Positions 1-51,980 of a stretch of DNA of 51,980 nucleotides are shown here, piece by piece. The notes beneath the pieces are model-generated. The model saw only the letters and a list, made by a program, of their open reading frames with translations, was not told the DNA's origin and searched no databases. Origin of the DNA: a virus. The stretch spans positions 1 through 51,980 of IMG/VR virus record IMGVR_UViG_3300038427_000258; one strand, given 5' to 3'. The first letter of the stretch is position 1; each line of letters opens with the position of its first letter. Made by a program: the position numbers and the translations under genes.

Positions 1-127
1 CAAGCGCGCCGTTGACGCCAGGGAACGCAAGCGCAAAGCAGACAAGCGCCCCACCGACCTCATCGACCCCGACAAGGATTGCCGCGATGCGGGAAATGCC
101 ACTCCAACCCTCGCTAAACCCCAAACC
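1..127. repeat. Terminal direct repeat, copy 1 (circle-closing overlap)
   Basis: The first 127 bases are identical to bases 51854-51980. One open reading frame continues without interruption from the right end into base 2 and stops at 133, so joining the ends restores a gene. A length of exactly 127 is what a de Bruijn assembler run at k=127 leaves on a circular contig, so this is more likely an assembly overlap than a biological terminal repeat. Confidence 0.95.
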
Positions 128-133
128 AACTAG
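2..133 (+). CDS. 3' part of small zinc-finger-like protein crossing the join
   Basis: This is the last 43 codons plus the TAG stop (131-133) of a 72-residue protein that starts at 51768. The joined protein has a Cys-His cluster near its N terminus (CRHCHG, residues 8-13, then H17 and C19). A strongly basic middle (RERKRKADKR) and a polar tail follow. A small nucleic-acid-binding role fits, but no family is recognised. It is the first gene of the long rightward block. Confidence 0.7.
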   Translation, partial: KRAVDARERKRKADKRPTDLIDPDKDCRDAGNATPTLAKPQTN

Positions 134-166
134 CGCTCAATCGTCATATGCGATACCACTCCTGTC

Positions 167-691
167 ATGCGTACCTCATGCGGGATGGACATACCCGCTC
201 TTGGCGTTCCAGCCTCTCTCGTCTCTCGCCCCATCCCTCGCACGGTTGGCTGGTTCACCGCTCATCGCGTAGGCGATACTCATCATGCCCACAACTATGC
301 GTTCGTTCCTCAACCGCTAGCTGAGTTCGATCAACTCTCGCGTCCCTGGCGCGTCTGGCGAGCTAAGCGTATCGAGATACCCGCACCCGCCATCGCGGCC
401 GCGCGTAAACGCAAAGACATCGCCGGTAAACTCTTTGTCTTGTGGGCATCCGAGCGCAACGCGCGCATCCTGTACATGCTCACCCGTTCCACCCAGCGCC
501 GGCGCTTCTGGTCCCCCGAACAACTCCGTCTCCGTCGCCGCATAGACCGTCTCAAGAAGCAACGCCAGCTAATTGAGCGCACGTTAGTTGAAGCGCTCAT
601 GCTTAAGCATCCTAAACGATGGCCTAACTGGAAACCGGAGATGCCGAAGGTCGATGGGGGGCTTGCGCCCCGGGCGCGACGAAAGGTCTGA
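167..691 (+). CDS. Hypothetical basic protein, start uncertain
   Basis: A 174-residue frame whose second half looks protein-like: very basic and helical (RRRIDRLKKQRQ), ending PRARRKV. The first 60 residues are less convincing and there is no Shine-Dalgarno sequence before the ATG at 167, so the true start may be internal (ATG at 185 or a TTG near 245). No family recognised. It sits between the join-crossing gene and the cysteine-rich gene at 754. The reverse strand is also open here, which lowers confidence. Confidence 0.4.
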   Translation: MRTSCGMDIPALGVPASLVSRPIPRTVGWFTAHRVGDTHHAHNYAFVPQPLAEFDQLSRPWRVWRAKRIEIPAPAIAAARKRKDIAGKLFVLWASERNARILYMLTRSTQRRRFWSPEQLRLRRRIDRLKKQRQLIERTLVEALMLKHPKRWPNWKPEMPKVDGGLAPRARRKV

Positions 692-753
692 GCTTGTCAA
701 CCGCAGGAACATCGCGCATAGTGTGTGTAACGCGGCTAACGTAGGGAGCGGTT

Positions 754-1245
754 ATGACAGGGGAGCAGTTGCATTTTCGCTATTTAATGAATCTGACTGG
801 CGAGTTGCGGGGACGCGAGCCGGAGTGGGCATCCGCGTCGGATGCATATCGGCGGGCGTGGGATGCGCTCGCGGCGGAGCTAAATGCAGACGAGCATGTC
901 ACAGATCGGCTTCTCGCTGAACGCAACCACCTTTTGAACATGGACGAGCTGGAATGTGGCGCACACGGTAAGGGTTGCGTACCCGGGGCCATCCAGGCAG
1001 TCAAACAACTCGCGTCGTTTGTTCGCAAACCCGAACCACCTCCGCCGGACCACAATTTAGAATTTCATGGCTTGCACGATACTGACGCGAGCAAATGCGC
1101 TTGCCAGAAATCCAGATTCAACCCTACCGAGCGCGTAATGTACAATCCGGCAATGCGCGACCTGATCAGAGAGAAGGTGTTTTCGTCCCCCTGCACTTGC
1201 GGCGAGAGGACGGCCAAGCACTTCCCCGACTGTCCGATGGCATAG
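754..1245 (+). CDS. Hypothetical Cys-rich protein
   Basis: A 163-residue protein with AGGGAG seven bases upstream of its ATG. The first half is helical and acidic. The second half carries cysteine pairs (CGAHGKGC around 67, CAC around 110, CTCG with a later HFPDC near the end) that could bind zinc. Its TAG stop is followed directly by the ATG of the next gene, which suggests translational coupling. No family recognised. Confidence 0.65.
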   Translation: MTGEQLHFRYLMNLTGELRGREPEWASASDAYRRAWDALAAELNADEHVTDRLLAERNHLLNMDELECGAHGKGCVPGAIQAVKQLASFVRKPEPPPPDHNLEFHGLHDTDASKCACQKSRFNPTERVMYNPAMRDLIREKVFSSPCTCGERTAKHFPDCPMA

Positions 1246-1593
1246 ATGGACTACGAAGAATTTCTGATGCCGGAGCAGTACGCGGACCTGTTGCGGCCCT
1301 CGCGAATGCCGCCTATAAAGGCGTTCTGGTACGCGGTGCTGCGCGATGCGCTATGGTGTATGCAGTCAACGGCAAAGAACGGGCAGATGGACCGGCAGCG
1401 CAAGGCGGACCGCGCGTGGGTGGAGAGCTACAGCCGGGAGCCGGGAAGCTTTTTGTTTGTGTGCGAGGTCATCGGGGTGGATGCGCAGGCGTTGCGCGAG
1501 CGGATACTGAGTGGAGGGCCCGCGATAAAACTGAGGAAAAGTCCGGTGATGCGCGGAGCCAAGATAAGGCTGCCGCATCGGAGGGTGGCATGA
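1246..1593 (+). CDS. Hypothetical phage protein with conserved SF-C-LGxD-LR pattern
   Basis: A 115-residue protein starting directly after the previous stop. The pattern AFWYAVLRDAL, then an A-W-E/S segment, then SFLFVCEVIGVDAQALRERI matches a small phage and prophage family known to me by the motif A-W-I-x-S...SF-x-x-C-x-x-L-G-x-D-x-x-x-L-R. The function is unknown and the C-terminal helices could be HTH-like. Its stop overlaps the next start as ATGA, so it is coupled to the secreted protein at 1590. Confidence 0.65.
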   Translation: MDYEEFLMPEQYADLLRPSRMPPIKAFWYAVLRDALWCMQSTAKNGQMDRQRKADRAWVESYSREPGSFLFVCEVIGVDAQALRERILSGGPAIKLRKSPVMRGAKIRLPHRRVA

Positions 1594-2003
1594 GGAAGCT
1601 GATTTATCTGGTCGCGCTGCTCGCGGCTTTGGCCCCAAATGCACGGGCGGGCATCGTCATCCCGGCTGGTGGGGGGCCGCTGATGGCGACCTTTGATTTC
1701 ATCGGGACGCCGGGCGCCAGCCAGAAAGAGGCGTTCACCTGTGTGTATCCAGTTACGGTGCCGACCAATTTTCTGCTGCCCACCAGTCAGGTGACATGCG
1801 GCAGCAACCCGAGCGAGCAGGACATCTATACGGTGAAGATAAACGGCGCCACGGTCGGGACGATTACGCTCTCGACCTCATGCGGGGTGACGCTGGGGAC
1901 AGCGACGGCGACGACGTGCGCGATCGGCCAGAGGTTTGAGATTGATGCGCCGGGGACGGTGAGCGGCGCGGACATCGCGTTCGGGATAGGGATCAGCCGA
2001 TGA
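1590..2003 (+). CDS. Secreted adhesin-like virion-region protein
   Basis: A 137-residue protein starting at an ATGA overlap with the upstream stop. A longer upstream extension in this frame is only a shadow of the 754 and 1246 genes. Residues 1-20 form a Sec signal peptide (MRKLIYLVALLAALA, cleavage ARA|G). The mature part resembles a beta-rich domain common at the ends of phage fibres: a PAGGGPL start, an I-x-x-N-G-x-x-x-G-T-I strand pair, a P-G-T-x-S-G-A-D-I-A-F turn and a terminal basic residue. Four cysteines could form disulfides after export. A signal peptide is unexpected on a phage fibre-type protein. Confidence 0.7.
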   Translation: MRKLIYLVALLAALAPNARAGIVIPAGGGPLMATFDFIGTPGASQKEAFTCVYPVTVPTNFLLPTSQVTCGSNPSEQDIYTVKINGATVGTITLSTSCGVTLGTATATTCAIGQRFEIDAPGTVSGADIAFGIGISR

Positions 2004-2106
2004 CACGCCTCTTCTACGCCATCGCGCTGGTGGGTGCGTGAAGCGCATCCCCCTCATCGCGCTGTGGTTGCTGGCCCTTTGCTGAGTGACCTTGGAGATT
2101 TTATGA
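2000..2106 (+). other. Relay of three overlapping mini-ORFs between two secreted-protein genes
   Basis: Between the stop of the 1590 gene and the start of the 2103 gene three mini-frames follow head to tail. An ATG at 2000 encodes MTRLFYAIALVGA and ends at 2041. A GTG at 2038 encodes a signal-peptide-like 15-mer (KRIPLIALWLLALC after the start) and ends at 2085. A GTG at 2086 encodes five more residues after the start and ends at 2106. Every boundary is a stop/start overlap or abutment (ATGA, GTGA, TGA-GTG, ATGA). They look like remnants of signal peptides from eroded genes, or a termination-reinitiation relay. No evidence that the peptides have a function. Confidence 0.4.
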
Positions 2107-3590
2107 AACGAATTCTTTCGATTCTGTTTTTCCTGATGATGGCGCTGCCAAGGCTGGCGCATGCGCAGTATTACCATGCCAGCTTCTTTAACGGCAGCAC
2201 CACACTGACCGCAACTTGTACCAATACGTCGGGCAGCTATACCTCCTCAGACGTATTTCTAGGGACGGCACAAGGAAACACGACAGTCACGCTTCCGGCG
2301 GCGTCGAGTAACTGTCTGGACTACGACATCATTGATTTGCGATTCACCCAAGCGGCGAGTCAGTCCTACACGTTGACGGTCAACGCAGGGGCGAGTTCGC
2401 AGGTCAAGATTATCTCGAATGGCGGTGTGCTGCTCGCGGCTCCGACTGGCGCGGCATCTGGCGCGGTGAACGTGCTACATCAGATTTGGGTTCACGATGC
2501 GGTCGCGACAACCGATACGTGGGAATTGGTGACGCAGGAGACTGGCGGTGTCAGCGGAATCACCGTCAACGGCGGCATCGCTCAGACTGGCTCTAGCTTT
2601 GTGACGGCTATTGGAACACCGTCGGCCCCGTCTATCGTGTCGGGCTTTACCGGCGGCACAACAGATTACTATTTCTGCGTCGCTGGTGACGTGAACGCGA
2701 CGACGGGAGGTGTCGGCACCACGATCCCCTCAGCGGGTACCGGCACCACGGGCACCACGGGCACGATGTCCTGCGGTGGTCAGACTGGTACGATGATTTA
2801 TTATCTCCTGCGCAAGCTTGTATCTGCTGTGCCGAGCGGAACGAGTACGTTTCTGGTTGGTTCTTGTACGACTACTTCGGGAGTAGCTTGTGATGTCGCA
2901 GATGCTGGTAACACGCTGACCACGTTCACCGCCAATATTGGCGATCTAACAGGTTCTGTGAGATTATCCGGAACGGCCACGTCTGCCCCTTATCTGGTAG
3001 TGACTGAGGGAACCGCCGCGTCTACTTCAGTGATGGGTCCGGTGCCGGGTTTTACGACCTTAGATGCTGGTTTGTGGCTAGGCATTGCGCCTGTCAGCAC
3101 TAGTATTACTAATTACACACTTGAAGGTAACAGTGCGACCACCAACGTTAATGCGGCGAGTGCAAGCGTCAACCTTCAGTCAGGCGGCACAACTTACTTC
3201 ACAACGTCTAGTAGTGGTTCGGGAACGACCACCACGCCAATTACTTCAACCACTGGCGCAATTGGCCCCACTGGCGGCGGTGTCCTGCAATCCTATGGCG
3301 GCACGGCTCCGACTCTCACGGCGGGCTGCAACGGTTCGGGCGCGAGCGCAATAACCGGCACCAATACCCACGGTCACTTCACGACCCAAACTGCGGCGGC
3401 GACCACCTGCACTGTGACCTTTTCCGCGTCGGGCGCCTTCCATGCCGCGCCAGATTGCGTGTTCTACGATAACAACGCTGATGCCACGCCATTAACCTTT
3501 AGCACCGGCGCGATTTCAACAACGACGGCGGTGGTCGATTTCAGCAGCCTTACCGCGACAGACATCGGCTATATCTGCATAGGTAGCTAA
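2103..3590 (+). CDS. Secreted tail-fibre-like protein
   Basis: 495 residues from the ATG at 2103, with GGAG five bases upstream. A canonical signal peptide (MKRILSILFFLMMALPRLAHA|Q) is followed by a Thr/Ser/Gly-rich beta-type protein with no long charged stretch. The last ~90 residues match the C-terminal domain frequent in phage tail fibres: TTCTVTFSASGAF then a P-x-C-V-x-x-D-N-N segment, ending in GYICIGS. The middle (LPAASSNCLDYDIIDLRFTQ, then TLTVNAG) resembles fibre beta-sandwich repeats. Likely a receptor-binding or surface-exposed protein; how an exported protein would enter the virion is unclear. Confidence 0.7.
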   Translation: MKRILSILFFLMMALPRLAHAQYYHASFFNGSTTLTATCTNTSGSYTSSDVFLGTAQGNTTVTLPAASSNCLDYDIIDLRFTQAASQSYTLTVNAGASSQVKIISNGGVLLAAPTGAASGAVNVLHQIWVHDAVATTDTWELVTQETGGVSGITVNGGIAQTGSSFVTAIGTPSAPSIVSGFTGGTTDYYFCVAGDVNATTGGVGTTIPSAGTGTTGTTGTMSCGGQTGTMIYYLLRKLVSAVPSGTSTFLVGSCTTTSGVACDVADAGNTLTTFTANIGDLTGSVRLSGTATSAPYLVVTEGTAASTSVMGPVPGFTTLDAGLWLGIAPVSTSITNYTLEGNSATTNVNAASASVNLQSGGTTYFTTSSSGSGTTTTPITSTTGAIGPTGGGVLQSYGGTAPTLTAGCNGSGASAITGTNTHGHFTTQTAAATTCTVTFSASGAFHAAPDCVFYDNNADATPLTFSTGAISTTTAVVDFSSLTATDIGYICIGS

Positions 3591-3592
3591 AG

Positions 3593-4069
3593 ATGAAATG
3601 GGCAATTAGCGCGCTATTTCTTCTCGCTCTCGCGGCGGTTGTTCATGCGTCCTCTTATTCATGGCCTACTCCCGCGAGCACACCATCCGCCTTTGTTGGC
3701 GTCACGGTTATAGCGACGCCCGCGCCAACGCCCATTCTAGGCGAGCTTTGTTTTCAAGAGTTCGGGCCCGCGCCTACCTACAGCCTTGTGCAACCGACCA
3801 CCTGCGGCCAGAACTTCACCGTGACAGCCAATGACATCGTTTGCACCGGCATCTCTATAGGACCGCCGCAATCGTCTGGCGAACCGAGCGGACCGTTTCC
3901 TTCGACCGTCCAACTCAACGTCAACTCGACGGCCTACAAGAACGTGCCGGTCAATTCGAGCACTGGCTTAATAGGATGCGACCTGATTGTCGGACAGCAA
4001 ATCATCTACGTGCAGCTGATCGGCCAAGCCACGTTCGGGACCGCAACCTCGCAGATTCAGTCCCAATGA
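3593..4069 (+). CDS. Secreted hypothetical protein
   Basis: 158 residues, starting two bases after the preceding stop. Signal peptide [20 protein letters not shown]. The mature N terminus is rich in Pro/Thr/Ala/Ser ([15 protein letters not shown]) and is followed by a compact domain with cysteines near residues 53, 71, 84 and 129 that could pair after export. No family recognised. It sits inside the run of four consecutive signal-peptide genes (1590, 2103, 3593, 4077). Confidence 0.65.
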
Positions 4070-4076
4070 GCAATGC

Positions 4077-4799
4077 GTGAAACCTTATCGCATCATCATA
4101 GCGTTGACGCTGCTCGCGATGTTCGCGTTGGTCTGGCGGGCGAGCGCGCAGGAAGGGCAGAGCTTTTTCTTCAACGAGTTTCCGCAGGGGCAAACCGCCA
4201 CAGCGACCGCGACGCCCACGCCGACGCCCACAGCAACTCCCACTCCGACCGCCACAGCCACGCGTACCCCGACTCCGACAGCTACCGCAACTGCTACACC
4301 CACCCCCACTCCAACCGCCACGACGACCATGACGCCGACACCGACTGCAACCCCGACACCTACATCCACGGCAACCGCGACCCCAACTCCGACCGCGACG
4401 CCGACGCCCACGCCGACCCCGACTGCTACAGCCACGGCCACGGCAACCGCCACGATGAGTCCGGTGCCGACCATGACGCCGGTGCCGACGCCGACTCCCG
4501 TGCCCGGTACTCAGAAAGGTTGGGTCTCGCTAATTCTCTATAAGGACGCGCCAGATGCCGATCTACCAGTACGAATGCAACAACGACCACACCTTCGAGG
4601 AATGGGAACCGCTGGGAGCGGCGACCACGCGGAAGTGCAACCAGTGTCAGGCCCGCGCGCATCGCATAATGAGTCCCGTATCGATCAACTTCGACGTGCC
4701 GTGCGGACCCGCCGACTTCAGAGACTCGCGCCGCGAGAGCGACTACGATCGCAAGCTCGCGGGAGCGTTCAGCCTCGGCAGCGCAATCCAGAAGGCTAA
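4077..4799 (+). CDS. Secreted mucin-like Thr/Pro/Ala repeat protein; 3' end doubtful
   Basis: Signal peptide (residues 1-24, cleavage ASA|Q) and a short aromatic segment (SFFFNEF) lead into a roughly 110-residue stalk of TATPTP-type repeats. In the signal-peptide frame the ORF continues to 4799, but its last ~80 codons overlap the clearly coding zinc-ribbon gene at 4555 and look like a shadow. A one-base slip inside the repeats would instead end the protein at 4541-4543, just before that gene. The repeat number may have changed, or the real protein may be shorter. The stalk may be O-glycosylated if exported; that is inference. Confidence 0.55.
4191..4450 (+). repeat. Degenerate hexanucleotide tract encoding a Thr/Pro/Ala stalk
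   Basis: Imperfect short tandem units of the type ACC-GCN / ACN-CCN fill this stretch. Its first 26 bases (4191-4216) match 27452-27477 exactly, in the second stalk gene. Such tracts are prone to slippage and recombination. The opposite strand reads as a long Val/Gly/Ala frame, which is only an artefact of the repeat. Confidence 0.8.
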
Positions 4800-4818
4800 T
4801 CAGGGAATGAAGCAATGA
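4555..4818 (+). CDS. FmdB-type zinc-ribbon protein
   Basis: An 87-residue protein beginning [20 protein letters not shown], the hallmark of the FmdB/CxxC-CxxC zinc-ribbon family, with a second knuckle KCNQCQ at residues 27-32. The family normally has CxxC in the first knuckle; here only C8 remains, with N9-N10-D11-H12 after it, so the metal site is altered or uses D11/H12. Zinc ribbons of this family recur near phage packaging genes and probably bind nucleic acid or protein. The stop overlaps the next start (ATGAAGCAATGA). Confidence 0.8.
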
Positions 4819-5021
4819 AGCTGCGAGTGAGCGCGAAAAACAAGGATGAGGCGGTGGCTATGTCGTGGATCGCGCAGAAGGTGTTCATAGACAATCTTGC
4901 AACCGCATTGGAATGGCCGTTAGACAATTCGCGGGCGATAATTCTGACGATCACAGACGCCAATCACGGTGCGGTGGCCTCGCGCTTCCGCCCGTATTAC
5001 GACGTGAAGATTGAGCCATGA
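4815..5021 (+). CDS. Hypothetical protein
   Basis: A 68-residue protein whose ATG lies four bases before the upstream stop and whose own stop overlaps the next ATG. Mixed alpha/beta composition ([17 protein letters not shown], then IILTITDANHG), with no signal peptide or membrane segment. No family recognised. The tight overlaps on both sides support a real coupled gene. Confidence 0.6.
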   Translation: MKLRVSAKNKDEAVAMSWIAQKVFIDNLATALEWPLDNSRAIILTITDANHGAVASRFRPYYDVKIEP

Positions 5022-5512
5022 CCGAACTTAATGGCGATACCCCGCCCATTCCCAGGGAGCGGAAGGCACGGCGCATTCCGCGCTCGCCGGAAGGCTGGAC
5101 GCGGCGCCTGCGCGAGCGCTACGACCAGCTCGTTCAACTCGACGAGTACAAGGGCTGCACCGACCGCGACCTCGAACGCAAGCTGCGCCGGGACACGCTG
5201 GAAGGCTTCAACCGGCTCACGTCGGCCGCGATGAGTCACGGCCATCCCGAATTTCTGCTCCGCGTGCTGCGTGAGACGGCGCGCGTCACTGGCCTCGCGG
5301 CGGGCGACGTGAACATCAACATCGCCAACGGCACATCGGAAAGCCTGCCTGATTTGAGCAAGGTGCCGGATGAGGAATTGGAAAGATTCCTGAGTCTTGC
5401 GCAACCTGTGGCGATAGAAACGACCGCGACCCGCATCGAGGAGAAGCATGGAGAGCCCGAACGGAAAACCCGTAATAAACGCATTTCGCACCGTGAGCGG
5501 AGCGACCCCTGA
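5018..5512 (+). CDS. terS: Probable terminase small subunit
   Basis: A 164-residue protein about 750 bases upstream of the large terminase. The N-terminal half is basic and helical (RSPEGWTRRLRERYDQL) and could bind DNA. Residues 111-124 carry PDLSKVPDEELERF, matching the D-L-S-x-L-x-D-E-E-L motif often seen near the end of small terminases and related packaging proteins. Small terminases recognise the packaging site and stimulate the motor ATPase. The assignment rests on position, size and this motif. The frame overlaps the next gene by 65 bases. Confidence 0.55.
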   Translation: MTELNGDTPPIPRERKARRIPRSPEGWTRRLRERYDQLVQLDEYKGCTDRDLERKLRRDTLEGFNRLTSAAMSHGHPEFLLRVLRETARVTGLAAGDVNINIANGTSESLPDLSKVPDEELERFLSLAQPVAIETTATRIEEKHGEPERKTRNKRISHRERSDP

Positions 5513-5669
5513 AGAGACCTGCGAAAAGGTCAACGCGCTGCTCACTGAGTTCGCGGTGGTACATTGGAATTTCGCGGTGATAGACAACCGGGTGGTACTG
5601 ACGGCGTTGCTGCTCAGTCTCACGGAGCTGCGCAAGCAGCAGATAGCGCAGGCGGGGATGCGACACTGA
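5448..5669 (+). CDS. Hypothetical protein
   Basis: A 73-residue protein overlapping the end of the putative small terminase in another frame, preceded by GAGGAGAAGC. It is predicted helical with a hydrophobic stretch (VVLTALLLSLTEL) that looks like a buried helix rather than a membrane segment. No family recognised. It lies within the packaging operon. Confidence 0.6.
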   Translation: MESPNGKPVINAFRTVSGATPEETCEKVNALLTEFAVVHWNFAVIDNRVVLTALLLSLTELRKQQIAQAGMRH

Positions 5670-5776
5670 GAACCTGCGTGGTGTGCGGAGATGACTTCGA
5701 GGTAGACAGCAAGCATCGGTGGGCCAAGACGTGTAGCGGGCGGTGCCGGACGCGGCGCTGCCGGCGAAGGAGATAG
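5666..5776 (+). CDS. Small zinc-finger protein, probable CTG start
   Basis: A 36-residue frame with the pattern C-V-V-C-G-x-x-F, then CSGRCRTRRCRRRR: two CxxC-type pairs and a very basic tail. It matches the layout of the short protein at 32945 and the C-terminal finger of the 9184 protein. No ATG, GTG or TTG precedes the first Cys except an ATG at 5564 deep in the upstream gene. A CTG overlapping the upstream TGA (CTGA) is the simplest start; a GTG at 5678 would lose the first Cys. Confidence 0.5.
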   Translation: MRTCVVCGDDFEVDSKHRWAKTCSGRCRTRRCRRRR

Positions 5777-6049
5777 TTGGCCGCGAAACGCTCCAAACTA
5801 CCCTATCGGCTTGTCAAAGTCGAATGGGAAGATAGCGCGCGTCCCATCGCAGCGTGGCAGTGGATTTCTGACTACGAGCTTCCACAAATCGTAAACTGTA
5901 TATCGGTCGGATTCCTGATAGCTGAAACTAAGCAAGCGGTTGCGATTGCTCCAAATCTGGGCGACATTGGGGAAGACGATATGCAGGCGAGCGGCATTAT
6001 CCGCATACCACGTTCGGCCATAAAGAAACTGGCCGCGCTCGCCTTCTAG
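5777..6049 (+). CDS. Hypothetical protein
   Basis: A 90-residue protein starting with TTG immediately after the upstream TAG; the GGAG of the preceding gene's end (GAAGGAGATAG) can act as ribosome-binding site. It has a beta-rich middle (CISVGFLIAETKQAVAIAP) and a short basic C-terminal helix. This composition recalls a family of small phage regulatory-looking proteins, but no name is assigned. Confidence 0.6.
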   Translation: MAAKRSKLPYRLVKVEWEDSARPIAAWQWISDYELPQIVNCISVGFLIAETKQAVAIAPNLGDIGEDDMQASGIIRIPRSAIKKLAALAF

Positions 6050-6052
6050 AGT

Positions 6053-6286
6053 ATGATCCAAATTGAAATCGGCGGTCTCATCCTGCTCGTCCTTGACATC
6101 ATCCTGCTCATTTGGCTCTCGCGCCTCGCGGGCCGCATCGATGGCCTTACGTCGGAGCCGAAGCGCGGTCCCGGTGTTGTAACGCGGCTACGCGAGGTGG
6201 CGACCGGCGGCCCCGGCTCCAAGCTCCATCTCCCAACCGATTTCGAGAAGGTCGCCAAGGCAAGCGATGATCGAAACGACGCATGA
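6053..6286 (+). CDS. Small single-span membrane protein
   Basis: A 77-residue protein with one N-terminal hydrophobic helix (IEIGGLILLVLDIILLIWL) and a polar, basic cytoplasmic-type tail. It overlaps the start of the large terminase by 20 bases. No family recognised. The position is unusual for a lysis protein, so no holin call is made. Confidence 0.6.
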   Translation: MIQIEIGGLILLVLDIILLIWLSRLAGRIDGLTSEPKRGPGVVTRLREVATGGPGSKLHLPTDFEKVAKASDDRNDA

Positions 6287-9206
6287 CCGCGCGCAACTCG
6301 CACTTGCCGTTAAGTTTGAACTTTACAAGCGCGACTTTGCCCGATTCGCCCTAGAACAACTTCGCATTAAAGGGGCGAGCCCCGGTCAGGTGCTCCCGCT
6401 CGACCTCTCAGTCAAGCCGGTTCAGACCATGATCTGGGCCAAGGTAAGAGAGCAGCTCAAATCGCAGGGCTATGTGCGCGGGCGCGTGCTCAAGGGCCGC
6501 CAGCAGGGTTCGTCTACCTGTACGCAAGGCATCATGTATTGGAAGGCGAGCACCACGCCCAATTTCGACAGCTTGCTCATGGCGCAGGATGGCGACACCA
6601 CGGGCCGCATTTTCGCGATCGCGCGTCACTATTACGATCACGTCGAGCCGTCTTTCAAGCCGATGATTCGCTATTCATCGAAGGCGGAACTCGCATTCGA
6701 GAATCCTGACCAGCGCTCACGTTTTGACAACCCCGGACTTCGTTCGCGCATGGACTTCGTGGATGCCTCAAAGAAGTTCCCCGGCACCGGACAGACTCGC
6801 CACGGCCTCCATACCTCCGAAGCGGCCAAGTATCCATCGGAGACCATCCACGAACTCGCCGCATCTTTTATTCCGATGCTGCATGACCTCCCCGGCACCT
6901 ATCACCTCGATGAATCGACCGCCTATGTTCTCGGTGACTGGTTCCGACAGGGCTGCGACGAGGCGCGCTCCGGCAAGTCGCGCTATTTCTGGGTGTTCTC
7001 ACCTTGGTATTACGATCCCGAATATCAGCTTCCGCTCGCGAAGGGTGAGGTATTCAAACCCGACGCCGAAGAACGGCGGATCATCCGCCTCGCGGCTAAA
7101 GGCCAGAAAAAAGACGGAGTGCCGCCAGTCGCGATCACTCATCGCCAACTCAAATGGCGGCAGGAAAAGATTCGCGAGTTTGAGCTGGCCGGTCTCGCGA
7201 CCAACGGCGCCGAACTTTTCAATCAGGAATACCCGCTCGACTACGAGTGCATCGCCAGTGGTGAAAGAGTTGGGACAGCAAGAGGCTTGATTCCAATCGA
7301 AGAGGTCCGAGAGGGCGATGTTACGACGATGGGACGCGTCGTACAAACGGGAGAAAAAGGCAACAAACTGATTTATAAATTGACGACGAAACGCGGATAC
7401 AGCGTGCGCGCGACGGGAGAACATCCTTTGCCGACATTGGAAGGCGAAGTTCGTCTTCAGGATGCAATCGGCCATCATGTTAAATTAGGTCGCCCGCAAT
7501 TTGCGAATGCTCCATGCGTCGTCAGATGGGATGAAGATTTTGGCATCGAGTCTCATCTTCAAATCCGAAAATCTTTCGCGCGATTTTTGGGCTATTTCAT
7601 GGGCGATGGTAGTTTGGCTGTCGGAAAAGGAAACAAGAACGGAGCATCCAATATTTCCATCTGCTGTGACGCGCGGGACACCGATGTCGTCAAAGATGTC
7701 TCGGACTTGCTCACTTCATTTTTCGGTCGCCAACCACAAGTGCGCGCAGTAGGAACGAATCGCGGTGGAACTGAGGTACGGACGAGCAGTACTTCGTTTC
7801 TAACATTAGCGAAGCGCCTCGGTATCTATTCGCCAGCAGCCCCGCATCGCAAAGTGTGCGTCCCTGAATGTATCTGGCGTTCTCCCGAAGCGGTTATCCG
7901 CGAATTTTTACGTGGCTTATTTGAGGCCGATGCATGCAAGCGAAAAGCGCGCTCGATTCTTCTGTTCTCCAAATACCGGCATTTTTTGGAAGAAATTCAA
8001 CTGCTGCTGCTCGGCTTCGGTATCGAATCTACGTTGACATCAGGAACTAAAGAAGTCAGCCCCGAACGATCAAAAGATGGCAAGGGTCATTCCTATGTTT
8101 GCAACGAACTCACGCTGCATGCGGTTGCGACGAGCCTGTTTGGCGAGCGGATCGGGTTTGTCGGTCAGCGTAAGTCATCTTCATTCGCGATCGCAAAAAA
8201 ACGTCAAGGACGCAACGCCATCCCCCAACGTGGCATCGATGAAGTAGTAAGCGTGGAACCGTGTGGCTCCGCAGTAACCTACGATCTCGAACTCGAAGAA
8301 CCTCATCTCTTCGACGCGCACGGTATCCTTGTCCACAACTCAGCGTGGATCAGCTTCGATGCTTTCGTGTTCAATCGCGGCAAGCTGTTGAAGATGCAGC
8401 AGAGCGCGCCCGAACCGAAGCTCATGCGTATGCGCGGCGCGCCCGGTTCGCTTCCCGCCGAATCGTCACAGGATCAGTTTGGTCTCGAATCGGAATACCG
8501 TGCGGTGTGGGGACTGCCCGAAAAAGGCAAGTTCTACGACATCGGGGTGGACGTTTCGGCCGGCATCGAGGGTGGCGACTGGTCGGTATTGGAAATCATC
8601 GAGCGATTTTCCAACAAGCAGGTGGCCGAGATTCATCTGCAAGCTGACATCGTGGACCTTGCCGACGAAATCTTCTGGTGGGGAGCCTGCTACAACTGGG
8701 CGCAAGTCGCCATCGAGTTCAACGCCGAAGGCATTTCAGTCAACCAGTTTCTTCAGCGCAAGAATTATCCCTATTTGTACTTCTGGCGCAACCGCGGCGG
8801 CGCGTTCCCGAAGGTGACTAAAATCACGGGATGGAAAACCCAGCGCGATTCCAAGCGGCTGATGGTCACTATGACGCAAGCCAAATTCAATCGCGATGAG
8901 GTGGTCATCAACTCGCGGTGGTTGCTGCACGATTTGAGCAACTTCGTGCGATGGCCGTCGGGCGAAGATTGGAGTTACGGCGCGAGTCAGGGTCACGATG
9001 ACCGCCCGATGAGCTGGATGATTTCACTGATCGCAAGCGACGACGAAACGGTGGGGCTGACTGAGGAGACGAACATCGCGCTCAGACCGAAAAACACCGA
9101 TGCGTTCGACATCAGCTTCATGGAGCCACTCGACAAGACGGACGAAAAACGCATACAACGCTTATATCAACGGAGTTTGGGACATGCCAAAGAAAGCGAC
9201 TGGTGA
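6267..9206 (+). CDS. terL: Terminase large subunit precursor containing an intein
   Basis: A 979-residue precursor; without the intein (residues 328-691) the mature protein would be 615 residues, typical for large terminases. The ATPase part has a Walker A-like loop GRQQGSST (about 78-84), a Walker B-type HTSEAA with E185, and a coupling-type motif HLDESTAY (213-220). The nuclease part carries D762 in YDIGVDVSAG, E817 in VAIEFNAEG and D911-D912 in GHDDRP, the acidic triad of an RNase H-like fold. The enzyme pumps DNA into the prohead through the portal and cuts it. The gene overlaps small genes on both sides. The intein must splice out because it separates ATPase from nuclease. Confidence 0.93.
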   Translation: MIETTHDRAQLALAVKFELYKRDFARFALEQLRIKGASPGQVLPLDLSVKPVQTMIWAKVREQLKSQGYVRGRVLKGRQQGSSTCTQGIMYWKASTTPNFDSLLMAQDGDTTGRIFAIARHYYDHVEPSFKPMIRYSSKAELAFENPDQRSRFDNPGLRSRMDFVDASKKFPGTGQTRHGLHTSEAAKYPSETIHELAASFIPMLHDLPGTYHLDESTAYVLGDWFRQGCDEARSGKSRYFWVFSPWYYDPEYQLPLAKGEVFKPDAEERRIIRLAAKGQKKDGVPPVAITHRQLKWRQEKIREFELAGLATNGAELFNQEYPLDYECIASGERVGTARGLIPIEEVREGDVTTMGRVVQTGEKGNKLIYKLTTKRGYSVRATGEHPLPTLEGEVRLQDAIGHHVKLGRPQFANAPCVVRWDEDFGIESHLQIRKSFARFLGYFMGDGSLAVGKGNKNGASNISICCDARDTDVVKDVSDLLTSFFGRQPQVRAVGTNRGGTEVRTSSTSFLTLAKRLGIYSPAAPHRKVCVPECIWRSPEAVIREFLRGLFEADACKRKARSILLFSKYRHFLEEIQLLLLGFGIESTLTSGTKEVSPERSKDGKGHSYVCNELTLHAVATSLFGERIGFVGQRKSSSFAIAKKRQGRNAIPQRGIDEVVSVEPCGSAVTYDLELEEPHLFDAHGILVHNSAWISFDAFVFNRGKLLKMQQSAPEPKLMRMRGAPGSLPAESSQDQFGLESEYRAVWGLPEKGKFYDIGVDVSAGIEGGDWSVLEIIERFSNKQVAEIHLQADIVDLADEIFWWGACYNWAQVAIEFNAEGISVNQFLQRKNYPYLYFWRNRGGAFPKVTKITGWKTQRDSKRLMVTMTQAKFNRDEVVINSRWLLHDLSNFVRWPSGEDWSYGASQGHDDRPMSWMISLIASDDETVGLTEETNIALRPKNTDAFDISFMEPLDKTDEKRIQRLYQRSLGHAKESDW
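7248..8339 (+). mobile_element. In-frame intein with LAGLIDADG homing endonuclease
   Basis: 364 residues inserted between E327 and S692 of the terminase, at the conserved EYP segment before the nuclease domain. Block A starts with Cys1 (CIASGERVG). Block B has TGEH at 56-59. Two LAGLIDADG-type motifs, FLGYFMGDG (113-121) and FLRGLFEAD (220-228), keep both acidic residues. Block F runs TYDLELEEPHLFDAHGI and ends VHN, followed by Ser as +1 residue. All residues for class 1 splicing and for endonuclease activity appear present. The insert is visibly less GC-rich in codon use than the flanking terminase, consistent with later acquisition. Confidence 0.92.
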
Positions 9207-9753
9207 GTTCACGATCGACCCGACCGAGCCGAAACCCGACCTTCTCGAAACGCTTGCGAGCATCGATGTCGCGACCCTCGACAGCACCGAGTGGGAACTT
9301 CTCACGCAGTTCTGCGCCAAGACCCTGCTCGCGCAAGTCGCCAAACTCGATCCGCGTTGGGAACGCCTCATCGAAGCGGCCAAGGTCGAGACGGGCATGG
9401 ACGAATGGAAGTGGCTCGGATCGCAACTCGCCCGCGTACTCGAAAACGGCCAGCATCTCAACGTCGCGCGGCATCCGTATTTTGAGGTAGGCGGCGGTCG
9501 CGTCACTGAAAAACAGTGCGAGTGGAAACCGTGCGGTCAGACCTTCATGCCGGCGTATCCCGGTCAGCGTTATCATTCAAATGAATGCGGGACGCTTGCG
9601 TTCAACGAGCAGCGCAAGGCGAAGCAGGAAGAGGACGATCGCGTCGAGGCGGCGCGTCGGAAGCGATTTCCGCAGCGCCCGATCACGCCAGAGCAGCCTA
9701 CGCTGCCGCAACAGCCGCCGTCGCGCGGGCTTAACCAGGAGTTCGGCAGGTAA
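9184..9753 (+). CDS. Hypothetical protein with C-terminal zinc finger
   Basis: 189 residues from the ATG at 9184, overlapping the terminase stop. The N-terminal 110 residues are acidic and helical (LETLASIDVATLDSTEW). A finger follows: C-E-W-K-P-C-G-Q-T-F, then YHSNEC, then a charged helix and a Pro/Gln-rich end. The finger matches the phage pattern CxxC-x-x-F...yHs-x-x-C seen also at 5666 and 32945. Lying between terminase and portal, it may act in packaging or as a DNA-binding accessory, but no family function is known to me. Confidence 0.7.
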   Translation: MPKKATGEFTIDPTEPKPDLLETLASIDVATLDSTEWELLTQFCAKTLLAQVAKLDPRWERLIEAAKVETGMDEWKWLGSQLARVLENGQHLNVARHPYFEVGGGRVTEKQCEWKPCGQTFMPAYPGQRYHSNECGTLAFNEQRKAKQEEDDRVEAARRKRFPQRPITPEQPTLPQQPPSRGLNQEFGR

Positions 9754-9757
9754 TTAA

Positions 9758-11584
9758 GTGGCCGCCGCATCCGCCGAAATAATCACTACCAAGAAGGGTA
9801 GTTTTACGAGTCATCTCCCTGCCGATTCGGGCAGTCCCGAGATGATCCGCAAGCTTGATCAGATCGACGGTGAGGGTAAGAGCGCGCGTGATGCGGTAGG
9901 CCGGAAGTGGGACTCGGATATTCGCAAGTGGCAGGGCCGCGAGCCACAGTCGCCCGCGCGCCCCGACCCTATCTTTCACGCCGACATTCTTCAGTCCGCT
10001 ATCCAGCGCAAAATCTCGCTGCTTTCTGAAGGCAAGCCCATCCTCGACATTCAGCCGCGCCGCTACGGTCTCGACGCGACCGGCATCATCTTGAAGGCCG
10101 CGACCAAGGGCGTGTGGGATCAACAACAGTTTCCCGTGGCGCTGGAAATGCTCCTCACGCTTTCGGGCATTTTCGGTTGTGGCGGTTTCCGCACGCGCTG
10201 GGACCCGTCTTACGCCTACGGTTTCGGAGAAATTACGCTGATGGCGTGGGACCCGCGCAATCTCGCGATCGATCCCGCCGTCATCAACGCATCCGACATC
10301 AATTCAGGCCAGTATGTGCGGTGCGATTCCGTGGTGCCCACTGGCCTCTTGCAACGAAAGTATCCGGGCAAGGCGGAGCATCTAACCGGCGACACGCGGG
10401 TGAAGCCTTCGGAGCCGGAGGCGCGCAATAAGTCGGGTATCTGGAACATCCGCAACATCTTTCGGGGCGCGAGTGACAAGGTAAAGGATGCGGTGCCGCG
10501 CTCGTCGCTGCGCGAGTACTTTCTGTTCGACCCCGCTATGACTGACGACGGCCTGCCAAAATACCCTAACGGGAGGTATCTGCTCCGTGCTGAAGATGAC
10601 GTCATCCTCAATGACGGTGAGGACGAGGACCAGAATCCGTACTTTGACGGACTTTGCGATCTTGATTTGTTCGATAATCATCCTGACCCAGATCATCCTT
10701 GGGGGCGTTCTGAAATTGAAGCTCTTCAATTTCTTGGGAACGCCTTCAATCGTAGCGGCAATTTGCTTATCAAGTCTTTTATCCGGAATGGCTATCCTTG
10801 GATTGTTGCGGATCGTGGCGCATTGGATGCGGATACTATTCAGGCTCTTCGCGACGCGGAGCAGATGGTCCTCGAAAAAGGCGGCGGACGCGATGTGACC
10901 CGCACGGCGGGTCCGCTGCTCGAACAGGCCATTCCGCTGATGCAGCTCATCCAGCAGGTTATTTTCCAGCAGGCCGGTCTCACCGATCCCGGCATGGAGG
11001 GGCGCGGTCGCGTGGAATTGCGCAGTGGCACGCAACTCGAAGGCTTGCAGGATGCCGCGCAGCTCATCGTGAAGGCGCAGGCGCGCCGCCTCGAAGAATT
11101 GCTTGAGCGCGTCGGCCAGAAAATCATCTCGCGTATCTTCCAGTTCTACGACGATGACCGCATGCTGACTTACTACGGCGGTGGAATGGAGTTTCTGAAG
11201 TATCGCTTCGAGCGGCAGAAGCTTCTTTCGGAAATCATCGCGCTGGGGGTCAAACGCGCGGTTGAGGAAAACGAAAAGAAGGACGAGGCGCTGGGCGAGG
11301 AACATCTCGCGGACGCGATTCTGTTCAGCATCAAAGGTGCATGGAAGGATTTCTCTTTTCGCATAGTGCCATATAGCTCGCTCTCGACCACGCGGCAGCA
11401 GCGCGCGGCGCTCAAAGGGGCGCTCGTGCAGCAGCACATATTGCCTCCGTCAGAAGTGCTTCGCGAGGCCGGCTACGACAATCCCAATGAGAAATTCCAA
11501 GAGGCTGCGGCTGAGTTCAAGGAACTGATGGCGTTGGGTCTGATGCCGCCGCCGGAAGAACAAAAGAAGGGCAAGAAAAAATGA
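9758..11584 (+). CDS. Portal protein
   Basis: 608 residues from a GTG start. The order terminase-portal-scaffold-capsid and the length fit podovirus-type portals. An early segment with the D-I-L-Q-S-A-I-Q-R-K-I-S pattern near residues 70-85 and the ITLMAWDPRNLAIDP segment are typical of portals, where twelve subunits form the DNA channel at one capsid vertex. The C-terminal part is long and helical (ARRLEELLERVGQKI), with a Lys-rich end. It has no ATPase motif. Its stop overlaps the next start (ATGA). Confidence 0.85.
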   Translation: MAAASAEIITTKKGSFTSHLPADSGSPEMIRKLDQIDGEGKSARDAVGRKWDSDIRKWQGREPQSPARPDPIFHADILQSAIQRKISLLSEGKPILDIQPRRYGLDATGIILKAATKGVWDQQQFPVALEMLLTLSGIFGCGGFRTRWDPSYAYGFGEITLMAWDPRNLAIDPAVINASDINSGQYVRCDSVVPTGLLQRKYPGKAEHLTGDTRVKPSEPEARNKSGIWNIRNIFRGASDKVKDAVPRSSLREYFLFDPAMTDDGLPKYPNGRYLLRAEDDVILNDGEDEDQNPYFDGLCDLDLFDNHPDPDHPWGRSEIEALQFLGNAFNRSGNLLIKSFIRNGYPWIVADRGALDADTIQALRDAEQMVLEKGGGRDVTRTAGPLLEQAIPLMQLIQQVIFQQAGLTDPGMEGRGRVELRSGTQLEGLQDAAQLIVKAQARRLEELLERVGQKIISRIFQFYDDDRMLTYYGGGMEFLKYRFERQKLLSEIIALGVKRAVEENEKKDEALGEEHLADAILFSIKGAWKDFSFRIVPYSSLSTTRQQRAALKGALVQQHILPPSEVLREAGYDNPNEKFQEAAAEFKELMALGLMPPPEEQKKGKKK

Positions 11585-11850
11585 CTCTTACCGTAATTTG
11601 CGATAAGGAAAATGGCTTGAAACAAGCTGCGTTACTTGCCACTTCGCTCGCGGCGTCGCGGCAAATTCAGGGATGGAATCTTAGTCACGCGACAGCAGGC
11701 ATCGATCTCTATCTCTACAACGCGCGGGCCGATGTAGTGAAAGAGAAGGGCGGTTACGATACCTATCGCGACGATATCTTGCGGGGCTTCACGGCGCTCG
11801 GATACAAGGAGTGGAAGCCCGAACCTGAAGTCGAGGAGAAAAAGGAGTAA
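11581..11850 (+). CDS. Hypothetical protein
   Basis: An 89-residue protein coupled to the portal stop by ATGA. An N-terminal region with helix and strand (LLATSLAASRQIQGW, IDLYLYNARADVV) precedes an acidic Lys/Glu tail (EPEVEEKKE). No family recognised; the position suggests a head-assembly accessory. Confidence 0.6.
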   Translation: MTLTVICDKENGLKQAALLATSLAASRQIQGWNLSHATAGIDLYLYNARADVVKEKGGYDTYRDDILRGFTALGYKEWKPEPEVEEKKE

Positions 11851-11853
11851 ATC

Positions 11854-12270
11854 GTGGCTGGCTTTCCAATCGGTCAGATTCAAGGCGCGATGCCGCCGCC
11901 GCAGCAGGGCGCCCCGCCCGCGATGCCGCCGCGTCCCGCGCCCAAACCCCAAGGTCCGATGTCGGGCATGTTCCTGCTGCTCTCGTTTCTCGCGGGAGCC
12001 GGACTCGACAAGGCGACCAATTCGGTCAGCAAGCTCCTGAAGTTGGGGCAGCCGGGGACGGCGGACCCCAATCGCGCGCATCACGGGGGCGTGAGGCTGG
12101 ACGCGGCGCGCAATCCCGGCATGACGATCGCGCCGCAAATGGCATCCATGCTCGCGGCCAAATCAGCGCAGCAGCCGAGCGGGAGTGACGATCTGGTCGC
12201 GCTGCTCGCGAAGGCGCTTCAAATGCAGGTAGGTCCGGGCGGGGGAGGTCCAATTGGAACCATTGGCTAA
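11854..12270 (+). CDS. Hypothetical Pro/Gly-rich head-region protein
   Basis: 138 residues from a GTG start three bases after the upstream stop. The first 35 residues are Pro/Gln/Ala-rich, then comes a hydrophobic stretch (MFLLLSFLAGAGL) and a small-residue-rich remainder ending GGGGPIGTIG. It could be membrane-active or a head protein. No family recognised. Confidence 0.55.
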   Translation: MAGFPIGQIQGAMPPPQQGAPPAMPPRPAPKPQGPMSGMFLLLSFLAGAGLDKATNSVSKLLKLGQPGTADPNRAHHGGVRLDAARNPGMTIAPQMASMLAAKSAQQPSGSDDLVALLAKALQMQVGPGGGGPIGTIG

Positions 12271-12472
12271 TCGGTTGACCAATCGGCAGCAGGCCCAGTC
12301 GGACTTGCTTTTTCGCCGCGTGTGCGAACTGTCCGGTGTGTTTCCCTCCCGCAATAATTACCGCAAATGGAAGTACCAGCGCGGGCGCGCGTGGGAGTAT
12401 TTCATCGCACATCGAATGCTCTGCGTGAGCACATCGCTTGACAACAAGGCACCAAATCCTATAAGCGCTTGA
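12254..12472 (+). CDS. Hypothetical basic small protein
   Basis: A 72-residue protein from a TTG start. The choice is supported by a strong GGAGGT at 12245-12250, four bases upstream. It overlaps the preceding gene by 17 bases. It is helical and basic (RRVCELSGVFPSRNNYRKW) and is the last gene before a clear terminator. Confidence 0.6.
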   Translation: MEPLANRLTNRQQAQSDLLFRRVCELSGVFPSRNNYRKWKYQRGRAWEYFIAHRMLCVSTSLDNKAPNPISA

Positions 12473-12499
12473 ATTAACTATCTCGCAGGGATGAGCGTG

Positions 12500-12536
12500 A
12501 GGCCCCCATCGGCACAGCCGGTCGGGGCCTTTTCTT
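12500..12536 (+). terminator. Rho-independent terminator
   Basis: AGGCCCC (12500-12506) pairs with GGGGCCT (12524-12530) around further partly complementary bases, followed by a T-rich run to about 12536. It lies between the genes ending at 12472 and starting at 12552 and would limit read-through from the packaging genes into the scaffold/capsid genes. Confidence 0.8.
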
Positions 12537-12551
12537 TTGGAGAAAAACGAT

Positions 12552-12689
12552 ATGGCACTTAAGCGATCCATTGTTCCTGGGGTGAAGCAGGGACACACGC
12601 GCATCATGGGCGGCGGCACGCGTTCGCCCGTCATCGGTCGCATCAAGAAGCGCGACATGGGCAGCGGCAAGTCGCGGAGGAGCCGCTGA
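12552..12689 (+). CDS. Tiny very basic protein
   Basis: A 45-residue protein starting at ATG 12552, with GGAG upstream, and ending at TGA 12687-12689, which overlaps the scaffold start. The sequence is Gly/Arg/Lys-rich (HTRIMGGGTRS, then GRIKKRDMGSGKSRRSR). It is the first gene after the terminator and belongs to the group of small basic proteins of the capsid module. Function unknown; nucleic-acid binding or capsid interior localisation is plausible. Confidence 0.6.
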   Translation: MALKRSIVPGVKQGHTRIMGGGTRSPVIGRIKKRDMGSGKSRRSR

Positions 12690-13594
12690 TGCAAAGCTAC
12701 GCCGAGGCCAAGCGCCTGTTCCTTCTCGCGCACCCGCCATCGGGCGGAGTCGATCCCGACAAGAAGCCCGATCCCCCCGCTTTCAAACTGCCCGACGAGT
12801 TAGCGGGCAAGCCTCCCGAAGAGGTCGCCCGCTACTACACCGACAAATACAAGGACTACGACGACATCAAGACCCGCGCTGGCGAGGTCGAGTCGTGGAG
12901 CAAGTTTGGTAAGCGGGAAGAAGTCGAACAGCGCATGAAGACCTTCGAGAACGTGACCGCCGCGCTCAAGCAGGGCAAGGTCATCGTCGCGGACGAGAAG
13001 GGCATGCTGTACGCGCGTGACATCAAAGATTTGACGCCCGCCGAGAAAAAACAGGTGCGGGAGCAGGGCGCGGATGCCGGGACCGGCGCGTCCGACTGGC
13101 TTGATGGTTACGACGATCTTGCGCCGCGCGAGCAGGCCAGCCGCATGGAAAAACGAGTGCGCGGCATCATCGACGAGATCGTTGCGGCTAAGGAAAAGAC
13201 TTACGGCGAGGCGATTCAGGGCGCGCAGGGCACGTCCACCAACATGATCAACACTGTGTTGGAAATTCAGGCGGCGCTTCAGGAAAACCCCTCGCTCAAG
13301 CTTCGCGACATTCTCCCGAAGATGGCGACCTACGCAGCTCAGGGCCACAACAATCCGCTGAAGGCTGCGCTCGATGAGTTCCTCACGCCCGCGCAAATCG
13401 AGGTGAAAGCCGAGAAGCGCGCCGCCGAAATCATCGCAGATCACAAACTCAAGGCCGAGAAAGAAAAGGCGGAGAAGATTTTGCCGACCGGCTCGCCGCT
13501 CGCGCGCATGATGCGGGGCGGGAAGCGTGACAGCGGGCGTGTCACCACGGATCAGATCATCTCGGGACTGCGAGAGAAAGGACTACTCAATTAG
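12689..13594 (+). CDS. Capsid scaffolding protein
   Basis: 301 residues, charged and largely helical, placed between portal and major capsid genes as in P22-like phages. An N-terminal Pro-rich segment is followed by long helices (PEEVARYYTDKYKDYDDIK, MATYAAQGH...) and a Lys/Glu-rich C-terminal coil (EKRAAEIIADHKLKAEKEK). A short basic tail follows, which in scaffolds contacts the coat protein. Scaffold directs prohead assembly and is lost before packaging. No protease signature is visible. The call rests on position and composition. Confidence 0.75.
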   Translation: MQSYAEAKRLFLLAHPPSGGVDPDKKPDPPAFKLPDELAGKPPEEVARYYTDKYKDYDDIKTRAGEVESWSKFGKREEVEQRMKTFENVTAALKQGKVIVADEKGMLYARDIKDLTPAEKKQVREQGADAGTGASDWLDGYDDLAPREQASRMEKRVRGIIDEIVAAKEKTYGEAIQGAQGTSTNMINTVLEIQAALQENPSLKLRDILPKMATYAAQGHNNPLKAALDEFLTPAQIEVKAEKRAAEIIADHKLKAEKEKAEKILPTGSPLARMMRGGKRDSGRVTTDQIISGLREKGLLN

Positions 13595-13603
13595 GAGATC
13601 ACG

Positions 13604-14611
13604 ATGAGTCTACCTTCCGAAACCGTACTCCTTTCGAATATCGCAGTGTCCGTCTGGCAGTCGAAACTCAGAGACTTCGTAACGGACGATTTTTTCGGAG
13701 TTATTCCATTATTCGAGAAGCTCTATCTCAATGATGGTGGCGAGGGCACAGTCATCCGGTTCGAGGGCGGACGCGAAATCGCATCGACCATCCTGTATAA
13801 CGCGCCGGTCACCGAGTCCTATGGACCAGGCGCGACCGCCGACACCTCGATCGTGCAAATCGTTACCGACCTGATTTTTCAGTGGAAGCAGGTCTGGACA
13901 CCCATCAATCTCGATGGCCTCTCGCTCGCCAAGTTGGCTGGTGGCCCCGAAACCAAGTTGATCGACTATGTCGAGAAACTCGGCGAGGCGGCTTTCCAGT
14001 CGCACGCGACCAAGCTCGACGTAATGATTCAGGGTGACGGCACCGGCAACAGCTCGCTGGATTGGGACGGCCTGCTCGAAGCGATCAATACTTCGTCGAA
14101 CTATTCGACTTACGGTGGCATCACGCGATCCTCGACGGCGGGCGACCCCGGCAACGCGATCAACGGCTATTTGAATGCGACCGGCGGCCCGATGAGCAAG
14201 GCCATTCTGGAAGCCGCTTACGTGCAGACCGCCTTCAACAAATACATGGTGGATCTCATCGTCACCACACGCACGCTGTTCGGCAAATTGTGGGACCACG
14301 TCGAAGGCGCGGATCGCAACGCATCCGGCCCGCTGCGCGACGTGGGCTTCCAGACCATCCGGTTCAATGGCGCCGAAGTGGTGTACGACGACAACGTAAC
14401 CGCTGGAACGGTCTGGGGCTTGAATACGAAGATGCTTCAGATGTGGTTCCTGTCGGGCAATGCGTTCACGCGGCGCTCGACTCAGTACGGGTTCACCGAC
14501 ACGGGCTTCCCGGTCGCGAACCAAGACATGACATTGGACCAGATGATTAGCTACGGCAACTTCATCTGCGTTGGACCGAGGTATAATTTTCAGCTCCAGA
14601 ACGTGACCTGA
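13604..14611 (+). CDS. Major capsid protein
   Basis: 335 residues directly after the scaffold, with GGAG before the ATG. The composition is balanced and typical of coat proteins: an N-terminal arm (LLSNIAVSVWQSKLRDFVTDDF), a segment VIRFEGGREIASTILYN, a VMIQGDGTGNSS loop and a C-terminal NFICVGPRYNF. Many copies would build the icosahedral shell. The fold cannot be proved by eye, but every tailed-phage coat protein known has the HK97 fold. Confidence 0.8.
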   Translation: MSLPSETVLLSNIAVSVWQSKLRDFVTDDFFGVIPLFEKLYLNDGGEGTVIRFEGGREIASTILYNAPVTESYGPGATADTSIVQIVTDLIFQWKQVWTPINLDGLSLAKLAGGPETKLIDYVEKLGEAAFQSHATKLDVMIQGDGTGNSSLDWDGLLEAINTSSNYSTYGGITRSSTAGDPGNAINGYLNATGGPMSKAILEAAYVQTAFNKYMVDLIVTTRTLFGKLWDHVEGADRNASGPLRDVGFQTIRFNGAEVVYDDNVTAGTVWGLNTKMLQMWFLSGNAFTRRSTQYGFTDTGFPVANQDMTLDQMISYGNFICVGPRYNFQLQNVT

Positions 14612-14627
14612 CGAGAAGGGATAACCA

Positions 14628-15335
14628 ATGAAGTCAAGGACATATCTATTTGGACCGTTGATTGGCGCTCTCGCTTTGGTCGCGCTCTCGGTTGCCGCCG
14701 TTTACGCAGCGGTGCCGTGGCCGTCTGGCGCGAGCATCCCCAGCAACGTGCAGAACGTGACCGGCTCGACGCCATCACCCGCCGCATTTCCGACCAGCAC
14801 CAACGTACCCGGTGTCATCATCGATTTGATGACTGGCAACACCACGATGGGCGCGCTGACGGGCGGCATTACGGGCAACTATGAGACATTGATCATCGAG
14901 CAGGACGGGAGCGGTAGCCGCACCTTCACGGGGCCATCGACCTTGAAAGGAATGCCGAGCACCATTCCGACTGCGGCAAATTCCTACACCGTCTGCAAAC
15001 TGTACTACGACGGGACCAATTACAACGTCACGCCGACCGGAGTGTGCTTCGACAATCTGCCGCTGACCAATCTCTATGCCAACGTGCAGAGTTCGGCGGG
15101 CACCGTCATCGCGCCGGGTGCGACGCAGGCACAGACTACGCTGTCGGTTCCGGGGGCGAACGCGAATACGCCCTGCTCCTGCACGCCGCAGACCTATCCG
15201 GCGACTTGGCAGGTTGGCATCGCGACGCAGTGCGTGCCCGGCACCAACACGGTTATCTGTCAGGTGGTGAACGGCGATCCGACCAACACTCATACGCCGA
15301 CCGCCATCTCGCTATCGGTGAGGCTATATCCGTAA
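14628..15335 (+). CDS. Signal-peptide-bearing decoration/fibre-like protein
   Basis: 235 residues. A 27-residue signal peptide (MKSRTYLFGPLIGALALVAL, cleavage VYA|A) precedes a beta-rich protein. It contains LIIEQDGSGSRTFTGP with a later YDGTNYNV, the pattern of a domain common in phage fibre and head-decoration proteins. The C-terminal part (TTLSVPGANANT, VVNGDPTNTHTPTAISLSVRLYP) fits another small virion beta-sandwich. Lying just after the capsid gene, it would be a decoration candidate, but export through Sec conflicts with cytoplasmic head assembly. Confidence 0.65.
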   Translation: MKSRTYLFGPLIGALALVALSVAAVYAAVPWPSGASIPSNVQNVTGSTPSPAAFPTSTNVPGVIIDLMTGNTTMGALTGGITGNYETLIIEQDGSGSRTFTGPSTLKGMPSTIPTAANSYTVCKLYYDGTNYNVTPTGVCFDNLPLTNLYANVQSSAGTVIAPGATQAQTTLSVPGANANTPCSCTPQTYPATWQVGIATQCVPGTNTVICQVVNGDPTNTHTPTAISLSVRLYP

Positions 15336-15601
15336 TGCGGCGGCTCACTTCAATCGGCATCGTGCTTGCCCTGGGGCTGGCTCTCGGAGTCAGCGCGTGG
15401 CAGCTATCCAGCCGTGCGGAAGTGCGCGAGGCGAAGATTCCGCGCTACGGCCTGCACATGGAGAAGATGTCGGCGGATTGCAAGCGGTCGTTCGAGGAAA
15501 TGAGCGGCGGCCATCAGGAATTTCAAATGGACATCCCCTCGTATGAACGCTTCATCAGGCGTCTTAACGAGTGCGGCGGAAAACTGGAAGCGGAGAAATA
15601 A
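15335..15601 (+). CDS. Small membrane-anchored or secreted protein
   Basis: 88 residues, with the ATG overlapping the upstream TAA (TAATG). Residues 5-23 are hydrophobic (SIGIVLALGLALGVSAW) and may be a signal anchor or cleavable signal. The remainder is charged with two cysteines (C50, C79) and could sit in the periplasm. No family recognised. Confidence 0.6.
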   Translation: MRRLTSIGIVLALGLALGVSAWQLSSRAEVREAKIPRYGLHMEKMSADCKRSFEEMSGGHQEFQMDIPSYERFIRRLNECGGKLEAEK

Positions 15602-15613
15602 CGAGGAAAAGAC

Positions 15614-15913
15614 ATGGCTATAACTGTCACGTTCACCGGAAAGTCTCCCGCAGTCGCCGCGCTGGTGTACGACATCGATGGACTCGTCAACGGGGTGAAC
15701 GCCATCACGCTTCCGATTCCTCCGGCCTACGGCAGCGTCGATCCCGATAGCGCCAGTTGGAAGCCGACCAGCATCAAGTGCTTCCCGCACGCGGCGGGAG
15801 TCATCGGCGCGCTGGTGACACCGGACCTGTCATCGATCACCTATTCAAGCGGAACGGTCACTTTCAACCTGTACGCCGCGGGCGCAACCGAGTGCCTGGT
15901 AGAGGTCCAGTAA
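15614..15913 (+). CDS. Putative head decoration protein
   Basis: A 99-residue beta-rich protein (AITVTFTGKSPAVAALVYDI, then SITYSSGTVTFNLYAAG) with GAGGAAAAG upstream. No signal peptide. It is followed two bases later by a second small beta protein of similar style at 15915. Together they resemble the small virion surface proteins encoded downstream of many capsid genes. Homology not established. Confidence 0.55.
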   Translation: MAITVTFTGKSPAVAALVYDIDGLVNGVNAITLPIPPAYGSVDPDSASWKPTSIKCFPHAAGVIGALVTPDLSSITYSSGTVTFNLYAAGATECLVEVQ

Positions 15914-15914
15914 G

Positions 15915-16274
15915 ATGGGCTCTGTCACGATCACATCGCCGGCCTACGGCCCGATCCCCCAGAACCTCGGCCAGAAATACATGGTTTTCGGGTATGACGT
16001 AACGCTGTCGAACAGCTACGCGGCTGGTGGCGACACCATCACGCCGCAGCAAATCGGATTCGGCTCGGTCATCGACGCGATGATCGTGATGACCGGCAAG
16101 TCGCCGCAGACGACCTTCTGGCTGTACTTGCTCAATGTGGCGAACGCGCCGACTTATACGATTCAGGCGTTCACGGCTGCGTCTAGTACGGGAGGCGCGG
16201 ACGCTCTCGTGGAGGTGACGGCATCGACCGATCTGTCGGGAGTCACGTTCGCGGCAGCGTTCATAGGTGTCTGA
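15915..16274 (+). CDS. Putative head decoration protein
   Basis: 119 residues, starting immediately downstream of 15614-15913 and ending with a TGATGG overlap onto the next gene. Predicted beta strands throughout (YMVFGYDVTLSNSY, FWLYLLNVA, VTFAAAFIGV) with very few charges. Together with its neighbour it may decorate the capsid; no named family recognised. Confidence 0.55.
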   Translation: MGSVTITSPAYGPIPQNLGQKYMVFGYDVTLSNSYAAGGDTITPQQIGFGSVIDAMIVMTGKSPQTTFWLYLLNVANAPTYTIQAFTAASSTGGADALVEVTASTDLSGVTFAAAFIGV

Positions 16275-16528
16275 TGGCGCGAAAGGCGACAGCGGCGGTT
16301 CCCGACTTCGAGGCGATCCAGACGCCGACGACCGATCGCCCGATTGAAGGTACGAAGTGGGAGCAGGATCACTACAAGGAAGTTGCCGACACGCGGATAC
16401 TGGGTCCGTGGTCGCGGAACAAGAATCGCCGCAATCTGGTAACGGGGCGGTTCACGAAGGCGAGAGCGGTAGGGAAGCATAAACTGGAACGGTCAATTCC
16501 TCGGCTACGTTCGAGGAAGATGCGCTAA
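16274..16528 (+). CDS. Small very basic protein
   Basis: 84 residues, overlapping the upstream stop. The middle is ordinary (FEAIQTPTTDRPIEGTKW) but the second half is Arg/Lys-rich (RNKNRRNLVTGRFTKAR, then RSRKMR). First of a run of basic small genes (16274, 16549, 16707, 17155, 17361) inside the capsid module. It could bind packaged DNA or nucleic acid in the prohead; inference only. Confidence 0.6.
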   Translation: MARKATAAVPDFEAIQTPTTDRPIEGTKWEQDHYKEVADTRILGPWSRNKNRRNLVTGRFTKARAVGKHKLERSIPRLRSRKMR

Positions 16529-16548
16529 ATCCAAGAAAGGAGGTATAT

Positions 16549-16641
16549 GTGCGCAAATACACCAAGAAGCGGCAACTCAAAAAGCGACGGATTGCGCATC
16601 GAATGGTGCGGCATCGCAGTCGCAAACGCGCGATGGTGTAG
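16549..16641 (+). CDS. Arg/Lys-rich 30-residue micro-protein
   Basis: A perfect AAAGGAGGT (16536-16544) precedes a GTG at 16549. The frame reads RKYTKKRQLKKRRIAHRM and ends RHRSRKRAMV, more than half basic. An ATG at 16546 in another frame is too close to the ribosome-binding site and gives an unlikely product. The protein resembles a protamine or a ribosomal-protein tail in composition. Confidence 0.55.
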   Translation: MRKYTKKRQLKKRRIAHRMVRHRSRKRAMV

Positions 16642-16706
16642 GGCGTAAACGAGGCTAGAGGTTCGATTCTAAACCGAGGGGGCTCACCCTCAAAAGGAGA
16701 AAAGTC

Positions 16707-16793
16707 ATGCGTAAAGGCAGAAAGAAGATGAAGATGGCTAAGGGTCATCACATCCGTCATCATAGCCGCAAGCGCTCGCGCAAGCTGGCGTAG
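16707..16793 (+). CDS. Lys/Arg/His-rich 28-residue micro-protein
   Basis: AAAAGGAGAAAAG lies just before the ATG at 16707. The 28-residue product reads MRKGRKKMKMAKGHHIRHHS and ends RKRSRKLA, with no acidic residue at all. It ends shortly before a terminator. The independent strong ribosome-binding site supports a real gene in the basic cluster. Confidence 0.55.
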   Translation: MRKGRKKMKMAKGHHIRHHSRKRSRKLA

Positions 16794-16820
16794 CGGTCTC
16801 ATTGACAACGAACCCAAGGA

Positions 16821-16849
16821 GCGGGGAGCACAGTCTGCTCCCCGTTTTT
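16821..16849 (+). terminator. Rho-independent terminator
   Basis: CGGGGAGCA (16822-16830) pairs perfectly with TGCTCCCCG (16836-16844) around a five-base loop and is followed by TTTTT (16845-16849). It closes the first part of the basic micro-protein cluster and argues against the upstream TTG start at 16802 for the next gene. Confidence 0.85.
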
Positions 16850-16912
16850 GGTATGTGGCGGAAACGCATCGAGGCTAAACTCGACCAGCTCATCGCTCAA
16901 GGAGCAAAAGAA

Positions 16913-17152
16913 ATGTCAGCACTCAGTGATCTTCAAGCGGCAGTAAGCGGGGCAGTGACCGAAATCAACGCGGCCATTACCCTTTTGCAAGGTTTCCAGA
17001 ACGGCACCGTGAATGCGGACGATCCGCAGGTCGAGGCGCAAGTTACCGCGCTCAACACCGCCGTAGCGGCCCTTACGGCTGTTGTCAGTCCGCCGCCCAT
17101 TCCAACACCGACCCCCACCCCGACGCCCGCGAGCGCAACCAAGGCGTCGTAA
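16913..17152 (+). CDS. Coiled-coil phage protein with Pro/Thr tail
   Basis: 79 residues from the ATG at 16913, chosen because AAGGAG lies eight bases upstream; an ATG at 16853 sits directly behind the terminator without a ribosome-binding site. MSALSDLQAAVSGAVTEINA with its heptad pattern matches a common small phage coil family (L-x-x-A-V-x-x...A-I-T-L-L-Q). The end [15 protein letters not shown] echoes the Thr/Pro stalks elsewhere in the genome. No signal peptide. Confidence 0.65.
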   Translation: MSALSDLQAAVSGAVTEINAAITLLQGFQNGTVNADDPQVEAQVTALNTAVAALTAVVSPPPIPTPTPTPTPASATKAS

Positions 17153-17154
17153 AC

Positions 17155-17361
17155 ATGGCTCGGAAGCGGAAATGGATGCAGGATGCGGTGAAGCATCCGG
17201 GCGCTCTCCATCGGGAGCTTCACGTAAAACCCGGCGAAAAAATTCCCGCGCGCAAGCTCGCCAAGGCCGCGCACTCGAAGAATCCGAAGCTGCGGCGGCG
17301 CGCGACGCTCGCGCGGACGTTCAAGAAGTTCGGCCATAAGCGCAAGAGGAAGATGGCCTGA
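17155..17361 (+). CDS. Conserved basic phage protein (PGALH...KIPARKL type)
   Basis: 68 residues. The pattern [13 protein letters not shown], then [11 protein letters not shown], then [13 protein letters not shown] is one I recognise from many phages (x-x-PGAL...G-x-K-I-P-x-x-K-L-x-K-A-A...R-A-x-x-A-x-T-L-x-x-F). Function unknown. Strongly basic; stop and next start overlap (TGATG). It is encoded in the capsid module with other basic proteins. Confidence 0.75.
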
Positions 17362-17627
17362 TGCCGCTTCGTAAGGGCAAATCGCGCGCGGTCATCGGCG
17401 AGAACATTCGCGAGATGGAAGAGTCCGGTCATCCGCCTAAGCAGGCGATAGCCGCCGCGCTCAACAACGCGCGTAAAGGAAAGAGGCGCAAGATGAAACA
17501 TCGCAGCGTACATCATCACGGCGGCGCGGCGGGCAAGAACCGCGCGATGCTGCACACGGAGAATAATCAGGGTCGCGGACTGAAGCGGCGCCATGTCGGA
17601 AAGAAGTATCGTCGCAAGATGGCGTAG
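17361..17627 (+). CDS. Conserved basic phage protein (PKQAIAAAL type)
   Basis: 88 residues. The N-terminal half contains [20 protein letters not shown], matching a motif widespread in phage small proteins (G-x-P-x-K-Q-A-x-A-I-A-L). The C-terminal half is His/Lys/Arg-rich ([27 protein letters not shown]). Function unknown; basic composition and position suggest contact with DNA or the capsid interior. Translation is coupled to 17155 by overlap. Confidence 0.75.
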
Positions 17628-17630
17628 CAA

Positions 17631-18110
17631 ATGGCAAATATCACCGACCTCTATGCGCAGGGCAACAAGGTCATCTCGACTGACTCTGCGGCTGGTTCGA
17701 GCCAGACCGATTCGGCCACTTCGCTGGCCGACTACCTGATCGTCACGCCATCGGGATCGGGCAATTCCGCGATTCCGGGCGAGGCGTTGCTTTACGGCAT
17801 CGACGGACAGAATACCAGCGCGACCGAGAAGTGGCTGTTTGTGTTCGACTTCGCATCGTCGGCTGCGCTGGCGATACCGGCCAATGGCAGCACGCCCATC
17901 GCAGGCGCGAAGCTGATCCACGTTCTCGACTTGCCGCCGGTGACCACGAACAAAGGTCAATTCGGGTATCAGGGCATCACGGCGGGCGAGGGGTTTCTGA
18001 GCGGTATCTGTCTGGTGGTGAGCACGACGGGACCGGGGACGCTGACCGTGGATACGGCCAAGACGACATTCATGTGCTGCCAGTACGGAGCGACGTTCGC
18101 GGGATACTGA
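17631..18110 (+). CDS. Putative virion structural protein
   Basis: 159 residues with few charges and many Ala/Thr/Ser/Gly, predicted beta-rich (KWLFVFDFASSAALAIPANG, LIHVLDLPPV). No signal peptide or membrane helix. Located between the basic cluster and the connector gene, it fits a head or neck protein; no family assigned. Confidence 0.55.
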   Translation: MANITDLYAQGNKVISTDSAAGSSQTDSATSLADYLIVTPSGSGNSAIPGEALLYGIDGQNTSATEKWLFVFDFASSAALAIPANGSTPIAGAKLIHVLDLPPVTTNKGQFGYQGITAGEGFLSGICLVVSTTGPGTLTVDTAKTTFMCCQYGATFAGY

Positions 18111-18111
18111 A

Positions 18112-18990
18112 ATGCCTTTGACCTACGGACAGATGATTTCCGATTTGCAATTAGTCGGCATGGCTACGTTAATCAACACGGATTTTGGATCGCTCTTGAA
18201 CCGAGCGCAGTCGGAAGAGGTGGAGGACTATCCGTGGACCTTTCGCCTGACCAATTCAGTGCTCTATACCGTAGCTCCATATTCGACGGGGGCGATTACT
18301 TGCACGCCCGGCAGCTCGATCGTCACTGGAATCGGCACAGCATGGACCTCAGCGTTTAATGGTTTTCAGCTTCGCTTCGGCAATTCAGGGCCGACGTTAT
18401 TCGTCGCAACGGTGAGTAGCGCTACAAGCCTGACGCTAGCGCAGCCTTACCTCGGTGTTCCGCAAACCGCGATCAACTACACACTTCAGCAGTCGTTCTA
18501 TCCAATTCCAAATGCGAGCGAAGTTACCGCAGTCAGGAATACGGTGCTGCTTGAAAAGACCAGCCGCGAGACGATCAATTTGGAAGACCCGCAACGACTC
18601 TCGGTCGGTGGTAATCCCTGTCTGGCGTGGGCATCCGCGCCTTACCTGAACGGTGTGCTGCAAATCGAGATGTGGCCCGTGTCGTCGGCGGCTGTACCCT
18701 ACGTCGTAGAATATCGCGCGCAAGCCATCCCGATGGTGAACCCGACCGACATGCCTCAAGTCGCCTCGGCGGTGCTCGAAGCCAAAGCAATGATGTACGC
18801 AGCTCAAGCGTCGTATGCGTCGAATGCAGGTCCGCAATGGCTTGCTCTCGCGCAAACGTGGGAAAAGCGCTACACGGAGGAGCGCGAGAAAGCCGAATAC
18901 GCAGACCGCAAGCGGGCGCTGACCCAAAAGGCGCACGATCCGTCGCCTTTCTACGGTCTCGATGTCTTGCCTTCACATGATCCGTACTGA
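18112..18990 (+). CDS. Head-tail connector / tail adaptor
   Basis: 292 residues. The helical start (LLNRAQSEEVEDYPWTF) is typical of podovirus gp4-like adaptors. A beta insert follows with GAITCTPGSSIVTGIGTAWTS, then ATSLTLAQPYLG, a pattern (G-S-x-x-V-T-G-x-G-T-x-W, S-L-T-L...Y-x-G) common in phage connector knobs. The C-terminal helix (WEKRYTEEREKAEYADRKR) would pack against the portal. It lies directly upstream of the hub protein. Confidence 0.7.
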   Translation: MPLTYGQMISDLQLVGMATLINTDFGSLLNRAQSEEVEDYPWTFRLTNSVLYTVAPYSTGAITCTPGSSIVTGIGTAWTSAFNGFQLRFGNSGPTLFVATVSSATSLTLAQPYLGVPQTAINYTLQQSFYPIPNASEVTAVRNTVLLEKTSRETINLEDPQRLSVGGNPCLAWASAPYLNGVLQIEMWPVSSAAVPYVVEYRAQAIPMVNPTDMPQVASAVLEAKAMMYAAQASYASNAGPQWLALAQTWEKRYTEEREKAEYADRKRALTQKAHDPSPFYGLDVLPSHDPY

Positions 18991-18998
18991 GGTGGACG

Positions 18999-20996
18999 AT
19001 GCGCGGACAAGCGATCACCATCCCCGTTCCTAACTCGGGATACCGCACCGACCAGCCGCCTCATCTCACGCCGCCTGACGCGCTCGTCGCGGGCGTCAAT
19101 GTCTACATTGGACAGGACGGGCTACTGCATCCTCGTTCGGGCTACTCATCCTTGCAGGGCGCGGCAAACACCATCGACGCGCGGATCAACGGCGGCTACT
19201 CCTTTCAGGATCAGAACGGCAATTTCCAGTACGTCGTCAATACCGACCACGATCTTTTCGCGCTGACCGGCACGGGGATGACGTGGGAGAGCTGCCCCTA
19301 CACCTGGCTCAACATGCCCTACGCTTGGGACACCATCCCGCAGGGCTTCGGGTGGGAAGCGGTGACGAACTCGATGTATCCGCTCGACGGTTCGGATACC
19401 GATCCCAGCCAGTTTGCCGTGTTCTTTCAGGGCGGCATCGCATGGGTCGTGATGGTGGATAACTTCTCGAATCCGGTGGCGTGGAACTCCGACCTTGCCG
19501 AGTACCAGCCGGTCAATTACTCGCCTTATCAGATTCTCGAAATTTCTGAATCTGGGACCACCGCGACCATCGTGCTTCAGCAGCCCATGACGAACATTGT
19601 GGTGGGCGACACCATTGTCGTGTCGGGCAATTCCCAATCCGACTATAACGGCACCTGGATTGTTACCGGCGTCCCCACGCCATCGATGCTGACCTTCACG
19701 GCGAACAGCAGCGGCATCGCGATCGGCACGGGGGGCAGCCTCACCGATGAAACCACGATGGTCATGCCGCCGGCGCGCGACATAGCGGTAATCGACAACC
19801 GCATGGTGATAGTGAACACCGTCGAGAACGGTACTCGCTATCTCCATCGGGTGAGGTGGAGCGCGGCGGGCGACTTTACGCGCTGGCCGGTGCTCGCCTA
19901 CAACGACGTGCTCGATGCAGAGGACGATCCGATTGTCGCGATCCAGCCGCTCGGCCAGAATCTCGCCGACGTATGTGGCCAGCAGAGCATCTTCATCCTG
20001 TCGGGGCAGGAGGGCGACGACGCCAACGCATTCGCGACCGAGCGGCTTGAGACCGCCGACGGCTTCGCGGGGCCGGCCTCGCCCGCAGCAATCATCCGCG
20101 CGGAAGGGCTGCAATACTGGGTGAGCTACAAGGGATACATCAAGAGCTTTGACGGCGTGAATGTCACGCCCATCAGCCCGCCAATCGACTTCGCGCTTCA
20201 GGCCAATTTCGACTGCGCGAACGCCTCCAAGTGTCACGCGGCCGAGATTATCTCGCAGCGTCAGATCGTGTTTTTCTTTTCGAGCACTACGACCGCCGGA
20301 TCGCCGGAGCCATATCTCAACGCGCTGGTTGGAGCGCCCGCCACGCCGCCAATCACCAGTGATCCCACACAGGCGGCGGTCTACGACCTCCAGCGGCAAA
20401 TCTTCCTGCCGTTTTACCAATTCAGCGAAGGAATCACCGCGTCCTTTGACGGGCAGATAAACGACAGCATGAACTGGATCAACTGCCCCTACACCTGGAA
20501 CACGATGCCGTATACTTGGGAAAACGCGCCCATTGCGCTCAACACCGACACGATTATCGGGACGGCGGATGGCGAGGTCGATTCGTTTTTTCGCGGCGTG
20601 GCCGATGGGGACAATCTATACCCGGTGCCGTGGGGCGCGACGTGGACCTACCTCTACGACCCGGAGAATATCTACAAATTCCAGTGGGCGGAGTTCTACT
20701 TTCAGCCGGTGGCGGGCGCCGCGATGCAACCGGGCGGCGTCGAAGTAGTCACGATGCTGTTCACCACGCTGACCTTTCCATATGACCCTGGCACGCCACT
20801 GGTGGCGTTCGCGTGCAGCATGGCTGAGGGCTGGCAGAATCAGCCGACGCTTCCAGGGCCGACCAATCCCAACAACGTGCGCAACAATCTCGTGAAGATG
20901 TCGCTGTCGTCGTCGGAAAGCAAAGGCGGCGCGGGGCTCGCGGGCGGGATGCTATTTGGATTCAAGGACGCGAGGGGGCAATACGGAACCGGATAA
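18999..20996 (+). CDS. Tail hub/stabilisation protein (P22 gp10-like)
   Basis: 665 residues. The beginning (ITIPVPNSGYRTDQPPHLTPP, GVNVYIGQDGLLHPRSGY) resembles the start of gp10-type tail plug proteins, and beta-propeller-like repeats fill the rest. An unusual motif, NCPYTW/SCPYTW with MPYxW shortly after, occurs twice (around residues 98-109 and 495-506). In P22 the equivalent protein extends the tail tube below the connector. Its stop overlaps the next start (TAATG). Confidence 0.7.
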   Translation: MRGQAITIPVPNSGYRTDQPPHLTPPDALVAGVNVYIGQDGLLHPRSGYSSLQGAANTIDARINGGYSFQDQNGNFQYVVNTDHDLFALTGTGMTWESCPYTWLNMPYAWDTIPQGFGWEAVTNSMYPLDGSDTDPSQFAVFFQGGIAWVVMVDNFSNPVAWNSDLAEYQPVNYSPYQILEISESGTTATIVLQQPMTNIVVGDTIVVSGNSQSDYNGTWIVTGVPTPSMLTFTANSSGIAIGTGGSLTDETTMVMPPARDIAVIDNRMVIVNTVENGTRYLHRVRWSAAGDFTRWPVLAYNDVLDAEDDPIVAIQPLGQNLADVCGQQSIFILSGQEGDDANAFATERLETADGFAGPASPAAIIRAEGLQYWVSYKGYIKSFDGVNVTPISPPIDFALQANFDCANASKCHAAEIISQRQIVFFFSSTTTAGSPEPYLNALVGAPATPPITSDPTQAAVYDLQRQIFLPFYQFSEGITASFDGQINDSMNWINCPYTWNTMPYTWENAPIALNTDTIIGTADGEVDSFFRGVADGDNLYPVPWGATWTYLYDPENIYKFQWAEFYFQPVAGAAMQPGGVEVVTMLFTTLTFPYDPGTPLVAFACSMAEGWQNQPTLPGPTNPNNVRNNLVKMSLSSSESKGGAGLAGGMLFGFKDARGQYGTG

Positions 20997-21634
20997 TGGG
21001 TGAGTTGCTGAAATCGCAAGAACAGGAACGACCGCTGGGGCAAATCCCACATGCTGCTCTCGGGATGTTGCCTCCTAACCCTACACCGGCGCAAACCCCC
21101 GATCCTTACGCAGCGGCAGTGGAGCAGGCGAAACGCGAATATCCGCGATTTAAGAATATGCCGTTGGCTCTCATCGCAGGGAAACCCGACACTAACGACA
21201 CAGGAACGAGCGAGACTTATCCGATCAATGAAGATAACAATCCCCGGCCTGGGCACGTTACTGTTGAGTTGCGCAATCCACGCGCCATCAATGATCCATC
21301 GACATGGGCCCCTATCGTAGCCTTAGAGGCAATTCACGGATTGCAAGAGAACGATCCGACTTATCAGGCGTTCACCAATCAGATGGTCAAGAGCATGACG
21401 CCTAAGCAATTAGCGATGAGTCGCCGAATGTACGAACGCGACAAGCAACAATACGGGACAACTGAGTCTTTCGATAAGTGGAACGCTCGCGTGAATGCGC
21501 AAGAATGGATTCGTGGGCTGCTCTTCCAAGATTTTTTCAAGAAATGGGAACCGGACGAACCACCGTGGCCCTATACTCCCGAACAGAAGCAATTAGGCAG
21601 GCAGATTGATAGATATTTGAGAGGCCAGAATTGA
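20996..21634 (+). CDS. Hypothetical virion protein
   Basis: 212 residues. The middle contains RPGHVTVELRNP with a following I-V-A-L-E-A-I-H-G-L and KQLAMSRRMYERDKQQYG, then a W-N-A-R-V-N-A-Q-E-W-I-R-G segment. I recognise this layout from proteins encoded after the hub gene in other short-tailed phages, function unknown. It may be an ejection protein or a cell-wall-active subunit, but no catalytic motif is visible. Confidence 0.6.
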   Translation: MGELLKSQEQERPLGQIPHAALGMLPPNPTPAQTPDPYAAAVEQAKREYPRFKNMPLALIAGKPDTNDTGTSETYPINEDNNPRPGHVTVELRNPRAINDPSTWAPIVALEAIHGLQENDPTYQAFTNQMVKSMTPKQLAMSRRMYERDKQQYGTTESFDKWNARVNAQEWIRGLLFQDFFKKWEPDEPPWPYTPEQKQLGRQIDRYLRGQN

Positions 21635-21909
21635 GCGTAATGAACAGGCTCCCGCGCCAGCGCCAGCAGGCGGTTCTTCCGAAGAGTACGAAGGACACGC
21701 CGCGCTATTTGTTGAATCAGCGGCGCAACCTTCAGCGGGATTGGGCGACGGTAAGCAAGGCGCTTACCGACCTCTCGATGGTCGGAACTGCGGCACAATT
21801 GCCGGAGCCCGGACAGGGCGGGCGCTTCTTTCTCGCGACCGACACGTTTGAACTTTATGCCGACAGTGGCAATGGCTACTGGATAGTTTTTACGGGGGCT
21901 CAAGCATGA
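21631..21909 (+). CDS. Hypothetical tail protein
   Basis: 92 residues, TTG start overlapping the upstream stop (TTGA); an ATG at 21640 is an alternative. A basic N terminus (RQRQQAVLPKSTKDTPRY) is followed by LPEPGQGGRFFLATDTFELYADSGNG, a strand-turn-strand pattern common at the start of fibre-associated proteins. It overlaps the fibre gene by four bases. Confidence 0.6.
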   Translation: MSVMNRLPRQRQQAVLPKSTKDTPRYLLNQRRNLQRDWATVSKALTDLSMVGTAAQLPEPGQGGRFFLATDTFELYADSGNGYWIVFTGAQA

Positions 21910-23123
21910 GTTTTTCTCCCGATCCGACTGTGCCTCAAAATACCGAAGCAATCGGCGGCGGCCTCGGCGCATCACGCATCCGCAACATTACGTCGTGGAT
22001 GCTCAATCTCTTCGGCTTCAGCGGCGCCGCACCCGTCACGTTCGCCAACGCGCCCTTTGGCATCGATACGAACAACCTCGTCACGGTGCAGGCCAACCCC
22101 ATCAGCGAGCTTGGCATCGCGACCAAGCAATACGCCGATGCGGCTAGCAGCCCTACTTGCAGCATCACAAATGGCGGAAGCGGGAGCGCTTTCAGCGGGA
22201 CGCTTAGTCCCGCCATCACTGCATACGTAGCACTTGCCCAATATCGTGTGCTTTGGACTCAGGCATCGCAGGGCAACGACACCATTGCTTTTAATGGACT
22301 GACTGCATTGAACGTGCGGAAAAATGTTGGGGGCGCGCTCGTCAATCTGGCTCCCGGCGACATTCCAGCGGGAGCGATTACCAACCTTATCTATGATGGC
22401 ACCAGTCTTGAAGTGACCGGCATTGTGGGGGTGATTCCCACCGCCAGCATCACGAACACAGCGGCAGCGTGGGCCGGTACGACCTCACCGGGACTCAATG
22501 CCTACGTCAATCGCGCGCAGTATATCGTGACGTGGACGGGAGCGGCCAGCCAAGGGAGCGACACAATCAACCTTAACGGGCTGGGCGCTCTCACGGTGAA
22601 GAAGAATGTCGGGGGCGCGTTGGTCAACCTCGCGGCAGGAGACATTCCAGCCGGTGCCACCACGGAGCTAATTTACGACGGAACCTATCTCGAACTCGTC
22701 AATGGCCCGATCACCGTGCCCGCCGGCGGATACGCTGCGCAGAATCTTTCGGGAACGGCGGCGAATACCAGCGCGCTGACCAATGTGACCGGCACGTTGA
22801 GTCTCACGGCGCCGAGCGTCGGCGGTCCCTTCCGTCTGATGGCGTCGTACTTCTGCGCGATTGCGAATGGTGCGACCGGCAACTCGATTGATTTCGAGGT
22901 TAGCGACGGAACGAATGTGTGGGCGTTCAGCAGCGTGGATATTCCAGGGAGCGGCAACGGCGGCACGTCGATGTCGGAAATATCGCCGGTGACCTACGCC
23001 AATGGCGCGTCGGTCTCGCTCAACGTGAAGGCTCTCGCGCTGCATAGTGCTACTCTAGGCGGGGTCAGTTCGCAGGCGTCGCTGCAAAGCGCGCTTAAGG
23101 GCTGGTTCATTCCCTCGACGTGA
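21906..23123 (+). CDS. Tail fibre with tandem duplicated domain
   Basis: 405 residues and no signal peptide, unlike the other fibre-like genes. The N-terminal part (RNITSWMLNLFGF, SELGIATKQYADAA) is typical of phage fibre attachment regions. Residues ~86-172 and ~181-267 are two copies of one domain (NVGGALVNLAPGDIPAGA...LIYDGTSLEV versus NVGGALVNLAAGDIPAGA...LIYDGTYLEL), a fibre repeat known from many phages. The C-terminal third is a beta domain likely to contact the receptor. Confidence 0.8.
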   Translation: MSFSPDPTVPQNTEAIGGGLGASRIRNITSWMLNLFGFSGAAPVTFANAPFGIDTNNLVTVQANPISELGIATKQYADAASSPTCSITNGGSGSAFSGTLSPAITAYVALAQYRVLWTQASQGNDTIAFNGLTALNVRKNVGGALVNLAPGDIPAGAITNLIYDGTSLEVTGIVGVIPTASITNTAAAWAGTTSPGLNAYVNRAQYIVTWTGAASQGSDTINLNGLGALTVKKNVGGALVNLAAGDIPAGATTELIYDGTYLELVNGPITVPAGGYAAQNLSGTAANTSALTNVTGTLSLTAPSVGGPFRLMASYFCAIANGATGNSIDFEVSDGTNVWAFSSVDIPGSGNGGTSMSEISPVTYANGASVSLNVKALALHSATLGGVSSQASLQSALKGWFIPST

Positions 23124-23133
23124 GGTGAGAGAG

Positions 23134-23694
23134 ATGAGTGAGACAATTCTCGGATCGGTAAACGGGCACGTCGATAGCGCGCCGCTGGTAGCCGAGCGCA
23201 TCATGCGGCTCGACTGCTCGGATATGTCGTCGTGGTATCACTTCCCGCGCTACATCGACCGCTGCCTCGTGTTCGCGCAGCAGCTTTTGGGCTTCAACCA
23301 GATGCAGCTCGCGAACTTCGAGCAGGACTTGCGCAATCGCTGGGCGACGCCCCACGGCTCGCTGTTCATTGCCGTGCTCGATAACTACGCGCGCATGGTG
23401 GGCCACATCCTCGGCTGGGTGAACGTCGATTATGGACAGCCCTACCTGTTCAACTTTCAGGCTGAGATGGACGACGGCTACAGCCTGCTTCCCATCGTGG
23501 ACAAGGTGTTTGCCGAGCACGTCGAATACATCGGATGGGCCAACGCGATGTACGAGAAGGCGGGGCAGAAACTCCGCATCGACAAGGTGCGGACGCAGAC
23601 CATGCGCAATGCGGACGCAATCGTGCGGTATTTGCGGATGAAGGGGATTCAGGGTGTCGTCGAGCGCACGGTAATTGGTTGGAGCGTTAATTAG
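23134..23694 (+). CDS. Hypothetical tail-region protein
   Basis: 186 residues from the ATG at 23134, preceded by GAGGTGAGAGAG; a GTG nine bases earlier is less likely. It is helical and aromatic-rich (SWYHFPRYIDRCLVFAQQLLG, LRNRWATPHG, GHILGWVNVDYGQPYLF). No signal peptide, no named family. Encoded between fibre and ejection-protein genes. Confidence 0.6.
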   Translation: MSETILGSVNGHVDSAPLVAERIMRLDCSDMSSWYHFPRYIDRCLVFAQQLLGFNQMQLANFEQDLRNRWATPHGSLFIAVLDNYARMVGHILGWVNVDYGQPYLFNFQAEMDDGYSLLPIVDKVFAEHVEYIGWANAMYEKAGQKLRIDKVRTQTMRNADAIVRYLRMKGIQGVVERTVIGWSVN

Positions 23695-23705
23695 GAGAGA
23701 CCACT

Positions 23706-24428
23706 ATCGGCGGCGGACAACAAACCAGCAGTCAGGGTACCGCGGGACCGCGCATCCCGGCGTTCCTGCAACCCGATCTGAAGCTGCTCGAACAAGGCTC
23801 GCTTGGACAGGAGCTTCAAGCGACGGGCGGTTTGCCATCGATTGAGCAGCTTTACGGCCTGACGCCGCAGCAGGGCGTGGCTCCGCTTACGGGCTCGCAG
23901 CTCGGCACCATCTCGAATTACGAGGGCCTCAACACGGGGCCGAATGCGGCCGAAAACACGGCGCTCGGCACGCTGGGCAGTTACGCGAGCGGCGCGCCCG
24001 GGCAAGACCCCGCGAGTCAGGCGGCACTTCAGCAATTCGGCCAGATTACCTCGCCGCAAATCGCGACCAATGCAGCATTGCAGGGACAGGGGAACAGCGG
24101 AGCGGCGATCGAAGGACAGGCTATCGGACAGACCTCGATGCTCGCGCCCTATCTCGAAAACGCGCAGGCCAATCAGCTCGGCGCGGCGAATCAGCTTTTT
24201 GGCGCGGGACAGGGGCTTCAGAATCAGACCCTCAACACGCTAAGCGCGCAGCTTCAGGCCGAAGGCATTCCGCAACAGGAGGCGCAGCAAATCGCCAATT
24301 CACTCTATGCGCAGCAGGAGCAGCAATTTCAGTACGCCAGCGGTGTGCAGCAGCAACCACTCGGTCTGCTCCCCAGCCTCGTCGGGTCGAACTCCACGAG
24401 CGTCAGCACGACGAGTCCGACCAAGTAG
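23706..24428 (+). CDS. Internal virion protein, probable ATC start
   Basis: 240 residues if started at ATC 23706. In this frame a stop at 23688-23690 bounds the gene on the left and the first ATG/GTG/TTG is TTG 23832. The codons in between read GGGQQTSSQGTAGPRIPAF then LQPDLKLLEQG, which looks like the Gly-rich beginning of this kind of phage protein, so the true start must be non-canonical. GAGAGAC sits four bases before the ATC. The protein is Gln/Ala/Gly-rich and helical (NQLGAANQLFGAGQGLQNQ) and precedes two Gly-rich ejection-type proteins. Confidence 0.6.
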   Translation: MGGGQQTSSQGTAGPRIPAFLQPDLKLLEQGSLGQELQATGGLPSIEQLYGLTPQQGVAPLTGSQLGTISNYEGLNTGPNAAENTALGTLGSYASGAPGQDPASQAALQQFGQITSPQIATNAALQGQGNSGAAIEGQAIGQTSMLAPYLENAQANQLGAANQLFGAGQGLQNQTLNTLSAQLQAEGIPQQEAQQIANSLYAQQEQQFQYASGVQQQPLGLLPSLVGSNSTSVSTTSPTK

Positions 24429-24770
24429 ATGGGTGAAGCACTTTCAGGACAGGGAGCCGCGGCGGGCGGCACGGGCGCGCTCAGCGGTGCCGCTACTGGC
24501 GCGACCATCGGGTCGATTGTGCCAGGCATCGGCACGGCAGCCGGTGCCGGTTTGGGCGCCCTACTGGGTGGCGGCAGTTCGCTGCTCGGTGCGGCCAGCA
24601 AACCAGCTACTCCGGCGCCGCCGATTACTCCTCCGCCGCTCAATAAGGGCAGTCTCACGCCGGTCAACGCCGCTCCGCCTTTGGGGACAAATCCCATCGG
24701 GAGCGTCGGCAAGACTGATCAGCCTTCTTTCGCCGATTTGCTAAAGTTGATTGCTTCAATGAGGCAGTAA
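24429..24770 (+). CDS. Glycine-zipper ejection-type protein
   Basis: 113 residues starting at the base after the upstream stop. Residues 8-60 are Gly/Ala-rich with small-residue spacing (GAATGATIGSIVPGIGTAAG, GLGALLGGG), the glycine-zipper type often seen in membrane-inserting or internal virion proteins of podoviruses. A Pro-rich linker and a short amphipathic end (ADLLKLIASMRQ) follow. Possibly injected to form the trans-envelope channel. Confidence 0.6.
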   Translation: MGEALSGQGAAAGGTGALSGAATGATIGSIVPGIGTAAGAGLGALLGGGSSLLGAASKPATPAPPITPPPLNKGSLTPVNAAPPLGTNPIGSVGKTDQPSFADLLKLIASMRQ

Positions 24771-24771
24771 C

Positions 24772-26034
24772 GTGGGCGATGCACTGGAACAACTGAAGGG
24801 CGCGGGCACGTCGGCGATCGGCGGCATCGGCAATGCCGGTTCGAGCCTCATCAGCGGCATCGCCAATCCCGGCCCCAAGACGCAGACCGCTGAAGAGCTT
24901 CTTGGCGTGTTGGGTCTGCTCGGCAGTTCGTATCTCAAGGCGCGCTCGCTCAACGGCAGCTCGTACATCGGCGACCCTCTCGGCATCGCTAGCGCAGGCC
25001 TGCTCAGCAATGGGCTTTATGCGGGTGACCGCAACAATGAGGAATCGCGGCAAAAAAAGCTGGCACAGATCATCATGGGGGCGTTGCCGAGCAAGGAAGG
25101 CGCGGCGGGGCCGGACGAGCCCGAAGGCAGCGTGTTGGGTTCGCTGATTGGCTCGGGCGAGAAGCCCAGCGAGGCGCTCGACATTACGAAAGCGCTCTAT
25201 CCTGCGCCGAAAGAATATGAGCCGGAAAAATTCGTAGATAAAAGCGGCAAAATTGTCTGGAAATCGCCGGGACAGGATGTCACGGGACTCCAACCTTATA
25301 GCGCGCCTAAAGAGCCGAAACCGACCGAGCAACAGAAACTCGACTTCTACGAAAAAGAGCGCAAGATTGCGCAGAAGTATCAGAGGCCACTTGAAACGCC
25401 CACGCAGAAGCAGGCTGACGCCGAAGCGCGCACGACCGGAACCTTTAATGCGCTATCGAAACTGCCGATTACTCGATGGAATCCGCGCGTGACCGCGCTT
25501 TCGACCGATGGAAGCTTAAAGTTGCTGCCGGGGGCGACCGAAGCGGACATCGACAGCGGCAAGGCGCTCCCCGTGCTGACAACGGACATCAAACAATTGC
25601 GTCAGGCCCAGACCGCTGCCGTGACTTTGGACGATTTGGATAAAACCATTGACGGGGCGCTCCCCGTCGATCCCGGCGTAATCAGCGCGTCGGGGATGCT
25701 GGGTCGCAAGATTACCGAAGTTGTCAATCCGACCAAGCTTGCACGCTTCAACGCCGCGCGCCTCGGAGCGGCAGACGCTTTCATCCGGGCGATCACTCAG
25801 CGCGGCAACAAGGCGCAATTCGACGCGGCGATGAACAACATCGTCGGGCCAAATGCGACCGTGGCATCTGCCAAGCAGGGGATTGCTCAGGCGCGCAAGA
25901 TCATCGATGACCTCACAAACGAATTGACGGGCAATGCCAGCTCATCGCTTCGAGGTGCGGCTCTTGGCGCGGTGCCGGGTGCCGAGGCTCCGCCGCCCGG
26001 AGAAGAACCGCCTCCGCCACCGGACTATGAATAA
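24772..26034 (+). CDS. Internal virion / ejection protein
   Basis: 420 residues from a GTG start. An N-terminal Gly/Ser/Ala-rich zipper (TSAIGGIGNAGSSLISGI) resembles its upstream neighbour. A long charged helical region follows (EQQKLDFYEKERKIAQKYQR, TDIKQLRQAQTAAVTLDDL), ending in a Pro/Glu tail (PPPGEEPPPPPDYE). Position after fibre genes and composition fit a DNA-ejection protein. The stop overlaps the next ATG (TAATGG). Confidence 0.6.
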   Translation: MGDALEQLKGAGTSAIGGIGNAGSSLISGIANPGPKTQTAEELLGVLGLLGSSYLKARSLNGSSYIGDPLGIASAGLLSNGLYAGDRNNEESRQKKLAQIIMGALPSKEGAAGPDEPEGSVLGSLIGSGEKPSEALDITKALYPAPKEYEPEKFVDKSGKIVWKSPGQDVTGLQPYSAPKEPKPTEQQKLDFYEKERKIAQKYQRPLETPTQKQADAEARTTGTFNALSKLPITRWNPRVTALSTDGSLKLLPGATEADIDSGKALPVLTTDIKQLRQAQTAAVTLDDLDKTIDGALPVDPGVISASGMLGRKITEVVNPTKLARFNAARLGAADAFIRAITQRGNKAQFDAAMNNIVGPNATVASAKQGIAQARKIIDDLTNELTGNASSSLRGAALGAVPGAEAPPPGEEPPPPPDYE

Positions 26035-27392
26035 TGGAAATCATTGACGGCGAGAAAGTTGTAACCAATAAGAAGGACGGCTCGAAGCTGGTACTTCGCG
26101 GCGGCGCATGGGTTCCCTACACACCGAAGCAGGGATCGGCGTATGAGCGTTATTTTGCAAAGCCCGCAACTCAAGCCGTGGGCAACTTACTCACTGGCGG
26201 CCCTGCGGGTCTGTTGTTTCAAGGTCGTCCGTTGCCCATAGGCCCGAAACCGGACAGCCCGATGGCTAGAAAGCTCGCGGAAAATATCGTTCCGCAGACG
26301 CCCGGGCAGGCTGGTCGCGACATCGGCATGATTGCGGGCGGAGAATTGCTCGCGCCGGCAGAAGGTGCGTCGCTCGCATACAAAATTGGCGCTCCGTTGG
26401 GTCGTACGGCTCTGACGGCGCTTACGAGTGCGGTAGGCGAGAAGCTCGCTGGCGGTTCCGCGCTGAAAGGTGCGGAAGAAGGTGCGCTACAACAAGGTAC
26501 CGGCGAAGCCGCAGCCCCAGCGATCAATTTTTTGGGGAGCTATGGAAAGACTGCGCTGAACGCCAAGGACGTAAAGAACGTCGGCGGTTTGGTAAGCGAC
26601 CTGATTCCCTCGCTTGGCGATGTGAGTACCGTACCGAAGTTCGATGCGGCGTTTCGCGGCGGAGAAGCGACCGAGAAGGCTGGTCAAAAGCTCGGCACTC
26701 TCGAAGAATCGATCAGCAAGCAGCTCGGCAAGAAGCCCATCGGGACGATGATGGTGCAAACTTCAGGGCGCACGCCGATGACCGTAAGAGTAAAGGCGTC
26801 CTTCGACGATATGGTGGATAAAATCCGCGACCTCAACCGTATCGGCTACGCGTATTCAGGCGATGCGCAACAAAAAGCGCTCGCGGCGGATGCCCGACGC
26901 GAGGCACACGACCTCACGGAAGAACTGAGCAGCGCGCTGAACAAGCAGCAGCCCGGTCTTGGGGATAAGTTTCTGAAGGTCCGGCGTGAATATGCGAAGG
27001 CCAGTCTGTTCACGCGGATTTTCAGTGACCCCGACCTTTATGATGCGAGTGGACGGCTCAATATGAACACCTTGCAGGAACTCGCGGCCAATCGCGGCTC
27101 TGCGGGTTTCCGCGAGGATTTGATCCGTGTGCTTGGCCGGGACGATACCAACAAATTTCTCGACAAAGTTTATCGCAATGCTCCATCGACCGCGCGAGAT
27201 GTGGACGCCGGACTCAATATGGGACTGAGTTTTCATCCGGGAACGGCAATGCCGCGGATCTTTGCGCATCCTCGATTGGGGCAGAAAGTCGGTGAGATAC
27301 CACGTCGATTGCCAAAAATCTCGCCCACCGCACCCGCCATCCTACTCGGTCGCCTGAAAGATTACCTGAGCCAAGGACAGGTCACTCCATGA
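26034..27392 (+). CDS. Internal virion / ejection protein
   Basis: 452 residues, overlapping its upstream partner by one base. Begins MEIIDGEKVVTNKKDGSKLV, then a Gly/Ala-rich hydrophobic region (~95-160: IGMIAGGELLAPAEGASL, LTALTSAVGEKLAGGS) and a long helical part (SFDDMVDKIRDLNRIGYAY, LTEELSSALNKQQPGLG). It fits large podovirus ejection proteins that enter the envelope with the DNA. No lytic transglycosylase motif is visible. It overlaps the next gene by four bases. Confidence 0.6.
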   Translation: MEIIDGEKVVTNKKDGSKLVLRGGAWVPYTPKQGSAYERYFAKPATQAVGNLLTGGPAGLLFQGRPLPIGPKPDSPMARKLAENIVPQTPGQAGRDIGMIAGGELLAPAEGASLAYKIGAPLGRTALTALTSAVGEKLAGGSALKGAEEGALQQGTGEAAAPAINFLGSYGKTALNAKDVKNVGGLVSDLIPSLGDVSTVPKFDAAFRGGEATEKAGQKLGTLEESISKQLGKKPIGTMMVQTSGRTPMTVRVKASFDDMVDKIRDLNRIGYAYSGDAQQKALAADARREAHDLTEELSSALNKQQPGLGDKFLKVRREYAKASLFTRIFSDPDLYDASGRLNMNTLQELAANRGSAGFREDLIRVLGRDDTNKFLDKVYRNAPSTARDVDAGLNMGLSFHPGTAMPRIFAHPRLGQKVGEIPRRLPKISPTAPAILLGRLKDYLSQGQVTP

Positions 27393-28471
27393 AACGACTG
27401 GGGGCGTGGGTATTGCTGATATTGCTGGTGTGGTGCGGTGTTGCGTCGGCGCAAACCGCCACAGCGACCGCGACGCCGATTCCGACGCCGACCGCTACTG
27501 CGACGCCCACCCCCACGGCGACACCAACCCCGACTCCGACACCGACGGCTACGCCGACCGCAACGCCTACTGCCATCTGCGGCTACGATGGAAACGCATA
27601 CAATTCAAATTCAGGCACGGGAACTAGCGTAACCATCAGCTTTACGGGCGGTCAGGCGAATAGTCTCGCGTTGGTGCAGGTTAACCTGGCTATTCCTACG
27701 GCATCGGCGACGCCTTATCCGCCCGTCGAGTATGCTTTTGAGTCGTTGCCCTCGAATTGGTATGAGGTAGCAGCCACCGCGGAAAGCGAGCAGACGCCAC
27801 CACAAGGGGCAAGCTTCTTACTGGCTTATCAGCTCCCCAGTTCGAGCACGAGTCCGGTGGTTCTGACGACTGGGGCGGGATCTACTTATTATAGTTGGCA
27901 AGAACAATCGTTTTATGGCGTGCCGACTTGGCTCGACACGCTACAAGCTGCCGCGAGCGCCGGTGAAGATAGCGGATTAAGCGCCACGTCCTATCCTCAG
28001 GGTTCCGTAATTACTAATCCCTTTCCGTGGCTACCCGGCCTAGAAGTATTCTTCACTGGCACGACATACACGGGGACCGACAATACATTTTCAACTCCGA
28101 TTTGGTCCTACGGGAGTCCCGTCCTGATCGGTCAGACCAGCGGGGTCGAATATCCCGATGCTATGGCGTATCAGTATTTTCCCACGACTCCCCCGAATTT
28201 GGGGCCAATCGTATGGCCGATGAGCATCGGCACCTATGCGTTCGGGCGAGCGGGGAACTTCGCGGTGGGACTATCGTGTGGTGCATCTACCCCGACACCT
28301 ACGCCGACAGCCACTCCAACCGCAACAGCAACTGCGTCAGCCACCGCGACCGTTGCCCCGACCGCTACGGCAACGCCCACAGCGACCCCGAGCCCTGCGC
28401 CTACACCTTACTGCCCTCCGCATGGGGGACCGGCCTACTACACTCCGAGCGCTAACCAATGTTTCGGATGA
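27389..28471 (+). CDS. Secreted protein with two mucin-like stalks
   Basis: 360 residues: signal peptide 1-21 (cleavage ASA|Q), a ~37-residue Thr/Pro/Ala stalk, a ~240-residue beta-rich domain (VTISFTGGQANSLALVQVNL, aromatic-rich middle), a second Thr/Ala/Pro stalk, and a short C-terminal loop with two cysteines (YCPPHGG ... NQCFG). The start of the first stalk is identical in DNA to that of the 4077 gene over 26 bases. It is coupled to the ejection gene upstream and to the tailspike downstream (ATGA). It looks like an exported surface or adhesin protein; function unknown. Confidence 0.7.
   Translation: MKRLGAWVLLILLVWCGVASAQTATATATPIPTPTATATPTPTATPTPTPTPTATPTATPTAICGYDGNAYNSNSGTGTSVTISFTGGQANSLALVQVNLAIPTASATPYPPVEYAFESLPSNWYEVAATAESEQTPPQGASFLLAYQLPSSSTSPVVLTTGAGSTYYSWQEQSFYGVPTWLDTLQAAASAGEDSGLSATSYPQGSVITNPFPWLPGLEVFFTGTTYTGTDNTFSTPIWSYGSPVLIGQTSGVEYPDAMAYQYFPTTPPNLGPIVWPMSIGTYAFGRAGNFAVGLSCGASTPTPTPTATPTATATASATATVAPTATATPTATPSPAPTPYCPPHGGPAYYTPSANQCFG
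27452..27576 (+). repeat. Thr/Pro/Ala stalk repeat tract, copy sharing 26 bases with 4191
   Basis: Short degenerate ACN-CCN/GCN units encode the first stalk of the secreted protein at 27389. Bases 27452-27477 equal 4191-4216 exactly, 23 kb away, so the stalks probably arose by duplication or exchange a recombinase could repeat. Confidence 0.75.
28288..28410 (+). repeat. Second Thr/Pro/Ala stalk tract of the 27389 gene
   Basis: A further run of ACN/GCN/CCN codons encoding [16 protein letters not shown]-type sequence near the C terminus of the 27389 protein. Less regular than the first stalk. Confidence 0.65.
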
Positions 28472-31400
28472 AAACGAAAATACTGCTGCTTGGCTTGTTG
28501 ATGGCGCTGGGAGCGCGATCGGCGTTCGGCCAGATAGTCACCTTTCAGGCCGACCAAGCCTTCGTCAACGAAATCAACGCCTCGTGGGGTTCCTGTCCGT
28601 CAGGGCAATACGTCACCGGCACGTTTCTAGGTCAGGCCCCGAGATGCGCCAACGGCAGCACGCTCACGCCGGGCACAGGTCTCATTGCGTGCGGCACTGG
28701 AACGATCTGCCTTCAGACGCCCGTGCTGCCGATCAATGGCGGCACGGGAACGAGCGCGCCGACCGCCCACGGCATTCTCATCGGTGAGGGGCTGGCTGGA
28801 TTCGATTCGGTGGTTTGTCCGTTCGGGCAACTGCTCGTGAGCATAAGCACCAGTGGCGACCCTGTATGCAGCGGGGAGGCAATAAGTTCCATCTTCACCC
28901 AGCTCTACCCGGGACTGCTCAACGGCACCGACGCCATCGGGCCTTTCAATGGCGCCCGGAGTGGCGAGAAAAATGTCGCGGACTTCGGGATTCTGAGCGC
29001 CAATGGCAGCCAGAGCACTACCACAGGCTCAGTGACCGGCACCGCTCTGACGGTGGGCTCCAACAGCTACGTGAATGGCCAATGGCTCCTGATTCCGCAA
29101 GCCGGACCAACCAACACGGAAGCAGCACCTTCGCCTGCGCCGACTGTAACGGCCGTTTCGCAAGATTGGGTGCCGGATCAGGTCATCACTTCCGCGCAAC
29201 TAAACACCGGCGCAACGCCTTTCATCATCCATCCAGTCCAGAATAATGCGGGATCGCACTGGTACTGGCCGACGGCTGCGGGAACTACCTCCTTGCTCAT
29301 TAACTGCCAACTCCAATCCGTGTCGTGCTCGAATAGCGGTGGCCCAACCTGCGGTACGGCGACGGTCATCATCAACCTAGGAACGGGATGCTATAACCTA
29401 ACTAACGGCGCCGCGATCGTCAGTGGCCTCGCTAACAACGGCACACTCGACGGAACCTACACCATCACGGCCAGCGGATCGCCTGCCACTTCCTTTAGCT
29501 TTTCGTCAAGTTCGAGCAGCTATCAGAACGGGAACGGCGGCATCGTAGACCAGTATCCGATTGTATGGCCACAAGGCACGGATGGATCGACCGTCGTAGA
29601 TGGTGGCGTGACTTGGACTAAATGCGATTCGACCTGTTCCCAAGCCTATCTTTACAAAACGGCTTTCCTGAATATCAACGGCGGCGAGAGCGCCGCTAGC
29701 TCCGCCTCGACCTCCGTCACGAACGCGAAGCCACTCGATAACGTTCACAATTACAATATCGTCGGAACTACACCTGACTCGATTGCCGAATCGGTGGTGG
29801 TTTACGGTAATCCGGGCGGCGCGGGCTACAGTCTTCTCGGAGCGGCCCCGAACAGCACGGATAATTATCATACGACAGCAGACTACCGCGATAACGGCAC
29901 CACGTATCTCAATGCGAGTTCGACGATTGCGGGAACGCCACCATCAAGTGCGACCAATAACGCGCTCTCGGCTAAAATAGTATCAGGCGGCGGAACGAGG
30001 AATATCGTGCTCTCTGCGGCCGCGAGCAACAGCGTGAGCGGCGTCAGCGTCTACCCCGATGACGCGCCGATCTTCAACCTTGCTATTGCGGCTCAGCAAT
30101 ACACCTGCCAGCCCAACACCCTGTGCGGCGGAAACGTCTATGCGCCAAATGGGCTTTATATCCAATCCTCGCCCATTCTCGCGGGATCAGCTACGAGCGG
30201 AAATATCCTGTCTGGTGAAAGTCTGGAAGGTTCAACTGCGCAGGGCGCCAACATTCTCGCGACGACGGCGATGGCGGGGTTGCCGCAGGTTCTCTGCACC
30301 AACTGCAACACCTTTCACGTTAGCGGTCTCTCGCTTTGGGGCGGCCCGGCAAACGCCTTCCCGCTCGCAGGCATTGAGCAGAATCACATCAATCCGAACA
30401 GCGGCCAGGTGAGTGCCGGTTTCAGTCTTTTCGAGAACAACCAGATCGGGGGCGGCTACGTTAACGCCCCTGGATTCAGTATCTGGGACGGCATCATCTT
30501 CACGAGTCGAGGTGCGAACGAAAACAACAATGATCATAACACGGTCATCGGTAATTCAATCGGCAACTGCACCGACGCCGCGGTTGGCATTCTGCATCTC
30601 AACAGTCTCGAAAACAAAATCATTGGCAATAGTCTGAGCTGCGGCTCGCAGACGATGGTTGCCTTCAATGGCGGCAGCGCCACGGTTGCAAACAATGCTG
30701 GTGCAGCCGGCAGCTATCTCGCAACCGTGCCAGGTTTTATGGTCGATATGCGCGCGGGAGATTATGTCCACAAAAGCACGTTTTCTGGTAACGATACCGA
30801 AAGCGTATACGGCTTGGCGCGCAGCGAAACGACGACGACGACGACTAGTGCCGCCTCGCTGACGATCAACGCCAATGGCGCGAGCGATAATAACGGCCAG
30901 TTTCCGATCATATGGAAAAGCTCGAATGTGCGGCTGTTTCTGTCGGGGGCCTTGGCTGAAGGCTCGCCCGATGGCGGCAACTCAATTAGCATGGCCCCGA
31001 CGATCATCACAAACGCCTCTATCGGGAGTCAGTTCGTCTTCGGCAATGAATTTGTTCTCAGCGACGATTTGGTGACGCAAAATCCGACCAACATCACGTT
31101 GATTGGGAGCGGCAATCCCATTGCGGGATTTCCCAAACAGATTAGCGGAATCATCGGTGGCACCATTTCGGGTATGGGTTTCGGTTATGCTGGTGCTTCC
31201 AGTGTCGGGAATATTTTCGGTTCTGTAGCGGGTGCGGGGTCCAACTTCCAGCAGGATCAGGCTAATGCGCTGTATATGGATGGTGGCGGGAACCTGAACC
31301 TAAATAACCATCAGGGGACCACCAATGTTTGTCCCGCCGGCGTCAATAATTTCGAGAATGAAGGGTGCCCAATAGGCGCAATCGACCCCGCGACGATTTT

Positions 31401-31713
31401 CGGTACGATGTTCAATTCGGTCCCCGCCGTGACATCGCAGAGTGGCACTGGCGGGACGGTGGGTTGTAGCGAATCGATGCAGGGGACTCTGAAGATCGCG
31501 AATTGCGTCTTCACTGGATACTACGAGACGGGATCAGCACAGACGTATTCGTTCCCGACAGCGTTCAATCAGATTCCAAGTCTCATCGGCGGTTCCTGCG
31601 ATTACAATGCGGCGCTCGCGGCCTTCCCCAGTACGACCACCTCGACGCTAACGCTCCCGGCGGGTGGATCCATGAATCCGATCTCCTGCAACCTGACCTT
31701 AGTGGGAAACTGA
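28468..31713 (+). CDS. Signal-peptide-bearing tailspike-like protein
   Basis: 1081 residues from the ATGA overlap at 28468 (an ATG nine bases earlier is possible). The N terminus MKTKILLLGLLMALGARSAFG is a signal peptide. Next come collagen/fibre-like segments (PINGGTGTSAPTAHGILIGEG). A central region with many N-x-I/G-N-x-I turns (GNSIGNCTDAAVGILHLNSL, ENKIIGNSL) resembles a right-handed beta-helix of tailspikes. The last ~90 residues (NCVFTGYYETGSAQTYSFPTA, ending CNLTLVG) resemble fibre tip domains. Probably the receptor-binding or polysaccharide-degrading spike; catalytic residues cannot be assigned. The signal peptide is unusual. Confidence 0.7.
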   Translation: MKTKILLLGLLMALGARSAFGQIVTFQADQAFVNEINASWGSCPSGQYVTGTFLGQAPRCANGSTLTPGTGLIACGTGTICLQTPVLPINGGTGTSAPTAHGILIGEGLAGFDSVVCPFGQLLVSISTSGDPVCSGEAISSIFTQLYPGLLNGTDAIGPFNGARSGEKNVADFGILSANGSQSTTTGSVTGTALTVGSNSYVNGQWLLIPQAGPTNTEAAPSPAPTVTAVSQDWVPDQVITSAQLNTGATPFIIHPVQNNAGSHWYWPTAAGTTSLLINCQLQSVSCSNSGGPTCGTATVIINLGTGCYNLTNGAAIVSGLANNGTLDGTYTITASGSPATSFSFSSSSSSYQNGNGGIVDQYPIVWPQGTDGSTVVDGGVTWTKCDSTCSQAYLYKTAFLNINGGESAASSASTSVTNAKPLDNVHNYNIVGTTPDSIAESVVVYGNPGGAGYSLLGAAPNSTDNYHTTADYRDNGTTYLNASSTIAGTPPSSATNNALSAKIVSGGGTRNIVLSAAASNSVSGVSVYPDDAPIFNLAIAAQQYTCQPNTLCGGNVYAPNGLYIQSSPILAGSATSGNILSGESLEGSTAQGANILATTAMAGLPQVLCTNCNTFHVSGLSLWGGPANAFPLAGIEQNHINPNSGQVSAGFSLFENNQIGGGYVNAPGFSIWDGIIFTSRGANENNNDHNTVIGNSIGNCTDAAVGILHLNSLENKIIGNSLSCGSQTMVAFNGGSATVANNAGAAGSYLATVPGFMVDMRAGDYVHKSTFSGNDTESVYGLARSETTTTTTSAASLTINANGASDNNGQFPIIWKSSNVRLFLSGALAEGSPDGGNSISMAPTIITNASIGSQFVFGNEFVLSDDLVTQNPTNITLIGSGNPIAGFPKQISGIIGGTISGMGFGYAGASSVGNIFGSVAGAGSNFQQDQANALYMDGGGNLNLNNHQGTTNVCPAGVNNFENEGCPIGAIDPATIFGTMFNSVPAVTSQSGTGGTVGCSESMQGTLKIANCVFTGYYETGSAQTYSFPTAFNQIPSLIGGSCDYNAALAAFPSTTTSTLTLPAGGSMNPISCNLTLVGN

Positions 31714-31716
31714 GAA

Positions 31717-31938
31717 ATGAAGCGAGTAATCATAACGATGATCGTGCTGATGTTTCCCGTCAGTCTACTGGCGCAAACAGTTTGCTTCACTGGGCCGAAC
31801 ACGCAGTATGAATGGGGCGCCGCATGCGTGACGCAAACAGCGACGCGAACGCCGGTGCCTACCAACACCGCGACCGCGACCGCGACCGCCACGGCCACGC
31901 GGACACCGACTCCGACGCCGACGGCGACGCCAACGTAA
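31717..31938 (+). CDS. Small secreted Cys-loop plus Thr/Pro stalk protein
   Basis: 73 residues: signal peptide MKRVIITMIVLMFPVSLLA|Q, a short loop flanked by two cysteines (VCFTGPNTQYEWGAACV), then ~45 residues of [17 protein letters not shown]. The stop TAA overlaps the next ATG (TAATG). It is a minimal version of the cassette seen in 27389 and 4077; after cleavage it would be a 50-residue mucin-like peptide with one disulfide loop. Confidence 0.65.
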   Translation: MKRVIITMIVLMFPVSLLAQTVCFTGPNTQYEWGAACVTQTATRTPVPTNTATATATATATRTPTPTPTATPT

Positions 31939-32291
31939 TGAGCACAGGAGGAGAGCATGATGTGGTCACTTGGGGCCTGCTCGAAATTATCGGAGCGGTT
32001 GTCACCGCGCTCGGAACCATCATCGCATGGCTGTTCGCGCGGCTGTTCCCAACCAAATCGGCGGTACAAGCGATGATTGAGGAAGCGAGAAAAAGGGACA
32101 AGGCAGAGCATGACGCGAGCCTCGACACAATCGCCAAAGAACTGAAGCTCCGCGAAGAGATGCGCGATCGCCAGCACGCGGAGAATCAGGAGCGGTTCAA
32201 ACGGCTCGACGACAAGGTTGACGAGATTCCCGACAGGGTGGAACAGAAACTGCGGGATTTCTTCAACTATACGCGCGGCGGAGGAACCTGA
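31938..32291 (+). CDS. Membrane plus coiled-coil protein (spanin- or holin-like)
   Basis: 117 residues from the ATG at 31938 overlapping the upstream stop; a GTG at 31962 behind GGAGGAGAG is an alternative start. A single hydrophobic helix (LLEIIGAVVTALGTIIAWLFA) is followed by a long charged coil (MIEEARKRDKAEHDASLDTI, RFKRLDDKVDEIPDRVEQKL). This is the layout of inner-membrane spanins and some holins. It opens the region containing the endolysin candidate at 33085. Confidence 0.6.
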   Translation: MSTGGEHDVVTWGLLEIIGAVVTALGTIIAWLFARLFPTKSAVQAMIEEARKRDKAEHDASLDTIAKELKLREEMRDRQHAENQERFKRLDDKVDEIPDRVEQKLRDFFNYTRGGGT

Positions 32292-32470
32292 TGGCCGAAG
32301 AAAGCACAATCAGCATCCCTCACAGACCTGCTACTTTCTGCCAATGTATCGATCGCGCGAAGTGCTGCCTCTGCGGCAAGCTGGCCCGCATCACCGCGCA
32401 CGGCCATAATTTCTGTTGGGATTGTGCGAAGGTTCAACCCGGGTTGGAGATGCTCTCGCGAGGGCGGTGA
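32291..32470 (+). CDS. 59-residue zinc-finger protein
   Basis: Starts at the overlap with the upstream TGA. Contains CQCIDRAKCCLCGK and HGHNFCWDC, giving at least two possible four-ligand zinc sites in 59 residues. No family recognised; likely a small protein- or nucleic-acid-binding factor. Confidence 0.6.
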   Translation: MAEESTISIPHRPATFCQCIDRAKCCLCGKLARITAHGHNFCWDCAKVQPGLEMLSRGR

Positions 32471-32606
32471 TGGCGATAATGGAAGTAGCCGCGCGATTCT
32501 GGAAGTAGCCGATTCCATTTGCCAAGACCCGCTGTTAGCGCTATGAGGATGGGGCGTGTAGCGCCGTCCCTTGTGGATGTAGCGCGGTTCATGTAGCGTG
32601 GTCCGC
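32471..32606. promoter_or_regulatory. Intergenic region with two sets of short direct repeats
   Basis: GGAAGTAGCCG occurs at 32481-32491 and 32501-32511, exactly 20 bases apart, and lies inside an inverted pair AATGGAA (32479-32485)/TTCCATT (32513-32519). Further on, TGTAGCG followed by CCG, CGG or TGG occurs at 32557, 32578 and 32592. The stretch has no gene. It looks like an operator or activator-binding region for the downstream lysis genes; no convincing -35/-10 pair was found. Confidence 0.5.
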
Positions 32607-32948
32607 ATGAAGATAGGCCCAATTATCGAGAAACTCGCCAATTTGTACGAACTCACCGAAATGGACTGGTGCTTTAGCATCAGCGGAAGCATCACGGAAC
32701 CTACATGCCCTGTCGTCACGATTTATCCCGAAGATGAGGACTACGATGGGCTGACAAACTACACCGAATTTTGTGATTTGGACGGGGACATAGACGTGGC
32801 ACTAGAGAAGGTCGTGGCGAGGGTCTTTGCTGACGTTTATGGCGATGCCGAGCAACAGAAATCATCCGTACCTTTTACGAATCCAGCCGACGACCTGTGG
32901 AAAAAGAAGTTGATCGAAATTAGGGCGAAGCGAGGCTACATCGAATGA
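32607..32948 (+). CDS. Hypothetical acidic protein
   Basis: 113 residues from the ATG at 32607, the first gene after the repeat-bearing gap. Acidic with many aromatics (EMDWCFSISGSITEPTCPVV, YPEDEDYDGLTNYTEFCDL). No motif recognised. Its stop overlaps the next ATG (GAATGA). Confidence 0.55.
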   Translation: MKIGPIIEKLANLYELTEMDWCFSISGSITEPTCPVVTIYPEDEDYDGLTNYTEFCDLDGDIDVALEKVVARVFADVYGDAEQQKSSVPFTNPADDLWKKKLIEIRAKRGYIE

Positions 32949-33085
32949 AGCGCCGCTGCTCTGAGTGCAAGACGCCCTTCACGCCCGCCAAGCGCCATCC
33001 GCACCAGCAAACCTGCGGCTCCGACCGCTGCCGGATGCGCCGATACCGAAAGCATTTGACAAAAACAGTGAGTCAACGCCTCTGA
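32945..33085 (+). CDS. 46-residue zinc-finger protein
   Basis: Begins MKRRCSECKTPF, then HPHQQTCGSDRCRMRRYRKH: CxxC, a spacer, C-x4-C and a basic tail. Same pattern as the proteins at 5666 and 9184 (third copy in this genome). It overlaps both neighbours by a few bases. Possibly a DNA-binding zinc knuckle. Confidence 0.65.
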   Translation: MKRRCSECKTPFTPAKRHPHQQTCGSDRCRMRRYRKHLTKTVSQRL

Positions 33086-33513
33086 TGCACCAGACCATCG
33101 ATAGCATCCCCTTCGCCGCCATCGCGGGCGACATGGCCGACTATGTTCATGCGCTCGCCCTGACCGAGCATTTCGGCCACACCCTCACGCCCGACTGCAT
33201 CTACGGTCTTTGCCGGTTCGGCAGCGACGATGCGGGCAAGGCGTTCGGCCTACTTCAGCAGCACCTTCCCTTCATCAATACGTGGTACAGAGCCGAAGGA
33301 CCGCCCTATGGGGTAGCCGACGAGGACGACGTGCCCACAGGCCAGATTAAGGCCGCCGCGCGGTTCCTGAAGGCATTCATTCCTCTGCTCGGCCTCGATG
33401 GGGCTGTTCAGAGCTATCAGACGGGAATCGCGGCCTATAGGGTGGGACAGCGGAATCAGGCGTACCTCGACAAGTTCACGGCGGCTCTCATGCGGGTGAG
33501 GAGCGGGAAGTGA
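33085..33513 (+). CDS. Probable endolysin (lysozyme/transglycosylase-like)
   Basis: 142 residues from the ATG overlapping the upstream TGA. E27 in HALALTEHFG is a candidate catalytic Glu. KAFGLLQQHLPFINTWY and GIAAYRVGQRNQAYL resemble the G-L-x-Q and A-Y-x-x-G signatures of lytic transglycosylase/lysozyme folds. Short, single-domain, with no signal peptide, so it would need a holin. It is flanked by membrane-protein genes (31938, 33905) and a lipoprotein gene (34499), fitting a lysis cassette. The fold assignment is moderate. Confidence 0.5.
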   Translation: MHQTIDSIPFAAIAGDMADYVHALALTEHFGHTLTPDCIYGLCRFGSDDAGKAFGLLQQHLPFINTWYRAEGPPYGVADEDDVPTGQIKAAARFLKAFIPLLGLDGAVQSYQTGIAAYRVGQRNQAYLDKFTAALMRVRSGK

Positions 33514-33782
33514 ATATGTGGCAGCGAGCGAAATTTCTACCTCCTACCGAATCGCCTGAACCATTTTGGGTGCGCGCAGAACCTCCCATACCGATGGAAC
33601 TGCCAGCGCTCAATGCGCAGAAAACAGGCTTCGAGAACGAGCGCGTAGCCGGACTGTGGTATCGAACGAACGTGCTATCCCCCGATGGGAGTTTTTGCCT
33701 ATGGGCACCGCAGAACGGCGTGGAATTGATGCCGGAATTCGCGGACGAAGTGCCTAAAGATGATCGTTATCTGATGCCCTAG
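33510..33782 (+). CDS. Hypothetical protein
   Basis: 90 residues (GTG start overlapping the endolysin stop as GTGA; ATG at 33516 also possible). Pro- and Trp-containing (EPFWVRAEPPIPMELP, VAGLWYRTNVLSPDG, FCLWAPQNG). No family recognised. Last gene before a strong hairpin. Confidence 0.55.
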   Translation: MNMWQRAKFLPPTESPEPFWVRAEPPIPMELPALNAQKTGFENERVAGLWYRTNVLSPDGSFCLWAPQNGVELMPEFADEVPKDDRYLMP

Positions 33783-33788
33783 ACAGCG

Positions 33789-33827
33789 AAACGCCCTACA
33801 CCCGGGGAGGCCACGTGTAAGGCGTTT
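33789..33827. terminator. Strong stem-loop terminator-like element
   Basis: AAACGCC (33789-33795) plus TACAC (33797-33801) pair with GTGTA (33815-33819) plus GGCGTTT (33821-33827), twelve base pairs with one mismatch. It lies seven bases after a stop. A U-run is absent downstream on the + strand (only TTTGC), so it may be a weak terminator or an RNA-stability hairpin. Confidence 0.6.
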
Positions 33828-33904
33828 GCTTGAATTTGGGGGCCGATAACGCTCTTTCATGTAGCAAGGGAGTCGGTTATTGTCAACGGCAGCGGGAGGG
33901 GGCC

Positions 33905-34153
33905 ATGACTCAAATCGTAATGCAGGTGCTCGCGACGCTGGTAGCCTTTGGCGTCGCCTACGCGGGCGTGATGGCGAGCGAGCCGCACACATGCGCATTC
34001 AGTTGGCCTGCTCTGCTCGCGGGCCTCACAGCCGTAGCCAGCTATCATGGCGGTTTGTTTCAAGACTCACCCACAGCTCCTGGCACCTCCGTGACCAGCG
34101 AGAAGGTGGAAGTGACCAAGACGCCCGCGCCTGCGGAGCCGGTGAAAACATAA
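33905..34153 (+). CDS. Small two-helix membrane protein (holin candidate)
   Basis: 82 residues from the ATG at 33905, with GGGAGGGGG upstream. Two hydrophobic segments (IVMQVLATLVAFGVAYAGVM and PALLAGLTAVASYHGGLF) are separated by a short polar loop and followed by a charged, Pro-rich tail ending PAPAEPVKT. Size, topology and position behind the endolysin fit a class II holin. Confidence 0.6.
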   Translation: MTQIVMQVLATLVAFGVAYAGVMASEPHTCAFSWPALLAGLTAVASYHGGLFQDSPTAPGTSVTSEKVEVTKTPAPAEPVKT

Positions 34154-34180
34154 ACTGAAATTCAAAAGGAGGTGCCCAAA

Positions 34181-34489
34181 ATGAGCACCGAGAATGAAGT
34201 ACGAGAGAAGAACGCGAAGGTCGCGCATCGGTTGGACTTCGGGGAATACGGTTTCCTGAAATTCCAAGAGGGTCCGCGCAACGAGGTCGGCCACAACGGG
34301 TTGTTCATCGCCGAAGATGTGCTGCCGGTACTGGTCCAGCATCTCAAGAATCTCAACGGCGTGCTGCCCTCGCGGGAAACCTCGCTGGCTATCACGAAAC
34401 TCGAAGAGTGTCAGATGTGGCTCATCGCCCGCCGTGATGCTCGTGAAAAACAAGCTGTCCTCGGAACCTACAAGCCCCATCAGAGCTAA
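34181..34489 (+). CDS. Conserved phage protein with RETSLAITKLEE motif
   Basis: 102 residues with AAAAGGAGGT directly upstream (34167-34173). The layout FQEGPRNEVGHNGLFIAEDV, then PSRETSLAITKLEECQMWL, then LGTYKP matches a phage family I know by G-P-x-x-E-x-G-x-N-G...R-x-x-x-L-A-I-T-K-L-E-E-A-x-x-W-L. The Arg...Leu-Glu-Glu helix resembles the helical hairpin of Acb2/Tad1 cyclic-nucleotide sponges, so an anti-defence role is conceivable but unproven. The strong independent ribosome-binding site suggests high expression. Confidence 0.65.
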   Translation: MSTENEVREKNAKVAHRLDFGEYGFLKFQEGPRNEVGHNGLFIAEDVLPVLVQHLKNLNGVLPSRETSLAITKLEECQMWLIARRDAREKQAVLGTYKPHQS

Positions 34490-34498
34490 GGAGATCCC

Positions 34499-34933
34499 AT
34501 GAAACGACACATCATCACACTCGCCATCGCGGCCCTCGCGTTCGCCGGCTGCTTCGCTTCCCAGGGCGGTGGCGGCAACATCACCGGCCCCATCGACAAG
34601 TTCATCGGCAAATCGCAGATCGTGCCCATCCCGGCGCTGCTCGCGCAGGCCATCACGACTTGCGCCAAGGGCCAGACCTCCGGCAACGCCGAAGCGCTCG
34701 TCGAATACAACTTCTGGGTGGGAAACTGCACCGGCGCAATCCAGCAGTCTCAGGCCATTCAGCTCGGTATCGTGGGGACCGTCGATCAGGGCGTGTGCGG
34801 GCTGTTCGACTGGAGCAACGGAACATCGTGGCAGCTATTGCCGAGCGTGGTGGTTCCGGCGCCGGCGCTCGCGATGTGCCCGGTGGCCGTCCCCAGCCCG
34901 GCTCCTACCGCTGCTCCTGCTACGGTGAAGTGA
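34499..34933 (+). CDS. Predicted lipoprotein
   Basis: 144 residues. Signal MKRHIITLAIAALAFAG|C with a lipobox, mature N terminus SQGGGGNITG. Four further cysteines and a Pro/Ala-rich end (PSPAPTAAPATVK). GGAG before the ATG. It could be an outer-membrane spanin partner (though long for one) or a superinfection-exclusion lipoprotein; the sequence does not decide. Confidence 0.65.
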   Translation: MKRHIITLAIAALAFAGCFASQGGGGNITGPIDKFIGKSQIVPIPALLAQAITTCAKGQTSGNAEALVEYNFWVGNCTGAIQQSQAIQLGIVGTVDQGVCGLFDWSNGTSWQLLPSVVVPAPALAMCPVAVPSPAPTAAPATVK

Positions 34934-34934
34934 C

Positions 34935-35135
34935 GTGCTGATCTGCAAGCTGTATCCGCATCCGATGCGATACGAGCCAGAGGGATTCAATGGTGGCCCC
35001 GCGATCGTGGACGCCAAGGGGGGCGTAGTGATGGGGTTCTTTTGGCCGTCGCACGATCCCGCAATGCCTGAGCGTGAGATAGACGATGGCATGAAAGAAT
35101 TGGCGGAAGCGATCTGCTTTCTGATGAATCAGTGA
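34935..35135 (+). CDS. Hypothetical protein, end of the rightward late block
   Basis: 66 residues from a GTG two bases after the lipoprotein stop (an ATG at 34965 is possible). Contains GGPAIVDAKGGVVMGFFWP and an acidic helical end (EREIDDGMKELAEAICFL). No family recognised. Convergent with the leftward block that ends at 35186. Confidence 0.5.
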   Translation: MLICKLYPHPMRYEPEGFNGGPAIVDAKGGVVMGFFWPSHDPAMPEREIDDGMKELAEAICFLMNQ

Positions 35136-35185
35136 CCCGTGTCCTCGTAGCCAATCAGCCATCTCAACCTCCAGCGCGACGGCGA

Positions 35186-35371
35186 TTAGCGGGACGAAGG
35201 CGGCGAAGTAGGCTGGTGCGCATGAATTGGGCAATCGAAGGGATGCCAGTCGAAAGCAATTAAGGCGCAGCGGCATCCTCGCGAGGGGCGATGCTCCCAG
35301 ACCTCCAACAACTCGCGTACTACGGTCCAAGCCAACAGCAGCGCGGGAACGAACAGACCTAAGCGGGGCAT
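35186..35371 (-). CDS. Small membrane protein, last gene of the leftward block
   Basis: 61 residues with a strong AGGAGGT (complement of 35376-35382) before its ATG, which is the reason to accept it. One hydrophobic segment (LGLFVPALLLAWTVV) near the N terminus, then a basic, Cys/His-containing tail (RGCRCALIAFDWHPFDC). No family recognised. Confidence 0.55.
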   Translation of the reverse strand: MPRLGLFVPALLLAWTVVRELLEVWEHRPSRGCRCALIAFDWHPFDCPIHAHQPTSPPSSR

Positions 35372-35380
35372 CGTGACCTC

Positions 35381-35623
35381 CTAGCGGGATAGGGTGCGGT
35401 GAGCCTTTGTCTGTGCCTCGCAAAAGTCGGCGATATCACGAAGGCATTGTTTTTCATAGAGAGTGTCCGCACGAGGGTAAAAAGCAAAGCATCGCCAGCG
35501 CCCGAACCAGCGAATCTCGCCTAAAGACGCTTCGCCTTCCCGCGTGCGCACATCCCAAATCGAAGTCTTACGCTCCAGCGGAATAGGCAAGAGAACGAAA
35601 TAAATCCACTTTGACTCAGCCAT
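35381..35623 (-). CDS. Hypothetical protein
   Basis: 80 residues with AGGAGG upstream of its ATG. Aromatic-rich (KWIYFVLLPIPLE, RWFGRWRCFAFYP); the C-terminal helix has two Cys. The Shine-Dalgarno sequence of the downstream gene overlaps its stop. No family recognised. Part of the leftward early operon of small accessory genes. Confidence 0.6.
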   Translation of the reverse strand: MAESKWIYFVLLPIPLERKTSIWDVRTREGEASLGEIRWFGRWRCFAFYPRADTLYEKQCLRDIADFCEAQTKAHRTLSR

Positions 35624-35650
35624 CCGCAGTCACCTCCTGAGCGTGAGCCG

Positions 35651-35833
35651 TCAGCTTAATCGCCGCGCCATTTCTTCTGGTGCGTAGACTATCCAGAAAG
35701 CGTCGCCCTCTTTGAGATGCACACGTTCATCAAAACGCACAAGCTTGAAAAGACGCGGCCCATCGCTATCGCTTGCCACTACGTGAAGCACGCAGGGGAC
35801 ATAAACCTTGCCCTTAATTGTACGTTGTTCCAT
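35651..35833 (-). CDS. Hypothetical protein
   Basis: 60 residues, preceded by GAAAGGAG. Mostly strands (KVYVPCVLHVVASD, LFKLVRFDERVHL), ending in an acidic/basic helix. No family recognised. Confidence 0.6.
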   Translation of the reverse strand: MEQRTIKGKVYVPCVLHVVASDSDGPRLFKLVRFDERVHLKEGDAFWIVYAPEEMARRLS

Positions 35834-35839
35834 CTCCCG

Positions 35840-36115
35840 CTACTCCTTTCTTCCGAGGCGCACCAAAAAGTAATAGAACGCGATAGACGCGCCAGTCCAT
35901 ACTCCCCCTAAAACAAAGATCAGTTGTTGCGTCGGAGCCCATAGCATCCATTCCTCATCATCAAACAGTCCTGGTGCGAATTCGATATGATGCCACGGCA
36001 AAAAAAACTTAGAAGTGATCAAAAATAGGAGCATGATTAATCCGCCAAATTTGACGGCTAATAATGTAGGTGGTAGCCCTCGATTATGTCGCGCTAAAAG
36101 AATCAGATGGCTCAT
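35840..36115 (-). CDS. Two-span membrane protein
   Basis: 91 residues with two hydrophobic helices (FGGLIMLLFLITSKFFLPW and LIFVLGGVWTGASIAFYYFLV), an acidic loop between them (FAPGLFDDEEW) and a short basic end. It directly follows the 36116 gene (one-base gap). Possibly alters the host envelope; function unknown. Confidence 0.65.
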   Translation of the reverse strand: MSHLILLARHNRGLPPTLLAVKFGGLIMLLFLITSKFFLPWHHIEFAPGLFDDEEWMLWAPTQQLIFVLGGVWTGASIAFYYFLVRLGRKE

Positions 36116-36931
36116 TTATTTATCCTTTCTTCCGAGGCGCGCCGCTGCGAGGTCCGCAAGCCATAAGGCGCGGAGTTTGTCCAGCGCATCATAAGAACGC
36201 TCAATGGTAAAGTGCCGTGCATTGAGAAGGGCTTGCGCGGCGCGCTCCCGCAGCACATCGGGCGCGGGTTCGGCGGGTGGACATTCGTGGTGACATTCAC
36301 AAGCTCCATAACCGCATCCCTGGGCTCCGTGTGGATGATGGTGACAATCAGGGCATCGAATCTGACCGCACTCGCACCGCGCCGTCGCCTCACCAGCGTC
36401 GGTTTCGGCGGGCGGCTGAGGCCAATGTTCTTGGTTTACGATGCAATCTGCCTTATGACGATAACTTATGGTCATGCTGAACGGGCATTCACATACATAT
36501 TTCGGCTTCGCCTTACCAGCGTCGGACGCATAAAGTGTCTCGCCAGTATGGGGATCGGACCATGCTTTGTAACCTTTCAGATGCGGAAGCTCTTTCTCAC
36601 CAGCGTCGGGCTTCGGGAAACGCTGGCGATAGGCGTCCAGAACTTCCTTGAGAGCCGCGGCTACCCCTCTGTGATAGGGCGCGTAGGGAGCGTCGTAACC
36701 CGCTGCCTTAAAGTAGAACTCGTGGAGGTTTTCAATCTGTGTACGCATCTGTTCCGCCGCAGCGAGGCGCGCGTGGGTGTCATCGGGAGCGACGTCAGCT
36801 AACCATTTGCGCGCTTCCTTCGCGGTTTCCACAAAGATGCAATACTCATGTGGTGCCTGATGTGCATGAACCTCTCTCGTTGCTTGTTCTAGTTCGGTAC
36901 ACAGCCTCTCGATTCGTTTACGCAGGTCCAT
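36116..36931 (-). CDS. Cys/His-rich protein with Ead-like N terminus and repeated DAGE linkers
   Basis: 271 residues. The N-terminal helical part (LRKRIERLCTELEQATREV) resembles Ea22/Ead-type phage proteins. Three short linkers (DAGEKELPH, DAGKAKPK, DAGEATARC) separate modules and are encoded by repeats of an 11-13 base sequence (36390-36402, 36515-36525, 36597-36609). A dense Cys/His region follows (CECGQIRCPDCHHHPHGAQG, CGYGACECHHEC) that must bind several zinc ions. Coiled, modular and of unknown role; likely an early host-interaction protein. Confidence 0.6.
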   Translation of the reverse strand: MDLRKRIERLCTELEQATREVHAHQAPHEYCIFVETAKEARKWLADVAPDDTHARLAAAEQMRTQIENLHEFYFKAAGYDAPYAPYHRGVAAALKEVLDAYRQRFPKPDAGEKELPHLKGYKAWSDPHTGETLYASDAGKAKPKYVCECPFSMTISYRHKADCIVNQEHWPQPPAETDAGEATARCECGQIRCPDCHHHPHGAQGCGYGACECHHECPPAEPAPDVLRERAAQALLNARHFTIERSYDALDKLRALWLADLAAARLGRKDK

Positions 36932-37121
36932 TTGCTTCTCCTTTCAGCGGATACCACGCGCATCCTCCGGCTTCGTCGCAATCGTGAATCCATTGGCGAT
37001 CGCATGAGCATTTCCATTTCGTACCAGCGGGAACACTCGCTTGATGCCTTACGTCGTGTCGATCGCCGCCAATAACGAACTTCGCGTTTCCCAGTTCCCG
37101 TTCGCAACTATGAATGGACAT
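36918..37121 (-). CDS. Small Cys/His protein
   Basis: 67 residues from the ATG at 37121, with AAGGAGAAGCAA upstream; a longer upstream frame lacks a ribosome-binding site. WKCSCDRQWIHDCDEAGGC gives a compact Cys/His cluster. Its end overlaps the 36931 start, whose leader carries the same GGAGAAGCAAATG string, so the two starts share an unusual identical leader. Confidence 0.6.
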   Translation of the reverse strand: MSIHSCERELGNAKFVIGGDRHDVRHQASVPAGTKWKCSCDRQWIHDCDEAGGCAWYPLKGEANGPA

Positions 37122-37135
37122 TTGCTTCTCCTTGG

Positions 37136-37789
37136 TCATTTGCGGTCGAGGGCGGCGCGAGCCTTGTCGTACCACTCCTGTTCGGCTAGGCGAACAAAAG
37201 TAAAGCCGGTTGGTTTGAATAGTTCCGTTGCGTCACGCAGTAGGGCTTCCAGCGTTGCGGTTCTGCCCGTTGGCGTGGCGGCAAGAGCTCCTTCTGCCCG
37301 CGAGCCATCATCGGGTGCCATTTGCACAGCGCCCGCACCTGTATTCGTCCACTCGATACCGTCGCGATAGTATTCCAGCGCCTCCCGCAACTGCGCGGAG
37401 ACTTCCTCGGCGGCGTCGGCACGCTTCTCAGCTTCAATCATGCGCCCTACCGCTTCGGCGCTATCGAGGTTCTCCCATCTCGTCAGGATGAGCATCGCCT
37501 CATGATACTTACGCTGAAATTCATCCCGTTCCTTGATAGCCTCGTCGCGCTGGTCGCGGAGCTGGGCGAGGGCGTTACGAAGAAGTTCATAGTCGGACCA
37601 AGTAACGAAAGGACCGAGAGTCCAATAGTTATCGTCGCGTTTGTGCCAAGAACCTGCATTAAGTGAAATTGATGCACGCGATTCATTTTCGACTTCGACG
37701 AATCTACCGCTCTCGTGGGAGGGTGGGCCGTCAAATAGGACATAGAACTTCTGAGCAATCAGCCCCTCGATGTCGATAGGTTTGCTCAT
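37136..37789 (-). CDS. Coiled-coil Ea22/Ead-like protein
   Basis: 217 residues. A beta-containing N-terminal third (FYVLFDGPPSHESGRFVEVE, NYWTLGPFVTWSDYE) is followed by a long coil (LAQLRDQRDEAIKERDEFQR, EAEKRADAAEEVSAQLREAL). The coil-type C terminus is typical of accessory proteins in early leftward operons. It is overlapped by the next gene's end. Function unknown. Confidence 0.6.
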   Translation of the reverse strand: MSKPIDIEGLIAQKFYVLFDGPPSHESGRFVEVENESRASISLNAGSWHKRDDNYWTLGPFVTWSDYELLRNALAQLRDQRDEAIKERDEFQRKYHEAMLILTRWENLDSAEAVGRMIEAEKRADAAEEVSAQLREALEYYRDGIEWTNTGAGAVQMAPDDGSRAEGALAATPTGRTATLEALLRDATELFKPTGFTFVRLAEQEWYDKARAALDRK

Positions 37790-38124
37790 GGCTTCTTCTC
37801 CTGTGCGGCGGCGTAGTCGTCAAACCATTTCTTGACCGCAACGAGATACGCTTTAGCGTCTCGGTCGCCCACCGCGAACAAGCCATGCGCCTCCTCCGCC
37901 AACTTCGCGAGCGCGATGAGTGTCGGTGCAGCGTTTGCAAGGGCGACGATGTAGGCGGCGTCCTCGTGTTTGTCGATACCGGCTGCTCTTCCGTGGTTAT
38001 ATGCCTTCACAATTACGTGCAGGATCTCCGGAGACCAGATTTCGTTGTCGTGGTCGCTGAGAGTCCACGGCCCTTTGGTCGCCGCTTCTCCCAACTTGGT
38101 CAACGTGTCGAGTAGGTCGCTCAT
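37786..38124 (-). CDS. Ead/Ea22-like protein
   Basis: 112 residues from the ATG at 38124. The arrangement GEAATKGPWTLSDHDN, then EDAAYIVALANAAPTLIALA matches the Ead/Ea22 pattern (A-T-x-G-P-W...D-A-x-Y-I-x-x-x-x-P-x-x-x-x-x-L), an early lambdoid accessory family of unknown function. An upstream M in frame lacks a ribosome-binding site. ATGA coupling with the next gene. Confidence 0.7.
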   Translation of the reverse strand: MSDLLDTLTKLGEAATKGPWTLSDHDNEIWSPEILHVIVKAYNHGRAAGIDKHEDAAYIVALANAAPTLIALAKLAEEAHGLFAVGDRDAKAYLVAVKKWFDDYAAAQEKKP

Positions 38125-38140
38125 TCGCCTCGCTCCCTTT

Positions 38141-38242
38141 TCACCAATATTTGAGAACAAAGTGATACACGACGAAGCCTAGGACGCCGTAGAGGCAGAC
38201 CCCTAAGAGTACCATCCCAACTAGAAATGTTATTAGCTTCAT
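38141..38242 (-). CDS. 33-residue single-span membrane protein
   Basis: MKLITFLVGMVLLGVCLYGV plus a hydrophobic remainder (GFVVYHFVLKYW): practically all membrane helix. Its ATG overlaps the upstream stop as ATGA, which supports translation. Similar tiny membrane proteins often modulate host envelope proteins. Confidence 0.5.
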   Translation of the reverse strand: MKLITFLVGMVLLGVCLYGVLGFVVYHFVLKYW

Positions 38243-38556
38243 TCGCCTCGTAGCCTCGTCGCCTTGTCGGTGGATAGCGGCATCCCTGGCATGGTCTTTT
38301 GCGCCTCCGCTGGTACGCCCGAATGGCAGCCGTTGGCCGGCGGCTCGACCAACTTGTAACGTCTTTGGCCAGTTCCGCACACGCACGGCGGTTTTTCATC
38401 TAGGCTGAACCTAATGGTGTTCCAACCACACGAATCGCAGCGAGCAACGCACGAATCGAAGGCTTTGCTCATTTCCGAAACGGATGTTGGCGGCGTCTGC
38501 GCCATCGCGGTGGTTGCGAGGGCGAGGGTTAGGGTGAGGATTGCTAATGTTTTCAT
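38239..38556 (-). CDS. Secreted Cys-rich protein
   Basis: 105 residues. Signal peptide MKTLAILTLTLALATTAMA|Q, with the pattern A|Q seen also in the late secreted proteins. The mature part has six cysteines (FDSCVARCDSCGW, PPCVCGTGQ, ANGCHSG), compatible with disulfides in the periplasm. GGAG upstream of the start. Only strongly predicted secreted protein of the early block; role unknown. Confidence 0.65.
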   Translation of the reverse strand: MKTLAILTLTLALATTAMAQTPPTSVSEMSKAFDSCVARCDSCGWNTIRFSLDEKPPCVCGTGQRRYKLVEPPANGCHSGVPAEAQKTMPGMPLSTDKATRLRGE

Positions 38557-38601
38557 ATGTTGCTCCTTCTCAGTTCCCGTAGTTGAACAGCCGCCCGCGC
38601 G

Positions 38602-38826
38602 TCAGGTGCGCACCAACTTGGCTGTTGCCAAGTTAATGTCGCGCACGAGTTCTAAAAACTCATCCGATTCAGAATCGCTTGGCTTCAAGCCCCATCCCTC
38701 CGCGGCGGATTCGCAGTATTCCATCAAGGCGTTATACTCATCTTCGCGACCGGCCTTTTTGAAGAGTCCCGCAGCGATAGAAATTCCGCGAATAGTAAAT
38801 AGTCTGTCTCGTTCGGTTAAGGGCAT
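38602..38826 (-). CDS. Hypothetical acidic helical protein
   Basis: 74 residues (LFTIRGISIAAGLFKKAGRE, then EYNALMEYCESAAEGW, then SESDEFLELVRDI). No motif recognised. Located between the secreted gene and a small membrane-protein gene in the leftward operon. Confidence 0.55.
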   Translation of the reverse strand: MPLTERDRLFTIRGISIAAGLFKKAGREDEYNALMEYCESAAEGWGLKPSDSESDEFLELVRDINLATAKLVRT

Positions 38827-38841
38827 GGTATTTCTTTCGCG

Positions 38842-38973
38842 TCAGTAGATGCCCATCGCCAGCGCGCATGCCACGGCGCTCGCGAGGACGATCAAACAGG
38901 CGACGATCTCCTTGGCGCGGTTGATGAAGCCGAGCCGCTCGCATGGGGCGACCATACTTCGAGGGACTTTCAT
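38842..38973 (-). CDS. Small membrane protein
   Basis: 43 residues if started at ATG 38973; a start at 39009 overlapping the upstream stop would add 12. Hydrophobic end AKEIVACLIVLASAVACALA. Start uncertain because neither ATG has a strong ribosome-binding site. Confidence 0.45.
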   Translation of the reverse strand: MKVPRSMVAPCERLGFINRAKEIVACLIVLASAVACALAMGIY

Positions 38974-38995
38974 TCTCTCGTGGATTGGATAGATG

Positions 38996-39214
38996 TTATT
39001 TCGTCTCATGCGGATCGTCCCTTTGCAGAAATTGGTGGTGCATTTCGATGATGCTCTTATTCCGTTCCCATTGAACTCTGATGCTTGGTCTCTTTCTGCC
39101 GAAGCCACGCACGATGGCCGTGCGACCCTTAAAGTTGTCGAATTGCGCTCGACCTTGCGGACTTAACTTCACCCGATCGCCTATCTGCAAGAGCGCCATT
39201 TCGTTATAGGTCAT
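38996..39214 (-). CDS. KOW-like small protein
   Basis: 72 residues from the ATG at 39214. The sequence LQIGDRVKLSPQGRAQFDNF, then GRTAIVRGFGRKRPSIRVQW has the strand-turn pattern of KOW/SH3-like nucleic-acid-binding modules (G-D-x-V...G-x-x-G-x-V). Overlaps the end of the HTH gene. The function is inferred only from pattern. Confidence 0.5.
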   Translation of the reverse strand: MTYNEMALLQIGDRVKLSPQGRAQFDNFKGRTAIVRGFGRKRPSIRVQWERNKSIIEMHHQFLQRDDPHETK

Positions 39215-39398
39215 CGCGCTTCTCCGCCCCCATCTTCTTCGTCCACTCGACAATCGCATCGCGCCGGAAGCGCCAGTCCGTGCCCACTCTGAACGCGCCC
39301 GGTATCTCGCGCCGCTTGAGCATCCTATAGATCGTGGAAGAATGGCATTTAAGATAGTCGGCGAGTTCGCCAACGGTCATTATGTCGGAGGCATACAT
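39204..39398 (-). CDS. Excisionase-like helix-turn-helix protein
   Basis: 64 residues with TVGELADYLKCHSSTIYRML, then REIPGAFRVGTDWRFRR, then AIVEW: the MerR/excisionase (HTH_17) DNA-binding fold with its wing. Such proteins act as transcription regulators or recombination directionality factors. With no integrase in the genome a regulatory role is more likely. Confidence 0.8.
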   Translation of the reverse strand: MYASDIMTVGELADYLKCHSSTIYRMLKRREIPGAFRVGTDWRFRRDAIVEWTKKMGAEKRDDL

Positions 39399-39400
39399 GG

Positions 39401-40309
39401 CTACTTCGCGAGCGCGCCTAGACTATCCAGCGCCTCTCCACCCGCCTGAATCAGTTCCCTCACCGCCCGCCTCACGTCCTCGGCCGCATTCATCGCGGCC
39501 TCAATCCGGCGCCGGTCGGGCCGTCCCTTCTTTGTTACCAAATTGGCGAGGCGTGGCTTGAGGTTCTTCTGCATCTGGTCGCGGCAGGCTTTCGCCGCGG
39601 ATTCGAGGCGCGCGGGGTCCCAAATCTCCGGCTCGGGCTCCGGCTCCGCTTCGTCGAGGTCTACGCTCTCGCCCGGCTCGGCCTTCCGCTTCTTGCGTTC
39701 CTGCTTGGGCTTGGCCTTCGGCGCGGCATCACGTGGCGCGTACTTCTCCTGAATCTCCGTCTTCAGTTCCAGCACCGTCATGCTGCCCTTCGCGCGAACG
39801 ACCTTGCCGAGCCAGAACGCGATGGCGTCCAGTCGCGCGCACTCGCAATCGTTGCATCCCGTCTCGAAGCCGGCATTATGAACGAGACAGTGCTCTTTGA
39901 TGCCCGCGACGGTAACGTGGTGCTGGAATGTCGCCGGACGCCGCGCCCGATACTGCGCAGGGATGGCGGTACACACCCACTCGCAGCGGTCGGCCAGCTC
40001 GCGCGAGATACCGAGCGCCTCCATCACTTCGTAGCGCCGCTCCTTCACCTTGGCGCGCCCGCTGATCATCAGATCGCCAATGTAGAAGTGGCGCGCTTCG
40101 CCGAGCACGCCGACAAACGACGCCTTCTCGCGCCATTCCTTGACGCCCAGGTCGAGCGGGAGCTGCCAGCCGGTAGTGGACGCTTCCGCGAGAAGCGGAG
40201 CGAGGTCGGTGGCGAGGCCGTTGAGCGCGGGGAGGGTGGCGACTTCCTCGGGCTCTTCGGGCTCCAGTTCGCGTTCAGAGTATTCGGCTTCGGTGATTTC
40301 TGTGGACAT
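39401..40309 (-). CDS. ParB/KorB-like DNA-binding protein
   Basis: 302 residues with AAGGAG before the ATG. Residues ~60-145 (EARHFYIGDLMISGRAKVKE, YEVMEALGISRELADRCEW, then FQHHVTVAG) match a family of phage/plasmid proteins with the pattern G-D-x-L...Y-x-x-x-x-x-x-x-G...V...F-x-x-H-H-x-x-V-A, thought to contain a helix-turn-helix. A cysteine cluster (ETGCNDCEC) follows, then a Lys-rich/acidic linker and a helical C-terminal domain (RRAVRELIQAGGEAL). Possible segregation or transcription role. Confidence 0.55.
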   Translation of the reverse strand: MSTEITEAEYSERELEPEEPEEVATLPALNGLATDLAPLLAEASTTGWQLPLDLGVKEWREKASFVGVLGEARHFYIGDLMISGRAKVKERRYEVMEALGISRELADRCEWVCTAIPAQYRARRPATFQHHVTVAGIKEHCLVHNAGFETGCNDCECARLDAIAFWLGKVVRAKGSMTVLELKTEIQEKYAPRDAAPKAKPKQERKKRKAEPGESVDLDEAEPEPEPEIWDPARLESAAKACRDQMQKNLKPRLANLVTKKGRPDRRRIEAAMNAAEDVRRAVRELIQAGGEALDSLGALAK

Positions 40310-40321
40310 TGGGGTCTCCTT

Positions 40322-40996
40322 TTAGTTTTTGCCAGTTAGGAATTTGTCGAGGTCATACGCCTCGCGATACAGCTCGAACATGCGGAACGCCTTCGCGAGC
40401 TTCGGATGCGCGAGCGGAAACGAGCGATGCTCGAAGTCCGCGCCGTCCTTGCCGAACCGCACGACGTGAATATTGCCGGTAATCGGCTGGTCGGGTCGGT
40501 TGACATTCCAAAGATGCTGATAGGCTGCGAGCTGGATGAGGTTGTCGAAGTAGAACGATTTCGATGACTTCCAGTCGAGAAGCGAGAGCGTGTCATCTTT
40601 CTCGACCGCGATGGCGTCGGGCGTCCCGCCAAAACGGTGGCACTCGCAGACCAGCGGAACCTCGACTGGCGCGATTTCGAGGTGCATCCCCTCCGCCCAT
40701 CGCGTGAAGGCCGCGAAGCCGGAGTTGGCCTGATCCGCGTGCTCCCGCTTCATTCCAGCGGGCATGTCGGGCAGCGGCTGGTTGCGCACGCACGCCTCGA
40801 TCATCTCGTGAATCTGGGTGCCGACATCGCCCGCCGCGTCGCGCGACTCGTAAAGCGGCTCGTTGGGGAAGTCCTTACCGCGCTTCCACGCCCATTGAAT
40901 GAGCGCGCCGGACTCCTTGAAGCGACCGATGATCGTGGTGGTGCCAGGGACTTTCGTGCCGTCCTTGACGCGGTAGCCTTCTTTCGGGGTTGCCAT
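40322..40996 (-). CDS. PD-(D/E)XK exonuclease (RecB/Cas4-like)
   Basis: 224 residues. Motifs in order: GTQIHE (59-64), D127 in GGTPDAIA, LLDWKSSK with D141 and K143, and QLAAYQ (155-160), the RecB-family nuclease signature. Such enzymes resect DNA ends and work with RecT-type annealases. Here the recT-like gene lies at 41551 on the other strand, behind the divergent promoter, so exonuclease and annealase are controlled separately. No Cas4 iron-sulfur cysteines. Confidence 0.85.
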   Translation of the reverse strand: MATPKEGYRVKDGTKVPGTTTIIGRFKESGALIQWAWKRGKDFPNEPLYESRDAAGDVGTQIHEMIEACVRNQPLPDMPAGMKREHADQANSGFAAFTRWAEGMHLEIAPVEVPLVCECHRFGGTPDAIAVEKDDTLSLLDWKSSKSFYFDNLIQLAAYQHLWNVNRPDQPITGNIHVVRFGKDGADFEHRSFPLAHPKLAKAFRMFELYREAYDLDKFLTGKN

Positions 40997-41206
40997 TTAC
41001 AATTCTCCGTAGCCGCGCCGAATTTCGGGTGTCGCGCGGCGTTTGTTGAGTTCAATGTCCGAAATGTACTGATCGCTGACGCCGAGGCGCTTCGCCATTT
41101 GCTTTGCGCTCATTCCCAATCCTACGCGAAGTTGTCGCAACACCTCGCCGCACGGCACCTTGCCAGTGCCTCCACAGGTCGTGCAATCGTTGTAGCGGTT
41201 CTTCAT
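40997..41206 (-). CDS. XRE-family regulator with N-terminal zinc knuckle
   Basis: 69 residues. Begins CTTCGGTGKVPCGE (DnaJ-type knuckle), then a helix-turn-helix (RQLRVGLGMSAKQMAKRLGV, SDQYISDIELNKR). First gene of the leftward operon. The ATG lies only ten bases from the -10 box and lacks a ribosome-binding site, so the mRNA would be nearly leaderless, as for lambda cI from PRM. Likely controls the divergent promoters at 41207-41312. The stop (TAA) overlaps the ribosome-binding site of the nuclease gene. Confidence 0.8.
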   Translation of the reverse strand: MKNRYNDCTTCGGTGKVPCGEVLRQLRVGLGMSAKQMAKRLGVSDQYISDIELNKRRATPEIRRGYGEL

Positions 41207-41312
41207 GGAAAATAATTTGTATGCGTTTTCGAAATATCTGTCAAGCGGATAAGCGGTTTGCTTGACAAGAAAATCGCGACGCGCTAAATTTCGCGCATCG
41301 GGAGAAAACAGA
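41207..41312. promoter_or_regulatory. Divergent promoters and operator between early blocks
   Basis: Rightward: TTGACA at 41262-41267, 17-base spacer, TAAATT at 41285-41290. Leftward (complement): TTGACA (41244-41239), 17-base spacer, TACAAA (41221-41216). The two -35 boxes sit in an inverted repeat TGTCAAGC (41239-41246) / GCTTGACA (41260-41267) whose spacer contains AAGCGG twice. A repressor bound there would block both promoters. Candidate binder: the adjacent XRE protein. Confidence 0.75.
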
Positions 41313-41561
41313 ATGAAGCGATGTGAGAAATGTGACCAGCCGTGCGACGTGGAGACCGTCTACTGGGAAGAGTCCCACGGATTCAGCCAAGGGCCGCGCG
41401 AGCAGTGGAGCGCGGAAGTGTCTGATTGCTGCCACGTCGAAGTCTACGAGGATGGAAAGGATGAGCCGGACGCGCCGAACGACCACGCGGCCGCTTTTGC
41501 GGAAATGCTGTTCGAGTACGGCGTGCGGCTCGCGAAGGAGCAAGCAACCAATGGCAAATGA
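41313..41561 (+). CDS. Small Cys-rich protein, first gene of the replication block
   Basis: 82 residues from the ATG at 41313, with GGGAG upstream. CEKCDQPC near the N terminus and CC in the middle suggest zinc binding; the rest is acidic. Overlaps the RecT-like gene by 11 bases. No family recognised. An upstream in-frame start lies inside the promoter and is rejected. Confidence 0.6.
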   Translation: MKRCEKCDQPCDVETVYWEESHGFSQGPREQWSAEVSDCCHVEVYEDGKDEPDAPNDHAAAFAEMLFEYGVRLAKEQATNGK

Positions 41562-42510
41562 ACTAACAGTGGTCGAGCAGGCGGACTTAACCAAAGACCT
41601 CGCGTCGCTTTATCGCGTGACGCCGGGCGAGCTAATCAAAACCGTCAAGGCGCAATGCTTTCCCGGCGGGGCCGCGAGTGACGCGCAGCTCGTGATGTTC
41701 CTGACGGTGTGCCGCGAGCGCAAGCTCAATCCCTTTATGAAGGAAGTCTATGCCTTCATGCAGGGCGGCAAGATGCAAATCGGCGTCGAAATCGACGGCT
41801 GGATTCGCAAGGCGAACGAGCATCCGCAATATGATGGGTGCTCGTTTGACGACAGCTACGTTAACGACAAGCTGTTTAGTGTGACGTGCAAGATTTTCCG
41901 CAAGGACCGGAAGCATGCGGGCGAGTACACGGCATTGTTCAGCGAGTGGAACGTGTCGAGCAACCAGGTGTGGAAGGACAAGCCGCGTCACATGCTGGGG
42001 ATCAAGGCGTTCAACCAGTGCGCGCGTTTCACGTTGGGGCTGACGGGAATCACGGACGAGGAAGCGCAGGAGTTCGCGGGTGCGAGCGGGGCGGCGTCGG
42101 CGCCGGTGGTGGCGGAGGAGCCGGAAGAGGCGGTGGTGGTGGCGGTGGATGAGGAAACGGGCGAGGTGGTGGGCGCGACGCCGCCCGAAGAACTAAACGA
42201 GTCCGCTGCGGGCGCCCAGGCTGAGTCGGAGAGCAGCCGGTCTGCCGGTTCGACTCCGGCCCCGGCTCAGCCACCTTACAAAACTGTCAAGGAACAAGTC
42301 GCAGCAGCAATGCCCGAAAACGCGAAAATCGCCGAAGAGGAGAAAAAGCGCGGTCGCCCCAAGTCCGCGAAAACCAAGCTTAAGGAGATGAACCTGCCGA
42401 GCGCGCGCATCACGGTCATCTGCGGACAAGCGGGCGTCGCGAAGCTGGATGACTTAACTGAGGAGCAAGCGGCGGCAGCGGTCGCGCGGCTCGAAAAGCG
42501 AGGTAAGTAA
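41551..42510 (+). CDS. recT: RecT/Bet-type single-strand annealing protein
   Basis: 319 residues from the ATG at 41551. The first ~180 residues (VTPGELIKTVKAQCFPGGAA, then RKLNPFMKEVYAFMQ, then VEIDGWIRKANEHPQY, then HMLGIKAFNQCARFTLGL) are characteristic of the Bet/RecT family, including the N-P-F-x-K-E-V-Y motif. A long acidic Glu/Ala-rich linker and a C-terminal domain with a Lys-rich segment (EEEKKRGRPKSAKTKLKEM) extend it beyond typical Bet length. It anneals complementary ssDNA during phage recombination; probable partners are the RecB-like nuclease and the SSB-like protein. Confidence 0.85.
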   Translation: MANELTVVEQADLTKDLASLYRVTPGELIKTVKAQCFPGGAASDAQLVMFLTVCRERKLNPFMKEVYAFMQGGKMQIGVEIDGWIRKANEHPQYDGCSFDDSYVNDKLFSVTCKIFRKDRKHAGEYTALFSEWNVSSNQVWKDKPRHMLGIKAFNQCARFTLGLTGITDEEAQEFAGASGAASAPVVAEEPEEAVVVAVDEETGEVVGATPPEELNESAAGAQAESESSRSAGSTPAPAQPPYKTVKEQVAAAMPENAKIAEEEKKRGRPKSAKTKLKEMNLPSARITVICGQAGVAKLDDLTEEQAAAAVARLEKRGK

Positions 42511-42511
42511 G

Positions 42512-43147
42512 ATGGGTGTAAAAGTGTCATTCAAAGACGTACCGGATGCCGGCCAAGGCGGAACGATTCCTCTCGGCAAGTACCCGTGCCGACTTCACGT
42601 TGACGCCTATCAAGTTGACGAGCAGAAGAATCCGATGCTCGACGGCGACGGCAACAAGGTGTTCTATCGTTCCTCGAATCAGGACATCCAGTGGAAAATC
42701 CGACTGGAAATTCTCGATGGACCATTCGCTGGACGCGAGTTGTTCGACCAGTTGACCTTCTCGTCGGGTGGGCTCAAGCGCATCAAGGTGCTCGCGTCGC
42801 GCATCGGCCTCGACACGCAGAACGAAATCGAGATGGAGCCGGAGGACTTAGACGGAAGCTATTGGAACGTCGAGGTAGATCGGCACGAGGTCGCGCAGAC
42901 CAAGCAGGGCACCGTGAAGGAATCGAAGTACACCTTCCATCGCGGCTCGTGTGTCTGCGACACTTGCAAGACTTACGACCAGAAGAACGTGAATGTGAAC
43001 TCGCGCATCGCGTTCGCGGGCTTCGAGTTGATGGATAGCGAGACCGCGATGCGGCTGAGCAAGGTTCACAAGAAGGAAAAGGTGAGCGGCGATGGATCGG
43101 CTAGTTCTACAGAATCAGGGGAAAGTTCGTCCAAGCTTCCCTTCTAA
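42512..43147 (+). CDS. DUF669/SSB-like ssDNA-binding protein
   Basis: 211 residues, one base after the annealase stop. Core: TIPLGKYPCRLHVDAYQVDE, then WKIRLEILDGPFAGRELFDQ, then SGGLKRIKVLASRIGLD; this pattern of beta-barrel strands occurs in phage DUF669-type proteins encoded beside annealases. A zinc-like pair CVCDTC is present. The end SSTESGESSSKLPF resembles the acidic SSB tail ending LPF/IPF that recruits partners. It overlaps the helicase gene by 56 bases. Confidence 0.75.
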   Translation: MGVKVSFKDVPDAGQGGTIPLGKYPCRLHVDAYQVDEQKNPMLDGDGNKVFYRSSNQDIQWKIRLEILDGPFAGRELFDQLTFSSGGLKRIKVLASRIGLDTQNEIEMEPEDLDGSYWNVEVDRHEVAQTKQGTVKESKYTFHRGSCVCDTCKTYDQKNVNVNSRIAFAGFELMDSETAMRLSKVHKKEKVSGDGSASSTESGESSSKLPF

Positions 43148-44816
43148 AGCGCTCTCGTCGGTCGAGGGCTGGGGTCCGGCGTTGTGCGCCCGCGCGGCGA
43201 AGCGCTGGCCCAAGCTCCTCGACGACCCGGAGCTGCGCGCCGACCCCTACCAGCTTCAGGAGCTTCACGGCGTGGGGTTCCTGAAGGCGGACGCGGCAGC
43301 GCTCGCCATCGGCATCGCGAAGGATGCGCCCGCGCGCCTCAACGCAGCGGCGGGCTACGTTCTCGCGAACGCTGAGCAGGAAGGTCATACCGGACTGCCG
43401 GTGAACGAGTTCGCGAAGCGGATGGGCGAAGCAATTGGGATGCGCCTGCCGCGCGAGGTCGAGTTCGACGAGACGCTAATCGAGTTGGATGATGATTTCG
43501 TGCAGCGCGTGGCGACGGCGCGGGCCGAGCGCGCGGTCGCGATGGTGTTGAAAGGTATGATGCGCGAGCGCGAGCCGCTGCCGGAGTTCGACACAGCCGG
43601 CCTCGCGAACGACCAAAAGGAGGCAGTCGATGCGATTCGTTACTTCCCTGTGTTTGTACTGCTTGGCGGCCCCGGGGTGGGCAAGACTCACACTATTAGG
43701 ACTCTACTTAATGGTTTGGGGGAGCTGGACGTGGCGCTCTGCGCGCCGACTGGCAAGGCAGCGAAGCGCATTGAAGAACTTTCGGGACGACCCGCGCAGA
43801 CCATACATCGGCTTTTGAGGCCGAATTTCGAGAGCGAGAAGTGCGCGCACTCGGCCGGCTTCTCGTTTCAGTACAACCGGACGCATCCGCTGCCTCACGA
43901 CGTGGTAATCGTGGACGAGGCGTCGATGATAGACATCCGGCTGATGGCGGACTTGTGCGAGGCGCTCGGGCCGGATGCGCGGCTGATTCTGGTGGGAGAC
44001 CCGTTCCAGTTGCCTGCGGTTGGACCTGGTGCCGTGCTGCGCGACTTGACGCGAGCAAATGCGGCGCACACCGGCCATTGCGTCCCGAACTTCGAGCTGA
44101 CCGAACTCAAGCGACAAGACCCTGCACTGCTCATCGCGAAGAATTGTAAGGCAATTCGCTACGAAAAGCGCGTTTTCGTAGACAACAGCGCGGCCGCGGA
44201 CTTCTTTTTCGCGGAGGAGCGGGATGCCGCGAAGGCCAAGGCGCTCATCGTGGACCTCGTGACGAAGCGCCTACCTGCGAAGTACGGTCTCGACCCCGTG
44301 AAGGACATCATGGTACTTACGGCGCTGCGTGATCGCGGCGAGTTGTCCGCGAAGTCGCTCAACCTCGCGCTCCGTGAGAAGCTGAATCCCGATGCCGTGA
44401 TGACGGTGTGGCCGGCGTTCTATCCGGGCGACCGCGTGATACAGCTATCGAACAACTACCAGCTCGATATTATGAACGGCGACATCGGGACGGTTCGTGA
44501 AGTCGAGGGCGCGTCGCTGATGGTGGAGTTCGACACACCGAAGCGCGAGGTTGAAGAGGACCGCGAGGAGTTTCATCTCGACCTCGCGTATGCGCTGACG
44601 GTTCACAAGTTTCAAGGTTCGGAAGCGCCGTGGGTGGTCATCCCCGTTCACGAAGAGATGGGCGCGATGGTGCCGGCGGCGCAATGGCTCTATACGGCGG
44701 TGTCGCGCGCTCGGAAGGGTTGCGTGCTGGTGGGCACGCGCAGCGCGCTCGACGCGATGGCTGCGCGACATAGGGACGTGATGCGGTGGACAAAATTGGC
44801 GAGGTTGCTGCAATGA
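43092..44816 (+). CDS. RecD-like SF1B DNA helicase
   Basis: 574 residues. N-terminal helix-hairpin-helix-type region (LQELHGVGFLKADAAALAIG). Motif I GGPGVGKT (192-199), motif II DEAS (275-278), motif III GDPFQLP (302-308), motif V/VI region ALTVHKFQGSE and YTAVSRAR near the C terminus. This is the 5'-to-3' RecD2/Dda class. The coding start overlaps the SSB-like gene. It probably unwinds DNA for replication or recombination. Its stop forms ATGA with a small gene. Confidence 0.9.
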   Translation: MDRLVLQNQGKVRPSFPSKALSSVEGWGPALCARAAKRWPKLLDDPELRADPYQLQELHGVGFLKADAAALAIGIAKDAPARLNAAAGYVLANAEQEGHTGLPVNEFAKRMGEAIGMRLPREVEFDETLIELDDDFVQRVATARAERAVAMVLKGMMREREPLPEFDTAGLANDQKEAVDAIRYFPVFVLLGGPGVGKTHTIRTLLNGLGELDVALCAPTGKAAKRIEELSGRPAQTIHRLLRPNFESEKCAHSAGFSFQYNRTHPLPHDVVIVDEASMIDIRLMADLCEALGPDARLILVGDPFQLPAVGPGAVLRDLTRANAAHTGHCVPNFELTELKRQDPALLIAKNCKAIRYEKRVFVDNSAAADFFFAEERDAAKAKALIVDLVTKRLPAKYGLDPVKDIMVLTALRDRGELSAKSLNLALREKLNPDAVMTVWPAFYPGDRVIQLSNNYQLDIMNGDIGTVREVEGASLMVEFDTPKREVEEDREEFHLDLAYALTVHKFQGSEAPWVVIPVHEEMGAMVPAAQWLYTAVSRARKGCVLVGTRSALDAMAARHRDVMRWTKLARLLQ

Positions 44817-44935
44817 AAATCGACTGGACTGAAATTCGTTGGAGACTGTGGGGCGCCTGGCGGTCGTTATGTGGCAACTACCCGCTTCGCGCAGAAAAAT
44901 CATATCCATGGCGCGGGCTATTTATTCCAAAGTGA
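44813..44935 (+). CDS. 40-residue Trp-rich small protein
   Basis: Starts at the ATGA overlap with the helicase stop. The product MKIDWTEIRWRLWGAWRSL (then C20, GNYPLRAEKSYPWRG, LFIPK) has six Trp in 40 residues. Its 3' end overlaps the start of the ERCC4 gene in another frame. The overlap-coupled start and unusual composition argue for a real gene, but it is short. Confidence 0.4.
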   Translation: MKIDWTEIRWRLWGAWRSLCGNYPLRAEKSYPWRGLFIPK

Positions 44936-45399
44936 AGCGCGAGCCGCCCGTCATCCTCGTAGATTCCCGCGAGCAACGCCCGCTCGACTTCGACGACGCG
45001 CCGCGTCGGTTGGCAACTCTCGAAACGGGGGACTATAGCGCGGAGGGCCTGGAGCGGATCATCTGCATTGAAAGAAAGAGTGTCTCGGATCTCTATGGAA
45101 CCGTAGGCAAGGGTCGCGAACGCTTTGAGCGCGAGATCGTGCGCGCGTCGAAGCTCTGGTACTTCGGCATCGTCATCGAGGGCTCGCTCGAACAAGTGCT
45201 CCTCGGCGCCCCGCACTCGCAGATGAGCCCGCACAGCGTCATCGGCTCACTGCACTCCTGGGAGTTGCGCTACCCCAACATTCACGTTCACTACGCGGGC
45301 AACCGGCTGCTCGCGGCGGCACTCGTGCGGAAGCTGCTGTATAAGTGCGCGGAGTACGTCGAGCGGGGCGAAATCAAGTTTGACGAAAAGATGACATAG
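44908..45399 (+). CDS. ERCC4-type (XPF/Mus81-like) endonuclease
   Basis: 163 residues from the ATG at 44908; in-frame ATG 44869 and TTG 44839 are possible upstream starts. ILVDSREQRPLDF, then ETGDYS, then IERKSVSDLYG give the ERCC4 catalytic signature (V-D-x-R-E...G-D-Y...E-R-K-x-x-x-D). It cuts branched DNA such as flaps or junctions, so it may resolve replication intermediates made by the helicase/annealase set. Confidence 0.85.
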   Translation: MARAIYSKVKREPPVILVDSREQRPLDFDDAPRRLATLETGDYSAEGLERIICIERKSVSDLYGTVGKGRERFEREIVRASKLWYFGIVIEGSLEQVLLGAPHSQMSPHSVIGSLHSWELRYPNIHVHYAGNRLLAAALVRKLLYKCAEYVERGEIKFDEKMT

Positions 45400-45447
45400 G
45401 CATAATCTGTGCGGGTTGCTCTGGCGAGCGACGAAGTGAGGGGCAGG

Positions 45448-47661
45448 ATGGACCTGAGCGAATGGGCGACGCTTTTCCAACGGGTACATTGGTCAGACGA
45501 CACACAGTTCACGGCACTCTGTCCTGCGCATCCGGATAAAACTCCTAGTCTTTCAGCCAGCGTAGGTTCTGACGATCGCGTTCTGCTAAAATGCTTCGCA
45601 GGCTGTAGCGTCGAGCAGATTTGCGGGGCGGTTGGGAAAAAGGTCGCTGATCTCTTTGCCCCCAAGCCCCAAACGACGGCGGCTTCGCCAGCCCGCCGCC
45701 TCGCTACTCTGTCCGACCTCGCGACCGCGAAGAAAATTCAGATCGAATGGCTACGCGACCATGGCTGCGACGACGCGCCCGATGGTTCTTACGTCGGCAT
45801 TGGCTACTTCGACCAGGACGAGAATCAGGTCGCTGTCCGCAAGCGCTGGGCGCTCAAGGCCAAGGATGGGTCAGCGTGGCCCAAGGGCTCGAAACTCGTT
45901 CCCTACGGCCTCTGGATGCTCAAGGAATGGCCTGGCGCGCCCGACCTGACCATCGTTGAGGGCGAAACCGATTGTTGGGCGCTCTGGTTCAATCGCGTGC
46001 CCGCGCTCGGCCTCCCTGGCGCCACGAACGTCAAATGTCTCGAATCGCAACACCTCGCCGACCGCGCGCGCATTTTCGTCGTCCAGGAGCCCGATAGCGC
46101 CGGTTCGGCCTTTCCTGGTCGCGTTGCACAGCGCGCTCGCGAAATCGGCTGGAAGGGTCAAATCCTCGCAGTCACGATGCCATCTGGCATCAAAGACCCG
46201 GCTGACCTCCATGTCGCTGGGCGGTTCGCGGAGTGGCCGGCGCTGCTCGCGGCCGCGCGCCCCCTTGACCAAAAGCAAGTCGAGAAGCCGATTATCGACG
46301 CGAAGGCGCCGCACCTCATCGCGAAGGCTTACGTGAAGGCGAAGGCTGAAACGCCAGAGGGCCGAACACTACACCATTGGGACGATATTTTCTGGACCTG
46401 GACGGGTACGCATTACATCGAGCGCACTAATCAGGATCAGCGCGCGGCGCTCGGACAGTTCATTACGGATGAGATAACGCTGACTCAAGGTAATCGCATC
46501 ATCGCGCCGAATACCTGGCACACCGTCAACACGCTCGACATGCTGAAATCGACCATCAATCTGCCGATGACCGAAGTAACGCCACCGACATGGATAGGCG
46601 AGCAGCCAGACGAGACGATCAGGATCGCGGTTGAGAATGGTATCGTCGCGGTTTCGTCGGGCCAGCTCACGCCACCGAGCCCGCGATGGTTCTGCTTCAA
46701 TTCGATCCGCACGTCCTACGATGCCGACGCCGAATGCCCCGAATGGCTGAAATTTCTCAGTGTCGTTTGGTCCGATCAGCAATCGCGCGATACCCTTCAG
46801 GAAATTTTCGGCTACCTACTCACTGCCGACATGAAGCAGCAGAAACTTTTCGGTATCGTGGGACCACCGCGCTCCGGCAAGGGAACGATCGGCCGCGTCA
46901 TCGAAGCGCTCCTCGGCCGCGATACCATTGGGCGCCCGGCGATGGCCGACTTCGGCTATCAGTTCGGTCTCGAACCGCTCATCGGCAAATCTCTCGCGAT
47001 CATGTCCGACGTGCGGCTCGACAATTCGGTGTCGGCCGCTATGCTTTCCGAGCGTCTCCTCGCAATCTCCGGCGAGGACGGGATCACCGTCACGCGCAAG
47101 CACCAATCAGCTTGGGGCGGTCAGCTTCGCATCCACTTCCTACTTCTCACGAACGAGCTTCCAAAATTCAAAGACCCTTCCGGCGCGCTTCCCTCGCGAT
47201 TCATTCTTCTAAAAACTCAGCGCTCGTTTCTCGGAAAAGAGGACTACGATCTTTACCCGCGTTTGGCGCGCGAGCTGCCCGGAATCCTCAATTGGGCGAT
47301 CGAGGGTTGGATGCGACTCGAAGAACGCGGCCACTTCATTCAACCCGAAGAGTCGATCGAAATGGCCGAGCATATGACCAGCATCGCGAACCCGATTGCC
47401 GAGTTTATCAGCGATGAGTGTATTAAGTCTGGCTCAATTCATAAGGTCGATTTGTATAAGCGATACTTAAAATGGTGCGAGGATTTGAAGAATCACGCGC
47501 TCGCGATGCCAGTATTTTTTCGCGACCTCCGGGCCTATTTGCCTGATTTAAAATTCGGCCGACAAATGGGTAAGCCCCGACATATCGAGGGGCTCCGACT
47601 CAAGACGGAACAGGAAAAAACCCTCGAAATGGCCGATGACGCCCGGAATGAGGGTACTTGA
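45448..47661 (+). CDS. Primase-helicase (CHC2, TOPRIM, SF3/D5-like)
   Basis: 737 residues from the ATG at 45448 (GTG at 45409 adds 13). CHC2 zinc site C25-P-A-H28 ... C49-F-A-G-C53; TOPRIM motifs IVEGETD (169-175) and QEPDSAG with D216; SF3-type Walker A GPPRSGKGT (472-480) with IMSDVRLDNS as a Walker B-like segment further on. The C-terminal part is D5-like. The protein would unwind and prime the phage genome. No phage DNA polymerase is seen, so the host polymerase is presumably recruited. Confidence 0.9.
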   Translation: MDLSEWATLFQRVHWSDDTQFTALCPAHPDKTPSLSASVGSDDRVLLKCFAGCSVEQICGAVGKKVADLFAPKPQTTAASPARRLATLSDLATAKKIQIEWLRDHGCDDAPDGSYVGIGYFDQDENQVAVRKRWALKAKDGSAWPKGSKLVPYGLWMLKEWPGAPDLTIVEGETDCWALWFNRVPALGLPGATNVKCLESQHLADRARIFVVQEPDSAGSAFPGRVAQRAREIGWKGQILAVTMPSGIKDPADLHVAGRFAEWPALLAAARPLDQKQVEKPIIDAKAPHLIAKAYVKAKAETPEGRTLHHWDDIFWTWTGTHYIERTNQDQRAALGQFITDEITLTQGNRIIAPNTWHTVNTLDMLKSTINLPMTEVTPPTWIGEQPDETIRIAVENGIVAVSSGQLTPPSPRWFCFNSIRTSYDADAECPEWLKFLSVVWSDQQSRDTLQEIFGYLLTADMKQQKLFGIVGPPRSGKGTIGRVIEALLGRDTIGRPAMADFGYQFGLEPLIGKSLAIMSDVRLDNSVSAAMLSERLLAISGEDGITVTRKHQSAWGGQLRIHFLLLTNELPKFKDPSGALPSRFILLKTQRSFLGKEDYDLYPRLARELPGILNWAIEGWMRLEERGHFIQPEESIEMAEHMTSIANPIAEFISDECIKSGSIHKVDLYKRYLKWCEDLKNHALAMPVFFRDLRAYLPDLKFGRQMGKPRHIEGLRLKTEQEKTLEMADDARNEGT

Positions 47662-47902
47662 ACCGTGAAAAAACGTAGTAATACCAAGCATTCCATGTAT
47701 CCCCGTTTCTTCTTCTTTCTTTATATACTCAGGTTCCGCACACTGACCAAAACCATTTTTCCAGTCATTCTGGCGCGCTCAGCTCTCTTATACGCACGCG
47801 CCTGTAACGTGGAATACGTGGAATGGTTGGAATACTCCTAGGGAGAGAAGGGGTTCGTAAAATTGACTATATTGGAATGACATGGAATGAAGGTGGAATA
47901 CA
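47662..47902. promoter_or_regulatory. Gene-free gap with TGGAAT iterons; candidate replication origin
   Basis: The longest gene-free stretch of the replication block. It has an AT-rich pyrimidine tract (TTTCTTCTTCTTTC, then TTTATATACTC) followed by six direct TGGAAT repeats at 47810, 47819, 47828, 47873, 47883 and 47894, and an inverted ATTCCA at 47690. Spacings of 9, 9, 45, 10 and 11 place the first four in register at multiples of 9. Position next to the primase-helicase suits an origin; a promoter for the HNH and DnaA-like genes is also possible. Confidence 0.55.
47810..47899 (+). repeat. Six TGGAAT direct repeats (iteron-like)
   Basis: Copies begin at 47810, 47819, 47828, 47873, 47883 and 47894, most extended to GTGGAATAC or TTGGAATG. 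The last lies three bases before the HNH start codon, so a bound protein would also block translation or transcription of that gene. Confidence 0.75.
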
Positions 47903-48235
47903 ATGAATACCGAGATTAGATGGAAGTTTTTCAGAACTGAAGGCCCGAAGTGTCACTACTGTCTTACGACTTTAAGCGAGGACGATTTTGAAATCGATCA
48001 CTTCGTTCCGCGCTCGCGAGGTGGCGGCGACGAATGGGAGAACCTGCGCGTCGCGTGCCGGCCGTGCAACCGGAAGAAGCGGGATTTAATTTGGGAAGTG
48101 ACTCACGAGTATGTCGAAGACTCAAACGGTCAGGCGGTGATTCATGCCGTCTGGGAAATACTCGTTATGAACTTCGACGAATGGCAAGAATGGAAAAAAG
48201 GATGCTCCCAATTGGCGCATTCCTTGCCGTTCTGA
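47903..48235 (+). CDS. HNH endonuclease
   Basis: 110 residues. CHYC (17-20), EIDHFVPRSRGG with D32-H33, then ENLRVACRPCNRKKRD: the full HNH zinc nuclease signature. Position directly behind the iteron cluster could mean a homing nuclease inserted at the origin or a phage nuclease used in DNA processing (HNH proteins also assist terminases). AT-richer than its neighbours at its start. Confidence 0.85.
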   Translation: MNTEIRWKFFRTEGPKCHYCLTTLSEDDFEIDHFVPRSRGGGDEWENLRVACRPCNRKKRDLIWEVTHEYVEDSNGQAVIHAVWEILVMNFDEWQEWKKGCSQLAHSLPF

Positions 48236-48246
48236 GGAGCGAAGCC

Positions 48247-48444
48247 ATGACCTGCACCACCTGCCAATCCCCCATCCCGCCCACCGTCTTCGCGATGTTC
48301 GGCCCCAAGTGCGACGCGTGCCGGCATCCGCCCCTCACGGTAACTGAGCGCGCAGCGTGGGCCGCGATGATGGAGCGGATACGCGCGATGCCCGACCCGA
48401 ACGGAGAGATTGAGGCCGCGCCGCCGTTGGAGGTAAAGCCGTGA
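48247..48444 (+). CDS. Small zinc-ribbon-like protein
   Basis: 65 residues from the ATG at 48247, with GAGGAG upstream. MTCTTCQSPIPP and GPKCDACRHP give two CxxC pairs. The rest is helical. Overlaps the next gene as GTGA. No named family. Confidence 0.6.
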   Translation: MTCTTCQSPIPPTVFAMFGPKCDACRHPPLTVTERAAWAAMMERIRAMPDPNGEIEAAPPLEVKP

Positions 48445-48608
48445 ACAAAAAATTACTTACTACGCTTTCCGACGCCCAGTTGCTCGACCAATGGAAAGCG
48501 ATCGTCTCGGGGATGGAGTGTGGTTGCCCGCTCTGCATTCGGGATTTACTCGATGAACTGGCTCCGCGCTTCGGGAAAAAGGTTGAGCCGGCGCCGCCGC
48601 TCAAGTGA
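48441..48608 (+). CDS. Small Cys-cluster protein
   Basis: 55 residues from a GTG (GTGA overlap with the previous stop). Helical start (LLTTLSDAQLLDQWKAIVS), then ECGCPLCIRDLL: three cysteines that could bind metal or pair with another protein. Ends TGA 48606-48608; the reading frame continues open after this stop into the next gene. Confidence 0.55.
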   Translation: MNKKLLTTLSDAQLLDQWKAIVSGMECGCPLCIRDLLDELAPRFGKKVEPAPPLK

Positions 48609-48617
48609 GAGACGCCC

Positions 48618-48800
48618 ATCGACTTCGCGCACGTCAAGGCCATCCAGGACTCCATCGCGGGCCTTTACAAGCTCGGCCGGCTCGCGAATCCGGCGGACGA
48701 GGCCGTGCGGATGGAGACGATCGAAAAGTTGACGCGCCAGCTTGACGGCTGGCAGTGGGAGTTTAGGGACGAGAGACAGATTCAGGGGAGGTTGCTTTAG
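48618..48800 (+). CDS. Helical small protein, probable ATC start
   Basis: 60 residues if started at ATC 48618. The frame is bounded by the TGA at 48606, and its first ATG/GTG (GTG 48705) lies within an obviously coding segment (FAHVKAIQDSIAGLYKLGRL, then ANPADEAVRMETI). GAGAGAC lies exactly four bases before the ATC, the same spacing as for the gene at 23706. Read-through of the TGA from 48441 is the alternative. Ends at a TAG directly followed by the DnaA-like gene's ATG. Confidence 0.5.
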   Translation: MDFAHVKAIQDSIAGLYKLGRLANPADEAVRMETIEKLTRQLDGWQWEFRDERQIQGRLL

Positions 48801-49175
48801 ATGCCGTGTAGTCACTGCAAACACTGCCGCGAAAAGGCCGACGCCGCGATCGCGAAAAAGATCGCCGACCACGAGGAATGCCGCCGGATATTGAAAGCCG
48901 TCGCGAAGGTCTACCGGGTCAACCCGCGGAGCCTCGTCGGCCACTCGCGGATTCTGCATCTCGCGATGGCGCGGCAGATCGCGTTTTACCTCGCGCGAGA
49001 GCGGACCACGCTGTCGTTTCCGGAACTCGGCCGGTTCTTCAACCACGATCACACCACCGTCTTGCACGGCTATAAGCGCATCAAGGAGCGGATGGGGCAG
49101 CAGCCCGCGTTCGCGAAGCAGGTGGACAGCGTGGGGCTGAACGAGGCGCGGGAGCAGCAGGAGCGCGGAGCATGA
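48801..49175 (+). CDS. Stand-alone DnaA domain IV protein with N-terminal Cys cluster
   Basis: 124 residues. Residues ~33-95 (AKVYRVNPRSLVG, RILHLAMARQIAFYLARERT, TLSFPELGRFFNHDHTTVLH) reproduce the C-terminal DNA-binding domain of the initiator DnaA, including the signature D-H-T-T-V-L-H. The AAA+ ATPase of DnaA is absent. The N terminus has CSHCKHC. Such a protein could bind DnaA boxes in host oriC or phage sites, to recruit or block initiation. Coupled by ATGA to the methyltransferase. Confidence 0.85.
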   Translation: MPCSHCKHCREKADAAIAKKIADHEECRRILKAVAKVYRVNPRSLVGHSRILHLAMARQIAFYLARERTTLSFPELGRFFNHDHTTVLHGYKRIKERMGQQPAFAKQVDSVGLNEAREQQERGA

Positions 49176-49723
49176 GTCTGCCCGAAGGTAAATATCGCTG
49201 CATCGTGGCCGATCCGCCATGGCCGCATGAATTGACGGGTTCCTTTCGGCGCCGCGAGAATCGAGCAACGGCGCTCCCGTACGATACGATGAGCCTGCAG
49301 GATATCGCGGCGCTTCCGGTCGCATCTTTGGCCGAATCAGACGCGCATTTGTGGCTCTGGACCACCAACCGGATGCTCTCAGACTCGTTTGCGATTATGA
49401 AAGCGTGGGGATTTACCTATCTGACCACGATAACGTGGGTGAAGCCATCTGGTCTTGGCGCTTGGTTCGCGAACACGACGCAGCATTGCCTTTTCGGCTA
49501 CTTCGAGAAATGTGTATTTCCGCTCGAACGCTACAAGCCAACCCACTTCGAGGCCGTCGTCAAAGCAGGAGAGCATAGCCGCAAACCAGATGTGTTCTAT
49601 CGTCTCGTGCGCTCAATCAGTCCGGCGCCGCGTATCGATCTATTCAACCGGCGCGATATTTACGAGTTTGATGGATGGGGCGATGAAACCACGCACAGAA
49701 AGCAAGGCGTCCTCGGTCTATGA
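49172..49723 (+). CDS. MT-A70 family DNA methyltransferase
   Basis: 183 residues. CIVADPPWPHEL carries the DPPW catalytic motif (14-17), followed by LWLWTTNRML, then AWGFTYLTTITWVKP and RIDLFNRRDIYEFDGWG, as in phage MT-A70 N6-adenine methyltransferases. It probably methylates adenine in phage DNA (unknown site) to evade restriction. Last gene of the rightward replication block; translation coupled to the DnaA-like gene. Confidence 0.85.
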   Translation: MSLPEGKYRCIVADPPWPHELTGSFRRRENRATALPYDTMSLQDIAALPVASLAESDAHLWLWTTNRMLSDSFAIMKAWGFTYLTTITWVKPSGLGAWFANTTQHCLFGYFEKCVFPLERYKPTHFEAVVKAGEHSRKPDVFYRLVRSISPAPRIDLFNRRDIYEFDGWGDETTHRKQGVLGL

Positions 49724-49764
49724 GGCGGCGCACCATCGCGCTGTTCTACTCGCGCGGCGACTGC

Positions 49765-49935
49765 TCAGGATTTCGACTCCTTTGGCGGTAGCGCCTCTTG
49801 CTCATCGATCCACTCGCGCAGCACCCAAGCCGAGAAGCCCCATCCAATTGTCCGCCCCAACGGGCTTTCAAATAGCGAGATGACGGCGGCGACGAGGAGA
49901 ACGAAGGTCAGTGCTTTAGCGAGCCAGATTTTCAT
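49765..49935 (-). CDS. Small membrane protein, last gene of the second leftward block
   Basis: 56 residues from the ATG at 49935 (ATGA overlap with the upstream gene). Hydrophobic segment AKALTFVLLVAAVISLF, then WGFSAWVLREWIDEQEALPP. Could be a signal anchor. Function unknown. Confidence 0.55.
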   Translation of the reverse strand: MKIWLAKALTFVLLVAAVISLFESPLGRTIGWGFSAWVLREWIDEQEALPPKESKS

Positions 49936-50147
49936 TTCGGTAGCGCCTCCCAGAACTCGCAGTCGGTGTATGGCGCGGACCACCGCAGCCATCCCCTGAC
50001 GCTGCCCGTGATAGTGCCATGCTCTTTGGACTTAGGAATCTTGATAATTGGTTCAGCGCTGCAAAGTCCTTCTCCAGTTCGGCGGTTTTTCGCGGTTTTG
50101 GTCCACGCCGCGAAGGCGCAGTTGCGGCAGGTCTGGTCAGTCGGCAT
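49932..50147 (-). CDS. Zinc-finger-like small protein
   Basis: 71 residues from the ATG at 50147, with GGAGG upstream. CRNCAFAAW, then GLCSAEP and YTDCEFW give a four-Cys set; basic middle (KTAKNRRTGEG). Ends W-x-E-A-L-P-K. No family recognised. Confidence 0.6.
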   Translation of the reverse strand: MPTDQTCRNCAFAAWTKTAKNRRTGEGLCSAEPIIKIPKSKEHGTITGSVRGWLRWSAPYTDCEFWEALPK

Positions 50148-50307
50148 TGTAGACCTCCGCTTGGACGTACCTGTCGTGTCCGCGATAGTTACATTCAAAA
50201 ACCCAGAAAGTCCCACGCCAGCGGATAAGTCTAGGCGATGGAAATTCAGGGCGATCTAGGTAGAACAAGTCGCCATCTCGAGTTGTAAGAATGATTGTCG
50301 GGGGCAT
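50137..50307 (-). CDS. Hypothetical beta-rich protein
   Basis: 56 residues from the ATG at 50307, with AAGGAGTGACCCCA upstream. Strand-rich (TIILTTRDGDLFYLD, LIRWRGTFWVFECNYRG). Overlaps the next gene by 11 bases. No motif. Confidence 0.55.
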   Translation of the reverse strand: MPPTIILTTRDGDLFYLDRPEFPSPRLIRWRGTFWVFECNYRGHDRYVQAEVYNAD

Positions 50308-50320
50308 TGGGGTCACTCCT

Positions 50321-50515
50321 TCACTTGGCACATTCGGCGAGCTTTTCAACAGCCTGCTCGAATCGCTCGATCCACTCGGTTAGAAACCGCTGATGATGAA
50401 ACAATGTTTCGTGGATTGAATTGGCCGCGCTTTGCATCCGGTCGGCGGCCTCTACCATCGTGCGCGAAGCATTGCCGACTTGTTCCGAGCCTATCAAGTG
50501 AACATATTCAGCCAC
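50321..50515 (-). CDS. Hypothetical helical protein
   Basis: 64 residues from a GTG preceded by GAGGAGGG. Helical (ASRTMVEAADRMQSAANSIH, FLTEWIERFEQAVEKLAEC). No motif. Confidence 0.55.
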   Translation of the reverse strand: MAEYVHLIGSEQVGNASRTMVEAADRMQSAANSIHETLFHHQRFLTEWIERFEQAVEKLAECAK

Positions 50516-50570
50516 AGTCAGTCCCTCCTCGTGCGTTTCAATGGGGTGCGGTCCTCGCTTGATGATGCGG

Positions 50571-50717
50571 TTAGCGTGCGTCGCTCAACTTTTCCCTGAT
50601 TATGGTCGCGTGAATAGTCTCTCGCTTGTGACGATTTTTGTCCTCAATGGCCTCGTCGCGACTGGCGCGCCACTTTCCCCGGTACTCACACACCATGCAC
50701 TCTGCTCGATACTCCAT
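50571..50717 (-). CDS. 48-residue C2H2-like zinc finger
   Basis: ATG at 50717 preceded by GGGAGGGCGAGG. MEYRAECMVCEYRGKWR, then a helix with KNRHKRETIHATI: CxxC plus two His spaced six residues apart, the layout of compact single-finger proteins found in phages and actinobacteria. Too short for default gene finders. No other frame here has a ribosome-binding site. Confidence 0.6.
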   Translation of the reverse strand: MEYRAECMVCEYRGKWRASRDEAIEDKNRHKRETIHATIIREKLSDAR

Positions 50718-50738
50718 TTCCCTCGCCCTCCCGATGCG

Positions 50739-50795
50739 TTATGCACAATCTAGCGTGCAGTTGATTTCGCGGCCTCTGTTCATGGATTTCGTCAT
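50739..50795 (-). CDS. Possible 18-residue peptide
   Basis: ATGA overlap with the stop of the 50792 gene starts a frame MTKSMNRGREINCTLDCA. Coupling is the only support, so it may be chance. Confidence 0.2.
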   Translation of the reverse strand: MTKSMNRGREINCTLDCA

Positions 50796-51061
50796 CGCAT
50801 TTTGTCCGGGTCGTAGTTGATCGTGAACGGGTGCAGCGGGTGCAGTACCAAGTAGGCGCGGTCGGGTCTGTAATAGTGTTTTCCGCGAATCTCAGTCTCG
50901 ATGTTCTTGCAGCCTTCGGGTGTATCGAAGCCCCAGTCTGGCGACATCATCGGATTGGGATCGTCGCGAAACCAATCGACTTCGACAAAGGTCTGCGGTT
51001 CACCCCCGCCAAAGTGAAATGTACCGGTCGGTTTCGGTATCTCGAATACGCGAATCAACAT
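50792..51061 (-). CDS. Hypothetical protein
   Basis: 89 residues with AAGGAG upstream of its ATG. Aromatic, acidic and strand-rich (GTFHFGGGEPQTFVEVDWF, then YYRPDRAYLVLHPLHPF). No family recognised. Confidence 0.6.
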   Translation of the reverse strand: MLIRVFEIPKPTGTFHFGGGEPQTFVEVDWFRDDPNPMMSPDWGFDTPEGCKNIETEIRGKHYYRPDRAYLVLHPLHPFTINYDPDKMR

Positions 51062-51104
51062 AACGACTCCTTATTCATGGTTGCCGTTCTCCTCGTTCGT
51101 GACG

Positions 51105-51129
51105 GCCGGGAAGTACCGCGCTTCCCGGC
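51105..51129. terminator. Perfect hairpin between leftward genes
   Basis: GCCGGGAAG (51105-51113) pairs with CTTCCCGGC (51121-51129) around a seven-base loop. It lies in the ~100-base gap between the 51164 and 50792 genes. There is no U-run on either strand, so it may be an RNA processing or stability signal rather than a terminator. Confidence 0.55.
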
Positions 51130-51163
51130 TAGTCCGCAGGCGCCCGCGGCGGCGTTGGGAACG

Positions 51164-51607
51164 CTAAATCCAGCGATGATTCAGCGCGTATCCGCCGTCG
51201 TTATCCCAGCCGCAAGTATCACCATTGCGCCCTCGAAAGTGATGGTCGGTAGCGAGCGCGGCATCCTGCTTCGTCGCTGGGCGAAAGGTGCAGCCCTTAT
51301 CGCGGCAACGTTCGCCGAAGCCCTCGGGAAACAGATAGCGCCCAAGCAGATAAACCATTTCAAAGCCCATATCCATTCCGCAGCCCTGCATCCTGACCGA
51401 GTGATCGTCGGTTTTGTGTTGCAGGATGCGCCCGACGTGGTAGCCCAGATAGCGCGGCTCGCCGTCGCGGATGACGAGCGGAGTAATGTTGCGGCTCATG
51501 CCGGTACGCGAGACCGAATCCAACTTCGTGAAAACGGTGTCACCTACGTTCAACAATTCGCGGATTGCGGTCAGAGACTCTTGCCGATCTGCATCTTTGC
51601 GATTCAT
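51164..51607 (-). CDS. Conserved phage protein (NDGGYALNHRW type)
   Basis: 147 residues. Ends GDTCGWDNDGGYALNHRWI, a C-terminal signature I recognise from many small phage proteins of unknown function (G-W-D-x-D-G-G-Y-A-L-x-H-R-W). The middle contains SRTGMSRNITPLVIRDGEPR with mixed alpha/beta character. First gene of the second leftward block. Confidence 0.65.
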   Translation of the reverse strand: MNRKDADRQESLTAIRELLNVGDTVFTKLDSVSRTGMSRNITPLVIRDGEPRYLGYHVGRILQHKTDDHSVRMQGCGMDMGFEMVYLLGRYLFPEGFGERCRDKGCTFRPATKQDAALATDHHFRGRNGDTCGWDNDGGYALNHRWI

Positions 51608-51767
51608 GGCGTTCCCTCTTGACGGTTACGGAGTTAATCGACCTGAGCGGACACTAATTCAGTGCGCTCGCTATACTCGCCAACCAGGACAATCATCACA
51701 CACAGACGATAATCTGTCAACAGATACACACGTTGCAATCGATAAATATTTTCGCTACTCTCAATTC
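51608..51767. promoter_or_regulatory. Divergent upstream region with palindromic operator
   Basis: ATCTGT-CA-ACAGAT (51712-51725) is a 6+2+6 palindrome. Its left half with the spacer contains TGTCAA, i.e. TTGACA on the minus strand, a -35 box for the 51607 leftward gene (possible -10 GATGAT, weak). The string ATCTGTCAA also occurs at the 41207 operator (41236-41244), so one repressor may control both. No clear rightward promoter was found, although the stretch before 51768 is AT-rich. Confidence 0.5.
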
Positions 51768-51980
51768 ATGCGGGAAATGCAGCTCAAATGCCGTCACTGT
51801 CACGGTGCCGAACCTCACACCTGCTCTGTTGCTCTCAGCGATTCGGAGAAGGGCAAGCGCGCCGTTGACGCCAGGGAACGCAAGCGCAAAGCAGACAAGC
51901 GCCCCACCGACCTCATCGACCCCGACAAGGATTGCCGCGATGCGGGAAATGCCACTCCAACCCTCGCTAAACCCCAAACC
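51768..51980 (+). CDS. 5' part of small zinc-finger-like protein crossing the join
   Basis: Starts at ATG 51768 and runs off the window end; with the circle closed it ends at base 133 (72 residues in total). Cys/His cluster CRHCHG at residues 8-13. Likely the first gene of the rightward late block, under control of the 51608-51767 region. Confidence 0.65.
   Translation, partial: MREMQLKCRHCHGAEPHTCSVALSDSEKGKRAVDARERKRKADKRPTDLIDPDKDCRDAGNATPTLAKPQT
51854..51980. repeat. Terminal direct repeat, copy 2
   Basis: Identical to bases 1-127. One copy should be removed when the circle is closed. Confidence 0.95.

Follow-up and report, generated by a model that had tools for sequence, protein, structure and literature searches.

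The terminase gene and its phage

A single open reading frame of 979 aa, interrupted in frame by an intein, lies in the window, by which we mean the whole viral contig IMGVR_UViG_3300038427_000258 (positions 1-51,980; 51,980 nucleotides). The features of the host gene and of the surrounding genome are as follows.

6267..9206, plus strand: large terminase (TerL) open reading frame including the intein, 979 aa (open frame, alignment, profile and fold)
6267..7247, plus strand: N-extein, TerL ATPase domain, residues 1-327, ending QEYPLDYE (alignment with intein-free TerLs; fold match to T4 gp17 and the P74-26 ATPase)
6492-6518, plus strand: Walker-A-like KGRQQGSST in the N-extein
7224..7247, plus strand: QEYPLDYE, the N-side half of the conserved insertion motif, offset 5 after QEY
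8340..9206, plus strand: C-extein, TerL part with the RNase-H-like nuclease domain (about nt 8535-9041; fold match to the G20c, P74-26 and RB49 TerL nucleases)
9758-11584: portal gene, downstream of TerL
40322-40996 (minus strand), 41323-42510, 43092-44816 and 44839-45399 (plus strand): cluster of recombination genes (PD-(D/E)XK exonuclease, RecT/Bet-like annealing protein, RecD2-like helicase and ERCC4-family nuclease)

After removal of the intein, the exteins total 615 aa. This sequence is 23-27% identical to the TerLs of named phages, and the RQxGxST and E185/D398 positions are invariant in the alignment. A profile of TerL extein sequences matched T4 gp17 (E 1.4e-17) as well as the nuclease domain of a thermophilic phage TerL, and the AlphaFold model of the precursor matched T4 gp17, the P74-26 ATPase domain and the G20c nuclease. 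No terminase domain was matched in the 979-aa frame by Pfam, and the TerL identity therefore rests on alignment, profile and fold comparisons. As judged by these, the host protein is a phage large terminase with predicted ATPase and RNase-H-like nuclease domains, encoded upstream of the portal gene. With respect to the insertion point, the profile paired the motif FxQEYPxxxEAF with FRQEHTAAF in T4 gp17, at a position upstream of the nuclease region that was matched. In the precursor model (pTM 0.53, at which the relative orientation of the domains is unreliable), the intein follows the last helices of the ATPase part, which extend to residue 321, and precedes the strands of the nuclease, which start at about residue 757. 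Alignment and model thus support an insertion between the two domains. The first-pass annotation, made from the letters of the window, had named the large terminase as the host and a conserved ATPase/nuclease inter-domain motif as the site, and both assignments are borne out by these comparisons.

The carrier of the intein is an uncultured tailed phage. The contig ends share an exact direct repeat of 127 bases (1-127 = 51854-51980), so the genome is probably complete, at about 51.85 kb. A contig from another metagenome, IMGVR_UViG_3300018020_000430, is 99.92% identical over 4942 bp including the intein, and can be taken from this identity as the same virus. The genome also contains Thr-Pro-rich coding repeats in 66-bp tandem units (4077-4799), and at 27471-27558 there is another array, of 18-bp units with similar sequence.

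Anatomy and relatives of the intein

The intein and its parts are located as follows.

7248..8339, plus strand: intein, 364 aa, from Cys1 to His-Asn, ORF residues 328-691
7248..7250, plus strand: Cys1, N-terminal splicing nucleophile (invariant in 34 family members)
7413..7424, plus strand: block B T-G-E-H, intein residues 56-59 (T56 and H59 invariant, 34/34)
7557..8225, plus strand: LAGLIDADG homing endonuclease domain, about residues 104-326, bounds approximate (Pfam LAGLIDADG_3; fold matches to I-DmoI, PI-PfuI and PI-SceI)
7584..7610, plus strand: first LAGLIDADG motif FLGYFMGDG, with D120
7905..7934, plus strand: second LAGLIDADG motif FLRGLFEADA, with D228 (final Gly replaced by Ala, unique among 34)
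8226..8339, plus strand: C-terminal splicing region, blocks F and G, last residues HN (363-364) (TIGR01443; H363 and N364 invariant)
8340..8342, plus strand: +1 Ser, in place of Glu in the conserved EAF motif

The element shows the features of class 1 inteins, namely a Cys nucleophile, block B TxxH, a C-terminal HN, a +1 Ser, the Hint fold and a flush in-frame insertion, and it can be classified from sequence and model as a class-1-type intein with predicted splicing. Its residues C1, T56, H59, D120, D228, D346, H363 and N364 have no exception in the alignment of 34 family members. Among the 57 conserved columns of this alignment, the window intein departs at one: the last residue of the second LAGLIDADG motif, Gly229, is replaced by Ala (Gly in 33/34 members). 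The AlphaFold model of the intein is confident (pLDDT 94.4) and shows a Hint and LAGLIDADG fold; its best PDB matches are the VMA inteins, PI-SceI and PI-PfuI, and the endonuclease part matches I-DmoI. The codon usage of the intein is also distinct: its GC3 is 0.49, as compared with 0.69 and 0.72 for the exteins on either side, and lies under that of all 118 comparable 364-codon windows in the other genes of the phage (range 0.58-0.81). A chance origin of the intein signature was ruled out by the 979-aa open frame, the 34 full-length close homologues and the confident fold.

These results agree with the first-pass annotation in several respects. Its boundaries of the intein prove exact to the base, the splicing residues and both LAGLIDADG acids that it listed were all found, and the lower GC content in codon use that it reported is confirmed by GC3. 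The Pfam search that it proposed gave a mixed outcome: LAGLIDADG_3 matched above its cut-off (E=2.9e-16), but Intein_splicing remained under the curated cut-off (25.6 vs 35.8 bits), while the splicing regions TIGR01445 and TIGR01443 matched above theirs. It had also asked that relatives be checked for empty sites. Viral-contig scans gave 9 loci with the single sequence and 56 loci with the profile, and TerL is the host of all 34 close full-length homologues, with the same QEYPxxxEAF motif, the frame and the spacing kept. The TerLs retrieved by the extein profile are intein-free, 48 intein-free TerLs carry the same motif uninterrupted, and the spliced exteins align without a gap across the junction with 8 intein-free phage TerLs. 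Empty sites with an intact motif were thus obtained, but none in a close relative: the single-protein scan for close intein-free relatives gave only the same virus (L002), and the TerLs of the profile scan are about 30-31% identical (best about 31%) and therefore too distant to demonstrate recent homing.

More distant inteins are present in cultured or named phages (TerL of the crAss-like cr56_1, a mycobacteriophage portal gene and the ribonucleotide reductase (RNR) of a Bacillus phage), and the nearest relatives in the scan of cellular genomes are mainly RNR inteins, at about 28% identity. The genome-contig scan gave no assignment of the phage host. Its single close homologue, L157, is a TerL contig from the bin of a Hydrogenedentes MAG and has its intein at offset 1 after QEY; the 12 others that were read are RNR inteins.

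Variation of the insertion point

When the insertion points of the window intein (span 7224-8366) and its 34 relatives (loci among L003 and L014-L061) were compared as offsets after QEY, the 35 rows were distributed over offsets 0 (5 rows), 1 (9), 2 (15), 3 (1), 5 (the window intein alone) and 6 (4). The N-side and C-side residue counts to a conserved aromatic residue nevertheless add up to 7 in 35/35 rows, and the same spacing is found in 48 intein-free TerLs; the motif pattern used for these 48 presumed seven residues, but the gapped alignment and the printed motifs show the spacing independently. The place of the intein therefore varies without gain or loss of extein residues. The offsets cannot be explained by mis-called boundaries, because every row starts with Cys, ends with HN, is followed by Cys, Ser or Thr and has distances that sum to the intein-free spacing.

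At least 12 changes of offset are required on the intein tree; the smallest number possible is 5, the mean for shuffled offsets is 17.9, and 0 of 200 shuffles were as low. The insertion position is inherited, yet it often changes. Well-supported groups mix offsets: L015, L027 and L043 (offset 1) fall with L021 (offset 2), and their exteins are 45-50% identical. The extein tree has long branches, and its detail is not trusted. Fixed allelic families do not account for the pattern, since a branch sets the rows at offset 6 apart, but offsets 0, 1 and 2 show no such grouping. The positions also show a preference for sites with a natural Cys, Ser or Thr. Among 32 distinct motifs of intein-free TerLs, Cys, Ser or Thr occupies the common offsets 1 and 2 in 53% and 41%, respectively, and the other offsets in 0-6%, and the association of the inteins with such sites is stronger than uniform placement would give (P = 0.0001, from a hand-made clade-level count). 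At offset 5, intein-free motifs have Glu in 29/32, and the window has Ser.

On balance, we lean towards the view that one TerL intein family shifts by whole codons within one motif, with the extein length kept, and settles where a +1 nucleophile exists or is tolerated, so that the sites are not fixed alleles and the window intein has replaced a conserved Glu with Ser. A similar picture would be expected if related inteins had invaded one hot motif independently. A shift of the site could arise if the endonuclease cut is repaired inexactly and selection favours products with a usable +1 residue and a spacing of seven residues, and the RecT/Bet-like annealing protein and PD-(D/E)XK exonuclease of the phage itself could be agents of this repair. 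The shifting site is the unusual part of the family; we found no description of such site sliding in the searched part of the literature, which included few subscription papers. Intein alleles are usually defined by a fixed site, and this family provides material for studying how an intein can move by one or a few codons and leave the extein undamaged. In addition, the varied positions provide natural exteins that differ at the -1 and +1 residues, which is useful in splicing work.

Proposed homing, alternative functions and known systems

The element is very probably a mobile class-1-type intein with a LAGLIDADG homing endonuclease in TerL, which splices out, leaves a working motor and homes. 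It has the anatomy and the predicted fold of such an intein, it is inserted flush and in frame, its close family is confined to TerL, and its low GC3 relative to the other genes of the phage fits an acquired element. We infer splicing, cleavage activity and homing as follows. First, the precursor would be translated as a single chain, from which the Hint domain (Cys1, block B His, His-Asn and +1 Ser) would remove the intein and ligate the exteins into a normal TerL. Second, the freed endonuclease would cleave the corresponding motif when a co-infecting phage has a terminase gene without the intein, and the intein would be copied into that gene during repair of the cut.

Among the alternatives, a splicing-competent intein whose endonuclease is already losing activity, at a late stage of the homing cycle, is unlikely. 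The window intein is the sole member in which Ala closes the second LAGLIDADG motif, and this substitution could weaken the nuclease. However, both catalytic acids and the other 56 conserved columns are kept, better than in most members, and the predicted fold is intact.

A regulatory role, in which conditional splicing times the assembly of the packaging motor, had been suggested by the first-pass annotation and appears quite improbable to us. The idea is not new, as it was earlier proposed for the TerL of Mic1 (PMC7156551). Because the 364-aa insert occupies the inter-domain junction, unspliced TerL is probably an inactive motor, and splicing would then gate its activity; such inactivity, however, is not enough to give splicing a regulatory role. 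In a reporter, splicing proceeded readily for five terminase inteins of mycobacteriophages (PMC5050341), no sequence feature marking conditional splicing was found in the window intein and TerL sequence, and the changing insertion point together with the intein-free TerLs from the extein profile is more in keeping with a parasite than with a conserved switch. That the insert is never spliced and simply adds a fused domain to the terminase is barely credible, since the splicing residues are all invariant and the flush junction restores the conserved motif.

The homing intein proposed here can be compared with several known systems. Terminase inteins make up about 40% of the inteins of mycobacteriophages, more than any other kind, and intein-free TerL genes were cut by both of the two mycobacteriophage TerL inteins tested (PMC5050341, Kelley et al. 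2016). Like the window intein, these are phage TerL inteins with homing endonucleases. Their sites are designated a-g, and TerL1-a and TerL1-b, which lie one residue apart, are a precedent for closely spaced sites; all were reported in the ATPase domain, and unlike the window intein none was described at the ATPase-nuclease junction motif (PMC5050341). A TerL intein is also carried by Delta-group crAss-like phages (PMC7886860), to which, in our reading, cr56_1 belongs. The cr56_1 intein occupies the same motif and has a LAGLIDADG domain (27% identity over 327 residues), but it differs in its offset, which is 0 by eye (AEH|CITPQEAC), its divergent sequence and its TAG-recoded gene. On that contig (L012, region 990-4872), a gene annotated as a homing endonuclease is directly upstream of the intein-bearing TerL. 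The TerL of cyanophage Mic1 has two inteins, one of them with an endonuclease (PMC7156551), in other TerL motifs than that of the window intein. Outside TerL, the inteins of class II ribonucleotide reductases of bacteria and archaea share the LAGLIDADG domain (about 28% identity) but not the host gene or site, and the VMA inteins, PI-SceI and PI-PfuI, with solved structures, share the Hint and LAGLIDADG fold at 10-18% identity in other hosts. Terminase inteins are already well known, and the window intein, taken by itself, is one further example, placed at the hinge motif and not in the ATPase core. The shift of the insertion point across its family is the more useful result.
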